Of a DNA stretch of 64,000 nucleotides, positions 1 to 64,000 are shown piece by piece (position 1 is the first letter of the stretch; each line of letters opens with the position of its first letter). The stretch lies in contig NZ_CP046115.1 in NCBI RefSeq assembly GCF_009707385.1, forward strand, positions 3,720,001 to 3,784,000, read 5' to 3'. This stretch comes from Klebsiella oxytoca (GTDB taxonomy: Bacteria > Pseudomonadota > Gammaproteobacteria > Enterobacterales > Enterobacteriaceae). Made by a program: the position numbers and the translations under genes. The notes beneath the pieces were generated by a model. It was not told the origin of the DNA and ran no database searches. It was given only the letters and a program-made list of their open reading frames with translations.

Positions 1-553
1 GTTCAATGACGGGCAGCAGCAGAACTTTGTCCGTCGTTACAGCAGCGCTGCCGGAGAGGTTGATACGCAAATTGGTCGTGTGCTGAACGCGCTGCGCGAG
101 GCGGGCAAGCTGAACAACACGGTGGTTATCGTGACGGCGGGCCACGGTATGCCGCTGAACCCGCAGCATGACCAGTTTGGCTGGTCGCGCGAGCAGCTGC
201 AGGTTCCGTTGGTCATCCACTGGCCTGGCACCCCGGCCCAGGAGATTGCGACGCTAACGGATAATAAAGACGTGATGACAACCCTGATGCAGCGTTTGCT
301 CCACGTCTCCACCCCGGCTAACGAATATTCGCAGGGTGAAGACCTGTTTAGCGCCGCCCGTCGCCGGGTTTGGGTAACCGCGGCCAACAGCGACACGCTG
401 GCCATTACTACGCCGAGAGTGACGGTGGTACTTAATCACAACGGCACTTACAAAACATGGAACAGCGACGGCGAGAAAATTAAAGATCAAAAACCGCAGC
501 TTAGCTTGCTGCTGCAGGTGCTGACCGATGAAAAACGCTTTATCGCTAACTGA
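1..553 (+). CDS. yejM: YejM/PbgA inner-membrane sulfatase-like protein, C-terminal part
   Basis: Open from the left edge and read in the frame of position 2, ending at TGA 551-553; about 183 codons of a family usually near 586 residues. What is seen is the C-terminal part of the periplasmic alkaline-phosphatase/sulfatase-fold domain, including a VIVTAGHGMPLNP segment followed by a GWSREQLQVPLVIHWPG segment. In the family, an N-terminal membrane domain anchors this periplasmic domain, and the protein senses lipopolysaccharide and controls LpxC turnover through LapB. The membrane part and the start are outside the window. Identity is supported by the tRNA-Pro gene directly downstream, the same neighbour as in E. 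coli. Confidence 0.85.
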   Translation, partial: FNDGQQQNFVRRYSSAAGEVDTQIGRVLNALREAGKLNNTVVIVTAGHGMPLNPQHDQFGWSREQLQVPLVIHWPGTPAQEIATLTDNKDVMTTLMQRLLHVSTPANEYSQGEDLFSAARRRVWVTAANSDTLAITTPRVTVVLNHNGTYKTWNSDGEKIKDQKPQLSLLLQVLTDEKRFIAN

Positions 554-630
554 TTGATTATTTATAAATCAATCAGTCATTTCCCGGCTTGCATTCAGTT
601 GGGGAACGGGTAATATTGTTCCCCACAAAT

Positions 631-707
631 CGGCACGTAGCGCAGCCTGGTAGCGCACCGTCATGGGGTGTCGGGGGTCGGAGGTTCAAATCCTCTCGTG
701 CCGACCA
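631..707 (+). tRNA. proL: tRNA-Pro (anticodon GGG)
   Basis: A 77-nt tRNA with encoded CCA. The acceptor arms CGGCACG and CGTGCCG pair, the T-arm carries GGTTCAAATCC, and the anticodon GGG lies at 665-667 after T664. The sequence and its position after yejM match E. coli proL. A rho-independent terminator follows 12 nt later. tRNA genes are common integration sites, and the next 3.7 kb differ from E. coli, but no duplicated 3' end of the tRNA was seen downstream. Confidence 0.97.
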
Positions 708-718
708 AAAATCCCAAT

Positions 719-748
719 AAAACCAGCCTTTTATGGCTGGTTTTTTTT
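719..748 (+). terminator. Rho-independent terminator of tRNA-Pro
   Basis: An 8-bp perfect stem AACCAGCC/GGCTGGTT (721-728 and 735-742) with a 6-nt loop runs into a T-tract (741-748). Confidence 0.9.
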
Positions 749-875
749 ATGCCTGTTTTTCAAACGGGATGTCATGGGGGTGAAACACCGTCAATGCTCC
801 CTCATCGAGCCTCACCTCCCCTGAAAAATAAAGCTACTCGTCCAATATTCTATACTTTCCGTCTGATTGCTGTAG

Positions 876-1060
876 GGACGATTTGCTCACTCACAAACCC
901 GTGAAGAGCACTCATCAATGCTCGTGTAGAAACGCGTCGATAAGCAAAATGTAAGCCACTATGGCTGCGCGGGCGGGCGACTTGTTTTGCTGATGGCTGG
1001 TTTGAATGGAGGCGAGAAGATGACAAGAAACAGATATATTTCATGCGCCAGAAAAATGGC
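876..1060 (+). pseudogene. Remnant of a SRAP-domain (YedK/HMCES-like) gene
   Basis: Two blocks of the SRAP family can be read. At 876-908 the frame gives GRFAHSQTREE, the N-terminal block; the normal family N-terminus is MCGRF with catalytic Cys2. In another frame, from 908, it gives ALINARVETRR, a TAA stop at 941-943, then CKPLWLRGRATCFADGWFEW and about 20 more residues before similarity fades. About 60 codons between the blocks are missing, the start and Cys2 are lost (TAG occupies 873-875), and the C-terminal half is absent. Intact members crosslink to abasic sites in single-stranded DNA to protect it. This copy cannot make a functional protein. It lies between tRNA-Pro and a convergent ATPase gene, in an accessory stretch. 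Confidence 0.8.
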
Positions 1061-1137
1061 AAGCTCAGGTTGTCTATCCAACAGAATTTTGCAGACTCAT
1101 GGATGGTGATTCAGCGTTACGCGCAGCTGCAAGTTTA

Positions 1138-1686
1138 TCAACGTACTATATTGGAAAAGATAAAATCCACACGCTCTTCTACAGAACCACGTGGTAATTC
1201 AAGCAACTGATAGTCATACATGCGGTATGTTTTCACCATCGCATGATATGTCGCGACGGCGACATCGAAAGATTGCTTACGCTCTGTATCCTGTACATAT
1301 ATGTCACGCCAGGGTGGTGCAATAAATACGGTACGATTATAGCGAAATTTCTCTATGGCGTTTTCCAGATGTCTCGGTATGGTAAGCTCTGAGAAACGTA
1401 AATAACCTGCAACATCAGGAACGCCACGGTCGAAGAAGCAGAGTGGTGTTTGCCCTTCCGCCTCGTGCCACGAACGCATTTCCCAGCATAGCATCAGCTC
1501 CGCAAATGCGGTCTGGTTGGCCCATGGCAATGCCTCACCACCGATGTTAACCTGGTCTTGTATAACACCTCTTCCAGCTTCTTTCGAACACCAATACCCT
1601 CGTTCTATAATCGCATCAATTATTGTGCTTTTACCCGACCCCGGGCCGCCTGTAAGAATGAACCGATGTTGAAAAGCTGATGACAT
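1138..1686 (-). CDS. AAA family ATPase/kinase-like protein of unknown role
   Basis: 182 residues from ATG at 1686, chosen because GGGGAGG sits 5-6 nt upstream; a longer GTG start at 1713 has no comparable ribosome site. The protein opens with a P-loop GGPGSGKST near residues 13-21. Further on are FFDRGVPDV, which looks like a Walker B-type or lid segment of P-loop nucleoside kinases, and a basic C-terminal region. It resembles the small AAA_28 (NadR/Ttd14-like) ATPases that bacterial annotators call predicted ATPase. The substrate is unknown. No obvious operon partner exists: the neighbour upstream (VOC protein) is a separate gene on the same strand with about 145 bp between them. Confidence 0.75.
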   Translation of the reverse strand: MSSAFQHRFILTGGPGSGKSTIIDAIIERGYWCSKEAGRGVIQDQVNIGGEALPWANQTAFAELMLCWEMRSWHEAEGQTPLCFFDRGVPDVAGYLRFSELTIPRHLENAIEKFRYNRTVFIAPPWRDIYVQDTERKQSFDVAVATYHAMVKTYRMYDYQLLELPRGSVEERVDFIFSNIVR

Positions 1687-1831
1687 TGAACCCTCCCCAA
1701 TCTTTTTAGACACGATGATGCTGCAATATAGATGGCATGACTAACCCGGATTATCTTCATCCGTGTGTCCGCTTTTTGTTTTATGGCGGGCTAAGAATCC
1801 TTGATGACGTCCTGGTGCCAGAAGAGGACTG

Positions 1832-2257
1832 TTATTCTGCGTCTACGAACTTATCTGCCTCCGGAGAATAATGCTGATAAACGCATGCCAGCTTATGCCC
1901 GTCAGGATCGCGCAGATAGGCAACATAAAAGTCAGGTCCGTACGCGGTTCGTGTACCAGGCCCCCCTTCATTCTTCCCTCCCGCAAGAAGACCGGCTGCA
2001 TGGAACCGTCTGACGGTGTCCGCGTTATCTGCTCTGAATGCGAACATTGTCCCGTTTCCCGCCGTTGCAGGATGACGGTCAAAAGGAGGACAAATACAGA
2101 AGGTGAACCCCTCATTCGGATTATTTTCATCTCCCCACATTGCCCAGTCTTCTGTCCAGGCAGGCAGACGTGAGTAGCCAAGAACCTTAAAAACAGCGTC
2201 ATAAAAGTCTACGGAGCGCTGAAAGTTATTTGTACCTATAGTGATATAAGTCAGCAT
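1832..2257 (-). CDS. VOC family (glyoxalase/bleomycin-resistance fold) protein
   Basis: 141 residues. The N-terminus MLTYITIGTNNFQRSVDFYD is the usual opening of one-domain vicinal-oxygen-chelate proteins, and the C-terminal VAYLRDPDGHKLACV holds the typical metal-site strand. The family includes glyoxalase I, dioxygenases and antibiotic-binding proteins, and the sequence does not say which reaction this member catalyses. It is a stand-alone gene. Intact and of normal length for a one-domain VOC protein, which would work as a dimer. Confidence 0.8.
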   Translation of the reverse strand: MLTYITIGTNNFQRSVDFYDAVFKVLGYSRLPAWTEDWAMWGDENNPNEGFTFCICPPFDRHPATAGNGTMFAFRADNADTVRRFHAAGLLAGGKNEGGPGTRTAYGPDFYVAYLRDPDGHKLACVYQHYSPEADKFVDAE

Positions 2258-2491
2258 CTTATTACATCCTTTTTGCCGTTTATCTGAACTGACATTCTAC
2301 CTCTCAGAGTAGCAAGGAACTATTTCCCCTGATGTGGCAGTCGCCGCTTTGAAACTATGGCACCGGCGGTTCCGGCATAAAATGCCATATTGACTCAATT
2401 TGCTATAAAAAACCCAATTCTCGCTTTGATTGTAAATCATGGAAAAGCTTCTATTATTTGACTGTACACGTCATTTTTCTGAAGGATTTAC

Positions 2492-3598
2492 ATGAGAGTT
2501 AATGGACTTACGAAAGGATTTTTTATCCTGATCGTGCTGATCGTTACCCTGGCTTTTTTCGATGTCCTCTCCCCCTATTATTCAGCTATTTTATGGGCAA
2601 CGATCCTGGCGGTGATTTTCCACCCGGTGAAGAATAAACTCCGCGATCGGCTCGGTGAACGCAACGGCCTGGCGGCGTTTCTGACAATCGTGATTATCTG
2701 CCTGATCGTGTTCACCCCGCTGGCGATCATTCTCTCGTCTCTGGCCTTCGAGCTAAACGTGGTTTACACCAAGCTTCAGCACAATGACACCCAGTTTCCG
2801 ACGGTTGTCGCGAACCTGTTCGCTCACCTGCCGGAATGGGCCAGAAGCTTCCTCTCTGAGCATAATCTCGATAGCGCCGAACAAATTCAGCAGCAGCTTT
2901 CTGACGTTGCGCTCAAAGGTGGCCAGTACCTGGCCGGCAGCGCCTTCCTGATTGGTAAAGGCACCTTCGGTTTTACCATTAGCTTCGGCATCATGCTTTA
3001 TTTGCTATTTTTCCTGCTAAAAGATGGCCCATACCTGGTCCGGCTGATCCTTGAATCCCTGCCGCTTTCGAATCACGTTAAGCAGCATCTTTTCGCGAAA
3101 TTCGCCGCCGTCGCCCGGGCGACGGTAAAAGGCACCGTGGCGGTCGCGCTTGCGCAGGGGGCGCTTGGAGGACTTGCTTTCTGGATTGTCGGTATTGATG
3201 GCAGCATCCTGTGGGGCGCGCTAATGGCGTTCCTGTCGCTTATTCCGGCGGTAGGCTCGGCAATCATCTGGGTGCCTGCCGCAATCTATCTCTTCGCTAC
3301 CGGCCAGCTCTGGCAGGGGGCCTTTATCGTCGGTTTCTTTGTGATAATTGTAGGCCTGGTCGACAACATTCTTCGTCCTTTACTGGTTGGCAAAGATACC
3401 AAAATGCCGGACTACCTGATCCTTATCACCACTATTGGCGGGATGGAAATCTACGGCATCAACGGTTTTGTTATCGGTCCGCTTATTGCCGCGCTGTTTA
3501 TCGCCTGCTGGAACCTTCTCTCGGGACGCGATCATGCCGGAAACATTGATGAACTTGATGAGGATTTTCTGGAAGAAGGCAGGAATCACGAGGAGTAG
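2492..3598 (+). CDS. AI-2E family (YdiK/TqsA-like) membrane transporter
   Basis: 368 residues. Hydrophobic segments lie at about 10-30, 32-50, 60-85, 145-175, 205-260, 262-300 and 305-345, the pattern of the AI-2E family (PF01594). The long central hydrophilic part (about residues 90-140) and a glycine-rich second half (GGLAFWIVGIDGSILWGAL, LIPAVGSAIIW) are typical. Start ATG follows GAAGGA by 6 nt. Members export autoinducer-2 or act in Na+(Li+)/H+ exchange; the substrate of this one cannot be told from sequence. The acidic C-terminus (NIDELDEDFLEEGRNHEE) is cytoplasmic. It is monocistronic, converging on a lipoprotein gene. Confidence 0.85.
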   Translation: MRVNGLTKGFFILIVLIVTLAFFDVLSPYYSAILWATILAVIFHPVKNKLRDRLGERNGLAAFLTIVIICLIVFTPLAIILSSLAFELNVVYTKLQHNDTQFPTVVANLFAHLPEWARSFLSEHNLDSAEQIQQQLSDVALKGGQYLAGSAFLIGKGTFGFTISFGIMLYLLFFLLKDGPYLVRLILESLPLSNHVKQHLFAKFAAVARATVKGTVAVALAQGALGGLAFWIVGIDGSILWGALMAFLSLIPAVGSAIIWVPAAIYLFATGQLWQGAFIVGFFVIIVGLVDNILRPLLVGKDTKMPDYLILITTIGGMEIYGINGFVIGPLIAALFIACWNLLSGRDHAGNIDELDEDFLEEGRNHEE

Positions 3599-3632
3599 CG
3601 ATTTTCAGCTGAACATCTGCCGCAAAATAACA

Positions 3633-3652
3633 CAGGGGGAAACATCCCCCTG
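3633..3652. terminator. Hairpin between convergent genes
   Basis: CAGGGGG (3633-3639) pairs with CCCCCTG (3646-3652) around a 6-nt loop, between the convergent transporter and lipoprotein genes. The T-tract on the plus side is displaced by about 9 nt and on the minus side is weak, so termination is plausible but not certain. Confidence 0.5.
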
Positions 3653-3663
3653 ATTAACGCTTT

Positions 3664-4086
3664 TTATTTGGCGTAACCTTTAAATACGCCCTCCTGAGTG
3701 ACGGCGATTTTACCGTTAGCGTAAACAATGAAGTTGTAGAGCCCCTGCTGATAAACGGTCGCGTCTTTGTTTTTCTCAATGACCGCCGCAGGTTTACCAT
3801 CAATACTCAAGCCGGTACTGGTGTTTTTAATTTCCATACCGGCAAAATGCTTCATCTTAACCTTCGCATTTTGCCCGTGCTGAACCGCAGCCGCAGCGTT
3901 TTCCAGAGCCTGTTTCTCGTAAACCGCATTTATCGAGGCCTGACGATTTTGTTCCGCTAAATAACAAGTATCCCGGGAAATACCTTTGGCCTCGCAGTTA
4001 GCCAGGCGCTGTGACTCGGAAGTACATCCCACTAATAGCGAGCAAGCGCCCCAGGCCAGAACCAGTAAAACCGTGTTAAATTTCAT
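3664..4086 (-). CDS. Predicted outer-membrane or periplasmic lipoprotein, function unknown
   Basis: 140 residues. A lipoprotein signal peptide ends in LLVGC (Cys21), followed by T22-S23, which by the +2 rule does not favour inner-membrane retention. The mature part has two further cysteines within the first 25 residues (NCEAKGISRDTC), an alanine/glutamine-rich helix (about 50-75), then a beta-rich C-terminal half (MEIKNTSTGLSIDGKP, IVYANGKIAVTQEGVF). I do not recognise the family. The gene is monocistronic and divergent from ecotin; its upstream DNA has two strong AT-rich palindromes that could bind a regulator. Confidence 0.75.
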   Translation of the reverse strand: MKFNTVLLVLAWGACSLLVGCTSESQRLANCEAKGISRDTCYLAEQNRQASINAVYEKQALENAAAAVQHGQNAKVKMKHFAGMEIKNTSTGLSIDGKPAAVIEKNKDATVYQQGLYNFIVYANGKIAVTQEGVFKGYAK

Positions 4087-4423
4087 CTACCATCACTCTT
4101 ATCAATTGCTTGTATTGACGATTTCCTTTCAATTAATTTCCCTTATCAATCATTCTAAATGATTGATAACAAATATATCGCATGAAATAATTTCATATGT
4201 AAATCAATTATTTTATTGACCCTGGTCATTCCAAATATTCGTATAATCAATACTAAACTCAGGCTAAAGGGTGAGAAACTGTTGCTCGTGATGCGCTTTC
4301 AGCCCACTACGGCAGCAGAATTTATAACTGATAATTATGAAAAATTTGGTAAATACCACCACCATCTCATCCATTTAATGCTAACATTATGCTGATCAGG
4401 ATTGATAAAAAAGGATTACCCAC
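4087..4423. promoter_or_regulatory. Divergent intergenic region between the lipoprotein gene and eco
   Basis: 337 bp, AT-rich on the lipoprotein side. It contains two perfect palindromes (listed separately) and, on the plus strand toward eco, TTGACC at 4216-4221 and TATAAT at 4242-4247. The 20-bp spacing between those hexamers is too long for a standard sigma70 promoter, so they may belong to different promoters. No small gene or RNA was recognised. Confidence 0.4.
4143..4169. repeat. Perfect 12-bp palindrome, possible operator
   Basis: TTATCAATCATT (4143-4154) and AATGATTGATAA (4158-4169) are exact inverted repeats around CTA. A second perfect palindrome (7-bp arms ATGAAAT/ATTTCAT) lies at 4182-4196. 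They begin 57 bp upstream of the lipoprotein start, where an operator would sit. No T-tract follows on either strand, so a terminator is less likely. Confidence 0.55.
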
Positions 4424-4915
4424 GTGAAAAAAATCACCACTTTTGCCGTTTCCCTGTTGGCCGTTGCCTGCGTCTCCACTAGCGCCCTGGCGGCAGAACA
4501 GCCCCTGGAAAAGATCGCCCCTTATCCTCAGGCCGAGAAGGGCATGAAGCGCCAGGTGATTCAGCTGCCGCAGCAGGAAGATGAATCCGCGTTTAAAGTA
4601 GAACTGATGATTGGCCAGACGCTGGAAGTTGACTGCAACCGTCATCGTCTTGGCGGCCAGCTGGAAAGCAAAACCCTTGAAGGCTGGGGCTATGACTACT
4701 ATGTATTTGATAAAGTAACCTCACCGGTCTCAACGATGATGGCCTGCCCTGACGGGAAGAAAGAGAAGCAGTTTGTGACGGCGGGCCTCGGCGATGCGGG
4801 GATGCTGCGCTATAACAGCAAGCTGCCCATCGTGGTTTATACCCCGGACAACATTGATGTGAAATATCGTATCTGGAGAGCGGACGAAACCATCGGCGCT
4901 GCCGTTGAGCGTTAA
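4424..4915 (+). CDS. eco: Ecotin, periplasmic serine protease inhibitor
   Basis: 163 residues with a signal peptide ending ALA near residue 23. The mature protein begins [19 protein letters not shown] after a short lead, as in E. coli ecotin. The reactive loop [14 protein letters not shown] is present, with the P1 Met conserved, as are the two cysteines (DCN and ACP) that form the disulfide bracing the loop. Ecotin dimerises and blocks trypsin-, chymotrypsin- and elastase-like proteases, including host neutrophil elastase. Start ATG has AAGGA upstream. It converges with mqo over a shared hairpin. Length is normal (E. coli 162). Confidence 0.97.
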
Positions 4916-4930
4916 TCCCTCAAGAGAGAA

Positions 4931-4952
4931 TCCGGCGGCATAAGCCGCCGGA
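4931..4952. terminator. Bidirectional hairpin between eco and mqo
   Basis: TCCGGCGGC (4931-4939) pairs with GCCGCCGGA (4944-4952) in a strong GC stem between the two convergent stop codons. T-tracts are short, so efficiency is unknown. Confidence 0.6.
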
Positions 4953-4959
4953 AAAGGGA

Positions 4960-6594
4960 TTACAGCGCAATATCCGCGATAGGTTTACCTTCCGGCAGCG
5001 GCTTCAGCTCCGCCTGTGGCACATCATCAGCGACCGTAAGCGGCTCATAATGCAGTTCCAGAACTTCACTGGTCCACGCCAGCGCCTTTTCAATCTCCGC
5101 GGCATTACCGTCCAGACGCGAACCGTAACTCGGTATTATCGCTTTCAGCTTCGCCTGCCACTCCGCTGAGTTAATCTTGTCTTTGAACACTTTCTCCATC
5201 AGCTGCAGCATGATTGGCGCTGCGGTGGAAGCTCCCGGCGAGGCGCCCAGCAGCGCGGCCACGGTGCCTTCATCATCGCTGACAACCTCGGTTCCCAGAC
5301 GCAGCACGCCGCCCTTCTTCTTATCGCGTTTGATAATCTGCACGCGCTGGCCTGCCTGCCATAAACGCCAGTCTTCTTTACTCGCTTCCGGGTAGTACTC
5401 GCATAGCGCCGCATGGCGATCTTTGTCTTTTTGCAGCACCTGGCTAATGAGGTATTTTACCAGGTCGAAATTATCCAGCCCCACGTTGAGCATCGGCATA
5501 ATATTCGAGGTATTAGTGGACGCCAGCAGATCCCAAAGCGAACCGTTTTTCAGGAAGCGGGTGGAGAAAGTGGCGAACGGCCCAAACAGCACCACGCGCT
5601 TACCGTCGATGATACGGGTGTCGATGTGCGGAACCGACATCGGCGGCGCACCGACTTCAGCCTGGCCATAGACTTTTGCCAGATGGTGAGTAACCACTTC
5701 CGGGTTCTCACAAACCAGGAACTGTCCGCCGACCGGGAAGCCCGCATACTCCTTCGCCTGCGGAATGCCGGTTTCCTGCAGCAGGGTCAGCGCGGCGCCG
5801 CCGGCGCCGATAAAAATAAATTTAGCTTTGATAACCCGTTTCTGGTGACGATTGTTAGCATCCGCAACCGTTACGGTCCAACTCTTGTCGGCATTGCGCT
5901 TAAAGCGACGGACCACCGTCCCCAGCTGGAGAGAAAAATTATCGTGGGTTTGCAGACCGGCAATCAGCTGACGAGTGATTTCACCATAGTTGACGTCGGT
6001 GCCAACTTCCGAACGGGTGGCAGCCACTTTCTGCTGCGGATCGCGCCCTTCCATCACCAGCGGCGCCCACTCTTTTATTTGTTGATGATCTTCAGAGTAG
6101 CGAATACCGCGGAATAGCTCGCTTTGCTGTAATGCCGCATAGCGGGCGCGCAGGAAGTTAACGTTGTCTTCCCCCCACACGAAGCTCATATGCGGCACGC
6201 TATTAATAAAGGATTTCGGCTTTTTCAGAACGCCACGGGTCACCTGGTGAGCCCAAAACTGACGAGAAATCTGGAATGATTCGTTGATATCGACCGCTTT
6301 ATCGATATTGATACCGTTAGCGGTTTGCGGCGTATAGTTCAATTCCATCAATGCCGCATGGCCGGTGCCCGCGTTGTTCCAACCGTTCGAGCTCTCCTCC
6401 GCCACGCTGGACATCTGCTCGACCATGGTAATAGACCAATCTGGCTCCAGTTCCTGTAGCCAGGTTCCCAACGTGGCGCTCATGATACCGCCGCCAATCA
6501 ACAATACATCCGTCTCTTGCTCATGGCGGGTGTTGGTCCGAGTGTTATTGGAACCAACCGCCTGTGAGCTGGGTACGGCCATCTTTTTCTTCAT
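4960..6594 (-). CDS. mqo: Malate:quinone oxidoreductase
   Basis: 544 residues (E. coli 548). The FAD-binding Rossmann motif [13 protein letters not shown] lies at about residues 31-43, followed by the family block [20 protein letters not shown] and, near the C-terminus, [17 protein letters not shown]. Mqo is a peripheral membrane flavoprotein that oxidises L-malate to oxaloacetate and passes electrons directly to quinone, an alternative to NAD-dependent malate dehydrogenase. The N-terminal 25 residues are polar and low-complexity and differ from E. coli, which has a more hydrophobic start. It is monocistronic, and divergent from the SulP transporter gene across 277 bp. Confidence 0.96.
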
Positions 6595-6871
6595 CGGATT
6601 TGAGCCTTACTTTACTCGCTTTATATTTAGCGCAGGTGAAACGATTCTCGGCTTCAAAGGTAACACTGAAGAAAAAAAATTTAAATATTGTTTAAATTTT
6701 AAGTTGAGTTTTGAGATCTGTTATAAAAATGTTTAATAAATGTGTATCACAAATCACATTTTGTACTGGTATCGGCCAGATTAACGCGCTATCATCCCCT
6801 GTTTTGTGACCAACCGCACGTTAAGTCGGTGGAAGCTGTCCACAAAATTTTAAATTGCGCGAATTTTTTTT

Positions 6872-8119
6872 ATGCCTCCAGTTTCTGATTCCGCTGTTTC
6901 CGCTCACCATGGCTCATTAGGCCAGATACTGCGTTCGCCCGCGATGCTGACACGTGAAACGCTGGCCGGCGTGCTCACCGCGCTGGCTCTGATTCCTGAA
7001 GTCATCTCTTTCTCCGTCATCGCTGGCGTTGACCCGAAAGTTAGCCTTATCGCTTCCGTAGTACTGTGCCTGGCAATGTCGGTTCTCGGCGGCAGACCGG
7101 CGATGGTTACCGCCGCCGCCGGTTCGGTGGCGCTGGTTATCGGTCCGATGGTGCATCAATACGGTGCCGGCTATATTCTCCCGGCGGTCATAATGGCCGG
7201 CGTTATTCAAATTTTGTTTGGCATTTGCGGCATGGCGCGCCTGATGCGCTTTATCCCGCAGCCGGTGATGACCGGGTTTGTTAACGCGCTGGGTATTCTC
7301 ATCTTTTTTGCCCAGGTACCGCATTTCTGGAGCAAGCAGCCGCTGATTATCGGCCTGTTTGTGTTAACGCTGCTAATTGTGCTGTGGGCGCCGCGCTATA
7401 TTAAGGCTATACCTTCTCCGCTGATTGCTATTGTTCTGTTGACGCTGTTTACCGTTTTCAGCGGCCAGCTGCTGCCGACCGTCGGCGATGAAGGCTCGAT
7501 GAGCGGCGGATTGCCCGGACTCAACGGCCTGATGGTGCCCCTGAACTTCACTACCCTAAACATTATCTGGCCCTGCGCGCTGAGCATCGCTTTTGTCGGC
7601 CTGATGGAATCGCTTCTGACGGCAAAGCTGGTCGATGATTTGACCCATACTCCGTCCAGTAAAGCACGCGAAAGCGCCGGTCTGGGCATCGCCAACATCC
7701 TCGCCGGGTTTTATGGCGGTATAGCCGGATGCGCAATGATCGGTCAGACCATCGTTAACGTTGAAATGGGCAAAGCGCGCAGCCGCATCTCGACCATTGT
7801 CGCAGGAGTGGTTCTGCTACTGCTGGTGACCGGATTAAGCGAAGTGATGGCGAAAATTCCGATGGCCGTCCTCGCTGGTGTAATGGTGATAGTAGCGGTA
7901 AAAACATTCAGCTGGCACAGCATTCGTCCGGCGGAACTGGCGCACAATCCATGGCCAGAAACGCTGGTGATGCTGGTGACCGTCGGCGCAACCGTCGGTA
8001 CCAGCAATCTGGCGATAGGCGTCCTGGCGGGACTGATCTCCATGGTCCTGATCCCCCGCCGTCTGCGTACTCAGGCGCGGGCTACAGCAGAAAAATCGTC
8101 GCCAGCCCAAGAAAAATAA
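6872..8119 (+). CDS. SulP family inorganic anion transporter lacking a STAS domain
   Basis: 415 residues with about 10-12 hydrophobic segments. The signature region ALALIPEVISFSVIAGVDP (about 37-55) and FIPQPVMTGFVNALGILIF (about 126-144) identify the SulP (SLC26) family, which moves sulfate, bicarbonate or dicarboxylates. The polypeptide stops about 25 residues after the last membrane segment, so the C-terminal STAS domain usual in the family is absent; such short members exist in proteobacteria. The substrate cannot be assigned. No clear ribosome site precedes the ATG, which follows a T-tract. The last 38 bp overlap the end of the convergent mgtE gene. E. coli K-12 has no gene here. Confidence 0.88.
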   Translation: MPPVSDSAVSAHHGSLGQILRSPAMLTRETLAGVLTALALIPEVISFSVIAGVDPKVSLIASVVLCLAMSVLGGRPAMVTAAAGSVALVIGPMVHQYGAGYILPAVIMAGVIQILFGICGMARLMRFIPQPVMTGFVNALGILIFFAQVPHFWSKQPLIIGLFVLTLLIVLWAPRYIKAIPSPLIAIVLLTLFTVFSGQLLPTVGDEGSMSGGLPGLNGLMVPLNFTTLNIIWPCALSIAFVGLMESLLTAKLVDDLTHTPSSKARESAGLGIANILAGFYGGIAGCAMIGQTIVNVEMGKARSRISTIVAGVVLLLLVTGLSEVMAKIPMAVLAGVMVIVAVKTFSWHSIRPAELAHNPWPETLVMLVTVGATVGTSNLAIGVLAGLISMVLIPRRLRTQARATAEKSSPAQEK

Positions 8120-9518
8120 AGAATCCACCGGTGTCGGTAATGGCGGTAATCATTACGCTGGAGCCGACCGCCGGGTCACGTCCGAGCCTGACCATCACCA
8201 TTGGGATAATCACCCCCATCATCGCTGCCATGAGCAAATTAAGCATCATCGCCAGCGTCATCACCGCGCCAAGCTGCGGGTCGTCATATAGCCACCAGGT
8301 AATGGCCCCCATGATACCGCCCCAGACGATGCCGTTGATCAGCGCTACGCCCATCTCTCGCAGGATCAAAAAGGTAAAGCTTCCCGGTTGAATATGCTGT
8401 AACGCCATTGCCCGCACGATCATGGTGATCGTCTGGTTGCCGGTATTACCGCCGATTCCGGCGACAATCGGCATCAGCGACGCCAGCGCCACCAGCTGAG
8501 AAATGGTGTGCTCGAAACCATCAATAACGCGGGAAGCGATAAAAGCGGTACACAGATTCACCGCCAGCCAGGCCCAGCGGGTCTTCACCGCTTTGCTCAC
8601 CGGAGCGAATACGTCGTCATCGTTACTCAGTCCGCCCATCCGGCGTAAATCGTTATCCGTCTCTTCATACACCACATCAACGATCTCATCGATGGTCAGA
8701 CGCCCCATCAGCTTGCCGTCAGCGTCAATGACCGCGGCGCTCAGCAGGTCATCACGTTCAAACGTACGCGCGACTTTTTCCGCCTCTTCGGTCGGCTGGA
8801 AGGTCACCGGATCGCCCTCCATCACCTCCCCTACCCGCTTCTGCGCATCGTTAAGCAGAATGGTTTGCAGCTCGAGCTCTCCAAGCAGCAGCTTATTGCG
8901 GGTCGTCACAAACAGTTTGTCGGTGTTTTCCGGCATTTTGCCTAGCCGTCGCAGGTAGCGCTGTACCGCCGCGAGGGTGGCTTCCGGCCGAACGGTGATG
9001 ACTTCAAATTCCATGATCGCGCCGACGGTGTTGTCGGCATAGCGCATCATCTGGCGAATACGCGCGCGCTTATCGGCTGGTAGCGTCGCCAGCAGACGAC
9101 CGGTCAAATCGCGCGGCAGGTGTTGCAGCAGGTAGACCTGTTCGTCAATATCAAGGTTTTGTAATGCAAACAGCAGGTCGTGATCGCTCATCTCTTCGAT
9201 GAGGTCGCCCCAGACGCTTTCCGACGCTTCCAGCAGCACTTCACCGCGTTTATCGTCGGCCACCAGCCGCCAGAGCGCGTTACGCGCGTCATAGGGTAGC
9301 GCTTCGAGCGCATCCGCAAGGTCAGGCGGCGGTAGGTGTGAAACCAGCACTTCCACTTCTGCCAGATCGTCATCAAGCGTACTGTCATCATAGCGTTCAG
9401 CCAGGGTTAATTTACCCAGCAGTGAAGAGGTGACAGCTTTATCGGTACTGAGTAGCCATATGAGACGGGCGCGCTCTTCGTCACGCAATCTGGCGCTTTT
9501 TTTGTGCAAAACGGACAT
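8082..9518 (-). CDS. mgtE: MgtE-type magnesium transporter
   Basis: 478 residues in the standard MgtE layout. An N-terminal helical domain comes first (about 25-130, with repeated LP-rich helices such as LLQHLPRDLTGRLLATLP). A CBS pair follows (about 135-265; IMEFEVITVRPEATLAAV and VGEVMEGDPVTF), then a plug helix and five membrane segments (about 305-478). The pore-forming part includes AGIGGNTGNQTITMIVRAM, with the conserved GGNTGNQ. In this family the cytosolic domains sense Mg2+ and close the pore. The C-terminus overlaps the convergent SulP gene by 38 bp. The gene is an addition relative to E. coli K-12, sitting between mqo and yojI. I looked upstream for a Mg2+ riboswitch and could not support one. 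Confidence 0.95.
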   Translation of the reverse strand: MSVLHKKSARLRDEERARLIWLLSTDKAVTSSLLGKLTLAERYDDSTLDDDLAEVEVLVSHLPPPDLADALEALPYDARNALWRLVADDKRGEVLLEASESVWGDLIEEMSDHDLLFALQNLDIDEQVYLLQHLPRDLTGRLLATLPADKRARIRQMMRYADNTVGAIMEFEVITVRPEATLAAVQRYLRRLGKMPENTDKLFVTTRNKLLLGELELQTILLNDAQKRVGEVMEGDPVTFQPTEEAEKVARTFERDDLLSAAVIDADGKLMGRLTIDEIVDVVYEETDNDLRRMGGLSNDDDVFAPVSKAVKTRWAWLAVNLCTAFIASRVIDGFEHTISQLVALASLMPIVAGIGGNTGNQTITMIVRAMALQHIQPGSFTFLILREMGVALINGIVWGGIMGAITWWLYDDPQLGAVMTLAMMLNLLMAAMMGVIIPMVMVRLGRDPAVGSSVMITAITDTGGFFIFLGLATIFLL

Positions 9519-9646
9519 CGGTCAGGCAATCCTTGTAAAAATATCTGTCAGACCAGCAGGCCGGAAGCCATAAGCATAGCGCGAGGAGGCAGAAATAATA
9601 ACCGTTATGAATTTAGTCGACGGAAAAAACAGCAGCCAGCGGGAAA

Positions 9647-9672
9647 CCCGGAGGGTGGCAAATGCCTCCGGG
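9647..9672 (-). terminator. Possible yojI terminator hairpin
   Basis: CCCGGAGG (9647-9654) pairs with CCTCCGGG (9665-9672) just downstream of the yojI stop. The minus-strand continuation has only a short T-run, so it may be a weak or Rho-assisted stop. Confidence 0.35.
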
Positions 9673-9686
9673 CTGGACTAATGCGA

Positions 9687-11330
9687 TCAGGCGGTACGGG
9701 CGACGGCATCGCGGGTCGCCAGCTCGCGCTCTTTACCACTCAGTTCCGACAGCTGGCCGCCGCGCATTTCCAGCAGCCTGTCGGCATGCTGAAAGTAGTG
9801 ATCGTCATGGCTAATGGCGAAGATAGTTTTACCCATCTGCTGCATGAGCGGCAGCAGCACCTGATAGAATTCACGGCGGAAATGCGGGTCCTGATCCGCC
9901 GCCCATTCATCAAGCATGATGATATCTCTCTCCTCCGCTAACGCCAGCAGCAGCGCCACGCGCTTTTTCTGCCCTTTTGACAGCTTCAGATCGAGGATTT
10001 TGCCGTCATCCAACTGCAGCTTATGGTTCATTTTCAGGTAATCCAGCCACTTACGCACCAGCGCCGTGTCGGCCGCCTTCCCTTCCGGCCCCAGCAGCCG
10101 GTCGAACAGCCAGACGTCGGTGAATACCGCTGAGAATAGCTTACGATAATCTTCCGGTTTATCCGCTGCCAGGGGCTGACCGTCGACGAGTATCTGTCCG
10201 GAAACCGGCTGATACAAGCCGGTTAACAGCATAGCTAGCGTCGATTTTCCGCTACCGTTGCCGCCAATCAGAAACACCAGCTCGCCGCGTTTGAGGGTCA
10301 AGTTAATCGGCCCTACCGCAAAGCTATTATCGGAATAATGAAACGTCACATCGCGCAGCTCGAGAGTATGCCAGCCGGGATGCCCCTGCGCCTGCGGGAA
10401 TTCAGCGCGATACGGCGCAAGAGAGAACTTATTCAGCTTGTTGAATGCCACCTGCGCGCTGAGCAAGGTAGGCAATGCGCCAACCGCGGATAGCAGCGGC
10501 GTACGCAGGAATAACAACGTCAGAGAGTAGGTCGCCGCCACCGCAGTATTGGCCCATCCCAGGCTATTGGCCATCCAGAAGACCAGACCAATCGCGCCCA
10601 GCATCATAATATTCGACCAGTTGACCGCGCTCAGATGGAAAGTATCGGCGCGAACAATATGGTGCCGGTATTCGCGCGCATCCGGGAGATAGAGCTGGTT
10701 AAACACATATTCAGCGCGCTCGCGGTTAAGCGTCAGCTCTTTACGCCCTTCAAGAACCGTCTGGTAATCCTGATACAGCTTATCTTCAGTCTCCCGCAGC
10801 GACGCCATATGCCGATAGACCCGCGATACCAGTATAAAACCGCCCCAGATGGTCAACGCCAGCCAGAGCGCGGTGACCAGCATCATTTTTCCCGAAAGCC
10901 AGGCCAGGTAAGCGGCGGAGCCTAAAGTCAGAATAATTCCCTGCACCAGCTCCGGCAGACGCACGAACGCAATCGTGATATTGCGGATATCGCTGGTTAA
11001 TCCGGCCAGCAGCGATGCGCTGCCGATCTTCTCAATCTTCTCAATTTGCGTATCCAGGATGCGCTTAATAAATTCGCCGCGCAGGCGATAAACAAAATGG
11101 TGCCCAAGGATGGTCAAAGCCAGCTGCGAGCCAAGTGTAACCGCCATCAACAGTAATAGCAGTCCCAGAAACTCCGGCAGCACCGTCAAGGAGGTATCGA
11201 CAATAGTAATAAGGCGCAGATTAATAAAGGCGATAAGCCCAATCCCCAGCGCCGCGCTCAGCAAACTCAGGGCAATAACGGAGATAAACGGCCAGCGATA
11301 CTGGCGCCAGACAAGAAGAAGAAGTTCCAT
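9687..11330 (-). CDS. yojI: YojI ABC exporter (microcin J25 efflux type)
   Basis: 547 residues from ATG at 11330, the same length as E. coli YojI; an upstream in-frame ATG at 11348 would add six residues not seen in the family. Six membrane segments fill the first 300 residues. The nucleotide-binding domain follows, with Walker [10 protein letters not shown], signature LSKGQ and Walker [14 protein letters not shown], then the switch histidine in ISHDDH. YojI is a half-size ABC transporter that exports microcin J25 together with TolC in E. coli. It follows alkB by about 76 bp on the same strand and may be partly co-transcribed with ada-alkB. Confidence 0.94.
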
Positions 11331-11406
11331 AACGCATAATCCGGGCAAGCAAAAACAGCCAGCAGTTTAAACTGCCCGGCGATGACAGCAAGAATAATTC
11401 TTATTT

Positions 11407-12057
11407 TTATTCTTCATTACCAGCCAGACGGAAAGTGAGATTGTAACGACAGGAGCCGGTATCTGGATGGATCCCCTCTTTTAGCGGCTGAATACCATGG
11501 TAAAACAGCCGGGACTCGCCTCCCCAGACCACCACGTCGCCGTGCTCCAGCAGCACCCGCTGTAGCGGATCGTTACGCCGCAGGCCGCCAAACTGAAATA
11601 TCGCCGGAAGCCCCAGCGAGACGGACACGATTGGCGCCCGCAGGTCGCGTTCATCTTTATCCTGATGCAGCGACAGCTTTGTACCGGGCTGATAGCGATT
11701 GATAAGACAAGCATCCGGGTTAAAGCGCGTATAGCCGCCCGCAGCCGCAGCCTCCGCCGCCAGCTCGTGGAAAAGTAGCGGCATCGGCGGCCACCGCTTG
11801 CCCGTCAGCGGATCGTCGGCAGCGTAAAGATAGCCGCGCCGATCCGTGCTCCAGCCCAGCTTGCCGCAGTTGGTCATCGCCACCGACATCGTATAGCCGC
11901 CGGGAGTAACCATCTGGCGAAAAGGAGAACGATTGGCAATATCGCCGATTGCCTGCAGGAGTTGTACGGCGCGCCCACGGGCGTAGCGGCGTAAAATTAT
12001 CGCCCCCGGGGCCAGCGGCTCCTGCCATGGCGGCGTATCGGCAAAAAGATCGAGCAT
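11407..12057 (-). CDS. alkB: AlkB, Fe(II)/2-oxoglutarate-dependent DNA dealkylase
   Basis: 216 residues from ATG at 12057, the family length; longer in-frame starts run back into ada and are not credible. The iron ligands are visible as HQDKDE (His-x-Asp) and the later His in LFYHGIQP, and the 2-oxoglutarate-binding arginines in CRYNLTFR. The substrate lid VTPGGYTMSVAMTNCG is conserved. AlkB removes 1-methyladenine and 3-methylcytosine lesions by oxidative demethylation. Its ATG overlaps the ada stop by one base (TAATG), so translation is coupled within the Ada regulon operon. Residues around 90-100 (AADDPLTGKRWPPMP) diverge from E. coli but introduce no gap. Confidence 0.96.
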   Translation of the reverse strand: MLDLFADTPPWQEPLAPGAIILRRYARGRAVQLLQAIGDIANRSPFRQMVTPGGYTMSVAMTNCGKLGWSTDRRGYLYAADDPLTGKRWPPMPLLFHELAAEAAAAGGYTRFNPDACLINRYQPGTKLSLHQDKDERDLRAPIVSVSLGLPAIFQFGGLRRNDPLQRVLLEHGDVVVWGGESRLFYHGIQPLKEGIHPDTGSCRYNLTFRLAGNEE

Positions 12058-13121
12058 TAGTTCTCCTCGGACTGCGCTTCTCGCGCCAGCAGCTGCGCCT
12101 TTCGTGGCGTTCCCCAGCGATAGCCGGATAGCGCCCCGTTCTCGCGAATCACCCGGTGGCATGGGATAACCAGCGCCAGCTTATTGGCGGCGCAGGCGCT
12201 TGCCACCGCCCTGACCGCTCCAGGGCGGCCAATACTTTGCGCCACCTGACGATAGCTGCGGGTTTCTCCCGCCGGGATCTGGCGCAGCATTTGCCAGACC
12301 TGAAGCTGAAAAGCCGTACCGCGCAGATCCAGCGGCAGAGAAACGGGATGTCGATGATCCGCAAGATGAGAGAACACCTGCGCCACCCGCAGGCGAAAAG
12401 CGTCATCGCCCGGATGCAGGCGCGCATTAGGGAATATACTGGCTAACTCTTCATAGAGCGAAGCATCGTCATTGCCCGGCAGCACTGCGCATACTCCCCG
12501 TACGCTCTCAGCCACCAGGCAGCGTCCTAGCGGGCTGTCGTCGCATACCCAGGTAATATCGGTATTCTCTCCACCGCGCCGAAACTGGCGGGCGGTCATC
12601 CCCAGCATGGCATCAGCCTGCTGATAATAGCTGCTGTTATCCGGGAAACCGGCGGCAAGAGCCGCATCGGTAATTTTCTCCCCCTGTCCCAGCGCTTCGC
12701 GTAAACGCCGGGCGCGCCATGCCTGCTGCCAGGCTTTAGGAGTCATGCCGGTAACGGACTTAAAGATGCGATGAAAATGATAGGGACTGACTGCAAGCTG
12801 GCGCGCCAGAGCTTCCAGAGTTATCGGCGCCTCCTGCTCCAGAAGACGACAGGCGGCGGCGACTTTCTCTAACTTCTGCTGCTGGGGAGCGATTTTCTCC
12901 GGCTGGCAACGTTTGCAGGGGCGAAAGCCCTCCGCCTGCGCGGTTTCTACGTCAGGATAAAAACGCACATTTTCGCGCAAAGCACGACGCGAGCGGCAGG
13001 ACGGGCGGCAACAAATGCCGGTGGTCAGCACGGCAAAAACAAACTGACCGTCAGCACAAGCATCGCGTTCGCATACCGCCTGCCAGCGATGCTCATCGGT
13101 ATCAATCATTCTCGGTTTCAT
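12057..13121 (-). CDS. ada: Ada, O6-methylguanine/phosphotriester methyltransferase and activator
   Basis: 354 residues (E. coli 354). The N-terminal Zn site is Cys38, Cys42, Cys69 and Cys72 (CCRPSC and CKRC). Cys38 is the acceptor for methyl phosphotriesters, and methylation converts Ada into an activator. An AraC-type helix-turn-helix follows (about 95-180, with PYHFHRIFKSVTGMTPKAWQ). The C-terminal MGMT domain carries the acceptor Cys in VIPCHRVI. An extra Cys at 37 sits next to the acceptor where E. coli has Phe. The gene is translationally coupled to alkB, and a degenerate Ada box lies about 63 bp upstream. Confidence 0.97.
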   Translation of the reverse strand: MKPRMIDTDEHRWQAVCERDACADGQFVFAVLTTGICCRPSCRSRRALRENVRFYPDVETAQAEGFRPCKRCQPEKIAPQQQKLEKVAAACRLLEQEAPITLEALARQLAVSPYHFHRIFKSVTGMTPKAWQQAWRARRLREALGQGEKITDAALAAGFPDNSSYYQQADAMLGMTARQFRRGGENTDITWVCDDSPLGRCLVAESVRGVCAVLPGNDDASLYEELASIFPNARLHPGDDAFRLRVAQVFSHLADHRHPVSLPLDLRGTAFQLQVWQMLRQIPAGETRSYRQVAQSIGRPGAVRAVASACAANKLALVIPCHRVIRENGALSGYRWGTPRKAQLLAREAQSEEN

Positions 13122-13183
13122 AACGGACTCCTGCTATAAGTGTATCCTCACTCTGCGCCGAAGTCCGTTAGCAAAAACCCGAA

Positions 13184-13195
13184 ATCTTGCTGTTT
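13184..13195 (-). promoter_or_regulatory. Degenerate Ada box upstream of ada
   Basis: Read on the minus strand the sequence is AAACAGCAAGAT followed by TTCGGGTTTTTGC. It aligns with the E. coli ada promoter AAAGCGCAAGAT...GGTTTTTGC in the same place before the ATG. The box core AAAGCGCA is thus AAACAGCA, two mismatches. The site overlaps the apbE stop codon. Confidence 0.55.
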
Positions 13196-14246
13196 AATTT
13201 TTCTCACCGATGAGGAAAGCGCGGAACTGCGGCGACATCCAGGTTTTAAACCCGTCTCCTTCTTTGATAATCATATAGGCTGCGAGCCCCTGTTCACGAA
13301 CCACGTTCTGGGCTTTTTCCGGCCCCAGCACCATCAGCCCGGTATCCCAGCCGTCGGCCTCCAGCGCCGTGGGGGCGATAACGGTAACCGAAACCAGTTT
13401 ATGCTCGATAGGTCGCCCGGTTTGCGGATCGATAACGTGCGAGATGCGCTTACCGTCCAGCTCAAAGTAATTGCGATAGCTGCCGGAGGTGCTGATGCCG
13501 TGGCCGTTAATATCAACGATCGCCTGTACCGCGTTTTCACGATCGGTGGGTTTCTGGATCGCCACACGCCACGGCTGTCCTTCCGCGTTCATGCCCCGAC
13601 TCACCAGCGCCCCACCCACCGAAACCAAATAGCGCGCGATCCCTTCCTGCTCCATCAGACGCGCCAGGTGATCGGCGGCATAGCCTTCACCGACGGTAGA
13701 GAGATCGACAAACAGATCCGGAATATCTTTTTGCAGAAACTGCTTATTAGCCTGGTTAATTACCGTCAGATGCTGTAGCCCACTGCGCGCTTTCGCGGCG
13801 GCAATTTGCTGCTCATCCGGCGTTTTTACCGGCTGTTTATCCGGGCCAAAGCCCCATAGATTGACTAACGGCCCGACGGTAATATCCATTGCACCATGGG
13901 TTTTAGCGCCAATACGCAGCGACAGCGTAACGATATCCGCCATTGCTTCGCTAACCGGCCAGGGCGCGGTGCTCGGTGAATGATTAAAGCGCATCAGCGC
14001 TGAATCGTTCTTCCAGGTGGAAAGCAGGCGATCGTCAGCATCCAGCTGAGCCTGAACTTTCTGACGCAGCGTCTCGGCCTTCGCCTCATCCATGTTTATC
14101 ACGCTGACCCGCCAGAATGTGCCCATGGTTTTACCATCCATCACGGTAGCAACGGGTTTTGGCGTCTGTGGAGTAGTGGCTGAATCACAGCCGAAAAGCG
14201 ATACGCAGGCGCCTAACAGGGCGGCGCGGAAAAAAGTGATATCCAT
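13194..14246 (-). CDS. apbE: ApbE, FAD:protein FMN transferase (lipoprotein)
   Basis: 350 residues from ATG at 14246, preceded by GAGGAA; this gives a proper lipoprotein signal ending in LFGC (Cys near residue 19), unlike the longer in-frame start at 14321. The family blocks GKTMGTFWRVS, AMDITVGPLVNLWGFGP, YLVSVGGAL and HGISTSGSYRNY are present, and so is the metal/FAD region SHVIDPQTGRP. ApbE sits on the periplasmic side of the inner membrane and attaches FMN covalently to threonines of Nqr/Rnf-type proteins. The stop overlaps the region holding the Ada box of ada. Confidence 0.95.
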   Translation of the reverse strand: MDITFFRAALLGACVSLFGCDSATTPQTPKPVATVMDGKTMGTFWRVSVINMDEAKAETLRQKVQAQLDADDRLLSTWKNDSALMRFNHSPSTAPWPVSEAMADIVTLSLRIGAKTHGAMDITVGPLVNLWGFGPDKQPVKTPDEQQIAAAKARSGLQHLTVINQANKQFLQKDIPDLFVDLSTVGEGYAADHLARLMEQEGIARYLVSVGGALVSRGMNAEGQPWRVAIQKPTDRENAVQAIVDINGHGISTSGSYRNYFELDGKRISHVIDPQTGRPIEHKLVSVTVIAPTALEADGWDTGLMVLGPEKAQNVVREQGLAAYMIIKEGDGFKTWMSPQFRAFLIGEKN

Positions 14247-14306
14247 AAAAATTGGCTTCCTCTTTCTGGGACCCAAAGAGTACACCAGCAAGATTAAACC
14301 GGGCAT

Positions 14307-14335
14307 AAAAAAAGGCGCCATCGGCGCCTTTTTTT
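14307..14335 (-). terminator. ompC rho-independent terminator
   Basis: A GGCGCC stem with a short loop (GGCGCCATCGGCGCC, 14314-14328) is flanked by runs of A on the left and T on the right. It can act in both directions and lies 16 bp after the ompC stop. Confidence 0.9.
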
Positions 14336-14350
14336 CAAACTTCAGCGTGC

Positions 14351-15478
14351 TTAGAACTGGTAAACCAGGCCCAGAGCAACGATGTCGTCGGTAGAGATAC
14401 CGGCGGTGCGAGTGAAGTTGTTTGCGTCCAGCAGGTTGATTTTGTAGTCAACGTAGGTGGACATGTTTTTGTTGAAGTAGTAGGTCGCGCCTACATCAAC
14501 ATATTTCAGCAGATCTTCGTCGCCATAACGGCCCAGGTCCTTACCTTTAGACTGCAGGTAAGCCACGGACGGACGCAGGCCAAAGTCGAACTGATACTGG
14601 GCAACAACTTCGAAGTTCTGCGCTTTATTTGCAAAACCGATCTTACCAGTACGAGTCGCATTGTAGGTCTGAGTGTACTGAGTTGCCAGATAGATATTGT
14701 TGGCGTCATATTTCAGACCGCCGGTGTAGGTTTCAGCATTGTCGCCTTCACCCAAAACGCGGCGAGAAACATTGTTCTCATCATTATATCTGCTGTTGCT
14801 CTGATCATAAGTACGTTTAGAGTGAGAGTACGCAAAACCAGCGCTGATACCGTCGTAGATATCATAGGTCAGAGAGGTACCGAAACCGTCGCCGTTTTGT
14901 TTCTGGAAATCGCGACCATTATTAGTCACATCGTACTCACCGCTTGAGCTGCCGTTTTTACCCTGGTATTGCAGAGCAAAGTTCAGGCCGTCAACCAGAC
15001 CGAAGAAGTCAGAGTTACGGTAGGTTGCAACGCCGTTCGCACGAGACTGTAGGAAGTTGTCGGAACCGTAGGTGTCGCCGCCGAATTCCGGCAGAACGTC
15101 GGTCCAGGAAGTTACGTCGTAAACAACGCCGTAGTTACGACCGTAGTCGAAAGAACCCGCGTCGCCGAATTTCAGACCAGCAAACGCCAGACGGGTCCAG
15201 GACTGCTTATCAGAACCTTCAACGTTGTTAGCCTGAACGTTGTATTCCCACTGGCCGTAACCGGTCAGCTGGTCGTTGATCTGAGTTTCGCCTTTGATGC
15301 CCAGACGCATGTAGGTCTGGTCGCCATCTTGACCTTTGTCGTCAGAAAAATAGTGCAGACCGTCGATTTTACCGTACAGGTCTAATTTGTTGCCATCTTT
15401 GTTATAGACTTCAGCCGCATTTGCTGCGCCTGCTACCAGCAGAGCCGGTACCAGGAGGGACAGTACTTTAACTTTCAT
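14351..15478 (-). CDS. ompC: OmpC-type general porin (OmpK36-like)
   Basis: 375 residues. Signal peptide [21 protein letters not shown], then [20 protein letters not shown], the start of a 16-strand trimeric porin, ending in GLVYQF with the C-terminal Phe needed for BAM assembly. The sequence follows Klebsiella OmpK36 closely. The constriction loop L3 reads [20 protein letters not shown], with no Gly-Asp or Thr-Asp insertion of the kind linked to reduced carbapenem entry. Surface loops (around 175-190 and 225-245, [13 protein letters not shown]) differ from K. pneumoniae. It is controlled by OmpR (boxes upstream) and by the divergent antisense micF RNA. The start has AGAGGGTT as ribosome site. 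Confidence 0.97.
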
Positions 15479-15589
15479 GTTATTAACCCTCTGTTTGTTA
15501 TATGCCTTTTATTATTGCCACTGCTTACTGATTACCCTTCTAATCAGTCGGCTATTTCATTGTGCTGCAAAATGCAGAATAATCCAACA

Positions 15590-15655
15590 AGAATATGATA
15601 CTAAAACTCATAAGATGTTTCAAAATGCGCACAAGGTGTTTCAAATTGTAAATAA
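15590..15655 (-). promoter_or_regulatory. ompC promoter with OmpR-binding repeats
   Basis: On the minus strand the region carries TTTACAATTTGAAACA, then TTTTGAAACATCTTA, then AGTTTTAGTATCATATTC. This parallels the E. coli ompC control region, with tandem OmpR sites containing TGAAACA and the -10 TATCAT (15595-15600). The leader from here to the ATG (about 110 nt) also matches E. coli in outline, including the micF pairing region near the ribosome site. Confidence 0.8.
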
Positions 15656-15809
15656 AAGGGAACTTTTTATATGCCTCAAAAGCGATATAAAATAAGCACT
15701 AATAATCAAGTAATAAAAATTATACATTTATATCAATGAGTTATTCATTTACTACTCTATAGCACTGAATGGTAAAACAAAACTCTTCTCTGAGACTAGA
15801 ATTAATACC

Positions 15810-15902
15810 GCTATCATCATTAACTTTATTTATTACCGTCATTCAGTTCTGAATGTCTGTTTACCCCTATTTCAACCGGATGCCTCGCATCCGGTTTTTT
15901 TT
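15810..15902 (+). ncRNA. micF: micF antisense regulatory RNA
   Basis: A 93-nt match to E. coli micF, divergent from ompC. It starts GCTATCATCATTAACTTTAT and ends in a stem ACCGGATGC/GCATCCGGT followed by eight T. The 5' part pairs with the ompF ribosome-binding region and represses it with Hfq. Only a few bases differ from E. coli, and one of them restores stem pairing. OmpR sites between ompC and micF probably serve both. Confidence 0.95.
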
Positions 15903-16251
15903 ACCCTTCTTTACACATCTTTAATTATTTCATGCTACTTCACGAAAAAAATAACGGCTATTAATCAAACAATTTACGCCATCGTTTGATGGTTATTTCT
16001 CCAATTTCTTGTTATTTAGTGCTATTTCTCTTATTAGATCTGTCAATAATTGTACAAAATCAATCTGGTCGTACATCTTTGCATCTCTTACAGGTTTAAG
16101 ATAAATCTCAAGGCTAAAAAGTCTTTGTATGATATTCAGATGTATGGATTTTCGTCGTTAACCTTTATACTGTTAGCAGCATCTGCGCTGCCCCCGGTTA
16201 ACTTGGTGCAACAGTCCGTTTACAAACACTGATGAGTCGTACTCTCACACG
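15903..16251 (+). promoter_or_regulatory. rcsD upstream region
   Basis: 349 bp without a recognisable gene. AT-rich, with a possible 7-codon leader reading frame (ATG 16232, stop TGA 16253-16255) that overlaps the rcsD ATG as ATGA. No terminator or known RNA was seen beyond micF. Confidence 0.35.
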
Positions 16252-18912
16252 ATGACCCCGAAAAAATTTTCCCTGATACCCGGCAATATCACCCGCTTCT
16301 TCATTCTCATGGTCATTGTCCTGCTGGCGACGATGGGAGTCATGGTTCAAAGCGCCGTCAACGCCTGGCTTAAAGATAAAAGCTATCAGGTTGTCAATAT
16401 CAGCTACGACTTACACAAACGCATCGATGCCTGGCGCTACGCTACCTGGCAAATTTATGACAACATCGCCGCGACCTCTTCGAGTTCAACAGCCGAAGCA
16501 GGGCTACAGGAAACGCGTTTAAAGCAGGATGTTTACTATCTGGAAAAACCCCGTCGCAAGACGGAGGCGCTGATTTTTGGCTCTCATGACGGCTCAACGC
16601 TGGAAATGACGCAAAAAATCTCCAACTATCTTGATATCCTGTGGGGTGCCGAGACGATCCCCTGGTCGATGTATTACCTCAACGGCCTTGATAACAGCTT
16701 GATTCTGATTTCAACGCTGCCATTAAAAGATCTTTCATCCAGTTTTAAAGAGTCGACCATCAGCAGCGTCGTCGAATCACGACGGGCAGAGATGCTGCTC
16801 CAGGCTAATACGTTAGATGAAAGAGAGACGTTTTCGTCCCTTCGCCACCTTGCCTGGCAAAACGGCTTCTACTTTACTTTACGTACCACTTTCAACCAGC
16901 CCGGTCATCTGGCAACGGTTGTCGCTTTCGATCTCCCCATTAACGATCTTATCCCCCCAGGTATGTCGCTGGAGAGTTTCCGTCTTGAGCCCGACCCGTC
17001 GCAGAGCGTTGCCAGTAATCCGGATAAAGAAGCCGCCGACATCGTCAGCATTAACTTCAACGGCCCCCAGATTGAAATCATCACCACCATTAATACCACC
17101 GGGATGCGGCTGGTCTGGATGGTGCCCTTTAGTGAGCTGATTCTCGAGTCCTTGCAGAATATTTTACTGCCTCTGTTGCTGAATATTGGGCTGCTGGCGC
17201 TGGCGCTATTTGGCTTTACCACCTTCCGTCACTACAGCGGTCGTAGGGACGTACCAGGAACGGCCCTCTCCTCGGCAGCAAATAGTGAATTACGCGCCCA
17301 GCGTGCTATTCATGAAGAAATCGTCTCTCTTCTGCCGCTAGGGCTGCTGGTGCACGATCAGGAGGCTAACCGTACGGTAATTAGCAATCCGATTGCCGAT
17401 CATCTCCTGCCGCATCTGAACCTGCAGAACATCATCAATATGGCCGATCAGCACCAGGGCGTGATTCAGGCGACGGTGAATAATGAACTGTATGAAATTC
17501 GGCAATTCCGCAGCCAGGTTTCACCACGTACGCAAATCTTTATTATTCGCGATCAGGACCGTGAGGTACTGGTCAATAAGAAGCTTAAGCAGGCCCAGCG
17601 CCTGTATGAGAAAAATCAGCAGGGGCGTACTGCGTTTATGCAGCACATCGGCACAGCGCTGAAGCAGCCTGCGCAAACGCTGGCGGAAGAAGCCGCAGCG
17701 CTTGGTATTGCCGAAAGCCGTAAGCTGGCCCAGCACGCGGATGAACTGGTGCAGCTGATAGATGAAATACAGCTGGCAAATATGCTGGAGAATGATAGCT
17801 GGAAGAGCGCTCAGGGCCTGTTCTCAATTCAGGATTTGATAGATGAAGTGGTACCTGAAGTTCTGCCCATCATCAAACGCAAAGGTCTTCAGCTGCTGAT
17901 TAACAACTCACTGCCGGCCAATGAGCAGCGCTATGGCGATCGTGACGCATTGCGCCGCACGCTTTTACTGCTCATCCAGTATTCAATTACCACCACATCG
18001 ATTGGCAAGATAACCCTGGAAGTGAGTAAAGATGAGTCAGAGGAGGATCGTCTGACCTTCCGTATCCTCGATACTGGTAACGGCATTTCCGCCAGCGAAA
18101 TCGATAATATGCACTTCCCGTTCCTCAACGATACGCAGTCCGATCTTTACGGCAAAGCGAATGCCCTCACCTTCTGGCTCTGCGATCGCCTGTCGCGTAA
18201 GCTAGGCGGGCAGCTAAACATCAAAGCGCGCGAGTCGCTGGGAACCCGCTACTCCCTGCATCTAAAAATGGCGGCCAGCGCAGAAGAGAGTGAGTCCGGT
18301 GAGCATCTGCTGGATGAAGTCGTGATATTGCTTGATGTGACCGCCAATGAAGTACGCCGCATTGTTACTCGTAAGCTCGAAAGCTGGGGAGCCACCTGCA
18401 TCACGCCGGATGACAGAATCACAAGTCAACAATATGATCTCTTTTTAACGGATAATCCGTCTAATCTTACTGCTTCGGGCTTGCTTTTAAGCGATGATGA
18501 AGTTCGGGTTCATAAGATTGGTCCTGGCCAATTCCGGGTAAATTTCAATATCAGCGCTGCAATGCAGGAAGCGATTCTGCAGCTGATTGAGCAGCAGCTT
18601 GCCGACGAGGAGGAACAACCTTCCTCTCAAGGTAATGAAAGTAACGCCGAACTGCATGCCAGCGGCTATTACTCGCTGTTTGCTGACACGGTACCAGATG
18701 ATGTTAAGAGGCTGTATAATGAACTGGCAATGGGCGATTTCGCCGCGCTGGCGCAGACCGCTCACCGCCTCAAAGGGGCGTTTGCTATGCTAAATCTGGT
18801 TCCCGGCAAGCAGTTATGTGAAACGCTTGAGCATCTGATTCGTGAAAAAGATGCGCAAGGCATAGAAAAATATATCAGCGACATTGACGTCTACGTCAAG
18901 AGCTTGCTGTAG
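16252..18912 (+). CDS. rcsD: RcsD phosphotransfer protein of the Rcs relay
   Basis: 886 residues (E. coli about 890). One membrane segment at about 15-37 and another at about 305-325 frame a periplasmic domain. A degenerate histidine-kinase-like domain follows, with no clear catalytic His or ATP-lid glycines. The C-terminal HPt domain carries the phosphorylated His at residue 838 in AQTAHRLKGAF. RcsD passes phosphate from RcsC to RcsB and so controls capsule, motility and envelope-stress genes. It precedes rcsB by 16 bp in one operon. The ATG overlaps the stop of a short upstream frame. Confidence 0.95.
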   Translation: MTPKKFSLIPGNITRFFILMVIVLLATMGVMVQSAVNAWLKDKSYQVVNISYDLHKRIDAWRYATWQIYDNIAATSSSSTAEAGLQETRLKQDVYYLEKPRRKTEALIFGSHDGSTLEMTQKISNYLDILWGAETIPWSMYYLNGLDNSLILISTLPLKDLSSSFKESTISSVVESRRAEMLLQANTLDERETFSSLRHLAWQNGFYFTLRTTFNQPGHLATVVAFDLPINDLIPPGMSLESFRLEPDPSQSVASNPDKEAADIVSINFNGPQIEIITTINTTGMRLVWMVPFSELILESLQNILLPLLLNIGLLALALFGFTTFRHYSGRRDVPGTALSSAANSELRAQRAIHEEIVSLLPLGLLVHDQEANRTVISNPIADHLLPHLNLQNIINMADQHQGVIQATVNNELYEIRQFRSQVSPRTQIFIIRDQDREVLVNKKLKQAQRLYEKNQQGRTAFMQHIGTALKQPAQTLAEEAAALGIAESRKLAQHADELVQLIDEIQLANMLENDSWKSAQGLFSIQDLIDEVVPEVLPIIKRKGLQLLINNSLPANEQRYGDRDALRRTLLLLIQYSITTTSIGKITLEVSKDESEEDRLTFRILDTGNGISASEIDNMHFPFLNDTQSDLYGKANALTFWLCDRLSRKLGGQLNIKARESLGTRYSLHLKMAASAEESESGEHLLDEVVILLDVTANEVRRIVTRKLESWGATCITPDDRITSQQYDLFLTDNPSNLTASGLLLSDDEVRVHKIGPGQFRVNFNISAAMQEAILQLIEQQLADEEEQPSSQGNESNAELHASGYYSLFADTVPDDVKRLYNELAMGDFAALAQTAHRLKGAFAMLNLVPGKQLCETLEHLIREKDAQGIEKYISDIDVYVKSLL

Positions 18913-18928
18913 CAAGGTAGCCTAATAC

Positions 18929-19579
18929 ATGAACAATATGAACGTAATTATTGCCGATGACCATCCGATCGTACTGTTCGGTATTCGTAAGTCACTTGAG
19001 CAAATTGAGTGGGTGAACGTTGTTGGCGAGTTTGAAGACTCCACTGCATTAATCAACAATCTGCCAAAACTGGACGCACATGTCCTGATTACCGATTTAT
19101 CCATGCCAGGCGATAAATACGGTGATGGCATTACGCTTATCAAATATATCAAACGTCATTTCCCGGAGCTGTCTATCATTGTCCTGACGATGAATAACAA
19201 CCCGGCGATCCTGAGCGCGGTTCTGGATCTGGATATTGAAGGGATCGTTCTGAAACAGGGTGCGCCGACCGACCTGCCAAAAGCGCTGGCCGCGCTGCAG
19301 AAAGGTAAAAAATTCACTCCGGAAAGCGTTTCGCGTCTGCTGGAAAAAATCAGCGCCGGCGGCTACGGTGACAAACGCTTGTCGCCAAAAGAAAGTGAAG
19401 TACTGCGCCTGTTCGCCGAAGGTTTCCTGGTTACCGAGATTGCCAAAAAGCTCAACCGCAGTATTAAAACCATCAGTAGCCAGAAAAAATCGGCGATGAT
19501 GAAGCTCGGCGTGGAAAATGACATCGCCCTGCTGAACTACCTCTCTTCCGTTTCCCTGAGCTCAACGGATAAAGACTAA
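18929..19579 (+). CDS. rcsB: RcsB response regulator
   Basis: 216 residues, the same length as in E. coli. Receiver domain with acidic pocket IIADDHP, phospho-acceptor Asp56 in ITDLSMPG, then a LuxR-type helix-turn-helix (about 145-205; LSPKESEVLRLFAEGFLVTE and IKTISSQKKSAMMKLGV). RcsB receives phosphate from RcsD, binds DNA alone or with RcsA, and drives capsule synthesis, which is central to Klebsiella surface biology. It converges with rcsC. Confidence 0.98.
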   Translation: MNNMNVIIADDHPIVLFGIRKSLEQIEWVNVVGEFEDSTALINNLPKLDAHVLITDLSMPGDKYGDGITLIKYIKRHFPELSIIVLTMNNNPAILSAVLDLDIEGIVLKQGAPTDLPKALAALQKGKKFTPESVSRLLEKISAGGYGDKRLSPKESEVLRLFAEGFLVTEIAKKLNRSIKTISSQKKSAMMKLGVENDIALLNYLSSVSLSSTDKD

Positions 19580-19589
19580 CGTCTTTCTT

Positions 19590-19613
19590 CCCGGATAGCG
19601 CATGCTATCCGGG
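19590..19613. terminator. Hairpin between rcsB and rcsC
   Basis: CCCGGATAGC and GCTATCCGGG pair perfectly around four bases (19590-19599, 19604-19613) between convergent rcsB and rcsC. T-tracts are weak on both sides. Confidence 0.55.
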
Positions 19614-19621
19614 ATGCTGCT

Positions 19622-22468
19622 TTACTCCCTTCCCTTACGTACCCGCACAGCGTAGACCGCCAGGGTCTGCTTGATAATATCCAGAGTGACCGGCTTAGAA
19701 AGGCAGCTGTCCATCCCGGACTCCAGACAGCGCTGTTTCTCCTCCGCCAGGGCATTGGCGGTGACCCCAATAACCGGCAGCGTGAGACCTAACTGGCGAA
19801 TACGCTGGGTCAGGCGATAACCATCCATATTTGGCATGTTGACGTCGCTAAGCACAATATCAATATGCTGTTTGCTCAGAACGTTCAGCGCATCGACCCC
19901 GTCGTTTGCCGTCACGCACTGATAGCCCAGCGAGCCGAGCTGATCGGCCAGCAAGCGCCGGTTAATCGGATGGTCGTCAACCACCAGAATCATCATGTCA
20001 TCATTGCTGGCGGTTTGCCCATCCGTAGCCGAAAGCGCGGGCCCGTTTTCATCGTTAGCCACGGCAATATGGAAAATGCGCCCCAGCAGCGGCAGCAGTT
20101 CATGCGGCGTAGCCACGCTATGCAGCCACTCGCCGGGCGCTCGTTCTTGCGGAATACCAATATGCCGACGACAGAATATGACTACCGCCCCGCCGCTCCA
20201 GGCCGCATGCATCTCGTTATCGGTTAGCAGAATATCTTCCGTTCCCGGCTGTTGCCCATCTAAACGACGAACCGGAATACCGTGATATTTCAACAGCTGC
20301 TCAACAAACAGCGCCAGCGAGCTGTTGTTAATCGCCAGCCAGCAGCATTTTTCAGCCAGGCCATCAATAATCAGCGGTGGCGTATTTTGTACGCCATAAA
20401 GCGGGATGCGGATGGTGAACCGACTGCCTATGCCAGGTTCGGTTTCAATGGCGATATCGCCATCCATCATGCTGATAAGCTTTTCACAGATCGCCAGCCC
20501 GAGCCCGGTTCCCTGAAAATTGCGCTGCACGCCGGTACCAACCTGGAAGAATGGATCGAACAGCCGCACAACCTCTTTCGCCGGGATCCCTTCCCCGGTA
20601 TCGCGGACGCTGATTTGTAGATAATAATCCGCCCGCTCGACGTGCAGGATAATGCAGCCGGTATCGGTAAACTTAATCGCATTACTTAACAGGTTTGAAA
20701 TAACCTGCTGCAGGCGCATCGGGTCGCCTGACATCAGCTGCGGCACGTCAGGTTCAATAAAGCAGTAGAGACCAAGTTGTTTACGTACCACCAACGGCAG
20801 ATAGTTGGCGGAAATATGGTTCATCACCTCACGCGGCGAAAATTCCCGCGGCTCAATTTTCAGCTGCTCGGACTCAATTTTTGAGAAATCGAGGATATCG
20901 CTAATGATTTTCAGCAGCAGGCTGGAAGAGTTGTTCATCGCCGTCACCAGACGATCGACCCCCTTCGGTAGCTCTTTGGTCTGCAATAAATCCAGGTTAC
21001 CGATAATCCCGTATAGCGGCGTACGCAGTTCGTGGCTGACGGTGGCGAGAAACATTGATTTCGACTGGCTGGCCTGCTCGGCAGCCTGAGCCATCTCCTG
21101 CAGCGACTCCTCCATTTTGACGCGCGCCGAGACATCAACCAGTACGCATATCGCCACGTTCTCATTACGATAGCGCGAGTGCACAAAGCTAATTTGCAGG
21201 TTGGTATTGTTACTGGTCAGAACATCGACAAAGTTCACCTGCTGACCGCAGATAATCTGCGTCAGCCGCTGCCTGTCTTCGTGCGTCAGCATGTTGAGAT
21301 AGTTATGCGCCAGCTCGTTACTGAGAATATTGGTACCATCGAGCGTCCGCAGAATACAGATCCCCACCGGCGCGGAAGCAACGATTTTTCGGTTGAACTG
21401 CTCATGCTCTTCCAGCCGCTGAGCATCATTTTCTGCCGGAATAAAAATCCGTCGCTCATACATCCGGGCAAGAGCAAAAAGGAGCACCCCGGTAAGGATA
21501 TTGAGCACCACCGCATTCAGTATCAGCATCCGGATACGTTCCAGAACCTGATCGACCGATACCGAATAAACGATGCTCAGAGATGACGGCGGCAGGCTTT
21601 TTTTCATCGCCAGCTCGCGAAAGCCGGAGGTATAGCCAAACCACAGACGCTCCTGCATCCACTTCGCGTCCGGTTTAAGATTATTATTCGAGCCGACCAG
21701 CGAGATCAGCGACTGGCCGTTATCGTCAAGGATTGTCACGTTCATCGGCAAACTGCCCGGGGTAAAGAAACTCTCCATACGAATGGTTTGCTCCACGCCG
21801 AGCATCGCCTGCAGGCGATTCGCCACATAGATTGGCGTCAGCGCGTAAAAATATCCAACGCCCGGACGGACGCCCTGGCTTATCCAGAACAGATTGTTAC
21901 CGCGCTCGTTTTGCGGAGCATCGCGATACTGCTCAATGCGCTGATGCAGAACTTTTAGCGCCTGGTCCCGCTCCAGAGGAATATCACGCAGGCCGAAGTT
22001 GGCCATACACAGATTGTCGCTGCCGATCAAAAAAATACGATTGAGATCGTAGGCCGTCGAGAAATTATCCCGCCAGTAGCGCATAAACCACGCCAGCGAC
22101 TGCAGCGAATTACGCCAGGTAGAGCTCATCAGCGAACAGTCGGAATCCGGGTAGAGCGGTTCAAAATTAGGGGTTGCGATATCGCCGTGCTGGACAGGCG
22201 TATCACCGCCTTCGCTACCATCCATCGGCCGGTTACCCGCCACATACTTCAGCTCTTTAATTACATCGGACGTACGCTGGATATAGCGCTGCGCCTGGTC
22301 GGCGTTGAGGTTAAATTCCTGGCGAATTTCCGACTCACGATCGTGCAGAGCATTGACGATGTAAAACACCGAGACAAAAGCAATGAGCGTCCACAGCAGT
22401 ACCGCCAGCGCTCTGAACAGATAGCGTGAAACCTTTAATGTGGTATGGAAGGAAGCTAGATATTTCAA
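19622..22468 (-). CDS. rcsC: RcsC hybrid sensor kinase
   Basis: 948 residues (E. coli 949). Two membrane segments (about 18-42 and 313-335) bound a periplasmic sensor domain. A PAS-like linker is followed by the kinase core with the phospho-acceptor His in TVSHELRTPLYGI and the ATP-binding boxes NLLSNAIKFT, DTGEGIP and GTGLGLAI. The RcsC-specific ABL domain comes next, then a C-terminal receiver with Asp in VLSDVNMPNMDGY. It senses envelope stress through RcsF/IgaA and phosphorylates its own receiver, then RcsD. Transcribed opposite to rcsDB, as in other enterics. Confidence 0.97.
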   Translation of the reverse strand: MKYLASFHTTLKVSRYLFRALAVLLWTLIAFVSVFYIVNALHDRESEIRQEFNLNADQAQRYIQRTSDVIKELKYVAGNRPMDGSEGGDTPVQHGDIATPNFEPLYPDSDCSLMSSTWRNSLQSLAWFMRYWRDNFSTAYDLNRIFLIGSDNLCMANFGLRDIPLERDQALKVLHQRIEQYRDAPQNERGNNLFWISQGVRPGVGYFYALTPIYVANRLQAMLGVEQTIRMESFFTPGSLPMNVTILDDNGQSLISLVGSNNNLKPDAKWMQERLWFGYTSGFRELAMKKSLPPSSLSIVYSVSVDQVLERIRMLILNAVVLNILTGVLLFALARMYERRIFIPAENDAQRLEEHEQFNRKIVASAPVGICILRTLDGTNILSNELAHNYLNMLTHEDRQRLTQIICGQQVNFVDVLTSNNTNLQISFVHSRYRNENVAICVLVDVSARVKMEESLQEMAQAAEQASQSKSMFLATVSHELRTPLYGIIGNLDLLQTKELPKGVDRLVTAMNNSSSLLLKIISDILDFSKIESEQLKIEPREFSPREVMNHISANYLPLVVRKQLGLYCFIEPDVPQLMSGDPMRLQQVISNLLSNAIKFTDTGCIILHVERADYYLQISVRDTGEGIPAKEVVRLFDPFFQVGTGVQRNFQGTGLGLAICEKLISMMDGDIAIETEPGIGSRFTIRIPLYGVQNTPPLIIDGLAEKCCWLAINNSSLALFVEQLLKYHGIPVRRLDGQQPGTEDILLTDNEMHAAWSGGAVVIFCRRHIGIPQERAPGEWLHSVATPHELLPLLGRIFHIAVANDENGPALSATDGQTASNDDMMILVVDDHPINRRLLADQLGSLGYQCVTANDGVDALNVLSKQHIDIVLSDVNMPNMDGYRLTQRIRQLGLTLPVIGVTANALAEEKQRCLESGMDSCLSKPVTLDIIKQTLAVYAVRVRKGRE

Positions 22469-22546
22469 TGTGGCGATGCTCGGCCGTCAGGGGCTCAACA
22501 GAATGGCGTTAAGGTAACGATAAAACAACGCTCCCGCAACGGGAAA

Positions 22547-22579
22547 ACAAAAAGGGCCGGGGATAATCCCGACCCTTTC
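22547..22579 (-). terminator. gyrA rho-independent terminator
   Basis: On the minus strand AAAGGGTCGGGA pairs with TCCCCGGCCCTTT across a short loop, followed by a T-rich tract TTTTTGTTTT. It lies just after the gyrA stop. Confidence 0.85.
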
Positions 22580-22599
22580 AGAACAATTACCGCAGAGAA

Positions 22600-25233
22600 T
22601 TACTCTTCATCTTCGGCGATGTCATCATCAGTATCGGCTTCCGGAGCGATATCATCATCGCCTTCGGCCACGCTACCGTCGATAGCATCCAGCTCTTCAT
22701 CATCAACCGGCTCAGCAACGCGCTGCAGCCCGACCACGTTTTCATCTTCCGCTGTGCGGATCAGAATGACGCCCTGCGTGTTGCGGCCCACAATGCTGAC
22801 TTCAGATACGCGAGTTCGAACCAGCGTGCCGGCATCGGTGATCATCATGATCTGGTCGCAGTCATCAACCTGCACCGCGCCCACAACGGAACCGTTACGT
22901 TCGGTAACTTTGATAGAGATAACGCCCTGAGTCGCACGCGACTTGGTCGGATACTCTTCTGCTGCGGTACGTTTACCGTAGCCATTCTGCGTGACGGTCA
23001 GGATGGCCCCTTCACCGCGCGGAATGATCAACGAAACCACTTTGTCTTCACCGGCCAGCTTGATACCGCGTACGCCGGTAGCGGTACGGCCCATCGCACG
23101 GACGGCGTCCTCTTTAAAGCGCACCACTTTACCGGCGGCGGAGAACAGCATGACTTCGTCCTGGCCGGAGGTCAGGTCGACGCCAATCAGCTCATCACCC
23201 TCATTGAGGTTAACCGCGATAATACCGGCAGAACGCGGACGGCTGAATTCAGTCAGCGCCGTTTTCTTCACCGTACCGCTGGCGGTGGCCATAAAGACGT
23301 TCACGCCCTCTTCGTACTCGCGTACCGGCAGAATCGCGGTGATACGTTCGTTGGCTTCCAGCGGCAACAGATTGACGATCGGACGACCGCGGGCGCCGCG
23401 GCTGGCTTCCGGCAGCTGATAAACCTTCATCCAGTAGAGACGGCCGCGGCTGGAGAAGCAGAGGATCGTGTCGTGGGTGTTGGCCACCAGCAGGCGGTCG
23501 ATAAAGTCTTCTTCTTTAATCCGCGCCGCAGATTTACCTTTACCGCCACGACGCTGTGCTTCGTAGTCGGTTAACGGCTGGTACTTCACGTAACCCTGGT
23601 GCGAAAGGGTCACGACAACATCTTCCTGGTTGATCAGGTCTTCGATGTTGATATCCGCGCTGTTAGCGGTGATCTCGGTACGACGCGCGTCGCCGAACTG
23701 TTCACGGACCAGCTCCAGCTCTTCGCGGATAACCTCCATCAGACGCTCGGCGCTGCCCAGTATGTGCAGCAGTTCAGCAATTTGTTCCAGCAGCTCTTTG
23801 TATTCATCGAGCAGTTTTTCATGCTCAAGGCCGGTCAGCTTCTGCAAACGCAGATCCAGAATCGCCTGCGCCTGCTGTTCGGTCAGGTAGTACTGACCGT
23901 CGCGTACGCCGAACTCAGGCTCCAGCCATTCCGGACGGGCGGCGTCATCGCCTGCGCGTTCCAGCATCGCGGAAACATTACCCAGATCCCATGAACGGGC
24001 GATTAATGCTGCTTTCGCTTCCGCCGGGGTCGGCGCGCGGCGAATCAGTTCGATAATCGGATCGATGTTGGCCAGGGCAATCGCCAGCGCTTCAAGGATA
24101 TGCGCGCGATCGCGGGCTTTGCGCAGTTCGAAAATCGTACGCCGGGTTACCACTTCGCGGCGGTGGCGCACAAACGCGGCAATAATTTCTTTCAGGTTCA
24201 TGATCTTCGGCTGACCATGGTGCAGGGCAACCATGTTAATACCGAAGGAGACCTGGAGCTGAGTCTGTGAATAAAGGTTGTTAAGAACCACCTCGCCCAC
24301 GGCATCGCGCTTCACTTCAATCACGATGCGCATACCGTCTTTATCAGACTCGTCGCGCAGCGCGCTGATGCCCTCAACGCGCTTGTCTTTAACCAGTTCA
24401 GCGATTTTCTCAATCAGGCGCGCTTTATTCACCTGATACGGAATTTCATGCACGATAATGGTTTCGCGACCGGTTTTCGCATCAGCTTCGACTTCCGCGC
24501 GGGCGCGAATGTACACTTTACCGCGACCGGTACGATAGGCCTCTTCAATGCCGCGGCGACCGTTGATGATCGCGGCGGTCGGGAAGTCCGGGCCAGGAAT
24601 ATGTTCCATCAGCCCTTCAATGCTGATGTCTTCGTTTTCGACATAGGCCAGGCAGCCGTTGATCACTTCGGTGAGGTTGTGCGGCGGAATGTTGGTCGCC
24701 ATACCCACCGCGATACCGGACGAACCGTTAACCAGCAGGTTCGGGATTTTGGTCGGCATAACGTCAGGGATCTTCTCCGTGCCGTCATAGTTATCGACGA
24801 AATCCACCGTCTCTTTTTCCAGGTCGGCCATCAGCTCATGAGCGATCTTCGACATACGGATTTCCGTATAACGCATCGCTGCGGCGGAATCGCCGTCGAC
24901 CGAACCAAAGTTACCCTGGCCATCTACCAGCATATAACGCAAGGAGAATGGCTGCGCCATACGGACAATGGTGTCATATACGGCAGTATCACCATGAGGG
25001 TGGTATTTACCGATTACGTCACCAACGACACGGGCAGATTTTTTATAGGCTTTGTTCCAGTCATTGCCCAATACGTTCATGGCGTATAGTACGCGACGGT
25101 GTACCGGCTTCAGGCCATCTCGGACATCCGGCAGCGCACGGCCAACAATGACCGACATCGCGTAATCCAGATATGAGCTCTTCAGCTCTTCCTCAATGTT
25201 GACCGGTGTAATTTCTCTCGCAAGGTCGCTCAT
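22600..25233 (-). CDS. gyrA: DNA gyrase subunit A
   Basis: 877 residues (E. coli 875). The catalytic Tyr122 is in MRYTEIR; the quinolone-resistance region reads [19 protein letters not shown], giving Thr83 and Asp87. The breakage-reunion domain is followed by the six-bladed C-terminal beta-pinwheel with the GyrA box QRRGGKG, and an acidic tail ([17 protein letters not shown] and on). GyrA with GyrB introduces negative supercoils. Thr83 is the known wild-type residue in K. oxytoca, K. aerogenes and C. freundii, while K. pneumoniae and E. coli have Ser. It is monocistronic, divergent from ubiG. Confidence 0.99.
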
Positions 25234-25418
25234 CTAACCGCTATCCCTCTACTGTATCCCGGATTCAAAGGTCGCAAATTATAACACAGCCGCGGTGATA
25301 CGGGTAAACCTATACCCAATGAATTTCGCGCGATAAAAGGCGGCAGGGATAGACGGTTTATTCATCCCTGAGGCCTGATATACTTGCCGGTCTGAACTGA
25401 ACAGGAGTAAAAGCGCCC

Positions 25419-26147
25419 ATGAATGCCGAAAAACCGTCGGTGGCCCACAACGTTGATCATAATGAAATCGCTAAATTTGAAGCCGTCGCCTCGCGCTGGT
25501 GGGATTTAGAGGGCGAATTCAAGCCGTTACATCGTATCAACCCTCTACGCCTTGGCTATATTGCGGAGCGTTCAGGCGGACTGTTTGGCAAGAAAGTGCT
25601 CGATGTCGGCTGCGGTGGCGGCATTCTGGCAGAAAGCATGGCCCGGGAAGGCGCAACGGTAACCGGTCTGGATATGGGGTTTGAGCCGCTACAGGTGGCA
25701 AAACTGCACGCTCTGGAGAGCGGGATTCAGGTTGAGTATGTTCAGGAAACCGTTGAAGAGCACGCGGCGAAACATGCTCAGCAGTATGATGTCGTTACCT
25801 GCATGGAAATGCTGGAGCACGTACCGGACCCGCAGTCGGTGGTCCACGCCTGCGCGCGGCTGGTTAAACCGGGCGGCCAGGTTTTCTTCTCTACCATTAA
25901 CCGTAACGGTAAAGCCTGGCTGATGGCGGTAGTGGGCGCCGAGTACATCATGAAAATGGTGCCAAAAGGCACCCATGACGTGAAGAAATTCATTAAGCCT
26001 GCGGAGCTTATTGGCTGGGTTGATGAGACAATTCTGAAAGAGCAGCATATTACCGGTCTTCACTACAATCCGTTGACCAATACCTTCAAGCTGGCGCCGG
26101 GCGTTGATGTTAACTATATGTTGCATACAACGGCGAAAAACGCATAA
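25419..26147 (+). CDS. ubiG: UbiG, O-methyltransferase of ubiquinone synthesis
   Basis: 242 residues (E. coli 240). The S-adenosylmethionine motif [14 protein letters not shown] lies near residues 61-74, with the later motifs [13 protein letters not shown] and [16 protein letters not shown]. UbiG carries out both O-methylation steps of ubiquinone biosynthesis within the soluble Ubi complex. The start has AGGAG 8 nt upstream. A short GC hairpin (26175-26191) follows the gene. Confidence 0.97.
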
Positions 26148-26367
26148 CGTCAGCTGTATTTCATATGATGATTGCGCGGCGTCAAGCCGCGTGATTATTC
26201 CTGGCGATGAAGAAATCAGCACTCGATCAAAATTTCATTTTTTTTTCTGATTTATTGACATCTTCTCCAGGCCTTATGTGGCGTGGATTTCGCGATCATT
26301 ACTCTTCCGCAACCTCAATTTAACGTCAAAATCAACTCTTGTGCTCAAAAGAATCCTTACTAGAATA

Positions 26368-26453
26368 CTCACCATATAGCGTTTCTTTTATCGACAACCC
26401 CCTACATATAGTATTTATCCACAGAGTTAGTCACAACGACGATCTGTGGATAA
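26368..26453 (+). promoter_or_regulatory. nrdAB control region: NrdR boxes and DnaA boxes
   Basis: Two NrdR-box-like palindromes centre on CATATA at 26373-26378 (CACCATATAGCG) and 26405-26410 (CTACATATAGTA), 32 bp or three helical turns apart, as NrdR needs. Two perfect DnaA boxes follow: TTATCCACA at 26415-26423 and, inverted, at 26445-26453. The same factors control nrdAB in E. coli, linking dNTP supply to replication initiation. The rest of 26148-26491 holds only the ubiG hairpin and AT-rich promoter DNA. Confidence 0.8.
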
Positions 26454-26491
26454 GTGGGGAATATTTTCTTTCACGGACAGGTATAATCCAC

Positions 26492-28777
26492 ATGAATCAG
26501 AGTCTGCTGGTGACAAAGCGCGACGGTAGCACCGAGCGTATCAATCTCGATAAAATCCACCGCGTGCTGGATTGGGCGGCAGAAGGGCTGAATAACGTAT
26601 CCATCTCCCAGGTAGAACTGCGCTCTCACATTCAGTTCTATGACGGCATCAAAACCGCCGACATTCACGAAACCATTATCAAAGCTGCAGCGGACCTTAT
26701 TTCGCGCGATGCTCCGGACTACCAGTATCTGGCCGCCCGTCTGGCGATTTTTCACCTGCGCAAAAAAGCCTACGGTCAGTTCGAGCCGCCGGCGCTGTTC
26801 GATCACGTCTCGAAAATGGTGAAAAACGGCAAATACGATACTCATCTGCTGGAAGACTACACGGAAGAAGAGTTCAAGCAGATGGATTCGTTTATCGAGC
26901 ACGATCGCGATATGACCTTCTCCTACGCTGCGGTTAAGCAGCTGGAAGGAAAATATCTGGTTCAAAACCGCGTCACCGGTGAGATCTACGAAAGCGCCCA
27001 GTTCCTCTACATCCTGGTTGCCGCATGCCTGTTCTCCAACTATCCGCGCGAAACGCGCCTGGACTACATCAAGCGTTTCTACGACGCGGTGTCCACCTTT
27101 AAAATTTCGCTGCCGACGCCGATTATGTCCGGCGTACGTACCCCGACGCGTCAGTTCAGCTCCTGCGTGCTGATCGAGTGCGGTGATAGCCTGGATTCTA
27201 TTAACGCCACCTCCAGCGCCATTGTTAAATACGTTTCTCAGCGCGCCGGTATCGGTATTAACGCCGGCCGCATCCGCGCGCTGGGTAGCCCGATCCGCGG
27301 CGGTGAAGCCTTCCACACCGGCTGCATCCCGTTCTATAAGCACTTCCAGACGGCGGTAAAATCCTGTTCACAGGGTGGCGTTCGCGGCGGTGCGGCGACG
27401 CTCTTCTACCCGATGTGGCATCTGGAAGTTGAAAGCCTGCTGGTGCTGAAAAATAACCGTGGCACTGACGCCAACCGCGTTCGTCATATGGATTACGGCG
27501 TACAAATTAACAAGCTGATGTACACCCGTCTGCTGAAAGGCGGCGATATCACGCTGTTCAGCCCGTCAGACGTCCCTGGCCTCTACGATGCGTTTTTCGC
27601 CGACCAGGACGAGTTCGAGCGTCTTTATACTCAATACGAGCAGGATTCCAGCATTCGTAAACAGCGTATTAAAGCGGTAGAACTGTTCTCGTTAATGATG
27701 CAGGAGCGCGCCTCCACTGGTCGTATCTATATCCAGAACGTTGACCACTGCAACACCCACAGCCCGTTCGATCCGGTTGTCGCGCCGGTGCGTCAATCCA
27801 ACCTGTGCCTGGAAATCGCACTGCCGACCAAGCCGCTGGAAGATGTTAACGACGAAAACGGCGAAATCGCCCTGTGTACCCTGTCCGCTTTCAACCTTGG
27901 CGCGATCGATAGCCTTGATGAGCTGGAAGAGCTGGCGGTACTGGCGGTTCGCGCGCTGGATGCCCTGCTGGATTACCAGGACTATCCGATCCCGGCAGCC
28001 AAACGCGGCGCCATGGGCCGTCGTACCCTGGGTATTGGCGTGATTAACTTTGCCTACTACCTGGCGAAACACGGCAAGCGCTATTCCGACGGCAGCGCCA
28101 ACAATCTGACGCACAAAACGTTCGAGGCGATTCAGTACTATCTGCTGAAGGCTTCCAACGAACTGGCTATCGAGCAGGGCGCGTGCCCGTGGTTTAACGA
28201 AACCACCTATGCCAAAGGCATTCTGCCGATCGATACTTATAAAAAAGACCTGGATGCGATCGTCAATGAATCCCTGCATTACGACTGGGAAGCGTTGCGC
28301 GAATCGATCAAAACGCACGGCCTGCGCAACTCAACCCTCTCCGCGCTGATGCCGTCCGAGACCTCTTCGCAGATTTCCAACGCCACCAACGGCATTGAGC
28401 CGCCGCGCGGCCACGTCAGTATCAAAGCGTCGAAAGACGGGATCCTGCGCCAGGTGGTGCCGGATTACGAAAAACTGCAGAACGGCTACGAGCTGCTGTG
28501 GGAAATGCCGAACAACGACGGCTATTTACAGCTGGTCGGTATTATGCAGAAGTTCATCGATCAGTCGATTTCCGCCAATACCAACTACGACCCGACGCGT
28601 TTCCCTTCCGGAAAAGTGCCGATGCAGCAGCTGCTCAAAGACTTGCTCAATGCCTATAAGTTCGGCGTAAAAACGCTGTACTATCACAACACCCGTGATG
28701 GCGCAGAGGATTCCCAGGATGACCTGGCGCCGTCTATTCAGGACGACGGCTGCGAAAGCGGCGCATGTAAGATCTAA
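26492..28777 (+). CDS. nrdA: Class Ia ribonucleotide reductase, alpha subunit
   Basis: 761 residues from ATG at 26492 (MNQSLLVTKRDG), identical in length to E. coli; an upstream in-frame ATG at 26339 lies within the control region and is rejected. The N-terminal ATP-cone precedes the catalytic barrel, with the active-site cysteines in FSSCVLIECGDS, SNLCLEIALP and IALCTLSAFN. The C-terminal redox pair is in GCESGACKI. NrdA reduces ribonucleoside diphosphates using a radical from NrdB, with the ATP-cone giving dATP feedback. It is followed by a REP pair and nrdB. Confidence 0.99.
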   Translation: MNQSLLVTKRDGSTERINLDKIHRVLDWAAEGLNNVSISQVELRSHIQFYDGIKTADIHETIIKAAADLISRDAPDYQYLAARLAIFHLRKKAYGQFEPPALFDHVSKMVKNGKYDTHLLEDYTEEEFKQMDSFIEHDRDMTFSYAAVKQLEGKYLVQNRVTGEIYESAQFLYILVAACLFSNYPRETRLDYIKRFYDAVSTFKISLPTPIMSGVRTPTRQFSSCVLIECGDSLDSINATSSAIVKYVSQRAGIGINAGRIRALGSPIRGGEAFHTGCIPFYKHFQTAVKSCSQGGVRGGAATLFYPMWHLEVESLLVLKNNRGTDANRVRHMDYGVQINKLMYTRLLKGGDITLFSPSDVPGLYDAFFADQDEFERLYTQYEQDSSIRKQRIKAVELFSLMMQERASTGRIYIQNVDHCNTHSPFDPVVAPVRQSNLCLEIALPTKPLEDVNDENGEIALCTLSAFNLGAIDSLDELEELAVLAVRALDALLDYQDYPIPAAKRGAMGRRTLGIGVINFAYYLAKHGKRYSDGSANNLTHKTFEAIQYYLLKASNELAIEQGACPWFNETTYAKGILPIDTYKKDLDAIVNESLHYDWEALRESIKTHGLRNSTLSALMPSETSSQISNATNGIEPPRGHVSIKASKDGILRQVVPDYEKLQNGYELLWEMPNNDGYLQLVGIMQKFIDQSISANTNYDPTRFPSGKVPMQQLLKDLLNAYKFGVKTLYYHNTRDGAEDSQDDLAPSIQDDGCESGACKI

Positions 28778-28786
28778 GTTATTTTT

Positions 28787-28852
28787 GCCGGGTGGCGCAA
28801 CGCTTACCCGGCCTACGGTTTTGTAGGCCCGGCAAACGAAACGCCGCCGGGC
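28787..28852. repeat. REP pair (BIME-like) between nrdA and nrdB
   Basis: Two inverted REP-type units: one with GCCGGGTGGCG and CTTACCCGGCCTAC (28787-28816), one with GTAGGCCCGGC and CGCCGCCGGGC (28823-28852). Such palindromes inside operons stabilise or segment the message; here the pair separates nrdA from nrdB. Confidence 0.8.
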
Positions 28853-28879
28853 GATACAATCTCAACAGGACTCACTTCA

Positions 28880-30010
28880 ATGGCATATACCACTTTTTCA
28901 CAGACGAAAAACGATCAGCTGCTCGAGCCTATGTTCTTTGGCCAGCCGGTGAACGTCGCCCGCTACGATCAGCAAAAATATGACATCTTCGAAAAGCTGA
29001 TTGAAAAACAGCTCTCCTTCTTCTGGCGTCCGGAAGAAGTTGACGTTTCTCGCGACCGTATCGACTACCAAGCGCTGCCGGAACACGAAAAACACATTTT
29101 TATCAGCAATCTGAAATATCAGACGCTGCTGGATTCGATCCAGGGCCGCAGCCCGAATGTTGCCCTGCTGCCGCTGATTTCGATTCCGGAGCTGGAAACC
29201 TGGGTGGAAACCTGGGCGTTTTCCGAGACTATCCACTCGCGCTCCTATACCCATATCATCCGCAATATCGTTAACGATCCGGCGATGGTATTTGACGATA
29301 TCGTCACCAACGAGCAGATTCAGAAACGCGCGGAAGGCATTTCCAGCTACTACGATGAATTGATTGAGCTGACCAGCTACTGGCATCTGCTGGGCGAAGG
29401 CACACACAGCGTGAACGGTAAAACGATTACCGTGAACCTGCGCGAGCTGAAGAAGAAACTCTACCTGTGCCTGATGAGCGTAAACGCGCTGGAAGCTATT
29501 CGTTTTTACGTTAGCTTCGCCTGCTCTTTCGCCTTTGCCGAGCGCAAGCTGATGGAAGGTAACGCTAAAATTATCCGCCTGATCGCCCGTGACGAAGCGT
29601 TGCACCTGACCGGCACTCAGCACATGCTGAACCTGCTGCGCTCCGGCGTTGACGATCCGGAAATGGCGGAAATCGCCGAAGAGTGTAAACAGGAGTGCTA
29701 CGACCTGTTTGTGCTGGCGGCGCAGCAGGAAAAAGAGTGGGCGGATTATCTGTTCCGTGACGGCTCGATGATCGGCCTGAACAAAGATATTCTCTGCCAG
29801 TACGTTGAGTACATCACTAACATCCGCATGCAGGCGGTAGGTCTCGATCTGCCGTTCCAGACTCGCTCCAACCCGATCCCGTGGATCAACACCTGGCTGG
29901 TGTCTGATAACGTGCAGGTTGCGCCACAGGAAGTAGAAGTCAGTTCTTACCTGGTCGGACAGATCGACTCCGAAGTCGACGCTGACGATCTGAGCAACTT
30001 CCAGCTCTGA
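28880..30010 (+). CDS. nrdB: Class Ia ribonucleotide reductase, beta subunit
   Basis: 376 residues, as in E. coli. The di-iron ligands and radical tyrosine can be placed in [16 protein letters not shown] (Glu, His and Tyr122), the earlier Asp in [14 protein letters not shown], and the second helix pair in [14 protein letters not shown]. The C-terminal tail ending [10 protein letters not shown] binds NrdA. NrdB generates and holds the tyrosyl radical. The stop TGA overlaps the yfaE ATG by one base. Confidence 0.99.
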
Positions 30011-30264
30011 TGAAAAGCATTTTTCTGCGGATTTCTGACACTCGTCTTGAGTGTCAGGATGAACACCCCTCCCTGCTGGCAGCCCTGGAATCGCATAATA
30101 TCGACGTGGAGTATCAGTGCCGGGAAGGCTACTGCGGCTCCTGTCGTATACGGCTGGTTTCCGGGCAGGTTGACTGGCTAACCGAGCCGCTGGCGTTTGT
30201 CCAGCCGGGAGAGATTTTGCCCTGCTGCTGTCGGGCGAAAGGCGATATTGAGATCGAGATGTAA
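30010..30264 (+). CDS. yfaE: YfaE, 2Fe-2S ferredoxin that maintains NrdB
   Basis: 84 residues. The plant-type 2Fe-2S ligands are Cys37, Cys42 and Cys45 (CREGYCGSC), with the fourth in the CCC run at 72-74. YfaE reduces the NrdB di-iron site during cofactor assembly and repair. Its ATG overlaps the nrdB stop (TGATG), so it is the third gene of the nrdAB operon. A REP pair ending in a T-run follows and probably terminates the message. Confidence 0.96.
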   Translation: MKSIFLRISDTRLECQDEHPSLLAALESHNIDVEYQCREGYCGSCRIRLVSGQVDWLTEPLAFVQPGEILPCCCRAKGDIEIEM

Positions 30265-30268
30265 GTTT

Positions 30269-30346
30269 TGTCGGGCGGCACTACCCTTACCCGACCGACA
30301 AAACTGCCGTTCACAGGCCGGGTAAGGCGAAGCCGCCACCCGGCTT
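30269..30346. repeat. REP pair between yfaE and glpQ
   Basis: Two inverted REP-like units (30270-30299 with GTCGGGCGGC and TACCCGACCGAC; 30317-30345 with GGCCGGGTAAGGC and GCCACCCGGC). The second is followed by TTTTT on the plus strand, so it can serve as the nrdAB-yfaE terminator. It lies between the convergent yfaE and glpQ stops. Confidence 0.75.
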
Positions 30347-30347
30347 T

Positions 30348-31418
30348 TTAGCGCTTATCCTTCAGAAACTGCACCGCTTTATCCGGGAAATCGGTAAACA
30401 AGCCGTCAACGTCCGTCTGGTCATACAGCAGATCGTAGAGCTGATTAACGTCGATGGCGTACTCCGGGAGCAGATCCGCCCGGACCGTATACGGATGAAC
30501 CTGCATGCCGCTGGCGTGCGCTTCTTTCACCATTGCCGTCAGCTTCACATCCCCCGGCTTCGAGCCTTCCGCCACCAGCATGTGATAGTCCGGACCAATG
30601 CCGTCAGCGTACTGCGCAATCTGCGCCATCGCTCCCGGCTTGAACATCCAGTCATAGCTGTAGTTCACCCATTTTCCGTCAGCCTGTTTCTGCTGCGTTT
30701 CATTCCAGTCGGTATAGGCGATGAGCTGCACCAGATTGAGATCCATGCCCATCTTTGGCGCCAGCTCATTCTTGATTCGTTTGAGCTCGTTGGCGTCAAA
30801 ACACTGCAGATAGACCTTATCCTGCTTGCTGGTGTAGCCATATTCCTTCAGCACTTTCAGCGTGCTGGCAGCAATATCTTTACCTTCCTGATGGTGAAAC
30901 CACGGCGCTTTGATTTCCGGATAGATACCGATGTTTTTCCCCGTCGAATGGTTCAGCCCCTGCACGAACTCAATTTCCTCTTCAAAGGTATGAATGCGGA
31001 AGTCGGATTTGCCCATCGGGAAACGCCCGGGATAGGTTTGCACGTTCTTGCCATCTTTCGGCTCAAAACCTTCGGTAAACTTCAGCGACTTAATCTCGGC
31101 GAGGGTAAAGTCGATGGCGTAAAAACGGCCATCTTTACGCGCCCGCTGTGGGAAACGCTGGGCCACGTCGGTCACCCGATCCAGATAGTGGTCATGCAGG
31201 ACCACCAGCCGATCGTCTTTAGTCATCACCAGGTCCTGCTCGAGGTAATCGGCCCCCTGAGCGTAGGCCATCGCTTTCGCCGGCAAGGTATGCTCCGGAA
31301 GATAGCCGCTGGCGCCACGATGGGCGATGACGATTTTCTCCCCCGCCACGGCGCTAAAAGAGAGCGCCGTGGCGGCCAGGAGCATGCCGCTCATCAGAGC
31401 GGTTAATTTGCTTTTCAT
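30348..31418 (-). CDS. glpQ: GlpQ, periplasmic glycerophosphodiester phosphodiesterase
   Basis: 356 residues from ATG at 31418, which has GAGGAG 5 nt upstream; a GTG one codon earlier is possible. Signal peptide ends near AVAG. Catalytic blocks IAHRGASGYLPEHTLPA, DYLEQDLVMTKDD and EIKAPWFHH hold the metal and general-acid residues. GlpQ cleaves glycerophosphodiesters such as glycerophosphocholine to glycerol-3-phosphate, normally imported by GlpT. It lies just downstream of the broken glpT in the same operon, so its product may no longer enter through GlpT. Confidence 0.97.
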   Translation of the reverse strand: MKSKLTALMSGMLLAATALSFSAVAGEKIVIAHRGASGYLPEHTLPAKAMAYAQGADYLEQDLVMTKDDRLVVLHDHYLDRVTDVAQRFPQRARKDGRFYAIDFTLAEIKSLKFTEGFEPKDGKNVQTYPGRFPMGKSDFRIHTFEEEIEFVQGLNHSTGKNIGIYPEIKAPWFHHQEGKDIAASTLKVLKEYGYTSKQDKVYLQCFDANELKRIKNELAPKMGMDLNLVQLIAYTDWNETQQKQADGKWVNYSYDWMFKPGAMAQIAQYADGIGPDYHMLVAEGSKPGDVKLTAMVKEAHASGMQVHPYTVRADLLPEYAIDVNQLYDLLYDQTDVDGLFTDFPDKAVQFLKDKR

Positions 31419-31427
31419 CACCGCTCC

Positions 31428-32770
31428 TCAGGACTGTTTGATCTGTTGATGGTGACGTCGTTCACCCAGCATCACGATAATCAATAGCACCACCGCCAGC
31501 ACGCTGCCGCCAATCATCACCATAAAGCCGCCGTCCCAGCCGAAGAAATCGACGGTATAGCCGACAATAGCGCTCGCGGCCACGGAACCGCCGAGATAGC
31601 CGAACAGACCGGTGAAGCCTGCGGCGGTACCGGCGGCTTTTTTCGGCGCCAGCTCCAGCGCATGCAGACCAATCAGCATCACCGGACCGTAGATCAGGAA
31701 GCCAATGACAATCATACAGGCCATATCCACACCCGGATTACCCGGCGGATTGAGCCAGTAAACGATGGTAGCGATGGTCACCAGGGTCATAAAGAAGACG
31801 CCGGTCGCGCCGCGGTTGCCCTTAAACACTTTATCCGACATCCAGCCGCACAGCAGCGTGCCGGGGATCCCCGCATACTCATAGAGGAAGTAAGCCCAGG
31901 AGGATTTATCCAGCGCGAAATGCTTAACCTCTTTCAGGTAAGTCGGCGACCAGTCGAGGATGCCGTAGCGCAGCAGATACACAAACACGTTAGCGACTGC
32001 GATATACCACAGCAGCTTGTTTGGCAGGATATACTGCATGAAGATCTGCTTCGCGGTCAGCTCTTCTTCGTGCTTCTCGCTGTAGTCATCAGGATAATCG
32101 TTTTTATACTCTTCAATCGGCGGCAGACCGCAGGACTGCGGGGTATCACGCATCATCGCGAAGGCGAAAATCGCCAGCAGGATCGCGCCGAAAGCCGGCA
32201 TGTACAGCGCCGCGTGCCAGTCAACCACGCCATTCCCAGCAGGAACAGCAGCGGCGGAATACCGCCGCCGACGTTATGCGCGCAGTTCCACACCGAGACG
32301 ATTCCGCCGCGCTCTTTCTGCGACCACCAGTGCACCATCGTACGGCCGCACGGCGGCCACCCCATCCCCTGGAACCATCCGCAGAGGAACAGCAGCACGA
32401 ACATTATCATGATGCTGGAAGTAGCCCACGGCACGAAGCCCATCACCAGCATCACCAATGCCGCAAGAATCAAACCTGCTGGTAAAAAAATGCGCGGATT
32501 CGAGCGGTCAGAAACCGAACCCATGATGAATTTCGAGAAACCGTAGGCAATAGAGATGCCGGAAAGCGCAAAACCGAGGTCGCCACGGGAGAAACCCTGC
32601 TCGATAAGATAAGGCATCGCTAAAGCAAAGTTCTTACGAACCAGATAGTAAGCGGCATATCCGAAGAAAATACCGATAAAAATTTGCCAGCGTAATCGAC
32701 GATACAACGGATCGATTTCCGCCGTTGGCAAACGCGCTTTATGCGCGGCGGGTTTGAATATACTCAACAT
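31428..32770 (-). pseudogene. glpT: GlpT glycerol-3-phosphate/phosphate antiporter, frameshifted
   Basis: The expected start is ATG at 32770 (MLSIFKP, after GGAGGCTGAT). The first frame is intact through FLLGMAW and then turns to nonsense (LTGTRRC). The correct sequence resumes in another frame at DWHAALYMP and continues to the end. Between TGG-TT and GAC-TGG at about 32222/32223 the gene has 11 bases where E. coli has 15, so 4 bases are missing (one and a third codons; the usual reading is W-F-N-D-W). The break falls before membrane segment 6 of a 12-segment antiporter. A GTG inside the second frame could start a 267-residue fragment, but neither half should transport. GlpT is also the main entry route for fosfomycin. 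Confidence 0.9.
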
Positions 32771-32878
32771 ATCAGCCTCCGTGGCCATTGCAGTTTTTCT
32801 GACATCGACGCAAAAAAACGTAATTTATTCACTAACTTCTGATTTGGTCGCGATGTTAGGCAAAGCGTAAGTCTAATA

Positions 32879-32988
32879 CTGTGAAATGTAGCACAGTTTG
32901 TTACAGGAATATGACAGCACTTTCTAATATGCGCACAAAGTCACAACAAATGTTCGAATTGCGCGCAAATATGCTCGAAATCAAACAT
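32879..32988. promoter_or_regulatory. glpTQ-glpABC divergent control region: CRP and GlpR sites
   Basis: A CRP-type site TGTGAAATGTAGCACA lies at 32880-32895. Two adjacent 20-bp GlpR-operator-like sequences follow at 32949-32968 (AATGTTCGAATTGCGCGCAA) and 32969-32988 (ATATGCTCGAAATCAAACAT), each resembling the TGTTCGN-type GlpR consensus. This arrangement gives glycerol-3-phosphate induction and catabolite control of both divergent operons. Confidence 0.7.
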
Positions 32989-33040
32989 TAAAAGCCATTG
33001 ATATGGCTAAATGGTAAAAAACGAAACAGAGGACAGGGAG

Positions 33041-34663
33041 ATGGCCGATAGTTGTGAATATGACGTCATTATTATTGGCGGCGGCGCAACCGGTGCCGGA
33101 ATTGCCCGCGACTGCGCGCTGCGCGGACTGAAGGCAGCGCTGGTTGAACGCTATGATATCGCCACCGGCGCGACCGGTCGCAACCATGGTCTGCTGCATA
33201 GCGGCGCGCGCTATGCGGTAACCGATAGCGAATCAGCGCGGGAGTGCATTAGCGAAAACCGCATCTTACGCCGCATCGCCCGCCACTGCATTGAACCCAC
33301 CAACGGACTCTTTATCACCCTACCGGAAGACGATCTGGCGTATCAGCAGACCTTTATTACCGCGTGCCAGCAGGCGGGTATTGACGCCGAGCCTCTGACC
33401 ACCGCGGAAGCGCTGCGCATCGAGCCTACGGTGAACCCGGCTCTGCTCGGCGCGGTAAAAGTCCCCGACGGCACGGTCGATCCTTTCCGCCTTACCGCCG
33501 CAAATATGCTCGATGCCCGCGAGCATGGCGCCGTCATCCTCACCGGTTACGAAGTTACCGGCCTGCTGCGCAGCGGTGCTACCATCAGCGGCGTACATGT
33601 ATACCATCATGCCCAGCGCCGGACGCAAACGCTACGCGCCAGCGTGGTGGTTAACGCCGCCGGGATCTGGGGCCAGCGGATCGCAGAGTATGCCGACCTG
33701 CGCATTTCTATGTTTCCGGCTAAGGGATCGCTGCTGATCCTCGACCACCGAATTAATCGCCAGGTCATCAACCGCTGCCGCAAACCGGCTGACGCCGATA
33801 TCCTGGTGCCGGGCGATACCATTTCGCTGATTGGCACCACCTCCATGCATATCCCCTATGACGAAATTGATGATAACCGGGTGACGACCGAGGAAGTCGA
33901 TACGTTACTGCGCGAAGGGGAAAAGCTGGCGCCGATTATGGGACGGACGCGAGTACTGCGCGCCTACTCCGGCATACGTCCGCTGGTCGCCAGCGATGAC
34001 GATCCCAGCGGACGTAGCGTCAGCCGCGGCATTGTGCTGCTCGACCATGAACGGCGCGACGGCATGGAAGGCTTCATAACGATTACCGGCGGTAAGCTGA
34101 TGACCTATCGACTGATGGCGGAATGGGCCACGGATGCGGTATGCCGTAAGCTCGGCAACACCGTCTCCTGTACAACCGCCGACACGCCGCTGCCCGGCTC
34201 GCAGGAGCCAGCGGAAACCACGCTACGCAAAATTATCTCTTTACCCGCCCCGCTGCGCGGATCAGCTATTTATCGCCACGGCGACCGCACTCCCGCCTGG
34301 CTTGGCGATAGCCGCCAGCACCGCAGTCTGGTCTGCGAATGCGAGGCGGTTACCGCAGGCGAGGTTCAGTACGCGGTTGAAAATCTGGCGGTGAAAGATC
34401 TGCTCGATTTACGCCGCCGTACCCGCGTCGGCATGGGCACCTGTCAGGGCGAGCTGTGCGCCTGTCGCGCCGCCGGGCTGCTCGCGCGTTTCAACGTCAC
34501 AACCTCCGCACGCTCCCTCACCCAGTTATCCGAATTTCTGAACGAGCGCTGGAAAGGCGTACAGCCGGTGGCCTGGGGAGACGCGCTGCGCGAAAGCGAG
34601 TTCACCCGCTGGGTCTATCTCGGCCTGTGCGGATTACAAAAGGAGCATCAGGATGAAGTTTGA
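33041..34663 (+). CDS. glpA: Anaerobic glycerol-3-phosphate dehydrogenase, catalytic subunit A
   Basis: 540 residues from ATG at 33041, with AGAGGA 7 nt before it; an ATG 30 bp upstream is less well placed. FAD-binding [15 protein letters not shown] opens the protein, then [14 protein letters not shown] and the C-terminal BFD-like iron-sulfur region with [14 protein letters not shown] and [14 protein letters not shown]. GlpA with GlpB oxidises glycerol-3-phosphate to dihydroxyacetone phosphate during anaerobic growth, passing electrons to GlpC and menaquinone. glpB starts 11 bp before the glpA stop. Confidence 0.97.
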
Positions 34664-35912
34664 TTGCGCCATTATCGGCGGCGGGCTTGCCGGTCTGCTC
34701 TGCGGGCTGGCGCTCAACCAGCGCGGCCTGCGCAGCGTCATTATCAGCCGCGGTCAAAGCGCCCTGCATTTCTCTTCCGCCTCGCTGGATTTACTCTCCA
34801 CGCTGCCGAATGGCGAAACCGTTACCGATGTTGCTCACGGTATCAGCCAGCTGGCCCGCCAGCTTCCCGAGCACCCTTATGCCAGACTTGGCGCGGAACG
34901 GGTGATGGCTTACGCAGGCCAGGCTCAGACCCTGTTTGCCGACTGCGGTATCGCCATGCAGGGCGATGCCAGCCAGCCACATCTGCGCGTGACGCCGCTA
35001 GGCACCTTCCGTTCGGCCTGGCTTTCTCCGCAGGAAATAGCCACTGCGCCGCTGCCAGCAGGCGGCGTCGGCGTGGTCGGCATCAGCGGGTTCGGTGACT
35101 TCCAGCCGCATCTTGCGGCCGCCTCTCTGCAGCAGAACGGCGTTACCGCTGAAGCCCATGAGATTGATTTACCGCTGCTTGATGTTCTGCGCGATAGCCC
35201 ATCCGAATTTCGCGCCGCCAATATCGCCCGCCGACTGGATGATGAAGCCCACTGGCCTGCTCTGCTGGCGGCGCTGCGCCCGCTGGCGCAGCAGTATAAT
35301 TTAATCATTATGCCCGCCTGCTTCGGCCTCGCTGACGATCGTCTGTATCAGTGGCTGCAGCAGCGTCTGCCCTGCCCGCTGCGCCTGCTGCCTACGCTGC
35401 CGCCGTCGGTGCCGGGAATGCGCCTGCACGCCCAGCTTCAACGGCGCTTTATTCGCGGCGGCGGCACCTGGCTTGCCGGGGATGAAGCCATCAATATCAG
35501 CCACCACAACGGGGTTGTTAACGCCATCTGGACGCGCAACCACGGCGATATCCCGCTGCGCCCGCGCTTTACGGTACTGGCCAGCGGCAGCTTTTTCAGC
35601 AATGGGCTGATTGCCGAAAGAAACGGCGTACGTGAGCCAATACTGGGCCTCGATCTGCAGCAGGCGCTGCCGCGCGAGAGCTGGTATCAGCAAGACTTTT
35701 TTGCCTCACAGCCCTGGCAGCGTTTCGGCCTGAAAACCGATGCGGCCCTGCGCCCGCAGATTCAGGGACAGACGCTGGAGAATCTGTTCGCCGTTGGTTC
35801 AATACTCGGCGGTTTTGATGCCATCACCCTGGGATGTGGGGGCGGCGTTTGCGTGGTCACGGCGCTGCATGCTGCAAGGCTGATCGGTGAGCTTGCCGGA
35901 GGGGAGTTATGA
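34653..35912 (+). CDS. glpB: Anaerobic glycerol-3-phosphate dehydrogenase, subunit B
   Basis: 419 residues, as in E. coli. The N-terminus [17 protein letters not shown] is a flavin-binding Rossmann motif, and the C-terminus carries [19 protein letters not shown]. GlpB is a flavoprotein that links GlpA to GlpC at the membrane. Its start overlaps the end of glpA (AAGGAG inside glpA as ribosome site) and its stop overlaps the glpC start as ATGA, so the three subunits are translationally coupled. Confidence 0.96.
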
Positions 35913-37087
35913 ACGATACGCGCTTTGAGCACTGCATTAAATGCACCGTTTGCACCACCGCCTGCCCGGTCAGCCGGGTCAACCCGCGCTACCCGGGGCC
36001 AAAACAGGCCGGACCGGACGGCGAGCGCCTGCGCCTGAAGGACGGAGCGCTCTACGATGAGGCGTTAAAATACTGCATTAACTGCAAACGCTGCGAAGTC
36101 GCCTGCCCGTCGGACGTTAAAATTGGCGATATTATCCAGCGGGCGCGCATTGAGTACAGCCGACAAAAGCCCACGCTGCGCGATGCGATCCTCAGCCATA
36201 CCGACCTGATGGGCACCCTTTCCACACCGTTTGCTCCGCTGGTGAACGCCGCTACCGGACTGATGCCGGTACGCCGGGTGCTTGATGCCGCGCTCAAAAT
36301 CGATCACCGCCGCACGTTGCCCAAATATGGTTTTGGGACCTTCCGCCGCGCTTATCGTCAGCTGGCTGCGCAGCAGGCGCAGTATGCCGAGCAGGTAGCG
36401 TTCTTTCACGGTTGCTATGTGAACTACAACAACCCGCAGTTGGGCAAGGACCTTATCCGGGTGCTGAACACGATGGGTATCGGCATGCAGCTATTGAGCA
36501 AAGAGAAATGCTGCGGCGTACCGCTGATCGCTAACGGCTTTTTTGCAAAAGCGCGTAAGCAGGCGTTCAGCAACGTCAGCGCGATGCGGGAAAATAATCT
36601 GCCGATTATCGCGACGTCATCGACCTGTACTTTTACGCTGCGCGATGAATATCCTCACGTGCTGGATATTGATAATCATGATATCCGCGATCGCGTTGAG
36701 CTGGCGACCCGCTGGCTCTGGCGTCAGCTGGATTCCGGCCGGCCGCTGGCGCTAAAAGCGCTGCCGCTGAAGGTGGTTTACCACACGCCCTGCCATATGG
36801 AGAAAATGGGCTGGTCGCTGTATACCCTTGAACTATTACGCCTGATCCCCGGACTGCAGCTGGAGGTGCTCGACTCGCAATGCTGCGGAATTGCCGGAAC
36901 CTCTGGGTTTAAGTCGGAGAACTACGATTCATCACAGGCCATTGGCGCGCCGCTGTTCCGGCAAATTGAGGAGAGCGACGCTGACCTGGTGGTGACCGAT
37001 TGTGAAACCTGCAAATGGCAGATTGAGATGTCCACCAGCAAACGTTGTGAACATCCCATCTCTGTACTGGCGCAGGCGCTGGCCTGA
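35909..37087 (+). CDS. glpC: Anaerobic glycerol-3-phosphate dehydrogenase, subunit C
   Basis: 392 residues. Two 4Fe-4S clusters are encoded near the N-terminus by [12 protein letters not shown] and [12 protein letters not shown]. Two cysteine-rich CCG domains follow, with EKCCGVPL and [11 protein letters not shown]. GlpC anchors the GlpAB dimer at the membrane and hands electrons to menaquinone, made by the men operon further along this window. It is the last gene of glpABC, converging on rhmA with a short GC hairpin around 37102-37121. Confidence 0.97.
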
Positions 37088-37109
37088 CGCCCACGCCAAC
37101 ACCGGGGGG

Positions 37110-37913
37110 CTAGTAGCTCCCCTTTCCCTGCGCCTGTTCGGCGACCGGCTTGAACATCGCCAGTCGTTTATCCAGCGCGCTGGTATAGAGGTTGGTATCG
37201 ACGCCAACGGCGACAAAATTCGCCCCCCACGCCAGCGCTTTATGCGCCATTTCCGGGTCAACGGCAAGGAAACCGGCAGCTTTGCCCGCCGCGCGAATGC
37301 GGCGAATACTCTGTTCAATAACGCGCTGAACCTCCGGGTGACCGGCATTGTCCGGATAGCCCAGCGACGCGGATAAATCAGCCGGACCGATAAATACGCC
37401 GTCAATCCCCTCCACTTCGAGGATCGCGTCCAGATTATCAAGGGCCGTTTTGCTCTCCACCTGAATCAGCAGGCACAGCTCATCGTTGGCCCGCGCCATA
37501 TAGTTCTCTACCCGTCCCCAGCGCGCGGCGCGGGCTACCCCGGCGCCGACGCCGCGGGTACCTGACGGCGGATAGCGGGTAGCCGAGACAATCTCCCGCG
37601 CCTGTTCGGCGGTATCGACCATCGGGATCAGCAGCGTTCTGGCGCCGATATCCAGCACCTGTTTAATCAGGCTGCGATTGCCCTCCACCGGGCGAATCAC
37701 CGGCTGGCTGGCGTAGGGCGCGATGGCCTGCAGTTGATGATAAAGGTCCTGAATAGTATTGGGCGCATGTTCGCCGTCAATCAGCAGCCAGTCGTAGCCT
37801 GAAGTGGCGGCAATCTCAGCCATATAAGAAGAGGTTGAGCTCAGCCACAGGCCAATTTGCGCTTCCCCTTGCAATAATCCCGCTTTAAATGGGTTCGATA
37901 AAATTGCGTTCAT
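37110..37913 (-). CDS. rhmA: RhmA, 2-keto-3-deoxy-L-rhamnonate aldolase
   Basis: 267 residues (HpcH/HpaI class II aldolase family). Family blocks [38 protein letters not shown] and [15 protein letters not shown] carry the metal ligands (Glu and Asp) and catalytic His/Arg. It splits 2-keto-3-deoxy-L-rhamnonate into pyruvate and L-lactaldehyde. The gene is last in rhmDTA, 14 bp after rhmT. Formerly yfaU. Confidence 0.95.
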
Positions 37914-37927
37914 AGTTCTCCCTTACA

Positions 37928-39217
37928 TTAATGCTGTACGCTATCAGCCTGCGGCACCGTGCGGCTCACGCGCAGTGAAAAAATAATAACCACCCCAACA
38001 ATCGCCACGCAGGCGAGGGTCAATAATCCGGCAGAATCGTTAGCGAAAATAGTTTCAGCCTGAACCCGGATAATGGGTGCCAGGAAACCGCCAATCGCGC
38101 CAAACAGGTTGACGAAGCCGATACCCGCCGCCAGCGCCGTGCCGGACAACAGCTGCGTCGGCATGGTCCAGAACACCGGCTGGACGGCAATCACCCCAAC
38201 CGCCGCCACGCACAGTGCGATAATGGCCAGTACCGGCGATACCAGGCCGGAGACGGCAATGCCGATTGCCGCCGCCAGCAGGGTGAATGCCGCAATATTA
38301 CGCCGCTCGCCGGTGCGGTCAGAGTAGCGTGGAATCAGCCAGGTACCGAACAGCGCCGCCACCCACGGAATAGCGGTGACAACCGATGCCACAAACCCTA
38401 CTTTGGTGCCGAGCAGCGCGGCGACCTGGGTCGGCAGGAAGAAAATCAGGCCGTAAACTGCCACCTGAATAGTCAGATAGATAATGGCCAGCTGCCAGAC
38501 GCGGCCGTTGCGCAGCGCATCGGACAGCCGCGAAGTGACTTTTTTCTGCTCTTCGCTGGCCAGTTCGTCGATCAACGCCTGTTTTTCAGCAGCGCTAAGG
38601 AAACGCGCGTTTTGCGGGGTATCGTCGAGCCAGAAGAAGGTGAAGAATCCCGCGCCGACGGCCAGCAGACCTTCAATGATAAACATCCAGAACCAGCCGG
38701 GATGCCCCATAAAACCGTGCATTTCCAGCAGCGCGCCGGATAACGGCGACCCCAGGGTCAGCGCCAGCGGCGCGCCCATATAAAACAGCCCCATAATGCT
38801 GGCGCGGTTCTGCTGCGGGAACCACTGGGAGGTCAGGTAGATCATCCCGGGGAAAAAGCCCGCTTCGGCAGCGCCGAGCAGAGTGCGCACCAGCAGAAAC
38901 TTCGCTTCGGTATCCGCCCACGCCATCGCCGCGGACAGCAAGCCCCACAGCAGCGTAGTACAGCCGATCCATTTTCTTGCGCCGAATTTGCGCATCAGCA
39001 GGTTGGCGGGCACCCCGAGAAAGGCGTACACCACAAAGAAAATCCCTGCCCCCAGCGCATAAGCTTCATTGCTGAGGCCGGTGTCCAGCTGATAGGTCTC
39101 TTTGGCGAAGCCGATATTCGAGCGGTCAAGAAACGCCAGCACATATAGCGCCAGCATAAAGGGGATCAAACGGGCGCGGTTTTTCTTCACCACGCTCTCA
39201 AGCAAGGTGTTGCTCAT
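37928..39217 (-). CDS. rhmT: RhmT, L-rhamnonate transporter (MFS, anion:cation symporter type)
   Basis: 429 residues from ATG at 39217, which has GAGGA upstream and gives the E. coli length; an in-frame ATG at 39262 would add 15 residues. Twelve membrane segments in two bundles of six; the family signature FLDRSNIGFAK follows segment 1. Between the bundles is a charged loop (SAAEKQALIDELASEEQKKV). Placed between the dehydratase and aldolase genes, it probably imports L-rhamnonate or a related acid sugar. Formerly yfaV. Confidence 0.93.
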   Translation of the reverse strand: MSNTLLESVVKKNRARLIPFMLALYVLAFLDRSNIGFAKETYQLDTGLSNEAYALGAGIFFVVYAFLGVPANLLMRKFGARKWIGCTTLLWGLLSAAMAWADTEAKFLLVRTLLGAAEAGFFPGMIYLTSQWFPQQNRASIMGLFYMGAPLALTLGSPLSGALLEMHGFMGHPGWFWMFIIEGLLAVGAGFFTFFWLDDTPQNARFLSAAEKQALIDELASEEQKKVTSRLSDALRNGRVWQLAIIYLTIQVAVYGLIFFLPTQVAALLGTKVGFVASVVTAIPWVAALFGTWLIPRYSDRTGERRNIAAFTLLAAAIGIAVSGLVSPVLAIIALCVAAVGVIAVQPVFWTMPTQLLSGTALAAGIGFVNLFGAIGGFLAPIIRVQAETIFANDSAGLLTLACVAIVGVVIIFSLRVSRTVPQADSVQH

Positions 39218-39269
39218 CGTAATATCCTCAAAATTGGGCCGCACATCAGCGCTGTGCGGCACGACGGGA

Positions 39270-40475
39270 TCAGTGGCTATAAGGGCGTTTCAGATTGCAG
39301 TCCCGGTTCAGCTCGACGCCGAAGCCCGGTTTATCCAGCACGGTTTTATGGATGCGTCCGTTTACAGGTACCGGCTCGTCAACCAGAATCGGATCAAACT
39401 GCGGGCGCATCGTTGAGCAGTCCGGGCTGGTCATCAGGAACTCGCTGAACGGCGTGTTGGTAAAAGTAATAACCGCATGGTGCGAATAGACCGATGAACC
39501 GTGCGGAACCACCAGCTGACCGCGCGATTTAGCAATCGCCGCAATCTCTACCAGCGTGGTCAGGCCGCCGCACCAGCCTACGTCAGGCTGCATAATATCG
39601 ATACCGGTTTCCGACAGCGTACGGAAGGATTGCAGCGTGCCGTGGTGCTCGCCGCTGGTGACCATCATCCCGGCAGGCGCATTGCGCTTAAGTTCACGAT
39701 AGCCTTCGTACTGCTGCGGCGGCAGGCACTCTTCGATCCATTTAAGGTTATAAGGGGCGCAGGCGTGGGCCAGTTTAGTGGCGTAGTTAACGTCCTGGCT
39801 CATCCAGCAGTCCAGCATCAGCCAGAAATCCGGGCCGCATTTTTCGCGCATATCGGCCACCATCGCGGCATCTTTGCGGATCCCCGCGTCGCCGTCGTGC
39901 GGCCCCCAGTGGGTCGGCATCTTGCCGCCAATAAAGCCCATCTCTTTCGCCAGGTCCGGACGCGCCCCGGTAGCATAAAACTGAATTTCATCGCGCACCG
40001 CGCCGCCCAGCAGTTTGTAAACCGGCAGTCCAACCACTTTGCCGAACAGATCCCATAGCGCCAGGTCGATACAGGAAATGGTATTCATCACCAGGCCGCC
40101 GGAGCCGGAGTAGTACATGGTGGCGTTGAGCATCTGGTCGTGGATCAGTTTGATATCGCTGACGCACTTCCCTTCGATAAAGCGGTTGAGATGCTTTTCC
40201 ACAATAAAGCAGCCCATCTCGCCCGCGGTGGATACCGCAAAGCCGGTCTGGCCGTTTTCAGCTTCCACTTCCACAATCAGCGTGCCGAGAACGTTGATGC
40301 CAAACGACTGGCGGGACTGTTCATACTGTTTATATTTGCTCATTGGCGTAGCGATATGATCGTCAATCCAGTGGTTGGCGCCCTGGTCATGATAATCACC
40401 GCCGCCAGCGCCTTTCTCTGCGGTAGCACCGCCAATAAACCAGGCGCGGACGTGTTTAATTTTCGGTAGGGTCAT
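39270..40475 (-). CDS. rhmD: RhmD, L-rhamnonate dehydratase
   Basis: 401 residues from ATG at 40475, preceded by AAGGAGA; a longer in-frame start would add 39 unrelated residues. Enolase-superfamily dehydratase: the lid loop [16 protein letters not shown], the metal-ligand strands ([19 protein letters not shown]) and the catalytic His region SGEHHGTL are visible, with the late [14 protein letters not shown]. It removes water from L-rhamnonate to give 2-keto-3-deoxy-L-rhamnonate, the substrate of RhmA. First gene of rhmDTA. Formerly yfaW. Confidence 0.96.
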
Positions 40476-40488
40476 GATCTTCTCCTTG

Positions 40489-41271
40489 TTATGAGGCTTG
40501 TTGTTCGAAGGGGCTCTTCCACCCCAACAGACGGGAAATATCTTTGGCGCAGGCAATCGCCCTGCTGGCGAGGTAATCGCGATTGTCTTCATTGATTTGC
40601 AGACGGGTACCCACCACTGAAATGGCGGCGGTCAGTTCGTTGTTGGCGTTAAAAACCGGCGCAGCTACGCAGCGAACGTCGGGATAATCTTCACCGTTAT
40701 CGAAGCTCCAGCCGCGGGCGCGAATACGCCCCAGCTCATCGCGAAGCTGCTGGGCACTGCTGATAGTGGTTGGCGTCGCCTGCTCCCACTGCAGCTCGCT
40801 GATAATCGCCTCCTGTACTCGCTCAGGCTGCCAGGCCAGCAGGCATTTACCGATACCGGAGCGATACAGCGACAGGCTTTTTCCTTCGTGTGAGCGCACG
40901 CTGATGGTCGCCGGGGATTCAATCTTCAGAATGTAGTAGGCGTTGCCGCTGTCGATAATGCCCAGGTGGCAGAGCAGCCCACACTGATCCATCAGCTGCG
41001 TCAGGCGCGGACGCGCCAGTTCGCGCAGGTCCATTTTGCTCAGCGCCTGCCCGGCCAGCTCAACCAGTTTGGTCCACAGGCAGTAGTTATCCTGATTATC
41101 CATGCTGAGGAAACGCTGTTTTTTCAGCTCTCCCAGCAGCAAATAGGCGGTGCTTTTAGGAATACCCAGTTCTTCAATGATGGTCGCCGCGCTGCAGGGG
41201 CCGATACGGGCGATCAAATTGAGAATATCTATAGCGCGGGTCAGCGCCGGGACTTTGCTTGATTCCAACAT
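40489..41271 (-). CDS. rhmR: RhmR, IclR-family regulator of the rhm operon
   Basis: 260 residues from ATG at 41271 (GGAG 6 nt upstream), the E. coli length; a TTG four codons earlier is less likely. The N-terminal winged helix ([34 protein letters not shown]) is followed by the IclR effector domain (about 85-255) with [18 protein letters not shown]. The gene lies 13 bp upstream of rhmD on the same strand, so regulator and enzymes may share a transcript. A symmetrical sequence overlaps its start, suggesting autoregulation. Formerly yfaX. Confidence 0.92.
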
Positions 41272-41300
41272 ACTGGACTCCAATCCTGAATACTGGAATC
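41261..41300 (-). promoter_or_regulatory. Symmetrical operator-like sequence at the rhmR start
   Basis: The centre TGGACTCCA (41274-41282) is a perfect palindrome about C. Outer arms GATTCCA (41261-41267) and TGGAATC (41294-41300) are also exact inverted repeats. TACTGGA recurs with 20-bp period (41271 and 41291). IclR regulators bind such short palindromes near their own promoters; the link to RhmR is inferred. Confidence 0.45.
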
Positions 41301-41474
41301 AGTGTTGCGGTTGTCGGGCCAGCAAATTGTGAGCGACTTCAAATGACGGCGCTATTCCAGCAAGGTGGACGTACAGAGGGATAAAAATGGGAGGTAACGC
41401 ACAGAATATTTAAAAGCAAGTACAGCGGGCTGGACTCAAAGCGCGTCGGGAGAGCTCCCGACGCAGAGGATGGG

Positions 41475-42671
41475 TTAAACTGAAAGAGATTCGACGACGT
41501 CAATCCAGCCGTGCTCACCGGCCACCGGTTGACCATTCAACCAGCGGCGCAGCATGTTCAGGGCCATCATCGCGCAGACCTCCTGACGCACCTGCAGGCT
41601 GTGGCGGTTGGTGGCGAATTTCACCCTCAGCGCATGGGTACCGTCCGGTGCGGAAAGCGCAAAATTCAGATGTTCGTTCTCGTGGCCGCTAACCGCCAGC
41701 GCCAGTCCGGCAAAGTGTTTTTCACGCCTTTCCGCCGCCCAGCGCGCGGACTGTGCCAGGGTCTCTTCCTGTGCGGGAATAACCTCGCTGGCCAACAGCG
41801 GCGCATTAACGCGGGAAAGCTGCAGCGCCAGCAGGCCGCCGGTAAACTGTTCGCTCAGCGTCAGACTTAGCTGACGCTCCTGCAGGCGACGGGCGATCTG
41901 CGCAGGCAGGCCTTCGGTGCCTTCGAAGATGATGCTCTCTCCGGCCACTTTCTGCACTTCAGGCCACAGCGCCAGCATCGCCTCGCGCTGCTCTGCGGGC
42001 CCGGTCAGCTTCAGTTCGATAATCGGCATTGAAGAGCGATAGCCCATCACCACGCCCGGCGGCAGCTGTAGATGGTCAAGGCTCTGCGCCAGTTCGCTTT
42101 CGGAACGTCCGAAGGTGGTCAGACGCAGGCACAGCGGCGCAGCAGGCAGCGGAAAACGTTCACGCAGCCGCGGTAATATCTCCTGTTCGACCATCACCTT
42201 AAATTCGGAAGGCACCCCGGGAGTGAAAAACATCAGGCAGCGGTTTAGCTGCACGGCAAAGCCGCAGGCGGTTCCGACCGGGTTGTTGATCATCTCGGCG
42301 CTTTGCGGAATTTCCGCCTGTTTACGGTTGCTGGCGGCCATCGGCCTTCCGCGCTCGGCAAAGAAACGGGTCATCGTTTCCAGCCACTCTTCATGCAGAA
42401 CCAATCCTTCGCCTTTAGCGGTCGCTGCGGCCAGCGCGCTGAGATCGTCGCTGGTCGGCCCCAGACCACCGTTGACGATCAGCACGTCGGCATGCTCGCT
42501 ACGCTCGCGTAAAATCGCCACCAGGGAGTCAAGATCGTCACCAACGGTGTTGCGACGTGTTAAGGGTAATCCTTGATTAAAAAAGAAATCCGCCAGCCAC
42601 GCGGCGTTGGTGTCGATGATTTGCCCATGCAGCACTTCATCGCCGGTGGACAGCATTTCCACGTTTAACAT
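41475..42671 (-). CDS. yfaY: YfaY, CinA-like protein
   Basis: 398 residues (E. coli 400). The N-terminal MoaB/Mog-like domain is clear: MLNVEMLSTGDEVLHGQIIDTNAAW, then IVNGGLGPTSDDLSALAAATA. The C-terminal region (about 255-398) is the degenerate counterpart of the CinA nicotinamide-mononucleotide deamidase domain. Members relate to competence-induced protein CinA and pyridine-nucleotide repair; the function of YfaY itself is not settled. The start has GGAG 7 nt upstream. A perfect 10-bp inverted repeat after the stop (41443-41464) may end transcription. Confidence 0.92.
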   Translation of the reverse strand: MLNVEMLSTGDEVLHGQIIDTNAAWLADFFFNQGLPLTRRNTVGDDLDSLVAILRERSEHADVLIVNGGLGPTSDDLSALAAATAKGEGLVLHEEWLETMTRFFAERGRPMAASNRKQAEIPQSAEMINNPVGTACGFAVQLNRCLMFFTPGVPSEFKVMVEQEILPRLRERFPLPAAPLCLRLTTFGRSESELAQSLDHLQLPPGVVMGYRSSMPIIELKLTGPAEQREAMLALWPEVQKVAGESIIFEGTEGLPAQIARRLQERQLSLTLSEQFTGGLLALQLSRVNAPLLASEVIPAQEETLAQSARWAAERREKHFAGLALAVSGHENEHLNFALSAPDGTHALRVKFATNRHSLQVRQEVCAMMALNMLRRWLNGQPVAGEHGWIDVVESLSV

Positions 42672-42757
42672 TGTGAGCTCCAGCCTGATAAGTCGGGATA
42701 CTATATCGCAAAGTGGCCGGCGAAAAACAGGCGCGGCGGAACCCCGCGCCGAAGAGA

Positions 42758-43300
42758 TTAGAAGCTGGCGTTGACGCCGATATACGGACCGTCAGCGACA
42801 GCGTTGTCGCGGTTGCCGTCTTTGCCCGCCAAGTTGAGGTAGCGGTAACCGGCTTCGATGCTCAGAGGACGCATAATGGTAAAACGCGCGCCGGCATTCG
42901 CTTCCTGATAGCTGTCGATTCCGCTGGAGAGTGAGTCGGGAGAGTAATAATATTCGCCGAACAGGCGGAAGCTGTCGCCGATTTGCCACTGCAGGCCGCC
43001 GCCAACCGCCGCCGCATATCCCTCATCGCCGTTGTTCGGGTTGGTATAAACGCCTTTACCGCCGACAGTTGCCAGGAATGGCCCCAACGGGATATTCATG
43101 CCCAGTCCTAAACCCGCCGCATCGCCGTCATCATCGTTATGCAGCCAGTTACCGGTTACCGCAAGGCCGGTAGATTCCGTGCCAAATCCGACGCCAAGGT
43201 TAGTGTAGTGCTCACCTGCCTGACCGCTGACGCTGATCGCATTTGCCGCCGTCGAGACGAACATCATGCCAGCGAAGGCCGTAAGTATGCATTTTTTCAT
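42758..43300 (-). CDS. yfaZ: YfaZ family outer-membrane beta-barrel protein
   Basis: 180 residues with a signal peptide ending NAI (about residue 22). The rest alternates hydrophobic and polar residues with aromatic caps (GEHYTNLGVGFG, GGGLQWQIGDSFRLFGEYYY, IEAGYRYLNLAG) and ends in ASF, with a terminal Phe typical of outer-membrane barrels. The family is annotated only as predicted porin-like; substrate unknown. It is divergent from the catalase gene across 268 bp that hold no recognisable gene. Confidence 0.88.
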   Translation of the reverse strand: MKKCILTAFAGMMFVSTAANAISVSGQAGEHYTNLGVGFGTESTGLAVTGNWLHNDDDGDAAGLGLGMNIPLGPFLATVGGKGVYTNPNNGDEGYAAAVGGGLQWQIGDSFRLFGEYYYSPDSLSSGIDSYQEANAGARFTIMRPLSIEAGYRYLNLAGKDGNRDNAVADGPYIGVNASF

Positions 43301-43568
43301 TTTTATCTATCCAGAAAAAGGAACAAGGAAATCCCGAAAAACCGCGAGATTGTACTGCCGAACGCCGAGGAATCAATGCGCTGACGCGACCTTTAGCATT
43401 GCGATTGTAACCAGTTACTACCGGACTTTTATTTATGACTTCAGATATCAATTCGATAGTCAGGGCCAGATTGTCCGTACTGGCTAATTAGCCTACAAAT
43501 ATCGCTGGGCTTATTTCTCCCCTTCAGGGAAATGAATAAGTTACATAAAACTTTGTCAGGAGATAAAG

Positions 43569-45017
43569 ATGAGCAAGAAAGGATTAACTACCGGCTCCGG
43601 CGTACCGGTTGTCGATAATAATAATGTCGTCACCGCCGGACCACGCGGCCCTATGCTGCTGCAGGATGTCTGGTTTCTGGAAAAACTGGCCCACTTCGAC
43701 CGGGAAGTTATCCCGGAGCGCCGAATGCACGCTAAAGGCTCCGGGGCATACGGCAAACTAACCGTCACTCACGATATTACCCGCTATACCCGAGCAAAGC
43801 TTTTTTCCGAAGTCGGTAAAACCACCGACCTGTTCCTGCGCTTCTCAACCGTCGCCGGAGAACGCGGCGCCGCTGACGCCGAGCGCGATATTCGCGGCTT
43901 TTCAATCAAATTTTATACCGAAGAGGGTAACTGGGATCTGGTTGGCAACAATACGCCGATTTTCTACCTTCGCGACCCGCTGAAGTTCCCCGATCTTAAT
44001 CATGTAGTGAAGCGCGACCCAAGAACTAACCTGCGCAACCCCACCTGGAAATGGGATTTTTTCTCCCTGCTTCCCGAAACGCTGCATCAGTTAACCATCG
44101 ACTTTAGCGACCGCGGCATACCGCGCTCGTATCGCTATATGCACGGTTTCGGCAGCCACGCGTTCAGCTTTATCAACGCTGAAAATGAACGTTTTTGGGT
44201 GAAATTCCACTTCAAATCCCAGCAGGGGATCGCCAACCTGATGGATGATGAAGCAAAACGCCTGGTGGCCGAGGACCGCGAAAGTTCGCAGCGCGATCTT
44301 TATGAGTCGATTGAAAAAGGCGATTTCCCGCGCTGGACTTTCTACGTGCAGATCATGCCGGAAGCGGACGCCAGCCGGGTGCCGTATAACCCGTTCGACC
44401 TGACCAAAATCTGGCCGCACGCCGATTATCCGTTAATTGAAGTCGGAGTACTGGAGCTAAACCGCAACCCGGATAACTACTTCGCAGAAGTTGAACAGGT
44501 TGCGATGAATCCGGCAAACGTGGTACCCGGCGTAAGCTTCTCCCCGGACCGCATGCTGCAGGGCCGGCTGTTCTCCTATGGCGATACTCAGCGCTATCGT
44601 CTCGGCGTTAATCATCATCAGATTCCGGTAAACGCTCCTCGCTGCCCGTTCCATAACTATCACCGCGACGGCGCGATGCGCGTAGACGGCAATAGCGGCA
44701 ACGGCGCCACCTATGAGCCAAACAGCTTTGGCGTATTTCAGGAACAGCCGGACTTTAGCGAGCCACTTATAAGCCTTGAAGGCGCAGCGGCCCACTGGAA
44801 TCATCGGGAAGATAGCGACTATTTTAGCCAGCCGCGCAAGCTGTTTGAGCTATTAAGCAAAGAGGAGCATCAGCGTATGTTCCAGCGTATCGCCGATGAT
44901 ATGCGGGATGTCCCGGAGTTTATTCAGCAACGGCAAATTGGCCTGTTCAGCCAGGTCCACCCCGACTACGGCGCGGGCGTGGCAGCGGCCTTGAAAGCCT
45001 TACAACCAGCGGAATAA
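43569..45017 (+). CDS. katA: Monofunctional heme catalase, small-subunit clade 3 (KatA type)
   Basis: 482 residues, the normal size for clade-3 catalases. Catalytic His54 is in [12 protein letters not shown], the distal Asn in [15 protein letters not shown], and the proximal heme-ligand Tyr in [20 protein letters not shown]-binding residues are expected around [14 protein letters not shown]. It decomposes hydrogen peroxide in the cytoplasm. It differs in class from the KatE and KatG enzymes of E. coli and is inserted between yfaZ and the Rpn gene. Start has CAGGAGA 6 nt upstream. A hairpin follows the stop. Confidence 0.95.
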
Positions 45018-45025
45018 ATGCTTAC

Positions 45026-45051
45026 GGCAGCCGTTATCCGGCTGCCATTTT
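45026..45051 (+). terminator. katA terminator
   Basis: GGCAGCCG (45026-45033) and CGGCTGCC (45039-45046) form a perfect stem with a 5-nt loop, followed by ATTTT. Confidence 0.7.
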
Positions 45052-45057
45052 ACGCTT

Positions 45058-45239
45058 ATAGCCAAAATAATTCGAGTTGCAGGGCAAAACGGTTAACCGT
45101 TTTGAACAGCGCTTGCGCTGGCCCTGAAAGGGTGAGTCCCTTAGGGGCGAATCACGCGGCGACCCATAAGGGTGAGGCTCATAGATTAACCGAGTAACAA
45201 AGCCAACGCACAAGCGACTTGAAGTATGAAGGGTAGATA
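45058..45239. repeat. MITE-like enterobacterial repeat
   Basis: About 180 bp between the katA terminator and the rpn stop. The left end (ATAATTCGAGTTGC near 45070) and right end (GCGACTTGAAGTAT near 45212) are imperfect inverted repeats. The interior is rich in short palindromes (AAAACGGTTAACCGTTTT, CAGCGCTTGCGCTG, AAGGGTGAG repeats). The ends resemble a dispersed repeat common in enteric genomes whose edge reads close to CATACTTCAAGTTGC. It has no coding capacity and would be moved, if at all, by a transposase elsewhere. Confidence 0.6.
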
Positions 45240-45248
45240 TGCCGGAGT

Positions 45249-45482
45249 TTAGTGCGGGAGCTTAGCAAGCTGCCGCAGTGACAAACCGGTCAGCTTTGCG
45301 ACCTGTGAAGGCGCGATCCCATCCTTCAGCATCGCCTGAGCAATGCGTTCGGTCGCCTCCTGCAGGCCTTCATTCAGACCTTCTTGTCGGCCTTTTTGCA
45401 AACCTTTTTCCATCCCCACCTTCATTCCCTGAAGGACCCCCTCTTTACGACCACGCTCTTCCAGAAAATGAGCAATATTCAT
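45249..45482 (-). CDS. RpnS-like intragenic C-terminal protein (candidate antitoxin)
   Basis: 77 residues from an internal ATG at 45482 (MNIAHFLEERGRKEG) with AAGGAG exactly 6 nt upstream, a near-perfect ribosome site inside the rpn frame. The protein is mostly charged helix with glycine-spaced repeats (KGLQKGRQEGLNEGLQE) and a C-terminal helix-turn-helix-like end (MLKDGIAPSQVAKLTGLSL). In the described gene-within-gene Rpn systems, the C-terminal domain is translated separately (RpnS) and inhibits full-length toxin RpnL. Here the start is downstream of the amber codon, so RpnS should still be made although RpnL is cut short. Assignment rests on architecture. Confidence 0.65.
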   Translation of the reverse strand: MNIAHFLEERGRKEGVLQGMKVGMEKGLQKGRQEGLNEGLQEATERIAQAMLKDGIAPSQVAKLTGLSLRQLAKLPH

Positions 45483-46217
45483 CAGCGTCTCCTTATGCGA
45501 CTTGAGTGGCGTCTTTCGCGCTAACTTACGTAAAAAGGCCACGGGATCGGCGGCGTTACCCGCCTAAAGCATATAATTGAGCAACGTTTTAAACTGCCGA
45601 CGCGTAGTGTATCCCAGAGATAATATTCTGACCAGTTGCTCAGCGATTTCCATCATATCCCGCTGACGGATATGTTTTTGCAGCAGTTCCAGCATCGCGA
45701 CCCGCCGGTGCTGTATTAGCTGGTCATCAGGGATCTCTATGACGTCTATCAGTGGAAAATTCTGGCTATACAGCCGCTCAGCCACTTCCGGCTGTGGGAA
45801 ATCGTCCAGCCAGCGCGTCGAATACGGATAAGGGCTGGTTCTGCCGTGATAAAAAAGCAGAGGAATAACCAGCGGTAGCTGACGATGCCCCTTATCAAGA
45901 TGGCGCTGCATCGCCGCGATAGCATAGCGCATCAGACGATACGCCATATGGCTGTCGGGTGAGCTTTGATGTTCAATCAAAATGTAGATATACCCCTCAC
46001 CGCCCTGGGTTTTCAGCGAATAAAGAATATCCGAGTGGCTGGAGCGTAAGTCCTCTTCAATAAAACTGCCGGACTCCAGCTGCAGCGTTCGCAGATCGCA
46101 GAGCTCCCGCAGATGCGCCGGCAAATGAATAAGTAAAAAATCGCGCGCCGTTGCGCGTTGGGACAAAAGATGTTTAAAGACCGCATCATGCGGTGAGTGG
46201 CTTGCTATCTGTTCCAT
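45249..46217 (-). pseudogene. Rpn-family (PD-(D/E)XK) nuclease, split by an amber codon
   Basis: One frame of 323 codons from ATG 46217 to TAA 45249-45251, interrupted at codon 218 by TAG (45564-45566). The N-terminal nuclease part matches the Rpn/YadD family: [12 protein letters not shown], Asp63 in SSHSDILYS, and Glu82/Gln84 in YILIEHQSS. After the stop, the frame continues AGNAADPVAFLRKLARKT and the usual repeat-rich C-terminal domain (GxxxGLQKGRQEGLNEGLQE). E. coli RpnC has Gln where the stop lies, so a CAG to TAG change is likely. Rpn proteins promote RecA-independent recombination and act as anti-phage toxins. Unless the amber is suppressed, only a 217-residue nuclease fragment is made. 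Confidence 0.85.
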
Positions 46218-46354
46218 GATGGCCCCTGACCAATTAACCTGCGCTCACCCTACCACCACTTGCGTCAGGCGCGCGTTTTCGCTTGCGGTTTGCCGAGGCG
46301 GCTCGCAAACTGAGCCATCACAATCTTTATCTTCATCATTAGTAAGGAGAACCT

Positions 46355-46780
46355 ATGCGTCAAAGGACTATCGTTTGCCCGCTTATTCAACATGAAGGCC
46401 ACTATCTGCTGTGCAAAATGGCTGACGATCGCGGCGTATTTCCCGGCCAGTGGGCGCTCTCCGGCGGCGGCGTTGAGCCCGGCGAACGCATTGAAGAAGC
46501 GCTGAGACGAGAAATTCGTGAAGAGCTGGGAGACGCGCTTCAGCTGGTGAGCATTACGCCGTGGACCTTTAGCGATGACGTACGGGTTAAAACCTACGCC
46601 GACGGTCGCCAGGAAGAAATCTACATGATTTATCTCATCTTTGACTGCATCAGCGCCAATCGTGAAGTGACGATCAACGAAGAGTTTCAGGAGTATGCCT
46701 GGGTGAAAGCCGAAGAGCTCCCTCACTATGATTTGAACATCGCCACCCGTAAGACGCTGGCTCTGAAGGGACTACTCTGA
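46355..46780 (+). CDS. nudI: NudI, nudix nucleoside triphosphatase
   Basis: 141 residues, the E. coli length. The nudix box is complete from [17 protein letters not shown] to REELGD, preceded by [11 protein letters not shown]. NudI hydrolyses pyrimidine (deoxy)nucleoside triphosphates such as dTTP, dUTP and dCTP to monophosphates. Start ATG follows AAGGAG by 6 nt. It stands alone between the rpn and DUF2238 genes; a short stem (46801-46819) follows. Confidence 0.95.
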
Positions 46781-46908
46781 GCAAACTTTCGCCATAACAG
46801 GCGAGTATTCTGCTCGCCCGCCGTTCACCTTTTTGCATCAGGGAGCTGATATTGAGTTTTCCCCGCCTCTGCCTGATAGTTATCGTTTTAACTTTTTGGT
46901 GATCTATT

Positions 46909-47532
46909 ATGACCCTCCAGGCATCCCGCTCGGGGATAAAATTCGCAGCGTTGGCGCTGGTGCTTATTCTGGTTTATACCGGCATCAGCGCAGGCGACAA
47001 ACTCACCTGGCTAATGGAAGTGACGCCGGTGATTATTATCGTTCCGCTATTGCTGGCCACGCACTCGCGCTATCCGCTGACGCCGCTGCTTTATGTGCTG
47101 ATTTTTTGGCATGCCATCATTTTGATGGTCGGGGGTATGTACACCTACGCCAAAGTGCCCATCGGCTTTGAGATTCAGTCCTAGCTTGATTTGAGCCGCA
47201 ACCCCTACGACAAGCTGGGACACTTTTTCCAGGGGCTGGTGCCGGCGCTGGCGGCGCGGGAAATCTTGCTGCGCGGCGGCTACGTGCATGGACGTAAAAT
47301 GCTCGCCTTCGTCGTCTGCTGTATTGCGCTGGCGATCAGCGCCGTCTATGAACTAATCGAATGGTGGGCAGCGCTGGCGCTGGGACAAGGCGCCGATGAG
47401 TTTCTCGGCACCCAGGGCGATCCCTGGGATACCCAGTCGGATATGTTTTGCGCTCTTCTCGGCGCGCTGACCACCGTCTTTGCGCTTGGGCGCTGGCATA
47501 CAAAGCAGCTACTGAACGTCCAGCGCTGGTAA
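46909..47532 (+). pseudogene. yjdF: DUF2238 (YjdF-like) inner-membrane protein, amber-interrupted
   Basis: One frame of 207 codons from ATG 46909 to TAA 47530-47532, broken at codon 92 by TAG (47182-47184). Both sides belong to one DUF2238 protein: five or six membrane segments in total, with the family motif RNPYDKLGHFFQGLVPALAA just after the stop and FLGTQGDPWDTQSDMFCALL near the end. The stop lies in the loop IGFEIQS-*-LDLSRNPYD, where the family usually has Trp or another large residue, so TGG to TAG is a likely origin. The function of the family is unknown. It converges on menE with only 1 bp between stops. Confidence 0.8.
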
Positions 47533-47533
47533 C

Positions 47534-48901
47534 TTACGCTGTCGCTTGCTGATTTACCCAGTCGCGCAGCGCCCGGCGGGAAATTTTTATTCCGCCGGTT
47601 TTCAGCGTTTCGGGCAGCGCCAGCCAGCGAACCGGCTGCTGAAATCGCGCCAGCTTATCGGCGCACCACCCGGCGAAGACGGACGGGTCGAAATGCTCGC
47701 TGCACTCAACTACCGCTACCGGGCGCTGGCCAAACTCCTTATCCTCTTGCGGCACGATAAAGACCTGCTGAATCTGCGGATGAGTGCTGATTACCCGCTC
47801 GACCTCCTCTGGCTGAATGCCTTCGCCACCGCTGAAAAAGAGATTATCCATTCTTCCGAGAATGGTCAGCCTGCCGTTATCAAGCTGGCCCCGGTCACGA
47901 GTGGCGAACCAGCCGTCTTCGTTGATTAACGGCATCACTTGCCCATCTCGCCAGTAGCCTTCAGCCATGCTGTCAGCCCGCAGCCAGACTTCACCATCGA
48001 CAATCCGCAGCGTACGCCCCGGCAGAGGCTGCCCGACGTCGGCCAGACCGTCCGCCTCTTTGCCGCAGACCGTGGAGGCAAACTCGGTCAATCCGTACCC
48101 GCACCAGCAGCGAATACCACGCTGGCGGGCCTGCTCGGTGAGCGCCACCGGGATCGCTGCGCCGCCGAGCAAAACCGCTTTTAACGATACGTCGGCACCA
48201 CTGTTAAGCAGGCGCCAGAGTTGGGTGGGTACCAGAGATGCGTGGGTACAGCCGCGTAGCGCCTGCTCCAGAGGCTGCTTATCTCGCACCGTCAGTCCCG
48301 CCCCCGCAAACAACCAGCGCCAGAGAATGCCCTGACCGGAAACGTGAAACAGCGGTAGCGATAGCAGCCAGTCGTCTGACCGGGCAAACGGTATCATCGC
48401 CAGCACGCCTTCTGCGCTGGCAAGATGGGCGCGAAAAGCGTGCACTGCCGCTTTCGGTAGTCCCGTCGATCCCGAGGTTAACGTCATGGAAGCGAGACGA
48501 TCTTCCCGCCAGTCCACCGCGTACTCACCGCTGGCCGGGCACAAAGCTAATGGATTCAGCGCAACAGGAAGATCCCCGTCGTTGAGCACCAGCGCGTGGT
48601 GCAGGCTCAGGGACGGCAGTAGTTCAGCTAACAACAGAGCGGGAAGCTGCGGATTGATTGGCAGAACGCGAGCGCCGCACTGCAACAGCGCCAGCCAGGC
48701 CAGTAACGCATCGGGCTGATTGTAGGCGCGAAGCAGCACGCCATCGCCCTCTCCGACCCCCTGCGCGTAAAACCCTTTCGCTAGCGCATCAACTTGCGTG
48801 CACAGTTGTCGCCAGCTAAGCGGCCGCTCGTTGAGCCGCAGCGCCTGCATCTCTCCTTGCTGCCGCCGCCAGTGCCGCCATGGCCAGTCGCTAAAGGTCA
48901 C
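47534..48901 (-). CDS. menE: MenE, O-succinylbenzoate-CoA ligase
   Basis: 455 residues (E. coli 451) from GTG at 48901. AMP-binding motifs [27 protein letters not shown] and [18 protein letters not shown] are in order, with the C-terminal catalytic Lys in [15 protein letters not shown]. It activates o-succinylbenzoate with CoA in menaquinone synthesis. The start overlaps the menC stop as GTGA. It is the last gene of menFDHBCE. Confidence 0.96.
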
Positions 48902-49863
48902 AGCAGCGGCTCCAGCTCATCAACGGTAAGACACGGCAGGTCGCTTTCCGGCCAGCGCCGTACCAGCTGAGCGCGCATCAGGCTCAGGGTATCGAGACCA
49001 GGGATGGTATTCGGCGTCAGCCAGGCGGCTATCCGCGCCAGCTGCGTCAGACCCAGGCTCGACTCAATGGCTGAACTGATCACCGCCGTCAGCCCCAACG
49101 CGTGAGCTTCGGCCACCTGCTGCCGTACTTTCTGCAGACTGCCGGTCAAGGTTGGTTTAATCACCACCGCCCGCACTCCCGGTTCGGCGGCAAAGGTAAA
49201 GTCAGCCTCACGCAGGCTCTCATCCCAGGCGATAGCGATCCCCGTTTGTTGGGCAAAAAACCGCGAATCATCACGATTTTTGCAGGGCTCTTCGAGAAAA
49301 GCGATGCGGCTGCGATAGTGCGGATTAACGTATTTAGCGAACTGCTGCGCTTTTAGCGGCGTCCAGGCGCGGTTAGCGTCGAGGCGTAGCGTCAGATCGG
49401 GAATCGCCTCAAGCAGCAGATTCACCACCATACCATCGCGCACCGCCTCATACAGGCCGACTTTAACTTTCGCTACTTTTTCTCCGGGCATCAGCGACAG
49501 TTTTGCAAACAGCTCATCCGGGTCGCCGGAGCACAGCGGCGCCGCGCGATAATCCGCCGCCTGCGGTAGTTCGCCGCGCAGTTCCGCCAGTGCGCAGCTC
49601 GCGCCGAAGGCCGCTGAGGGCGGCGTCGGCAGCGCGGCGTCTTCGCCATCGCGCCAGCCGCTCGCCCACGCCAGCAGCGCCGACTGTGCTTCATCCAGCG
49701 TTTCCAGGCTAAATCCCGGCAGGGGAGATATTTCCCCCCAGCCTTCGCTCTCGCCGTCACGAAGGCGCAGAAGCAAACCATCGCGGGTTTTTAACCGCCG
49801 TTCACGCAGCACCACTCCCGCGTCCATCGGTAGCTGCCAGCGGTAGACCTGCGCCTGCCGCAT
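48898..49863 (-). CDS. menC: MenC, o-succinylbenzoate synthase
   Basis: 321 residues (E. coli 320), enolase superfamily. The catalytic lysine motif is [15 protein letters not shown]; metal-ligand acids are in [18 protein letters not shown] and IAWDESLRE; the second lysine is in [11 protein letters not shown]. It dehydrates SHCHC to o-succinylbenzoate. The ATG overlaps the menB stop (TAATG) and the stop overlaps menE. Confidence 0.97.
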
Positions 49864-50720
49864 TACGGATTCCGTTTAAATTTGCTGAAGTCCGGCTGGC
49901 GCTTCTGGTTGAAGGCGTTGCGGCCTTCCTGCCCTTCTTCCGTCATGTAGAACAGCATGGTGGCGTTACCCGCCAGCTCCTGCAGACCGGCCTGACCGTC
50001 GCAGTCGGCGTTCAGCGCCGCCTTCAGGCAGCGCAGCGCCATCGGACTGTTTTGCAGCATTTCGCGGCACCAGCGTACGGTCTCTTTTTCCAGATCCGCC
50101 AGCGGCACAACGGTATTAACCAGTCCCATATCCAGCGCCTGCTGCGCATCGTACTGACGGCACAGGAACCAGATTTCGCGGGCTTTTTTCTGCCCGACGA
50201 TGCGCGCCATATAGGATGCGCCCCAGCCGCCGTCGAAGGAGCCGACTTTCGGACCGGTCTGGCCGAAAATTGCGTTTTCCGCCGCGATGGTCAGATCGCA
50301 CATCATATGCAGGACGTGACCGCCGCCGATGGAATAGCCCGCAACCATCGCCACCACCGGTTTCGGGCAGGTGCGGATCTGGCGCTGGAAATCAAGAACG
50401 TTGAGATGGTGGACGCCGGAATCATCCTGATAGCCGCCGTAGTCGCCGCGGACTTTCTGATCGCCGCCGGCGCAAAACGCTTTGTCGCCTTCACCGGTCA
50501 GAACGATGACGCCGATATTGTCGTCATATCGGGCATCCGCCAGCGCCTGAATCATCTCTTTGACGGTCAGCGGGCGGAACGCGTTGCGTACCTGCGGGCG
50601 GTTAATGGTGATTTTAGCAATCCCATCCGCCGATTTTTGGTAACGAATATCGGTATAGCCTTCAGAGCAGTCCTGCCATTCAATCGGGGCGTAAAGCATT
50701 GCTTCATCAAGAGAGATCAT
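49863..50720 (-). CDS. menB: MenB, 1,4-dihydroxy-2-naphthoyl-CoA synthase
   Basis: 285 residues from ATG at 50720 with AAGGA 8 nt upstream, the E. coli length; an earlier in-frame start overlaps menH and is not needed. Crotonase-fold blocks [35 protein letters not shown] and [15 protein letters not shown] carry the oxyanion hole and catalytic residues. It closes the naphthoquinone ring. C-terminus DFSKFKRNP is conserved. Confidence 0.97.
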
Positions 50721-50734
50721 AAAAAGTCCTTCAG

Positions 50735-51493
50735 TTAACTCGCTAAAAACTGCGCCAGACAAGACACGACAGCGGCGGGGTTTTCCCGATGCGCGTTGTG
50801 CCCGGCATGATTAATCAGGTGAGTGGTGGCGGATAACTCATCCGCAATAGCGCGAAACTTACCATCGCTTTCGCCGCAAAGGTAATGAAAAGGGAAATAG
50901 CGAGCCCGTAACGACTCACGGAGATCGGGTTGTGCGGCCAGCGAGGTGGCCTCCAGCATCGCCGCTAGCGCTGCGCCGTTATTGCGGCTGCGCAGCGCCA
51001 CCAGCGCCGCGCGCTGCGCTTCATCAAGGGAAGCAAATACCGGCTGCTGATACCAGTCGGCAAAGACCTGCGTCAGCGGCTCGCGGCGAAAGCGTTCAGC
51101 CCAGGCCGCGTCGCTGCGCTGGCGCAGCAAACGTTGGTTTTGGTCGGTTAAACCAGGATGCCCGCCCTCTACCACCAGCCCGCAGAGCCCTTCATGCAGC
51201 TGGCAGGCATAGAACATCGCCATCCGTCCGCCAAGGGAGTACCCCACCAGCCAGTACTTTAGTATGTTGTAACTATTGAGCGTATTCTTAAGAAGATGGC
51301 TGACATCAGCGAAGCTGTTGACGGCAATATGCGCTGAGCCGCCGTGGCCCGGCAGATCGATATACAAACGGGAATATGCCCCGAATGCCTGCCCCACCGT
51401 TCGCCATTCCTGGCTGTCGCCGGAAAATCCGTGCAAAAAAACCAGCCAGGGATACCCCGGCTGGCCGCGTTCAGCCAGCGCGTGCAGGATCAT
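50735..51493 (-). CDS. menH: MenH, SHCHC synthase (alpha/beta hydrolase)
   Basis: 252 residues, the E. coli length. The catalytic triad is visible: Ser in [11 protein letters not shown], Asp in CGESDGKF and His in [12 protein letters not shown], with oxyanion region [13 protein letters not shown]. It eliminates pyruvate from SEPHCHC to give SHCHC. The start overlaps the menD stop by four bases (ATGA). Confidence 0.96.
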
Positions 51494-53160
51494 AGCTGAC
51501 TCACCTGCGCCAGCAGCTGCTGCAAAGTTTGCGTCCCATCGGTTTCATTCACCACCAGCTCAATCAGCGTCGCGCCGGGCCCTCGCCAGGCCGCGTCCAG
51601 CGCCAGTTCCAGCTCATTCCACGCCGTTGGGCGATGATAAGTGAGATTGAACATCGCCGCCGCATGTTCAAAATGGATATTTTGCGGCATCAGATAGAAC
51701 TGGCTTCGCTGCTCCTGCGGCGTTGGTAGCAGAGAGAAAATCTGCCCGCCGTTATTGTTGACGATAATAAGCACCAGCGGCGCAGAGGCCTGACGCAGCA
51801 GCGCCAGCGAGTTGAGGTCGTAAAGCGCAGACAGATCGCCGACGATTGCCAGCGTCGGACGCGCGCTGGCGCGCTGCACTCCCGCCGCTGTCGCCAGCAG
51901 ACCGTCAATCCCGCTGGCCCCGCGATTGCTATAGACCGGGTACCCTGCGGGTAGCTGCGACAGCGCGTCAATCAGGCGCACCGCCAGGCTGTTACCGACA
52001 AAAAGCTGCCCCTGATCCGGCAGGTAGCGGCACAGACGCTGCGCCAGCTGGGCTTCGCCGAAACCCTCGCTGCTGGCGACCGCCGCCTGCCATGCCCGGC
52101 GCGCGAGTACGGGAATGACGCCAGCCCACGGCTGCCGTTTTTCCGCCGGATGCAGATCAAGCCAGCGGTCGATGGCGCAGACCAGTCGGCGACCGCGATG
52201 CTGGGCCGGATCCAGACGCCCCGTCAGGTTGTCGATCAGCCAGTACTCTTCAGGTTCGCAGGTCGCCTGCCACTGCAAAACGCGTTTACTGGTCAGACTG
52301 CTGCCCAGTTGAACAATGATTTGGGCCTGTTCAAGTTCGCTAACCGCTTTGCCGTTACCGAGCCACAGGTCGGCGCAGGGAAGCGGTTGTCCGGTTTGCG
52401 AGAGAACATCGCCAATCAGCGGCCAGCCGAGCGTTTTCGCCCACTCGGCAACTTTTAAGCCTTCTTCCGCGCTCATCCGGCCGGCGACTACCACACCGCG
52501 TTTTTGCCGCCAGAAAAACCAGTCGCGCTGTTTTTCGCTCTCAAGATGCAGAGACTGGCGCAGCCAGGGCTTATCGCTTTGCCACCACTCTCCCAGCTGC
52601 TGCTGCCACTCAACGCCGGTGTCATCCATATCGCCATACAGCGGTTCGGCAAAGGGACAGTTGATATGCACGCCGCCTGAGTGGAGCGCGCCGAGCGCCT
52701 GGTCAAGGGTCGATACCAGCCAGCGGGCAGAAATATCCTGCGACGGGCGCGGCAGGGAGATCGCCTGTGACGGATGCGAGGCAAACATGCCAGCCTGGCG
52801 GATAGCCTGATTCGCGCCGCAATCGATCAGCTCCGGCGGCCGGTCGGCGGTCAGTAAAATGAGTTTTTCACCGGTCAGCCCGGCTTCAATTAGCGCCGGA
52901 TAAAGGTTGGCCGTTGCGGTACCGGAGGTAACTATCACCGCCACCGGCTGACCGCTGGCTTTCGCCAGCCCCAGCGCCAGATGGCCGAGGCCGCGTTCGT
53001 CAAAATGGGTATGATGGATAAACGCGCGATTTTCCGCTGCCGCCAGGGTCAAGGGTGTCGAGCGCGAGCCGGGCGCAATGCAGATGTGCCGCACGCCGTG
53101 GCGCGTTAAAGCTTCAAGGATTACCGCCGCCCAGCGTCGGTTAAATGCACTTACTGACAT
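51490..53160 (-). CDS. menD: MenD, SEPHCHC synthase (thiamine diphosphate enzyme)
   Basis: 556 residues from ATG at 53160 ([10 protein letters not shown]), the E. coli length; an in-frame ATG six codons earlier is possible. N-terminal substrate/ThDP region [19 protein letters not shown] and [15 protein letters not shown]-terminal ThDP motif [17 protein letters not shown] with [13 protein letters not shown]. It condenses isochorismate with 2-oxoglutarate. The 5' spacing to menF (77 bp) suggests coupled transcription. Confidence 0.97.
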
Positions 53161-53237
53161 GAATTTGTCCGGTATCAAATATTGACGCTAAGTATAGATA
53201 AAGCAAACTGTTGCCGTTTTGATATGCATCGTTTTAT

Positions 53238-54533
53238 CTATGTTTCTGCCAGCAGTAACGACCGCAATCCTGCCGCTTTATTTTCTATTTCCTGCCACTC
53301 TTGTTCAGGGTCAGAACCGCTGACAATCCCCGCGCCGGCGTACAATCGGAGCGTATCGTATTCCACTTTCGCCGAGCGCAGCGAAACGCAAAATTCGCTC
53401 TGCGTCAGCGACAGATAGCCCGCGGATCCGGCATACCAGTCGCGGGTAAAAGGCTCGTTGCGGATGATGAAATCCAGCGCCGCTTGTCGCGGCAGGCCGG
53501 CGACCGCGGCGGTGGGCTGGAGCCGATGCAAACAGCGTACATCATCAGGTTTATTCAGCTCGGCCCATATACAGCGCCGCAGATGCTGTACCTTACGCAG
53601 GCGAACAATCTGCGGCGGAAGTACCTCCAGCGCGTGAGTCTCCTGCTGCATACGCTGACAAATATCTTCCACCACCAGCATATTTTCGCGCTGGTTCTTA
53701 TCGTCGGCCATCAGCCATTCCCCCAGACGCTGCGCCTGACGTTCATCCCTATGGCTGGCAACGGTCCCCGCCAGCGCTTCGGTACGCAGCAGCGCACCGC
53801 GGCGGCGCCACAGCCTTTCCGGCGTTGAGCCAAAGAAGACCTCTCGGGGATTAAAAGCCATCAGGAAGTGGAAGCAGCTGAGATTGCTGCGGCGGCTGGC
53901 AGCCATGATCGCTCCGGCGTTCAGCGGCGCGGCAAAATGTAAATCGGTGGCGCGGGCCAGCACTACTTTGTCCATTTCTCCCGCCGCTATCGCCTGCGTG
54001 GCCTGCATAATCAGCTCCCGCCACTGTGGATAAGGCGGGAAGTGCTGCTCGCTAAGCAGAGAGGGCATCGTCGTCGGCTGCGCCTGTTTCGTTACCAGCG
54101 AATGGAGAAATTCACGCGCTGCGCAGGCGTCATCATATAGTGAAGTATCGCTCTGTAATATCAGACGTAGCGTGGCGTTGCCGCCCAGCCGACGCCATTC
54201 AAGCCTCGGCAATATCAGCATACCCTGTCGGGGATCAAAGGCATTAAGGCCGCAAATTCGCAGGTCGTCGCGCCCTTGTTGCAGTAAAAAAGCGTGCGCC
54301 TGCGCCATTGAAGAAAAGGTTCTTACCGCGCCCAGCGCGGCAAGTTCTTCATCACCGCTACGCTGCTGCCAGTAGAACTGCGGCCACTGTCGCTGATGAC
54401 AACACCATAACAGAGGGTCAAAAGCGTCATTCAGCGCAAAGGGGATATCGAATATTCGCGTGCCGGGCGATGGCGGGAAATCTTCAGCCAGGCAGCCGTA
54501 CAGGCATTCCAGCGCGGTGGAAACAGACAGCAC
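53238..54533 (-). CDS. menF: MenF, isochorismate synthase
   Basis: 431 residues from GTG at 54533, which has GGAGG 5 nt upstream and gives the E. coli length; an ATG ten codons earlier lacks a ribosome site. Chorismate-enzyme blocks EMDKVVLARATDLHF (general-base Lys), RTEALAGTVASHRDE, ENMLVVEDICQRM and YAGSAGYLSLTQSEFCVSLR are present. It converts chorismate to isochorismate for menaquinone. First gene of menFDHBCE. In E. coli elaB lies just upstream; here the next gene is elaA after 97 bp. Confidence 0.95.
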   Translation of the reverse strand: MLSVSTALECLYGCLAEDFPPSPGTRIFDIPFALNDAFDPLLWCCHQRQWPQFYWQQRSGDEELAALGAVRTFSSMAQAHAFLLQQGRDDLRICGLNAFDPRQGMLILPRLEWRRLGGNATLRLILQSDTSLYDDACAAREFLHSLVTKQAQPTTMPSLLSEQHFPPYPQWRELIMQATQAIAAGEMDKVVLARATDLHFAAPLNAGAIMAASRRSNLSCFHFLMAFNPREVFFGSTPERLWRRRGALLRTEALAGTVASHRDERQAQRLGEWLMADDKNQRENMLVVEDICQRMQQETHALEVLPPQIVRLRKVQHLRRCIWAELNKPDDVRCLHRLQPTAAVAGLPRQAALDFIIRNEPFTRDWYAGSAGYLSLTQSEFCVSLRSAKVEYDTLRLYAGAGIVSGSDPEQEWQEIENKAAGLRSLLLAET

Positions 54534-54630
54534 GCAAACCTCCACGGAGTAAAAACCCCACATTATACGAGGTACAACTGATAAATAGCAGTACCCACGA
54601 TGAGGGAGCGGTTTTTCACCAGCACAACGG

Positions 54631-55092
54631 TTAGTGGGTGGCGATTTCGCACGCCATGCCGATATGATCGATGCCGTCCTCGTCGTAGACCTCGGTCACC
54701 GGCACAAAGCCAAAGCTGGCGTAAAATTTTTGCAGGTGCGCCTGGGCTCCGAGATAAATCGCCTTTTGCGGCCAGTTCAGGCGGCAGCTGGCCAGTGCGT
54801 GCTCCATCAACTGATAGCCCAGCTTCTCGCCGCGAACCGCCGGGCTGACAATCACCCGCCCAATGACTACCGGTTCAAACTCATCATCGCTCTTGAGGAT
54901 GCGCGCGTAGGCCACCAGCTCATCGCCGCGCCAGCCTAAAATATGGCGGTTTTCACCCACCAAATCGTCGCCGTCGACATCCTGATAGACGCAGTTTTGT
55001 TCGACAACAAACACCGCGCAGCGTAATTTTAGCGCGGCATATAGCTGCGGCACGGTCAGTTCGGCGTGGTGAAGATCCTGCCATATAATCAT
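54631..55092 (-). CDS. elaA: ElaA, GNAT family acetyltransferase
   Basis: 153 residues, the E. coli length. The GNAT acetyl-CoA motif V(I/V)VSP-x-x-RGEKLGYQLM is at about 77-95, with the C-terminal beta-alpha region IYLGAQAHLQKFYASFGFVP. The substrate is unknown. It is divergent from rbn. Confidence 0.93.
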   Translation of the reverse strand: MIIWQDLHHAELTVPQLYAALKLRCAVFVVEQNCVYQDVDGDDLVGENRHILGWRGDELVAYARILKSDDEFEPVVIGRVIVSPAVRGEKLGYQLMEHALASCRLNWPQKAIYLGAQAHLQKFYASFGFVPVTEVYDEDGIDHIGMACEIATH

Positions 55093-55152
55093 CTGCGCTT
55101 CCTTAATTGATATACTTCATTTTTGACTCATACGCCCTGAGGACACTGGACG

Positions 55153-56070
55153 ATGGAATTACTATTTTTGGGGACATCCGCTGGCGTGCCTACCCGTACG
55201 CGTAATATGACGTCGATAGTGCTGAATTTGCAACAGCCAACAATGTCTGAGATGTGGCTGTTCGACTGTGGGGAAGGAACCCAGCATCAATTTTTACGTA
55301 CCCCTTATCATCCCGGCAAACTGAATAAGATTTTTATCACTCATTTACATGGCGATCATCTGTTCGGTCTTCCCGGCCTACTGTGCAGCCGCTCGATGCA
55401 GGGTAATTCTCTGCCGCTGACGCTTTACGGGCCTAAAGGATTAAGAGAGTTTGTCGAAACCGCACTGCGCCTTAGCGGTTCCTGGACCGATTATCCGCTG
55501 ACTATCGTTGAAGTCGAACCGGGTCTGGTGTTTGATGAAGCGGGTTTCCGGGTCACCGCCTGGCCGTTAAACCATCCGGTTGAGTGCTACGGCTATCGTA
55601 TCGAACAGCATGATAAACCCGGAACTCTGGATGCCGCTCAGCTTATCGCCGACGGCGTGCCTTCTGGTCCGGTGTTCCACCGCCTGAAACAGGGATTAAC
55701 GGTTGAGCTGGAGGATGGCCGAATCATTGACGGCAGCAGCTATCTTGGCCCATCAACGCCGGGTAAAAAGCTGGCTATTTTCGGCGATACCGCCCCCTGT
55801 CCCGAGGCGCTGGAGCTGGCGCGCGGTGTAGATGTCATGGTTCACGAGGTGACGCTCGAACAGGCGATGGCGGAAAAGGCCAACAGCCGCGGGCATTCAT
55901 CCAGCCAGCAAACGGCGACGTTAGCGGAGAACGCCCGCGTCGGTACGCTTATCGCCACTCACTTTAGCTCTCGCTATGATGCCGAGGGCTGTCGGCGCCT
56001 GTTGGCCGAGTGCCGGGAGATATTTCCCTCCACGGTGCTGGCGGAAGATTTCCTGGTTTATACGGTGTAA
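55153..56070 (+). CDS. rbn: RNase BN/RNase Z (ElaC)
   Basis: 305 residues, the E. coli length. Metallo-beta-lactamase fold: zinc motif [15 protein letters not shown], later [13 protein letters not shown] and [12 protein letters not shown]. It processes tRNA 3' ends lacking CCA and has exo- and endoribonuclease activity. Monocistronic, converging with a recombinase gene; CGCGGC/GCCGCG pair at 56083-56105 after the stop. It marks the left border of the fimbrial insertion. Confidence 0.97.
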
Positions 56071-56118
56071 AAAAGAACGTAACGCGGCGGATAAAATAAG
56101 CCGCGATTACGCCCGCAA

Positions 56119-56649
56119 TTACTCCTCAACAGAACTGTTATAACGCAGAATCGATTTTACATTGCGATAGCCCAGATAATCCTGGATAGTGTCGTGGTCA
56201 ATGCCTTTTTTACCCAGCTCATAACCGCAAGCGTGGCGCAACATTCGCGGATGAATGTTTTGCTTTAATTTCGCCAGCTCACAGCATTCACGAATAATTT
56301 GATAGAAACGCTGGCGGGTCATTTTATTTCCCCGCGAGGAGATAAACAGCAGATCGTTACGGGCCGGATAACACTCTCTGGCCAGCAGCCAGCGCTGCAG
56401 TGAGATAACCTCCTTCGGCTGCAAAGGGTGATAACCCGAGACACCGTGACGCGCCCGGCGAATATAAATACGTCTTCCCGACAGGTCGATATCCCGTAAA
56501 GTTAACGCCGTTATTTCATTAATTCGGCAGCCGTGCAGAAAGCACATTTGAATCATGCAGCTGTTTCTTTCCGGATGGGCACAATAGCGTGCGGCCAGCA
56601 CCAGCCGCTCAACGTCTTTCAGGCTCAGATATTCCCTCTCTTCCTGCAT
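56119..56649 (-). CDS. FimB/FimE-type tyrosine recombinase with altered active site
   Basis: 176 residues, a minimal catalytic-domain recombinase like FimB and FimE. Arg42 (LHGCRINEI), Arg138 (MLRHACG) and nucleophile Tyr170 (ILRYNSS) are kept. The His of the H-x-x-R motif is Arg (HPRMLRH, Arg135), and the His of the GHRN motif is Tyr (GYRN, Tyr161). The upstream paralogue at 62520-63071 keeps both. The gene is last in the fimbrial operon, 34 bp after the minor pilin, with AAGGA before its ATG. It may invert the switch poorly, bind it without cutting, or act on another site. Reading frame is intact. Confidence 0.88.
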   Translation of the reverse strand: MQEEREYLSLKDVERLVLAARYCAHPERNSCMIQMCFLHGCRINEITALTLRDIDLSGRRIYIRRARHGVSGYHPLQPKEVISLQRWLLARECYPARNDLLFISSRGNKMTRQRFYQIIRECCELAKLKQNIHPRMLRHACGYELGKKGIDHDTIQDYLGYRNVKSILRYNSSVEE

Positions 56650-56683
56650 ACGTCATTCCTTTTCATCCATGTAGCGAATAAGG

Positions 56684-57193
56684 TCATTGATAGGTAAACG
56701 TCAGCTGTACCACCGACGCAAAGTTACCCGCCGTCGTCCCTCCGTGAGTTGAATATAAACGCGCGGCCAGAGGGAACACACCCTTTTTGCTACTGTTGTT
56801 AATCGTAATCGTCATCTGGTCCTGATTTTTGTAGGTAGTAGAATGATCGCTATTGGTTATTTGCAGCGCGATATGCTGCGCCGCATCGCTGGCCGCCATA
56901 TTGGCGAAATGCGTTGAATCCTCGCTATCAGTGACGCCATCGAATTTCACCGTCGCTTTGCTCGTTCCTGCCGGACAGTTTTCAACATTTAAACTAAACG
57001 TTTTCCACTCCGAGGCGTTTCCGGCCGCTTGCAAATTAGCTTTTACCAGCGTGCCGAAATCGACCTCCTGATATTGGGTATCAGTACTTACATCGCAGGG
57101 CAGAAAATAAATATTCCCTTTTACATTTAAAGGCACTCCGCTCCAGGATGAAAAAACGGGCAGTAATAATACCATCCACAGTGCTTTTCTCAT
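56684..57193 (-). CDS. Minor fimbrial subunit
   Basis: 169 residues with a signal peptide (MRKALWMVLLLPVFSSWSG). The pilin fold is shown by the disulfide pair Cys33 (FLPCDVST) and Cys in VENCPAGTSKATVKFDG, and by the C-terminal beta-zipper ending VVQLTFTYQ. It follows the adhesin gene by 12 bp, the place of LpfE in lpf operons, and is probably an adaptor or terminator of the fibre. The exact role (tip adaptor or base anchor) cannot be read from sequence. Confidence 0.85.
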   Translation of the reverse strand: MRKALWMVLLLPVFSSWSGVPLNVKGNIYFLPCDVSTDTQYQEVDFGTLVKANLQAAGNASEWKTFSLNVENCPAGTSKATVKFDGVTDSEDSTHFANMAASDAAQHIALQITNSDHSTTYKNQDQMTITINNSSKKGVFPLAARLYSTHGGTTAGNFASVVQLTFTYQ

Positions 57194-57205
57194 TATTTAC
57201 TCCTG

Positions 57206-58240
57206 TTATTCAATTTCTGCCTGAATGGTTGCCGTAGCGGTAAATCCACCGCCGGTAGGTAAATTACCGGTGGTATTTATCGGATAGATTTTCATGGTCG
57301 TATCTCCGGTCTGAGTCGAGTAGTTCAGATTCACCGGAAGCAGCCCCGAAAGGACTGGAATTTTAACACCAGTTATATTTTCAATGCGCACTGCAATATC
57401 GTTATTGGTCGTTGCCAGAGCGGTACCATCATGTATATCTTTTGTTCCCTGAAAAGAGAGCGAGATTTTTACCCCTGCGGAGATATTTGTACAGGCCACG
57501 GTCATATTTACCACATGTGGGGTAAAGCCCGTTGGCATCTGATTGATAGTTTTAAAGTCATTGCCAGCAATGTCACCAAAATTAATATTAATCGGCTGAC
57601 CCGAATTTATTTCACAGGACTGAGGTACCGTTACCGACCCGCTCATTGAGATCTGTGTCAGAGGAGTACCGCTGTAGCTTCCCGTTTTCCGCGTCCCGTA
57701 GACATTAAGGATTATCGTCGGAGGGATCATCACCTGACCGACGAATGGCCGGGTAAAATAGAGTGAAATATACCCTTTTGACCCCGTATTAAAAATGGTA
57801 CCGCCGGTATTACAGGCATAACCCTGGTTATTTTGGTTGCTCTTATCATGGATTGGCGTAGGAATATAGTCATTCACGCCTCCGGCAATATATAGCTCGC
57901 TGGCAATCTCCAGATATTTATTAAGCTGGTAAAAATTCAATCCGCTGCGCGTTTGTGTCGCAACCAGCCCGGGGATCGTGGCTTTAAAATAGGTTACGCC
58001 ACTGGCGCTGTCACAATCGCACTTCGCCTGATAGGTTCCCCCGGTATTCCACTGGTACAAACGATTAAACTCCATCCCGGCCTGGTTTTGTGCCGGGTTA
58101 GTAAAGGTTTCTATAAATGAAAAACTGTCCTGAAAAGGAGTACCGCTGTTATTCTGGCACCATCCGGTGGCGGCCAGCGCCTGTACTGGCATGACCAGCG
58201 CCATTAGGCCTGCTACTATTCCCCATGAAAATCGTTTCAT
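57206..58240 (-). CDS. Fimbrial tip adhesin-like protein
   Basis: 344 residues: signal peptide to about residue 23, an N-terminal domain of about 180 residues, then a C-terminal pilin domain beginning near SGSVTVPQSCEINSGQPI and ending GFTATATIQAEIE. The N-terminal domain has four cysteines (WCQNN, CDCD, YACNTG), suggesting two disulfides, and lies where FimH and LpfD carry the lectin domain. Length and position (between usher and minor pilin) fit LpfD-type adhesins. Ligand unknown. Confidence 0.85.
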   Translation of the reverse strand: MKRFSWGIVAGLMALVMPVQALAATGWCQNNSGTPFQDSFSFIETFTNPAQNQAGMEFNRLYQWNTGGTYQAKCDCDSASGVTYFKATIPGLVATQTRSGLNFYQLNKYLEIASELYIAGGVNDYIPTPIHDKSNQNNQGYACNTGGTIFNTGSKGYISLYFTRPFVGQVMIPPTIILNVYGTRKTGSYSGTPLTQISMSGSVTVPQSCEINSGQPININFGDIAGNDFKTINQMPTGFTPHVVNMTVACTNISAGVKISLSFQGTKDIHDGTALATTNNDIAVRIENITGVKIPVLSGLLPVNLNYSTQTGDTTMKIYPINTTGNLPTGGGFTATATIQAEIE

Positions 58241-58259
58241 TCTCTCTGCATCCTTTCGA

Positions 58260-60809
58260 TTAACGGCATAGCCCCTGGGCTACAATAATCCCGGTGAGGG
58301 TTTTGCCTGACGGCAGCGCATACTGAATTTGACAGCGCTCTTGCGCCCCCGAGCCCCATTTAGCATTGAGTACGCCGCTCGATCCCAGACCGGTTAAATA
58401 GACCTGCCCGCCGTCGCCAACGATAAATGCCTGCTCTGACGTAGCGGCTTCCGAATCGCTGACCACCGCGCCGAAAGGCACTGGCTGACCATCGGCCCGA
58501 CGCATCGTCATCAACACCCGACTACCGACGCTGGTGATGTAACTTGCGCGCACTACCGCTCCGCGGGTGGGCACGACAGTCTGGGTTGTTAACTCAAGGT
58601 CAACCTCATCCGGCATCGTGCTGGTATCAAGGGTCAGCGTATTCTTACGATACGGCGAGGTATAGGGCACAACGGCGTAGCCACGCCAGTCGGTCCTGAC
58701 GCCGGTTTGGTTGCTAACGCCAACGCCCGAAGCGCCCGGCGCTTTTATTAATGCCAGCGTTTCGCCAAAAGGCTGCCCCAGCGTCAGGCCATTTTCATGC
58801 GCCAGCACTCCACCGCGCAGGGCATAGTTCAGACGATGACTATACCTATCATGGCTGTAGCCGCCGGTAAGTTCCGCATAGGTTGCCCGCCAGTCGCCAT
58901 TAATACTGCCGCTCTCCCCTCTTCCCTGGCTGGCATATCCTTCCTGTACGCTCCAGCTCAGGTTATTACGCTCCAGCAAAGTACCGGAGAGACCCAGATT
59001 ATTGCTGGTTGAGCCATTTTTACTGCTGTTGAGGGAGTAGCTGGCATAGACCGGTTTTGGTAGCCATTCTCCCAGAGGAACGCTGATGCTCAGCGCGAAC
59101 AGATGATCTTCGTCATTACGCTCGCCGCTATTCTGGTCGGTCGTATTGCGGTTATAGCTGTAATTCATGCTATAGCTGATACCGCGCCAGCTGTTGTTAT
59201 ATCCCACCCCGACGGATTCCATCGAGCGTCCGGTGCTCCAGTAGTCTTCACGGATATAGCTCAACGACAGCGATCCCATTTCTTCGCCAAGGCTCTGGCT
59301 GAGCGTCACTTCCCCCCGGTTACGCCGCCGCTCAATGGAAGGGGTATAGCTATCATCACGATAGGTATCCAGCACCTCCTGCATATCCCAGTAGCCGCTG
59401 GTCGCGTAACGATATCCCGCAAGGGCAACGTTTGTTCCCAGACCCGGCAGATCCTTGCTGTAACGGACCCGAACCGACTGCCCGCTCTCTTTATCTTGAT
59501 CCTGGCGGTTCGACCAGGCCTGGGTGACATCCGTTGATACCGCGCCAAATTCCCCGAGATTTTTCCCCATTCCCAGCGCCAGCGCCTGATATTTGCTGCT
59601 AAATTGACCACCGCCATAGAGGGTTATTCCCCAGGGGAGACCGTAGATTGCCGTCGCCTGAGTGAGCGGTGTTTCATCAATACTATTGTCGTAGGCGCGG
59701 TAGACACCGGAGGTCACGCTATATTTCAGACGCCCCTCACGCTGCAGAACAGGGAGCGATGCATAAGGCACGATCAGGTTCTGTTCGCTGCCATCGGATT
59801 CCTTAATGGTGACGGATAAATCGCCCGAGCCGCCGGTTGGATACATATCGGTGATTTCAAAAGCGCCTGGAGAGACATAGGTCTGGTAAATCTCATAGCC
59901 ATTTTGACGGATAATGACCTGGGCATTAGTCCGCGCGATCCCACGAACGACCGGCGCATAGCCGCGCAGGCTTTCCGGCAGCATATCGTCGTCGGAAGCC
60001 AGCATCGCGCCGCGGAAAGGGATGCCTTCGAAAACGTCAGCATCGGTACTGCTGTCGCCCAGCGTCATCACGCCCTGGAGCGCATTAATATTGCGCTGAG
60101 CGTAGGTATAAACCGTATCCCAGCTGTTACTTGACTCGCCTGCGCTGCTGCTGCGGTTCCAGGTTGTATAGTTGCGCAAACGCCACGGGCCAATATTGAT
60201 ACCGGGGCGCAGGTTAACGTATTGATTGTCGCTGTCCGCTATATCGTTCTTACGCGACCAGTTATTAGCGCCGCTAAAAGAGTAGTTCAACAGAAGAGCC
60301 GTAATTCCGTCATCCCATAGCTTCGGGTCAACCCAGCCCCGGGCTGCGCTGGAAACCGCCGCCTGGGGGAAGCTTAATAACAGGCGCTGCTGGCTAAAAC
60401 GGAAGTCAGCCTTTGCCTGGGGTATAACGCCAAAATCCGCGCATTCCGCCGATTTACGGCCTAATTCTGGGAACTGCTTGACGCGCACGCCCCATTCGGC
60501 AAGCTCCTCGACCTTCAGGCAAGGCTGCAATACCTCTGCTCCCGGCGCGCGGCCTGGCTTGAAAACGACGTCACGGGTATCCATAAAGACATTATTGAGG
60601 TAAATATCAACCCGGTAGGTGCCCGGCTGCTGCCCACCCACCTGTTCATAAGCCGATAGATCCCTGACGCCGGTTTGTGGGCCATCCATTTCCAATAATG
60701 CCGGGTTAAACACATCGCGAGCCAGCGCATCATCACTCCACGGAATCAAGGCAACGGCCAGAGCCCCGGCTATCCGGTTAAGCCGCCATTTGTTATGATT
60801 ATTTTGCAT
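58260..60809 (-). CDS. Fimbrial usher, outer-membrane assembly platform
   Basis: 849 residues with a signal peptide ending DALA. Domain order is that of PapC/FimD: N-terminal chaperone-binding domain (about 31-150, FNPALLEMDG, GTYRVDIYLNN), 24-strand barrel interrupted by the plug (about 225-320), and two C-terminal domains, with CQIQYAL and GLCR giving the terminal cysteine pair. It recruits chaperone-subunit complexes and secretes the growing fibre. Intact, in the middle of the operon. Confidence 0.95.
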   Translation of the reverse strand: MQNNHNKWRLNRIAGALAVALIPWSDDALARDVFNPALLEMDGPQTGVRDLSAYEQVGGQQPGTYRVDIYLNNVFMDTRDVVFKPGRAPGAEVLQPCLKVEELAEWGVRVKQFPELGRKSAECADFGVIPQAKADFRFSQQRLLLSFPQAAVSSAARGWVDPKLWDDGITALLLNYSFSGANNWSRKNDIADSDNQYVNLRPGINIGPWRLRNYTTWNRSSSAGESSNSWDTVYTYAQRNINALQGVMTLGDSSTDADVFEGIPFRGAMLASDDDMLPESLRGYAPVVRGIARTNAQVIIRQNGYEIYQTYVSPGAFEITDMYPTGGSGDLSVTIKESDGSEQNLIVPYASLPVLQREGRLKYSVTSGVYRAYDNSIDETPLTQATAIYGLPWGITLYGGGQFSSKYQALALGMGKNLGEFGAVSTDVTQAWSNRQDQDKESGQSVRVRYSKDLPGLGTNVALAGYRYATSGYWDMQEVLDTYRDDSYTPSIERRRNRGEVTLSQSLGEEMGSLSLSYIREDYWSTGRSMESVGVGYNNSWRGISYSMNYSYNRNTTDQNSGERNDEDHLFALSISVPLGEWLPKPVYASYSLNSSKNGSTSNNLGLSGTLLERNNLSWSVQEGYASQGRGESGSINGDWRATYAELTGGYSHDRYSHRLNYALRGGVLAHENGLTLGQPFGETLALIKAPGASGVGVSNQTGVRTDWRGYAVVPYTSPYRKNTLTLDTSTMPDEVDLELTTQTVVPTRGAVVRASYITSVGSRVLMTMRRADGQPVPFGAVVSDSEAATSEQAFIVGDGGQVYLTGLGSSGVLNAKWGSGAQERCQIQYALPSGKTLTGIIVAQGLCR

Positions 60810-60839
60810 TCTCTCTGGAACTCCCTAGCCTGATAGCCT

Positions 60840-61502
60840 TTACAAATTTGCGCTGTGCTGCGCGCCAATACCGCCGTAGTCATTGATCAGTTTCCAGCGC
60901 AATGATCCTGTGCTGCCGCGCGGCAGTTCAAAGCGCGCCGTCGCGCCAGGCGCCACCCAATTGGCCTCTTTAACTTCTGCACCACCGATTTTCACCTCGG
61001 CAAAATTCATATAAAACGCGGTAGGATTTGTGACCTGTAACGTATTGCCGCTGCGCGTCCAGCGAAGCTGTTCCGTCACCATTTCCGGCGTTCCCTGAAT
61101 GGATTTCGGCCGATAAATTAATTTGATGCGGGTTTTAATCGCGATCTGTAGCGTATTCGCGCCAGCTTTAGCCTGTGAGGATGGGATCGCTTTAATATTC
61201 ATCCAGAACATGCTTTCTTTGTTTTCCGGCAATCCGCCGCTATAAATCACCCGCAAACGGGTCTGCTGCTCGCCTTCCAGACGGAATAAAGGCGGCGTTA
61301 ACAAAAAGGGAGAAGATCCGTTATTCGCCTCAACCCAGCTTTGAATGAGATAGGGCGTGGCATCATTATTAGTCACGCTCAGAGAGGACTCTTTTTTGCC
61401 GCCGGGATAAATCAGGCGAGTGCCGCCGGTGACAACGCCCGCTTGTGCGGCTGCGCCTACCAGCAGCCATCCAGCCATCAGCAATTTCAGGTATGGTTTC
61501 AT
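60840..61502 (-). CDS. Periplasmic fimbrial chaperone (FGS type)
   Basis: 220 residues with a signal peptide cleaved after AQA. The conserved subunit-binding residues appear as Arg29 (TGGTRLIYP, position 8 of the mature protein) and Lys in KTRIKLIYRP; NPTAFYMNF is the usual linker and start of domain 2. The short F1-G1 loop (FRLEGEQQTRLRVIYSGG) marks the FGS subfamily. It donates its G1 strand to pilins and delivers them to the usher. Confidence 0.94.
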   Translation of the reverse strand: MKPYLKLLMAGWLLVGAAAQAGVVTGGTRLIYPGGKKESSLSVTNNDATPYLIQSWVEANNGSSPFLLTPPLFRLEGEQQTRLRVIYSGGLPENKESMFWMNIKAIPSSQAKAGANTLQIAIKTRIKLIYRPKSIQGTPEMVTEQLRWTRSGNTLQVTNPTAFYMNFAEVKIGGAEVKEANWVAPGATARFELPRGSTGSLRWKLINDYGGIGAQHSANL

Positions 61503-61519
61503 CTCCAGCTCCCTGGAAA

Positions 61520-61541
61520 AGCGAGCCGATTTCGGCTCGCT
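61520..61541 (-). other. Hairpin between the pilin and chaperone genes
   Basis: AGCGAGCC(G) and (C)GGCTCGCT form a 9-bp stem with a 4-nt loop on the pilin message just after its stop. Such hairpins partly terminate or protect transcripts so that the major pilin is made in excess. Confidence 0.65.
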
Positions 61542-61565
61542 GGCATGGTCTTAATAGACGGAGGA

Positions 61566-62093
61566 TCAGTTGTAGCTGATAGTGAAGTTAGCGGTACCGT
61601 TAGCTTTACCGGCCACAACGGTGGTATCGGTCTGGATATAACGAACGCGGAACGGCAGATCGATATCGCCGGTAGATGGGATGGTCAGGCTGGTAGAACG
61701 GGTGAACAGCGGCAGGGTACTGTTAGTGCTGCCATCAACCAGCTGCAGAGCCACGCCTGTAGCGACATTAGGTTCTGCGGTCAGTTGCAGTTTGCTATTG
61801 TCGCCGCCAACGTTAGTGCCGGAGAACAGTACCGATGCTTTAGTAACCGTAGTCGGGCAGTTTTTCAGTTGGATATCAAAACCTTGCTCAGCCGCGGTAG
61901 AACCGGTACCGGTAAACGCCGTCTTGGCGATCTGCCCCATTTGGACTTCCAGCGGGTTAGACAGGTCGTTAACCACGTCACAGCCCGCATCAATGATGTC
62001 GCCAATAAACTTCACCTGACCATCATCTGCCAGCGCAGCACCAGAGAATGTCGCGCAACCGGCAACAACAGCAGCAAGTAATGTTTTTTTCAT
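61566..62093 (-). CDS. Major fimbrial subunit (Fim/Lpf-type pilin)
   Basis: 175 residues. Signal peptide MKKTLLAAVVAGCATFSGAALA, donor-strand region VKFIGDIIDAGCDV, disulfide Cys38-Cys79 (AGCDVV, KNCPTTV), MGQIAKTAFTGTGSTAAEQG as in LpfA/FimA, and C-terminal beta-zipper NGTANFTISYN with penultimate Tyr. AAGGA precedes the ATG. It forms the rod of the fimbria. Its promoter is expected from the invertible element that ends 132 bp upstream. Confidence 0.93.
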   Translation of the reverse strand: MKKTLLAAVVAGCATFSGAALADDGQVKFIGDIIDAGCDVVNDLSNPLEVQMGQIAKTAFTGTGSTAAEQGFDIQLKNCPTTVTKASVLFSGTNVGGDNSKLQLTAEPNVATGVALQLVDGSTNSTLPLFTRSTSLTIPSTGDIDLPFRVRYIQTDTTVVAGKANGTANFTISYN

Positions 62094-62224
62094 GATTTAT
62101 CCTTTTCAATGCAGTCAATGCATTAACTTAAAAGCGCAATACCGTGCGCATCCTTTTATTTACGTTTGATATTAATAACGAAACAAAACATTGACCCATG
62201 AAATGGATATAATATTTTGAAGTG

Positions 62225-62245
62225 GTCATTTTGTATCAATTTGAC
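62225..62245 (+). repeat. Left inverted repeat of the switch (IRL)
   Basis: GTCA-TTTTGTATCAATT-TGAC. It sits within a larger perfect palindrome with 10-bp arms GAAGTGGTCA (62219-62228) and TGACCACTTC (62242-62251), which may be the two recombinase-binding half-sites. Confidence 0.85.
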
Positions 62246-62269
62246 CACTTCAATTAATTAAAATATAAA
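62241..62269 (+). promoter_or_regulatory. Promoter-like sequence P2 at the left end of the switch
   Basis: TTGACC (62241-62246), a 17-bp spacer and TATAAA (62264-62269), five of six matches in each hexamer. The -35 overlaps the left repeat. It reads inward on the plus strand, away from the pilin gene in this orientation. Confidence 0.55.
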
Positions 62270-62457
62270 TTGCCAGGGAAGGCGTTTGTAATTTTATATT
62301 TACCAGAAGAAAGCCTAATAAACATGATAAAAAACTGAGGAGCGCGACGTGAAACAAATCATACATAAAACAAATTTAAACAATGCAAAAAATAAATTTC
62401 ACTCATATATAATATAACAACATGAAAAACATAACGAAAAATATTGTTAACCCTAAA

Positions 62458-62486
62458 TTGACATTGTTACCGCCTGTAGATAGCAT
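62458..62486 (+). promoter_or_regulatory. Promoter-like sequence P1 at the right end of the switch
   Basis: Perfect TTGACA (62458-62463), a 17-bp spacer and TAGCAT (62481-62486; four of six). Transcription would start at the right repeat and read outward, as the fimA promoter of E. coli does at its repeat. After inversion it would lie at 62250-62278 facing the pilin ATG about 150 bp away. Confidence 0.6.
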
Positions 62487-62490
62487 AGGA

Positions 62491-62511
62491 GTCAGTTTGA
62501 TACAAAATGAC
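62491..62511 (-). repeat. Right inverted repeat of the switch (IRR)
   Basis: GTCA-GTTTGATACAAAA-TGAC. Its reverse complement matches the left repeat at 19 of 21 positions; the two differences are adjacent, in the spacer. Nine bases separate it from the recombinase gene's stop end. Confidence 0.85.
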
Positions 62512-62519
62512 TATTTCAT

Positions 62520-63071
62520 TTACCAAACCTCCCTGAATCTCGCATCGTTACTGGCGGTATATATGACCGTATGCTGAATATTTCTGTGGCCAAGAAAATC
62601 CTGAATCAATCGCGTATCGACGCCGTTATTTGCCAACGCAAAGCCGCAGGCATGGCGCAGCATATGCGGATGGGCGCTGATCTCCAGCTGCGCATCGCGG
62701 CTAAGGTTCTGCATCATTTGATATATACGCTGCCTCGATAAAGGCTGACCATTACGCGATAAAAAAAACCATTCAGAATTATTCCCTGGATAATCCTTAC
62801 GTACTCTCAGCCACTCGCTGAGGACCTTCTCCTCTTTTTTATAAACAGGATGAGTGGTGGAAAAACCATTTTTCAGTCGTCGAATATAAATAACCCCGCT
62901 TTGAATATCGATATCAGATAGCCGCCAGTGGCGAATTTCGCTGACCCGGCATCCATGATTAAAACACATCCATAATAAACAGGCATCGCGCTCCGGATTT
63001 GCCCCCCTCCTGGCCGCATCAACCAAACGCTGGACTTCCCCAACGGTTAAATGCTTACGCCTTGTTTTCAT
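62520..63071 (-). CDS. FimB/FimE-type tyrosine recombinase, complete active site
   Basis: 183 residues. The catalytic set is complete: Arg42 (NHGCRVSEI), His136 and Arg139 (HPHMLRHACG), His162 (LGHRNIQHT) and Tyr171 (VIYTASNDARF). It resembles FimB and FimE closely in the C-terminal half (TRLIQDFLGHRN). These enzymes invert the fim switch. The gene ends 8 bp from the right repeat and reads toward the switch, so its message could run into the pilin operon, and in the present orientation promoters P1 and P2 would produce RNA antisense to it. Confidence 0.93.
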   Translation of the reverse strand: MKTRRKHLTVGEVQRLVDAARRGANPERDACLLWMCFNHGCRVSEIRHWRLSDIDIQSGVIYIRRLKNGFSTTHPVYKKEEKVLSEWLRVRKDYPGNNSEWFFLSRNGQPLSRQRIYQMMQNLSRDAQLEISAHPHMLRHACGFALANNGVDTRLIQDFLGHRNIQHTVIYTASNDARFREVW

Positions 63072-63225
63072 TAACTTTCTCCATCAGCAAAACACAACAG
63101 TGTGCTTATTAATAATAGTACGGAAAATAACAGGGAGAGTGGAAACGTAAAGTGAGGTTAATATGACAAAAAGCATAGATAATACGAAAAATATTAAACA
63201 AAAAGTCCCCTTGTCGGACGGAAAT

Positions 63226-63252
63226 AAAAAAGGACCGCCGAAGCGATCCTTT
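63226..63252 (-). terminator. nuo operon rho-independent terminator
   Basis: On the minus strand GGATCGCTTCGGCGGTCC forms a stem-loop with a cTTCGg tetraloop, followed by six T. It lies 20 bp after the nuoN stop and bounds the fimbrial insertion. Confidence 0.9.
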
Positions 63253-63271
63253 TCTCAACCAGCAGACATCG

Positions 63272-64000
63272 TTACATCAGCGGAGCCGCCAGCTGTACGA
63301 TGCTGATTAACGGTTGCGGCCATACCCCGAGTACCAGCACCAGCAGCGCGGAGATCAGTACCACAATCCCTCCGGCGCTGTACTGCCAGTCAGACGGCGC
63401 ATCGCGATTCAGTTTCTCCGGCGCGCTCAGATAGAGGCTCACCGCTACGCGCAGGTAGTAGTAGAGACCAATCGCCGAACCCACAACCACCGCACCAACC
63501 AGCCACCACAGGTGGGCATGCACACCGACGGCCAGCACGTAAAACTTACCAATAAAGCCCAGCGTCATCGGAATACCGGCCAGAGACAGCATCATTACCG
63601 TCATCACCGCCGACAGAATCGGACGATGCCAGAACAGACCGCGGTAGGAATAGAGCGAGTCTGCATCCGGGCCACGGTACGGGCTGGACATCAGGCTCAC
63701 AACGCCAAACGCGCCAAGGCTGCTGAACAGGTAACCGGTCAGATAAACGCCCACCGCTTCCATCGACATCTCACCGCTCTGCAGAGCAATCAGCGCCACC
63801 AGCAGGTAACCAAGATGGGAAATAGAAGAGTAACCAAGCAGACGTTTGATATTCGTCTGGCTAAGCGCCATCAGGTTACCGAAGATAATCGACGCAAAGG
63901 CGATCAGCCCCAGTACTATACGTACTGCCTCGCTGCCGCCCACCGGGACATACAGGAACAGACGCATGACCACGCCAAAGATAGCAATTTTGCTGGCGGT
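63272..64000 (-). CDS. nuoN: NuoN, NADH dehydrogenase I membrane subunit, C-terminal part
   Basis: 243 codons, open at the right edge; the complete protein is about 485 residues. Membrane segments of the proton-antiporter-like fold include [20 protein letters not shown], with the conserved Lys, and [13 protein letters not shown]. The C-terminus ends [11 protein letters not shown]. NuoN is one of three antiporter-like pumping subunits of complex I and the last gene of the nuo operon. Apparent GTG/ATG starts inside the window are internal. Confidence 0.97.

Follow-up and report, generated by a model that had tools for sequence, protein, structure and literature searches.

The window, by which we mean the whole stretch of 64,000 nucleotides analysed here, belongs to a host genome of 5.39 Mb in one contig. 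It contains a fimbrial region on the minus strand between two genes that we take, from their sequences, to be rbn (plus strand, about 55153-56070) and nuoN (minus strand, from 63272). Along the minus strand the order is RecA, an intergenic stretch of 426 bp, pilin, chaperone, usher, an adhesin-like gene, a FimG-like gene and RecB, where RecA and RecB are our names for the two recombinase-like genes at this locus only. The features are listed below.

62520..63071, minus strand: RecA, a FimB/FimE-type tyrosine recombinase of 183 aa (PF00589), with a complete catalytic set
62491..62518, minus strand: predicted recombinase-side recombination site (right repeat; 62491-62511)
62458..62486, plus strand: sigma-70-type promoter match TTGACA-N17-TAGCAT, 10/12 of the consensus, pointing away from the pilin
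62246..62490, no strand: predicted invertible segment, 245 bp
62218..62245, plus strand: predicted recombination site on the pilin side (left repeat, its 21-bp core part at 62225-62245)
61566..62093, minus strand: major pilin-like subunit, encoded first in the operon (PF00419)
60840..61502, minus strand: periplasmic chaperone (PF00345, PF02753)
58260..60809, minus strand: outer membrane usher (PF00577, PF13954, PF13953)
57206..58240, minus strand: adhesin-like tip subunit of 344 aa (PF00419 in the C-terminal half)
56684..57193, minus strand: minor subunit, FimG-like (PF00419)
56119..56649, minus strand: RecB, a predicted pseudo-invertase of 176 aa, encoded last in the operon (PF00589, 6.5e-35)
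56101..56118, minus strand: terminator-like hairpin directly 3' of RecB, not above chance

RecA scored 244.6 bits against the model NF007370 (tyrosine-type DNA invertase, cut-off 221), and together with the PF00589 match this confirmed the FimB/FimE-like recombinase gene that a first-pass annotation had placed next to the repeats. For the tip subunit the LpfD and FimH models both scored below their cut-offs, and the minor subunit reached 109.5 bits against the FimG model, under the cut-off of 220. RecB begins 34 bp past the FimG-like gene and AAGGA precedes its start codon. No terminator match was found on the operon strand between these two genes; the terminator scan of the stretch gave 2 matches against 1.5 ± 1.4 in shuffles.

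The 21-bp repeats lie at 62225-62245 and, as the reverse complement, at 62491-62511. They are identical at 19/21 positions, 245 bp apart, and can be extended to 28 nt with 24/28 matching (62218-62245 and 62491-62518). The best inverted-repeat score of 62094-62519 was 18.0, a value reached by none of 300 dinucleotide shuffles (maximum 15.0), which confirmed the repeats as first described. The 5-bp inverted arms that had been noted round each core were also found (GGTCA...TGACC left, AGTCA...TGACT right), and the left site is additionally a dyad with 12-bp arms, TTGAAGTGGTCA...TGACCACTTCAA. This pilin-side dyad (62217-62253) is present in the orientation assigned below to OFF; inversion would part its 12-bp arms, and the strength of the site may therefore depend on phase.

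When the window was searched with TTTTGTATCAAWTTGAC, allowing up to 3 mismatches, 3 matches were obtained, two of them the sites; 3 matches occurred in 0/100 shuffles. TTTTGTATCAANTTGAC with up to 2 mismatches matched at 2 places in the whole 5.39-Mb genome, the sites only. The same pattern read backwards as a control had 6 genome matches, and therefore the genome scan alone is not strong. Plasmid and E. coli collections returned similarity to the recombinase gene only, with no match covering 80% of the query. At fimS, one or more IHF sites assist inversion, as a supporting and not a defining feature. The strict IHF consensus WATCARNNNNTTR was absent from 62094-62545, though weak sites would escape this pattern.

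The promoter match is the best of the stretch. It lies inside the segment, adjoins the right site and faces RecA; 6 promoter-type matches were counted in the region, against 3.5 ± 1.6 in shuffles. Because the match points away from the pilin, we infer that this genome is in the OFF phase. An inverted segment would bring the promoter to face the pilin, the ATG of which (62091-62093) is 131 bases from the 21-bp repeat, and from gene content and position the chaperone-usher operon appears to be the target of the switch. The stop codon of RecA starts at 62520, one base past the right arm, and because of this position the end of the RecA mRNA would differ by orientation. Transcription from the promoter in OFF would run into recA in the antisense direction. 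Comparable effects of orientation on mRNA end and antisense transcription are known for fimE.

To follow the segment among relatives we aligned 9 sequences, namely the window, Klebsiella L004-L009, Phytobacter L034 and Citrobacter L038. The left 21-mer was identical in 7/9 including the window, with two base differences each in L008 and L038. The right 11-bp core TTTTGTATCAA was unchanged in all nine, and L006 had one inner-arm difference. The -35 element was unchanged in 9/9 and the -10 element in 8/9 (TAACAT in Phytobacter L034). Unlike the sites and the promoter, the remaining sequence of the segment drifts among the nine; the repeats, the loss of which beside conserved flanks had been named as a refutation of the switch, are nearly unchanged in relatives. 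Among 20 genomes of the genus the full region was detected in 7, including that of the window, a part of it in G013, and none at the threshold in 12.

All 9 aligned intact copies, that is the window and 8 relatives, have the same orientation. This is also the orientation of L071 (G138), which resembles L034 and possibly comes from the same organism. In G013 (L010) the pilin and its flank are present, and the interval from the segment to nuoN contains no recombinase gene. The segment of G013 aligned to that of the window with a score of 97 in the inverted sense and 28 in the same sense; 0/500 shuffles reached 97 (maximum 53). Against the segments of the nine relatives the inverted sense scored higher in eight, and no preference was detected with L004 (31 same, 33 inverted). 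The G013 promoter, TTGACA-N17-TAGCAT, faces the pilin immediately after the left site. Since the G013 segment aligns inverted and its promoter is directed towards the pilin, this is evidence that the segment inverted during evolution, evidence between species and not within a strain. In the comparison of both orientations across related genomes, which had been proposed as a check, the inverted form was found between species, in G013, and 9/9 intact aligned copies are alike. The G013 copy is diverged, and its right repeat, inspected by eye, shows no more than a weak resemblance. As a separate observation, the G013 fimbrial operon (L010 1155-2376) is fixed in the ON-facing orientation, and a search of the G013 genome at E 1e-30 gave no match to a FimB-like protein.

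The conserved sites and promoter, the adjacent recombinase and the inverted relative give good support to the original claim that the 245-bp segment is the phase switch of this cluster, a reading that we hold with high confidence.

The host genome also has a fim locus (L095) with FimB, FimE and fimS, and we compared the sites of the two switches centred on their cores. The left site agreed with the pilin-side fimS site at 16/21 positions, a score found at one of 128,030 window positions, the left site itself. The right site matched the recombinase-side fimS site at 14/21 (two positions score at least 14), and it also matches the pilin-side fimS site at 14. Against the fimS sites of an E. coli record the two sites scored 14/21 and 14/21. 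The letters common to fimS and this switch are those of the arms; the two part company in the four or five bases at the centre. GTCANTTNGNNNCAAACTG, drawn from both sites, had exact genome matches at two places, this switch and fimS; allowing 1 mismatch gave one further match, on the opposite strand and overlapping the same site, and the backward control gave 2.

Like fimS, the segment is short, intergenic and promoter-bearing, lies between recombinase gene(s) of the FimB/FimE type and a pilin gene, and in OFF would have its promoter adjoining the recombinase-side site. The site arms GTCA...CAAACTG and GTCAT...TTTGAC are shared, and, as in the fimS of the same genome, the inner arm is AACTG on the recombinase side and TTTGAC on the pilin side. 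The two switches differ in the site centre (TGTAT here, GGGGC in fimS), in segment length (245 bp here, about 300 in fim) and in the recombinases: here a single catalytically complete enzyme is encoded beside the switch, and another, altered, where the operon ends. They also serve different fimbriae at different places, here between nuoN and rbn.

In other Enterobacteriaceae, recombinases 61-68% identical to RecA adjoin repeats GTCA[T/C]TTTGAACTAAA or GTCATTTTGTACCAAA. This sister set consists of 14 loci picked by eye, and many other listed loci had no repeat or one of another kind. The sister repeats have the same arms and, again, different centres, which suggests a shared recognition of arms combined with a private centre. 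The first-pass annotation had seen no obvious sequence shared with fimS and had argued for a distinct recombinase specificity. The sites do match those of fimS at 16/21 and 14/21, and with the arms in common and mainly the centre different the argument for distinct specificity falls. Neither does the greater length of the repeats compared with fimS carry that argument, since hyxS of E. coli CFT073 has repeats of 16 bp, and ipuS of 7 bp, in the passages of PMC6083910 on these switches. Neighbouring switches in one genome would thus share recombinase-binding arms and be told apart by their centres, and private centres could prevent recombination between them.

RecB, at the end of the operon, lies outside 62225..62511, the interval covered by the first-pass annotation, which did not mention it. 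It has a PF00589 match, but the invertase models score below their cut-offs. For the residue alignment we used the best 120 of 437 homologues, to which RecA and both Fim recombinases encoded in the host genome were added. Outside the RecB clade the catalytic R, K, H, R, H and Y were present in 117/117 aligned homologues, and in the C-terminal RF...W the R was present in 117/117 and the W in 114/117. RecB carries K67R, H136R and H162Y (RecA numbering), so that three of the six catalytic residues are replaced; both catalytic arginines and the tyrosine are retained, and the sequence stops before the C-terminal RF...W. The other full-length members of the clade among the matches listed (P0001, P0002) have the same residue pattern, and the partial sequences P0003-P0006 agree at the lysine position where readable. 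Identity within the clade is 81-90%, and others among the matches listed reach at most about 46%. In the predicted structure the fold is kept (pLDDT 86.5, pTM 0.83), with low confidence for the tyrosine and the C-terminal end.

RecB is open with the same substitutions in 7/7 Klebsiella genomes having the full switch, and among the 20 genomes of the genus it is confined to these seven; FimB/FimE-like proteins without RecB were found in the 12 other genus genomes. Its dN/dS was 0.02-0.05 in 10 pairs from five genomes with dS of 0.67-1.14, near saturation, and that of RecA was 0.01-0.05. The reading frame is interrupted in Phytobacter (L034 14433-14882, L116) and Citrobacter (L038 14416-14911), and because the switch and RecA look intact there, RecB is dispensable. 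Among 392 genomes of the family, few of which belong to the genus, a recB DNA match was obtained for the window's own genome and G138 only. No inverted repeats of at least 14 nt, as a site pair of RecB's own, were found in 55900-57400.

On balance we favour the explanation that RecA flips a fimS-type promoter and that RecB, encoded at the operon end, restrains this flipping in ON. RecA is predicted to recombine the two sites and to turn the promoter towards the pilin. In ON the promoter would drive the pilin, chaperone, usher and adhesin genes, followed by the minor subunit gene and RecB, presumably as one transcript. RecB may still bind the sites, alone or with RecA, and when bound there or mixed with RecA it would form unproductive complexes. 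These would stabilise the ON phase, so that RecB would serve as a memory or brake produced in that phase only. We consider it probable that RecB is a regulator of this switch acting without normal catalysis, because it is under selection, lacks the catalytic set and is encoded so as to be made only in ON. That it is specifically a brake is a more tentative proposal, and somewhat more speculative still is the idea of an operon encoding its own dead invertase, an ON-made paralogue that would occupy the recombination sites and give the switch a memory.

An ordinary fimS-like switch with RecB as a leftover duplicate without a role would agree with the loss of catalytic residues and with the broken copies in Phytobacter and Citrobacter. 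We regard this as unlikely because of the dN/dS values, and the frame open in 7/7 genomes and the identity within the clade are also unlike those of a decaying gene. The residues themselves bear on a related question, whether RecB is a working second invertase of unusual chemistry, for instance an ON-to-OFF enzyme made only in ON. In fim, FimE takes such a part, an ON-to-OFF negative feedback. Both catalytic arginines and the tyrosine are retained in RecB, and a few tyrosine recombinases are active despite variation at the second and third catalytic positions. In RecB, however, the C-terminal loss accompanies changes at three of the six positions, none of which is changed in any of the 117 other homologues, and the model has low confidence towards the tyrosine; because of the catalytic residues an active enzyme, too, is unlikely, and slightly more so than a leftover.

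RecB could also be a DNA-binding regulator that acts elsewhere, at fimS of the same genome or at another promoter. The arms shared with fimS in this genome would permit this, and E. coli invertases cross-act on distant switches according to passages of PMC6083910, but RecB is restricted to switch-bearing genomes, the same seven of 20 in the genus, and we find a role elsewhere improbable. Least probable is a frozen or regulatory dyad, with inversion of the segment lost in this lineage. Such a state would account for the shared orientation of all 9 aligned copies, yet reference assemblies commonly catch one phase, RecA is intact under purifying selection, the two sites stay alike, and an inverted relative exists in G013.

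Bias and stability of such switches are usually explained by two active recombinases of differing preference together with nucleoid proteins. If the favoured explanation, restraint of RecA by RecB, is true, a conserved altered recombinase encoded within the operon under control would add a third mechanism, a phase-dependent self-restraint by a pseudo-enzyme, and evolution would have fixed a dominant-negative recombinase to restrain DNA inversion.

To our knowledge no altered recombinase lies within the switched operon of Kpc, mrp, fot or mad. These are likewise small intergenic fimbrial promoter switches, which we compared by segment length: 302 bp for Kpc (KpcI) of K. pneumoniae, 251 bp for mrp of Proteus, 312 bp for fot (CS18) of E. 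coli and 257 bp for mad of Photorhabdus, as given in passages of a survey of DNA inversions (PMC5903667). In ipuS and hyxS, FimB-type recombinases also act on neighbouring promoter switches, and the arms of ipuS resemble those of fimS; the targets there are regulators and an autotransporter and not a chaperone-usher operon, and the recombinases, unlike RecB, are described with RHRY residues, for IpuA (passages of PMC6083910). For K. michiganensis Kd70 two recombinase genes are mentioned as possible regulators of fimbriae in a passage of PMC6054940. The locus does not occur in the passages of related papers on K. pneumoniae ushers (PMC4353729) and fim2 (PMC3419637). No description of it was recognised in full-text searches of the main text of open papers, and within this literature the switch still looks unreported, as it had first appeared. 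Nor did the passages covered describe an invertase with altered catalytic residues that is encoded in a fimbrial operon.

Among the sisters, L012, L072, L073, L075, L076, L078-L081, L085, L090 and L091 have, next to a recombinase gene, GTCA[T/C]TTTGAAC[T/C]AAA repeats with a spacing of about 270-290 bp. The alignment of the window segment with the sister segments was at noise level. In 18 rows compared, a strict promoter pattern was directed towards the recombinase in 4 (the window and orthologues) and towards the pilin in L080 and L085, and was absent in the rest. L085 was considered as an oppositely oriented sister, as its short inner flanks suggested inversion. It was not counted, because the best alignment above shuffles among 11 sisters (44 against 42, with L079) was in the same orientation.

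A second fimbrial cluster of Phytobacter (L039 6301-8880, L089) contains two complete recombinases and repeats GTCATTTTGTACCAAA[C/T]TGA, and is likely another promoter switch of the same site family. Morganella psychrotolerans and another genome (L060 8569-8912, L082 1670-2011) have in common the repeats AATAAACCAAA[A/G]TGT, a different site family, which adjoin a recombinase 57-58% identical to RecA.
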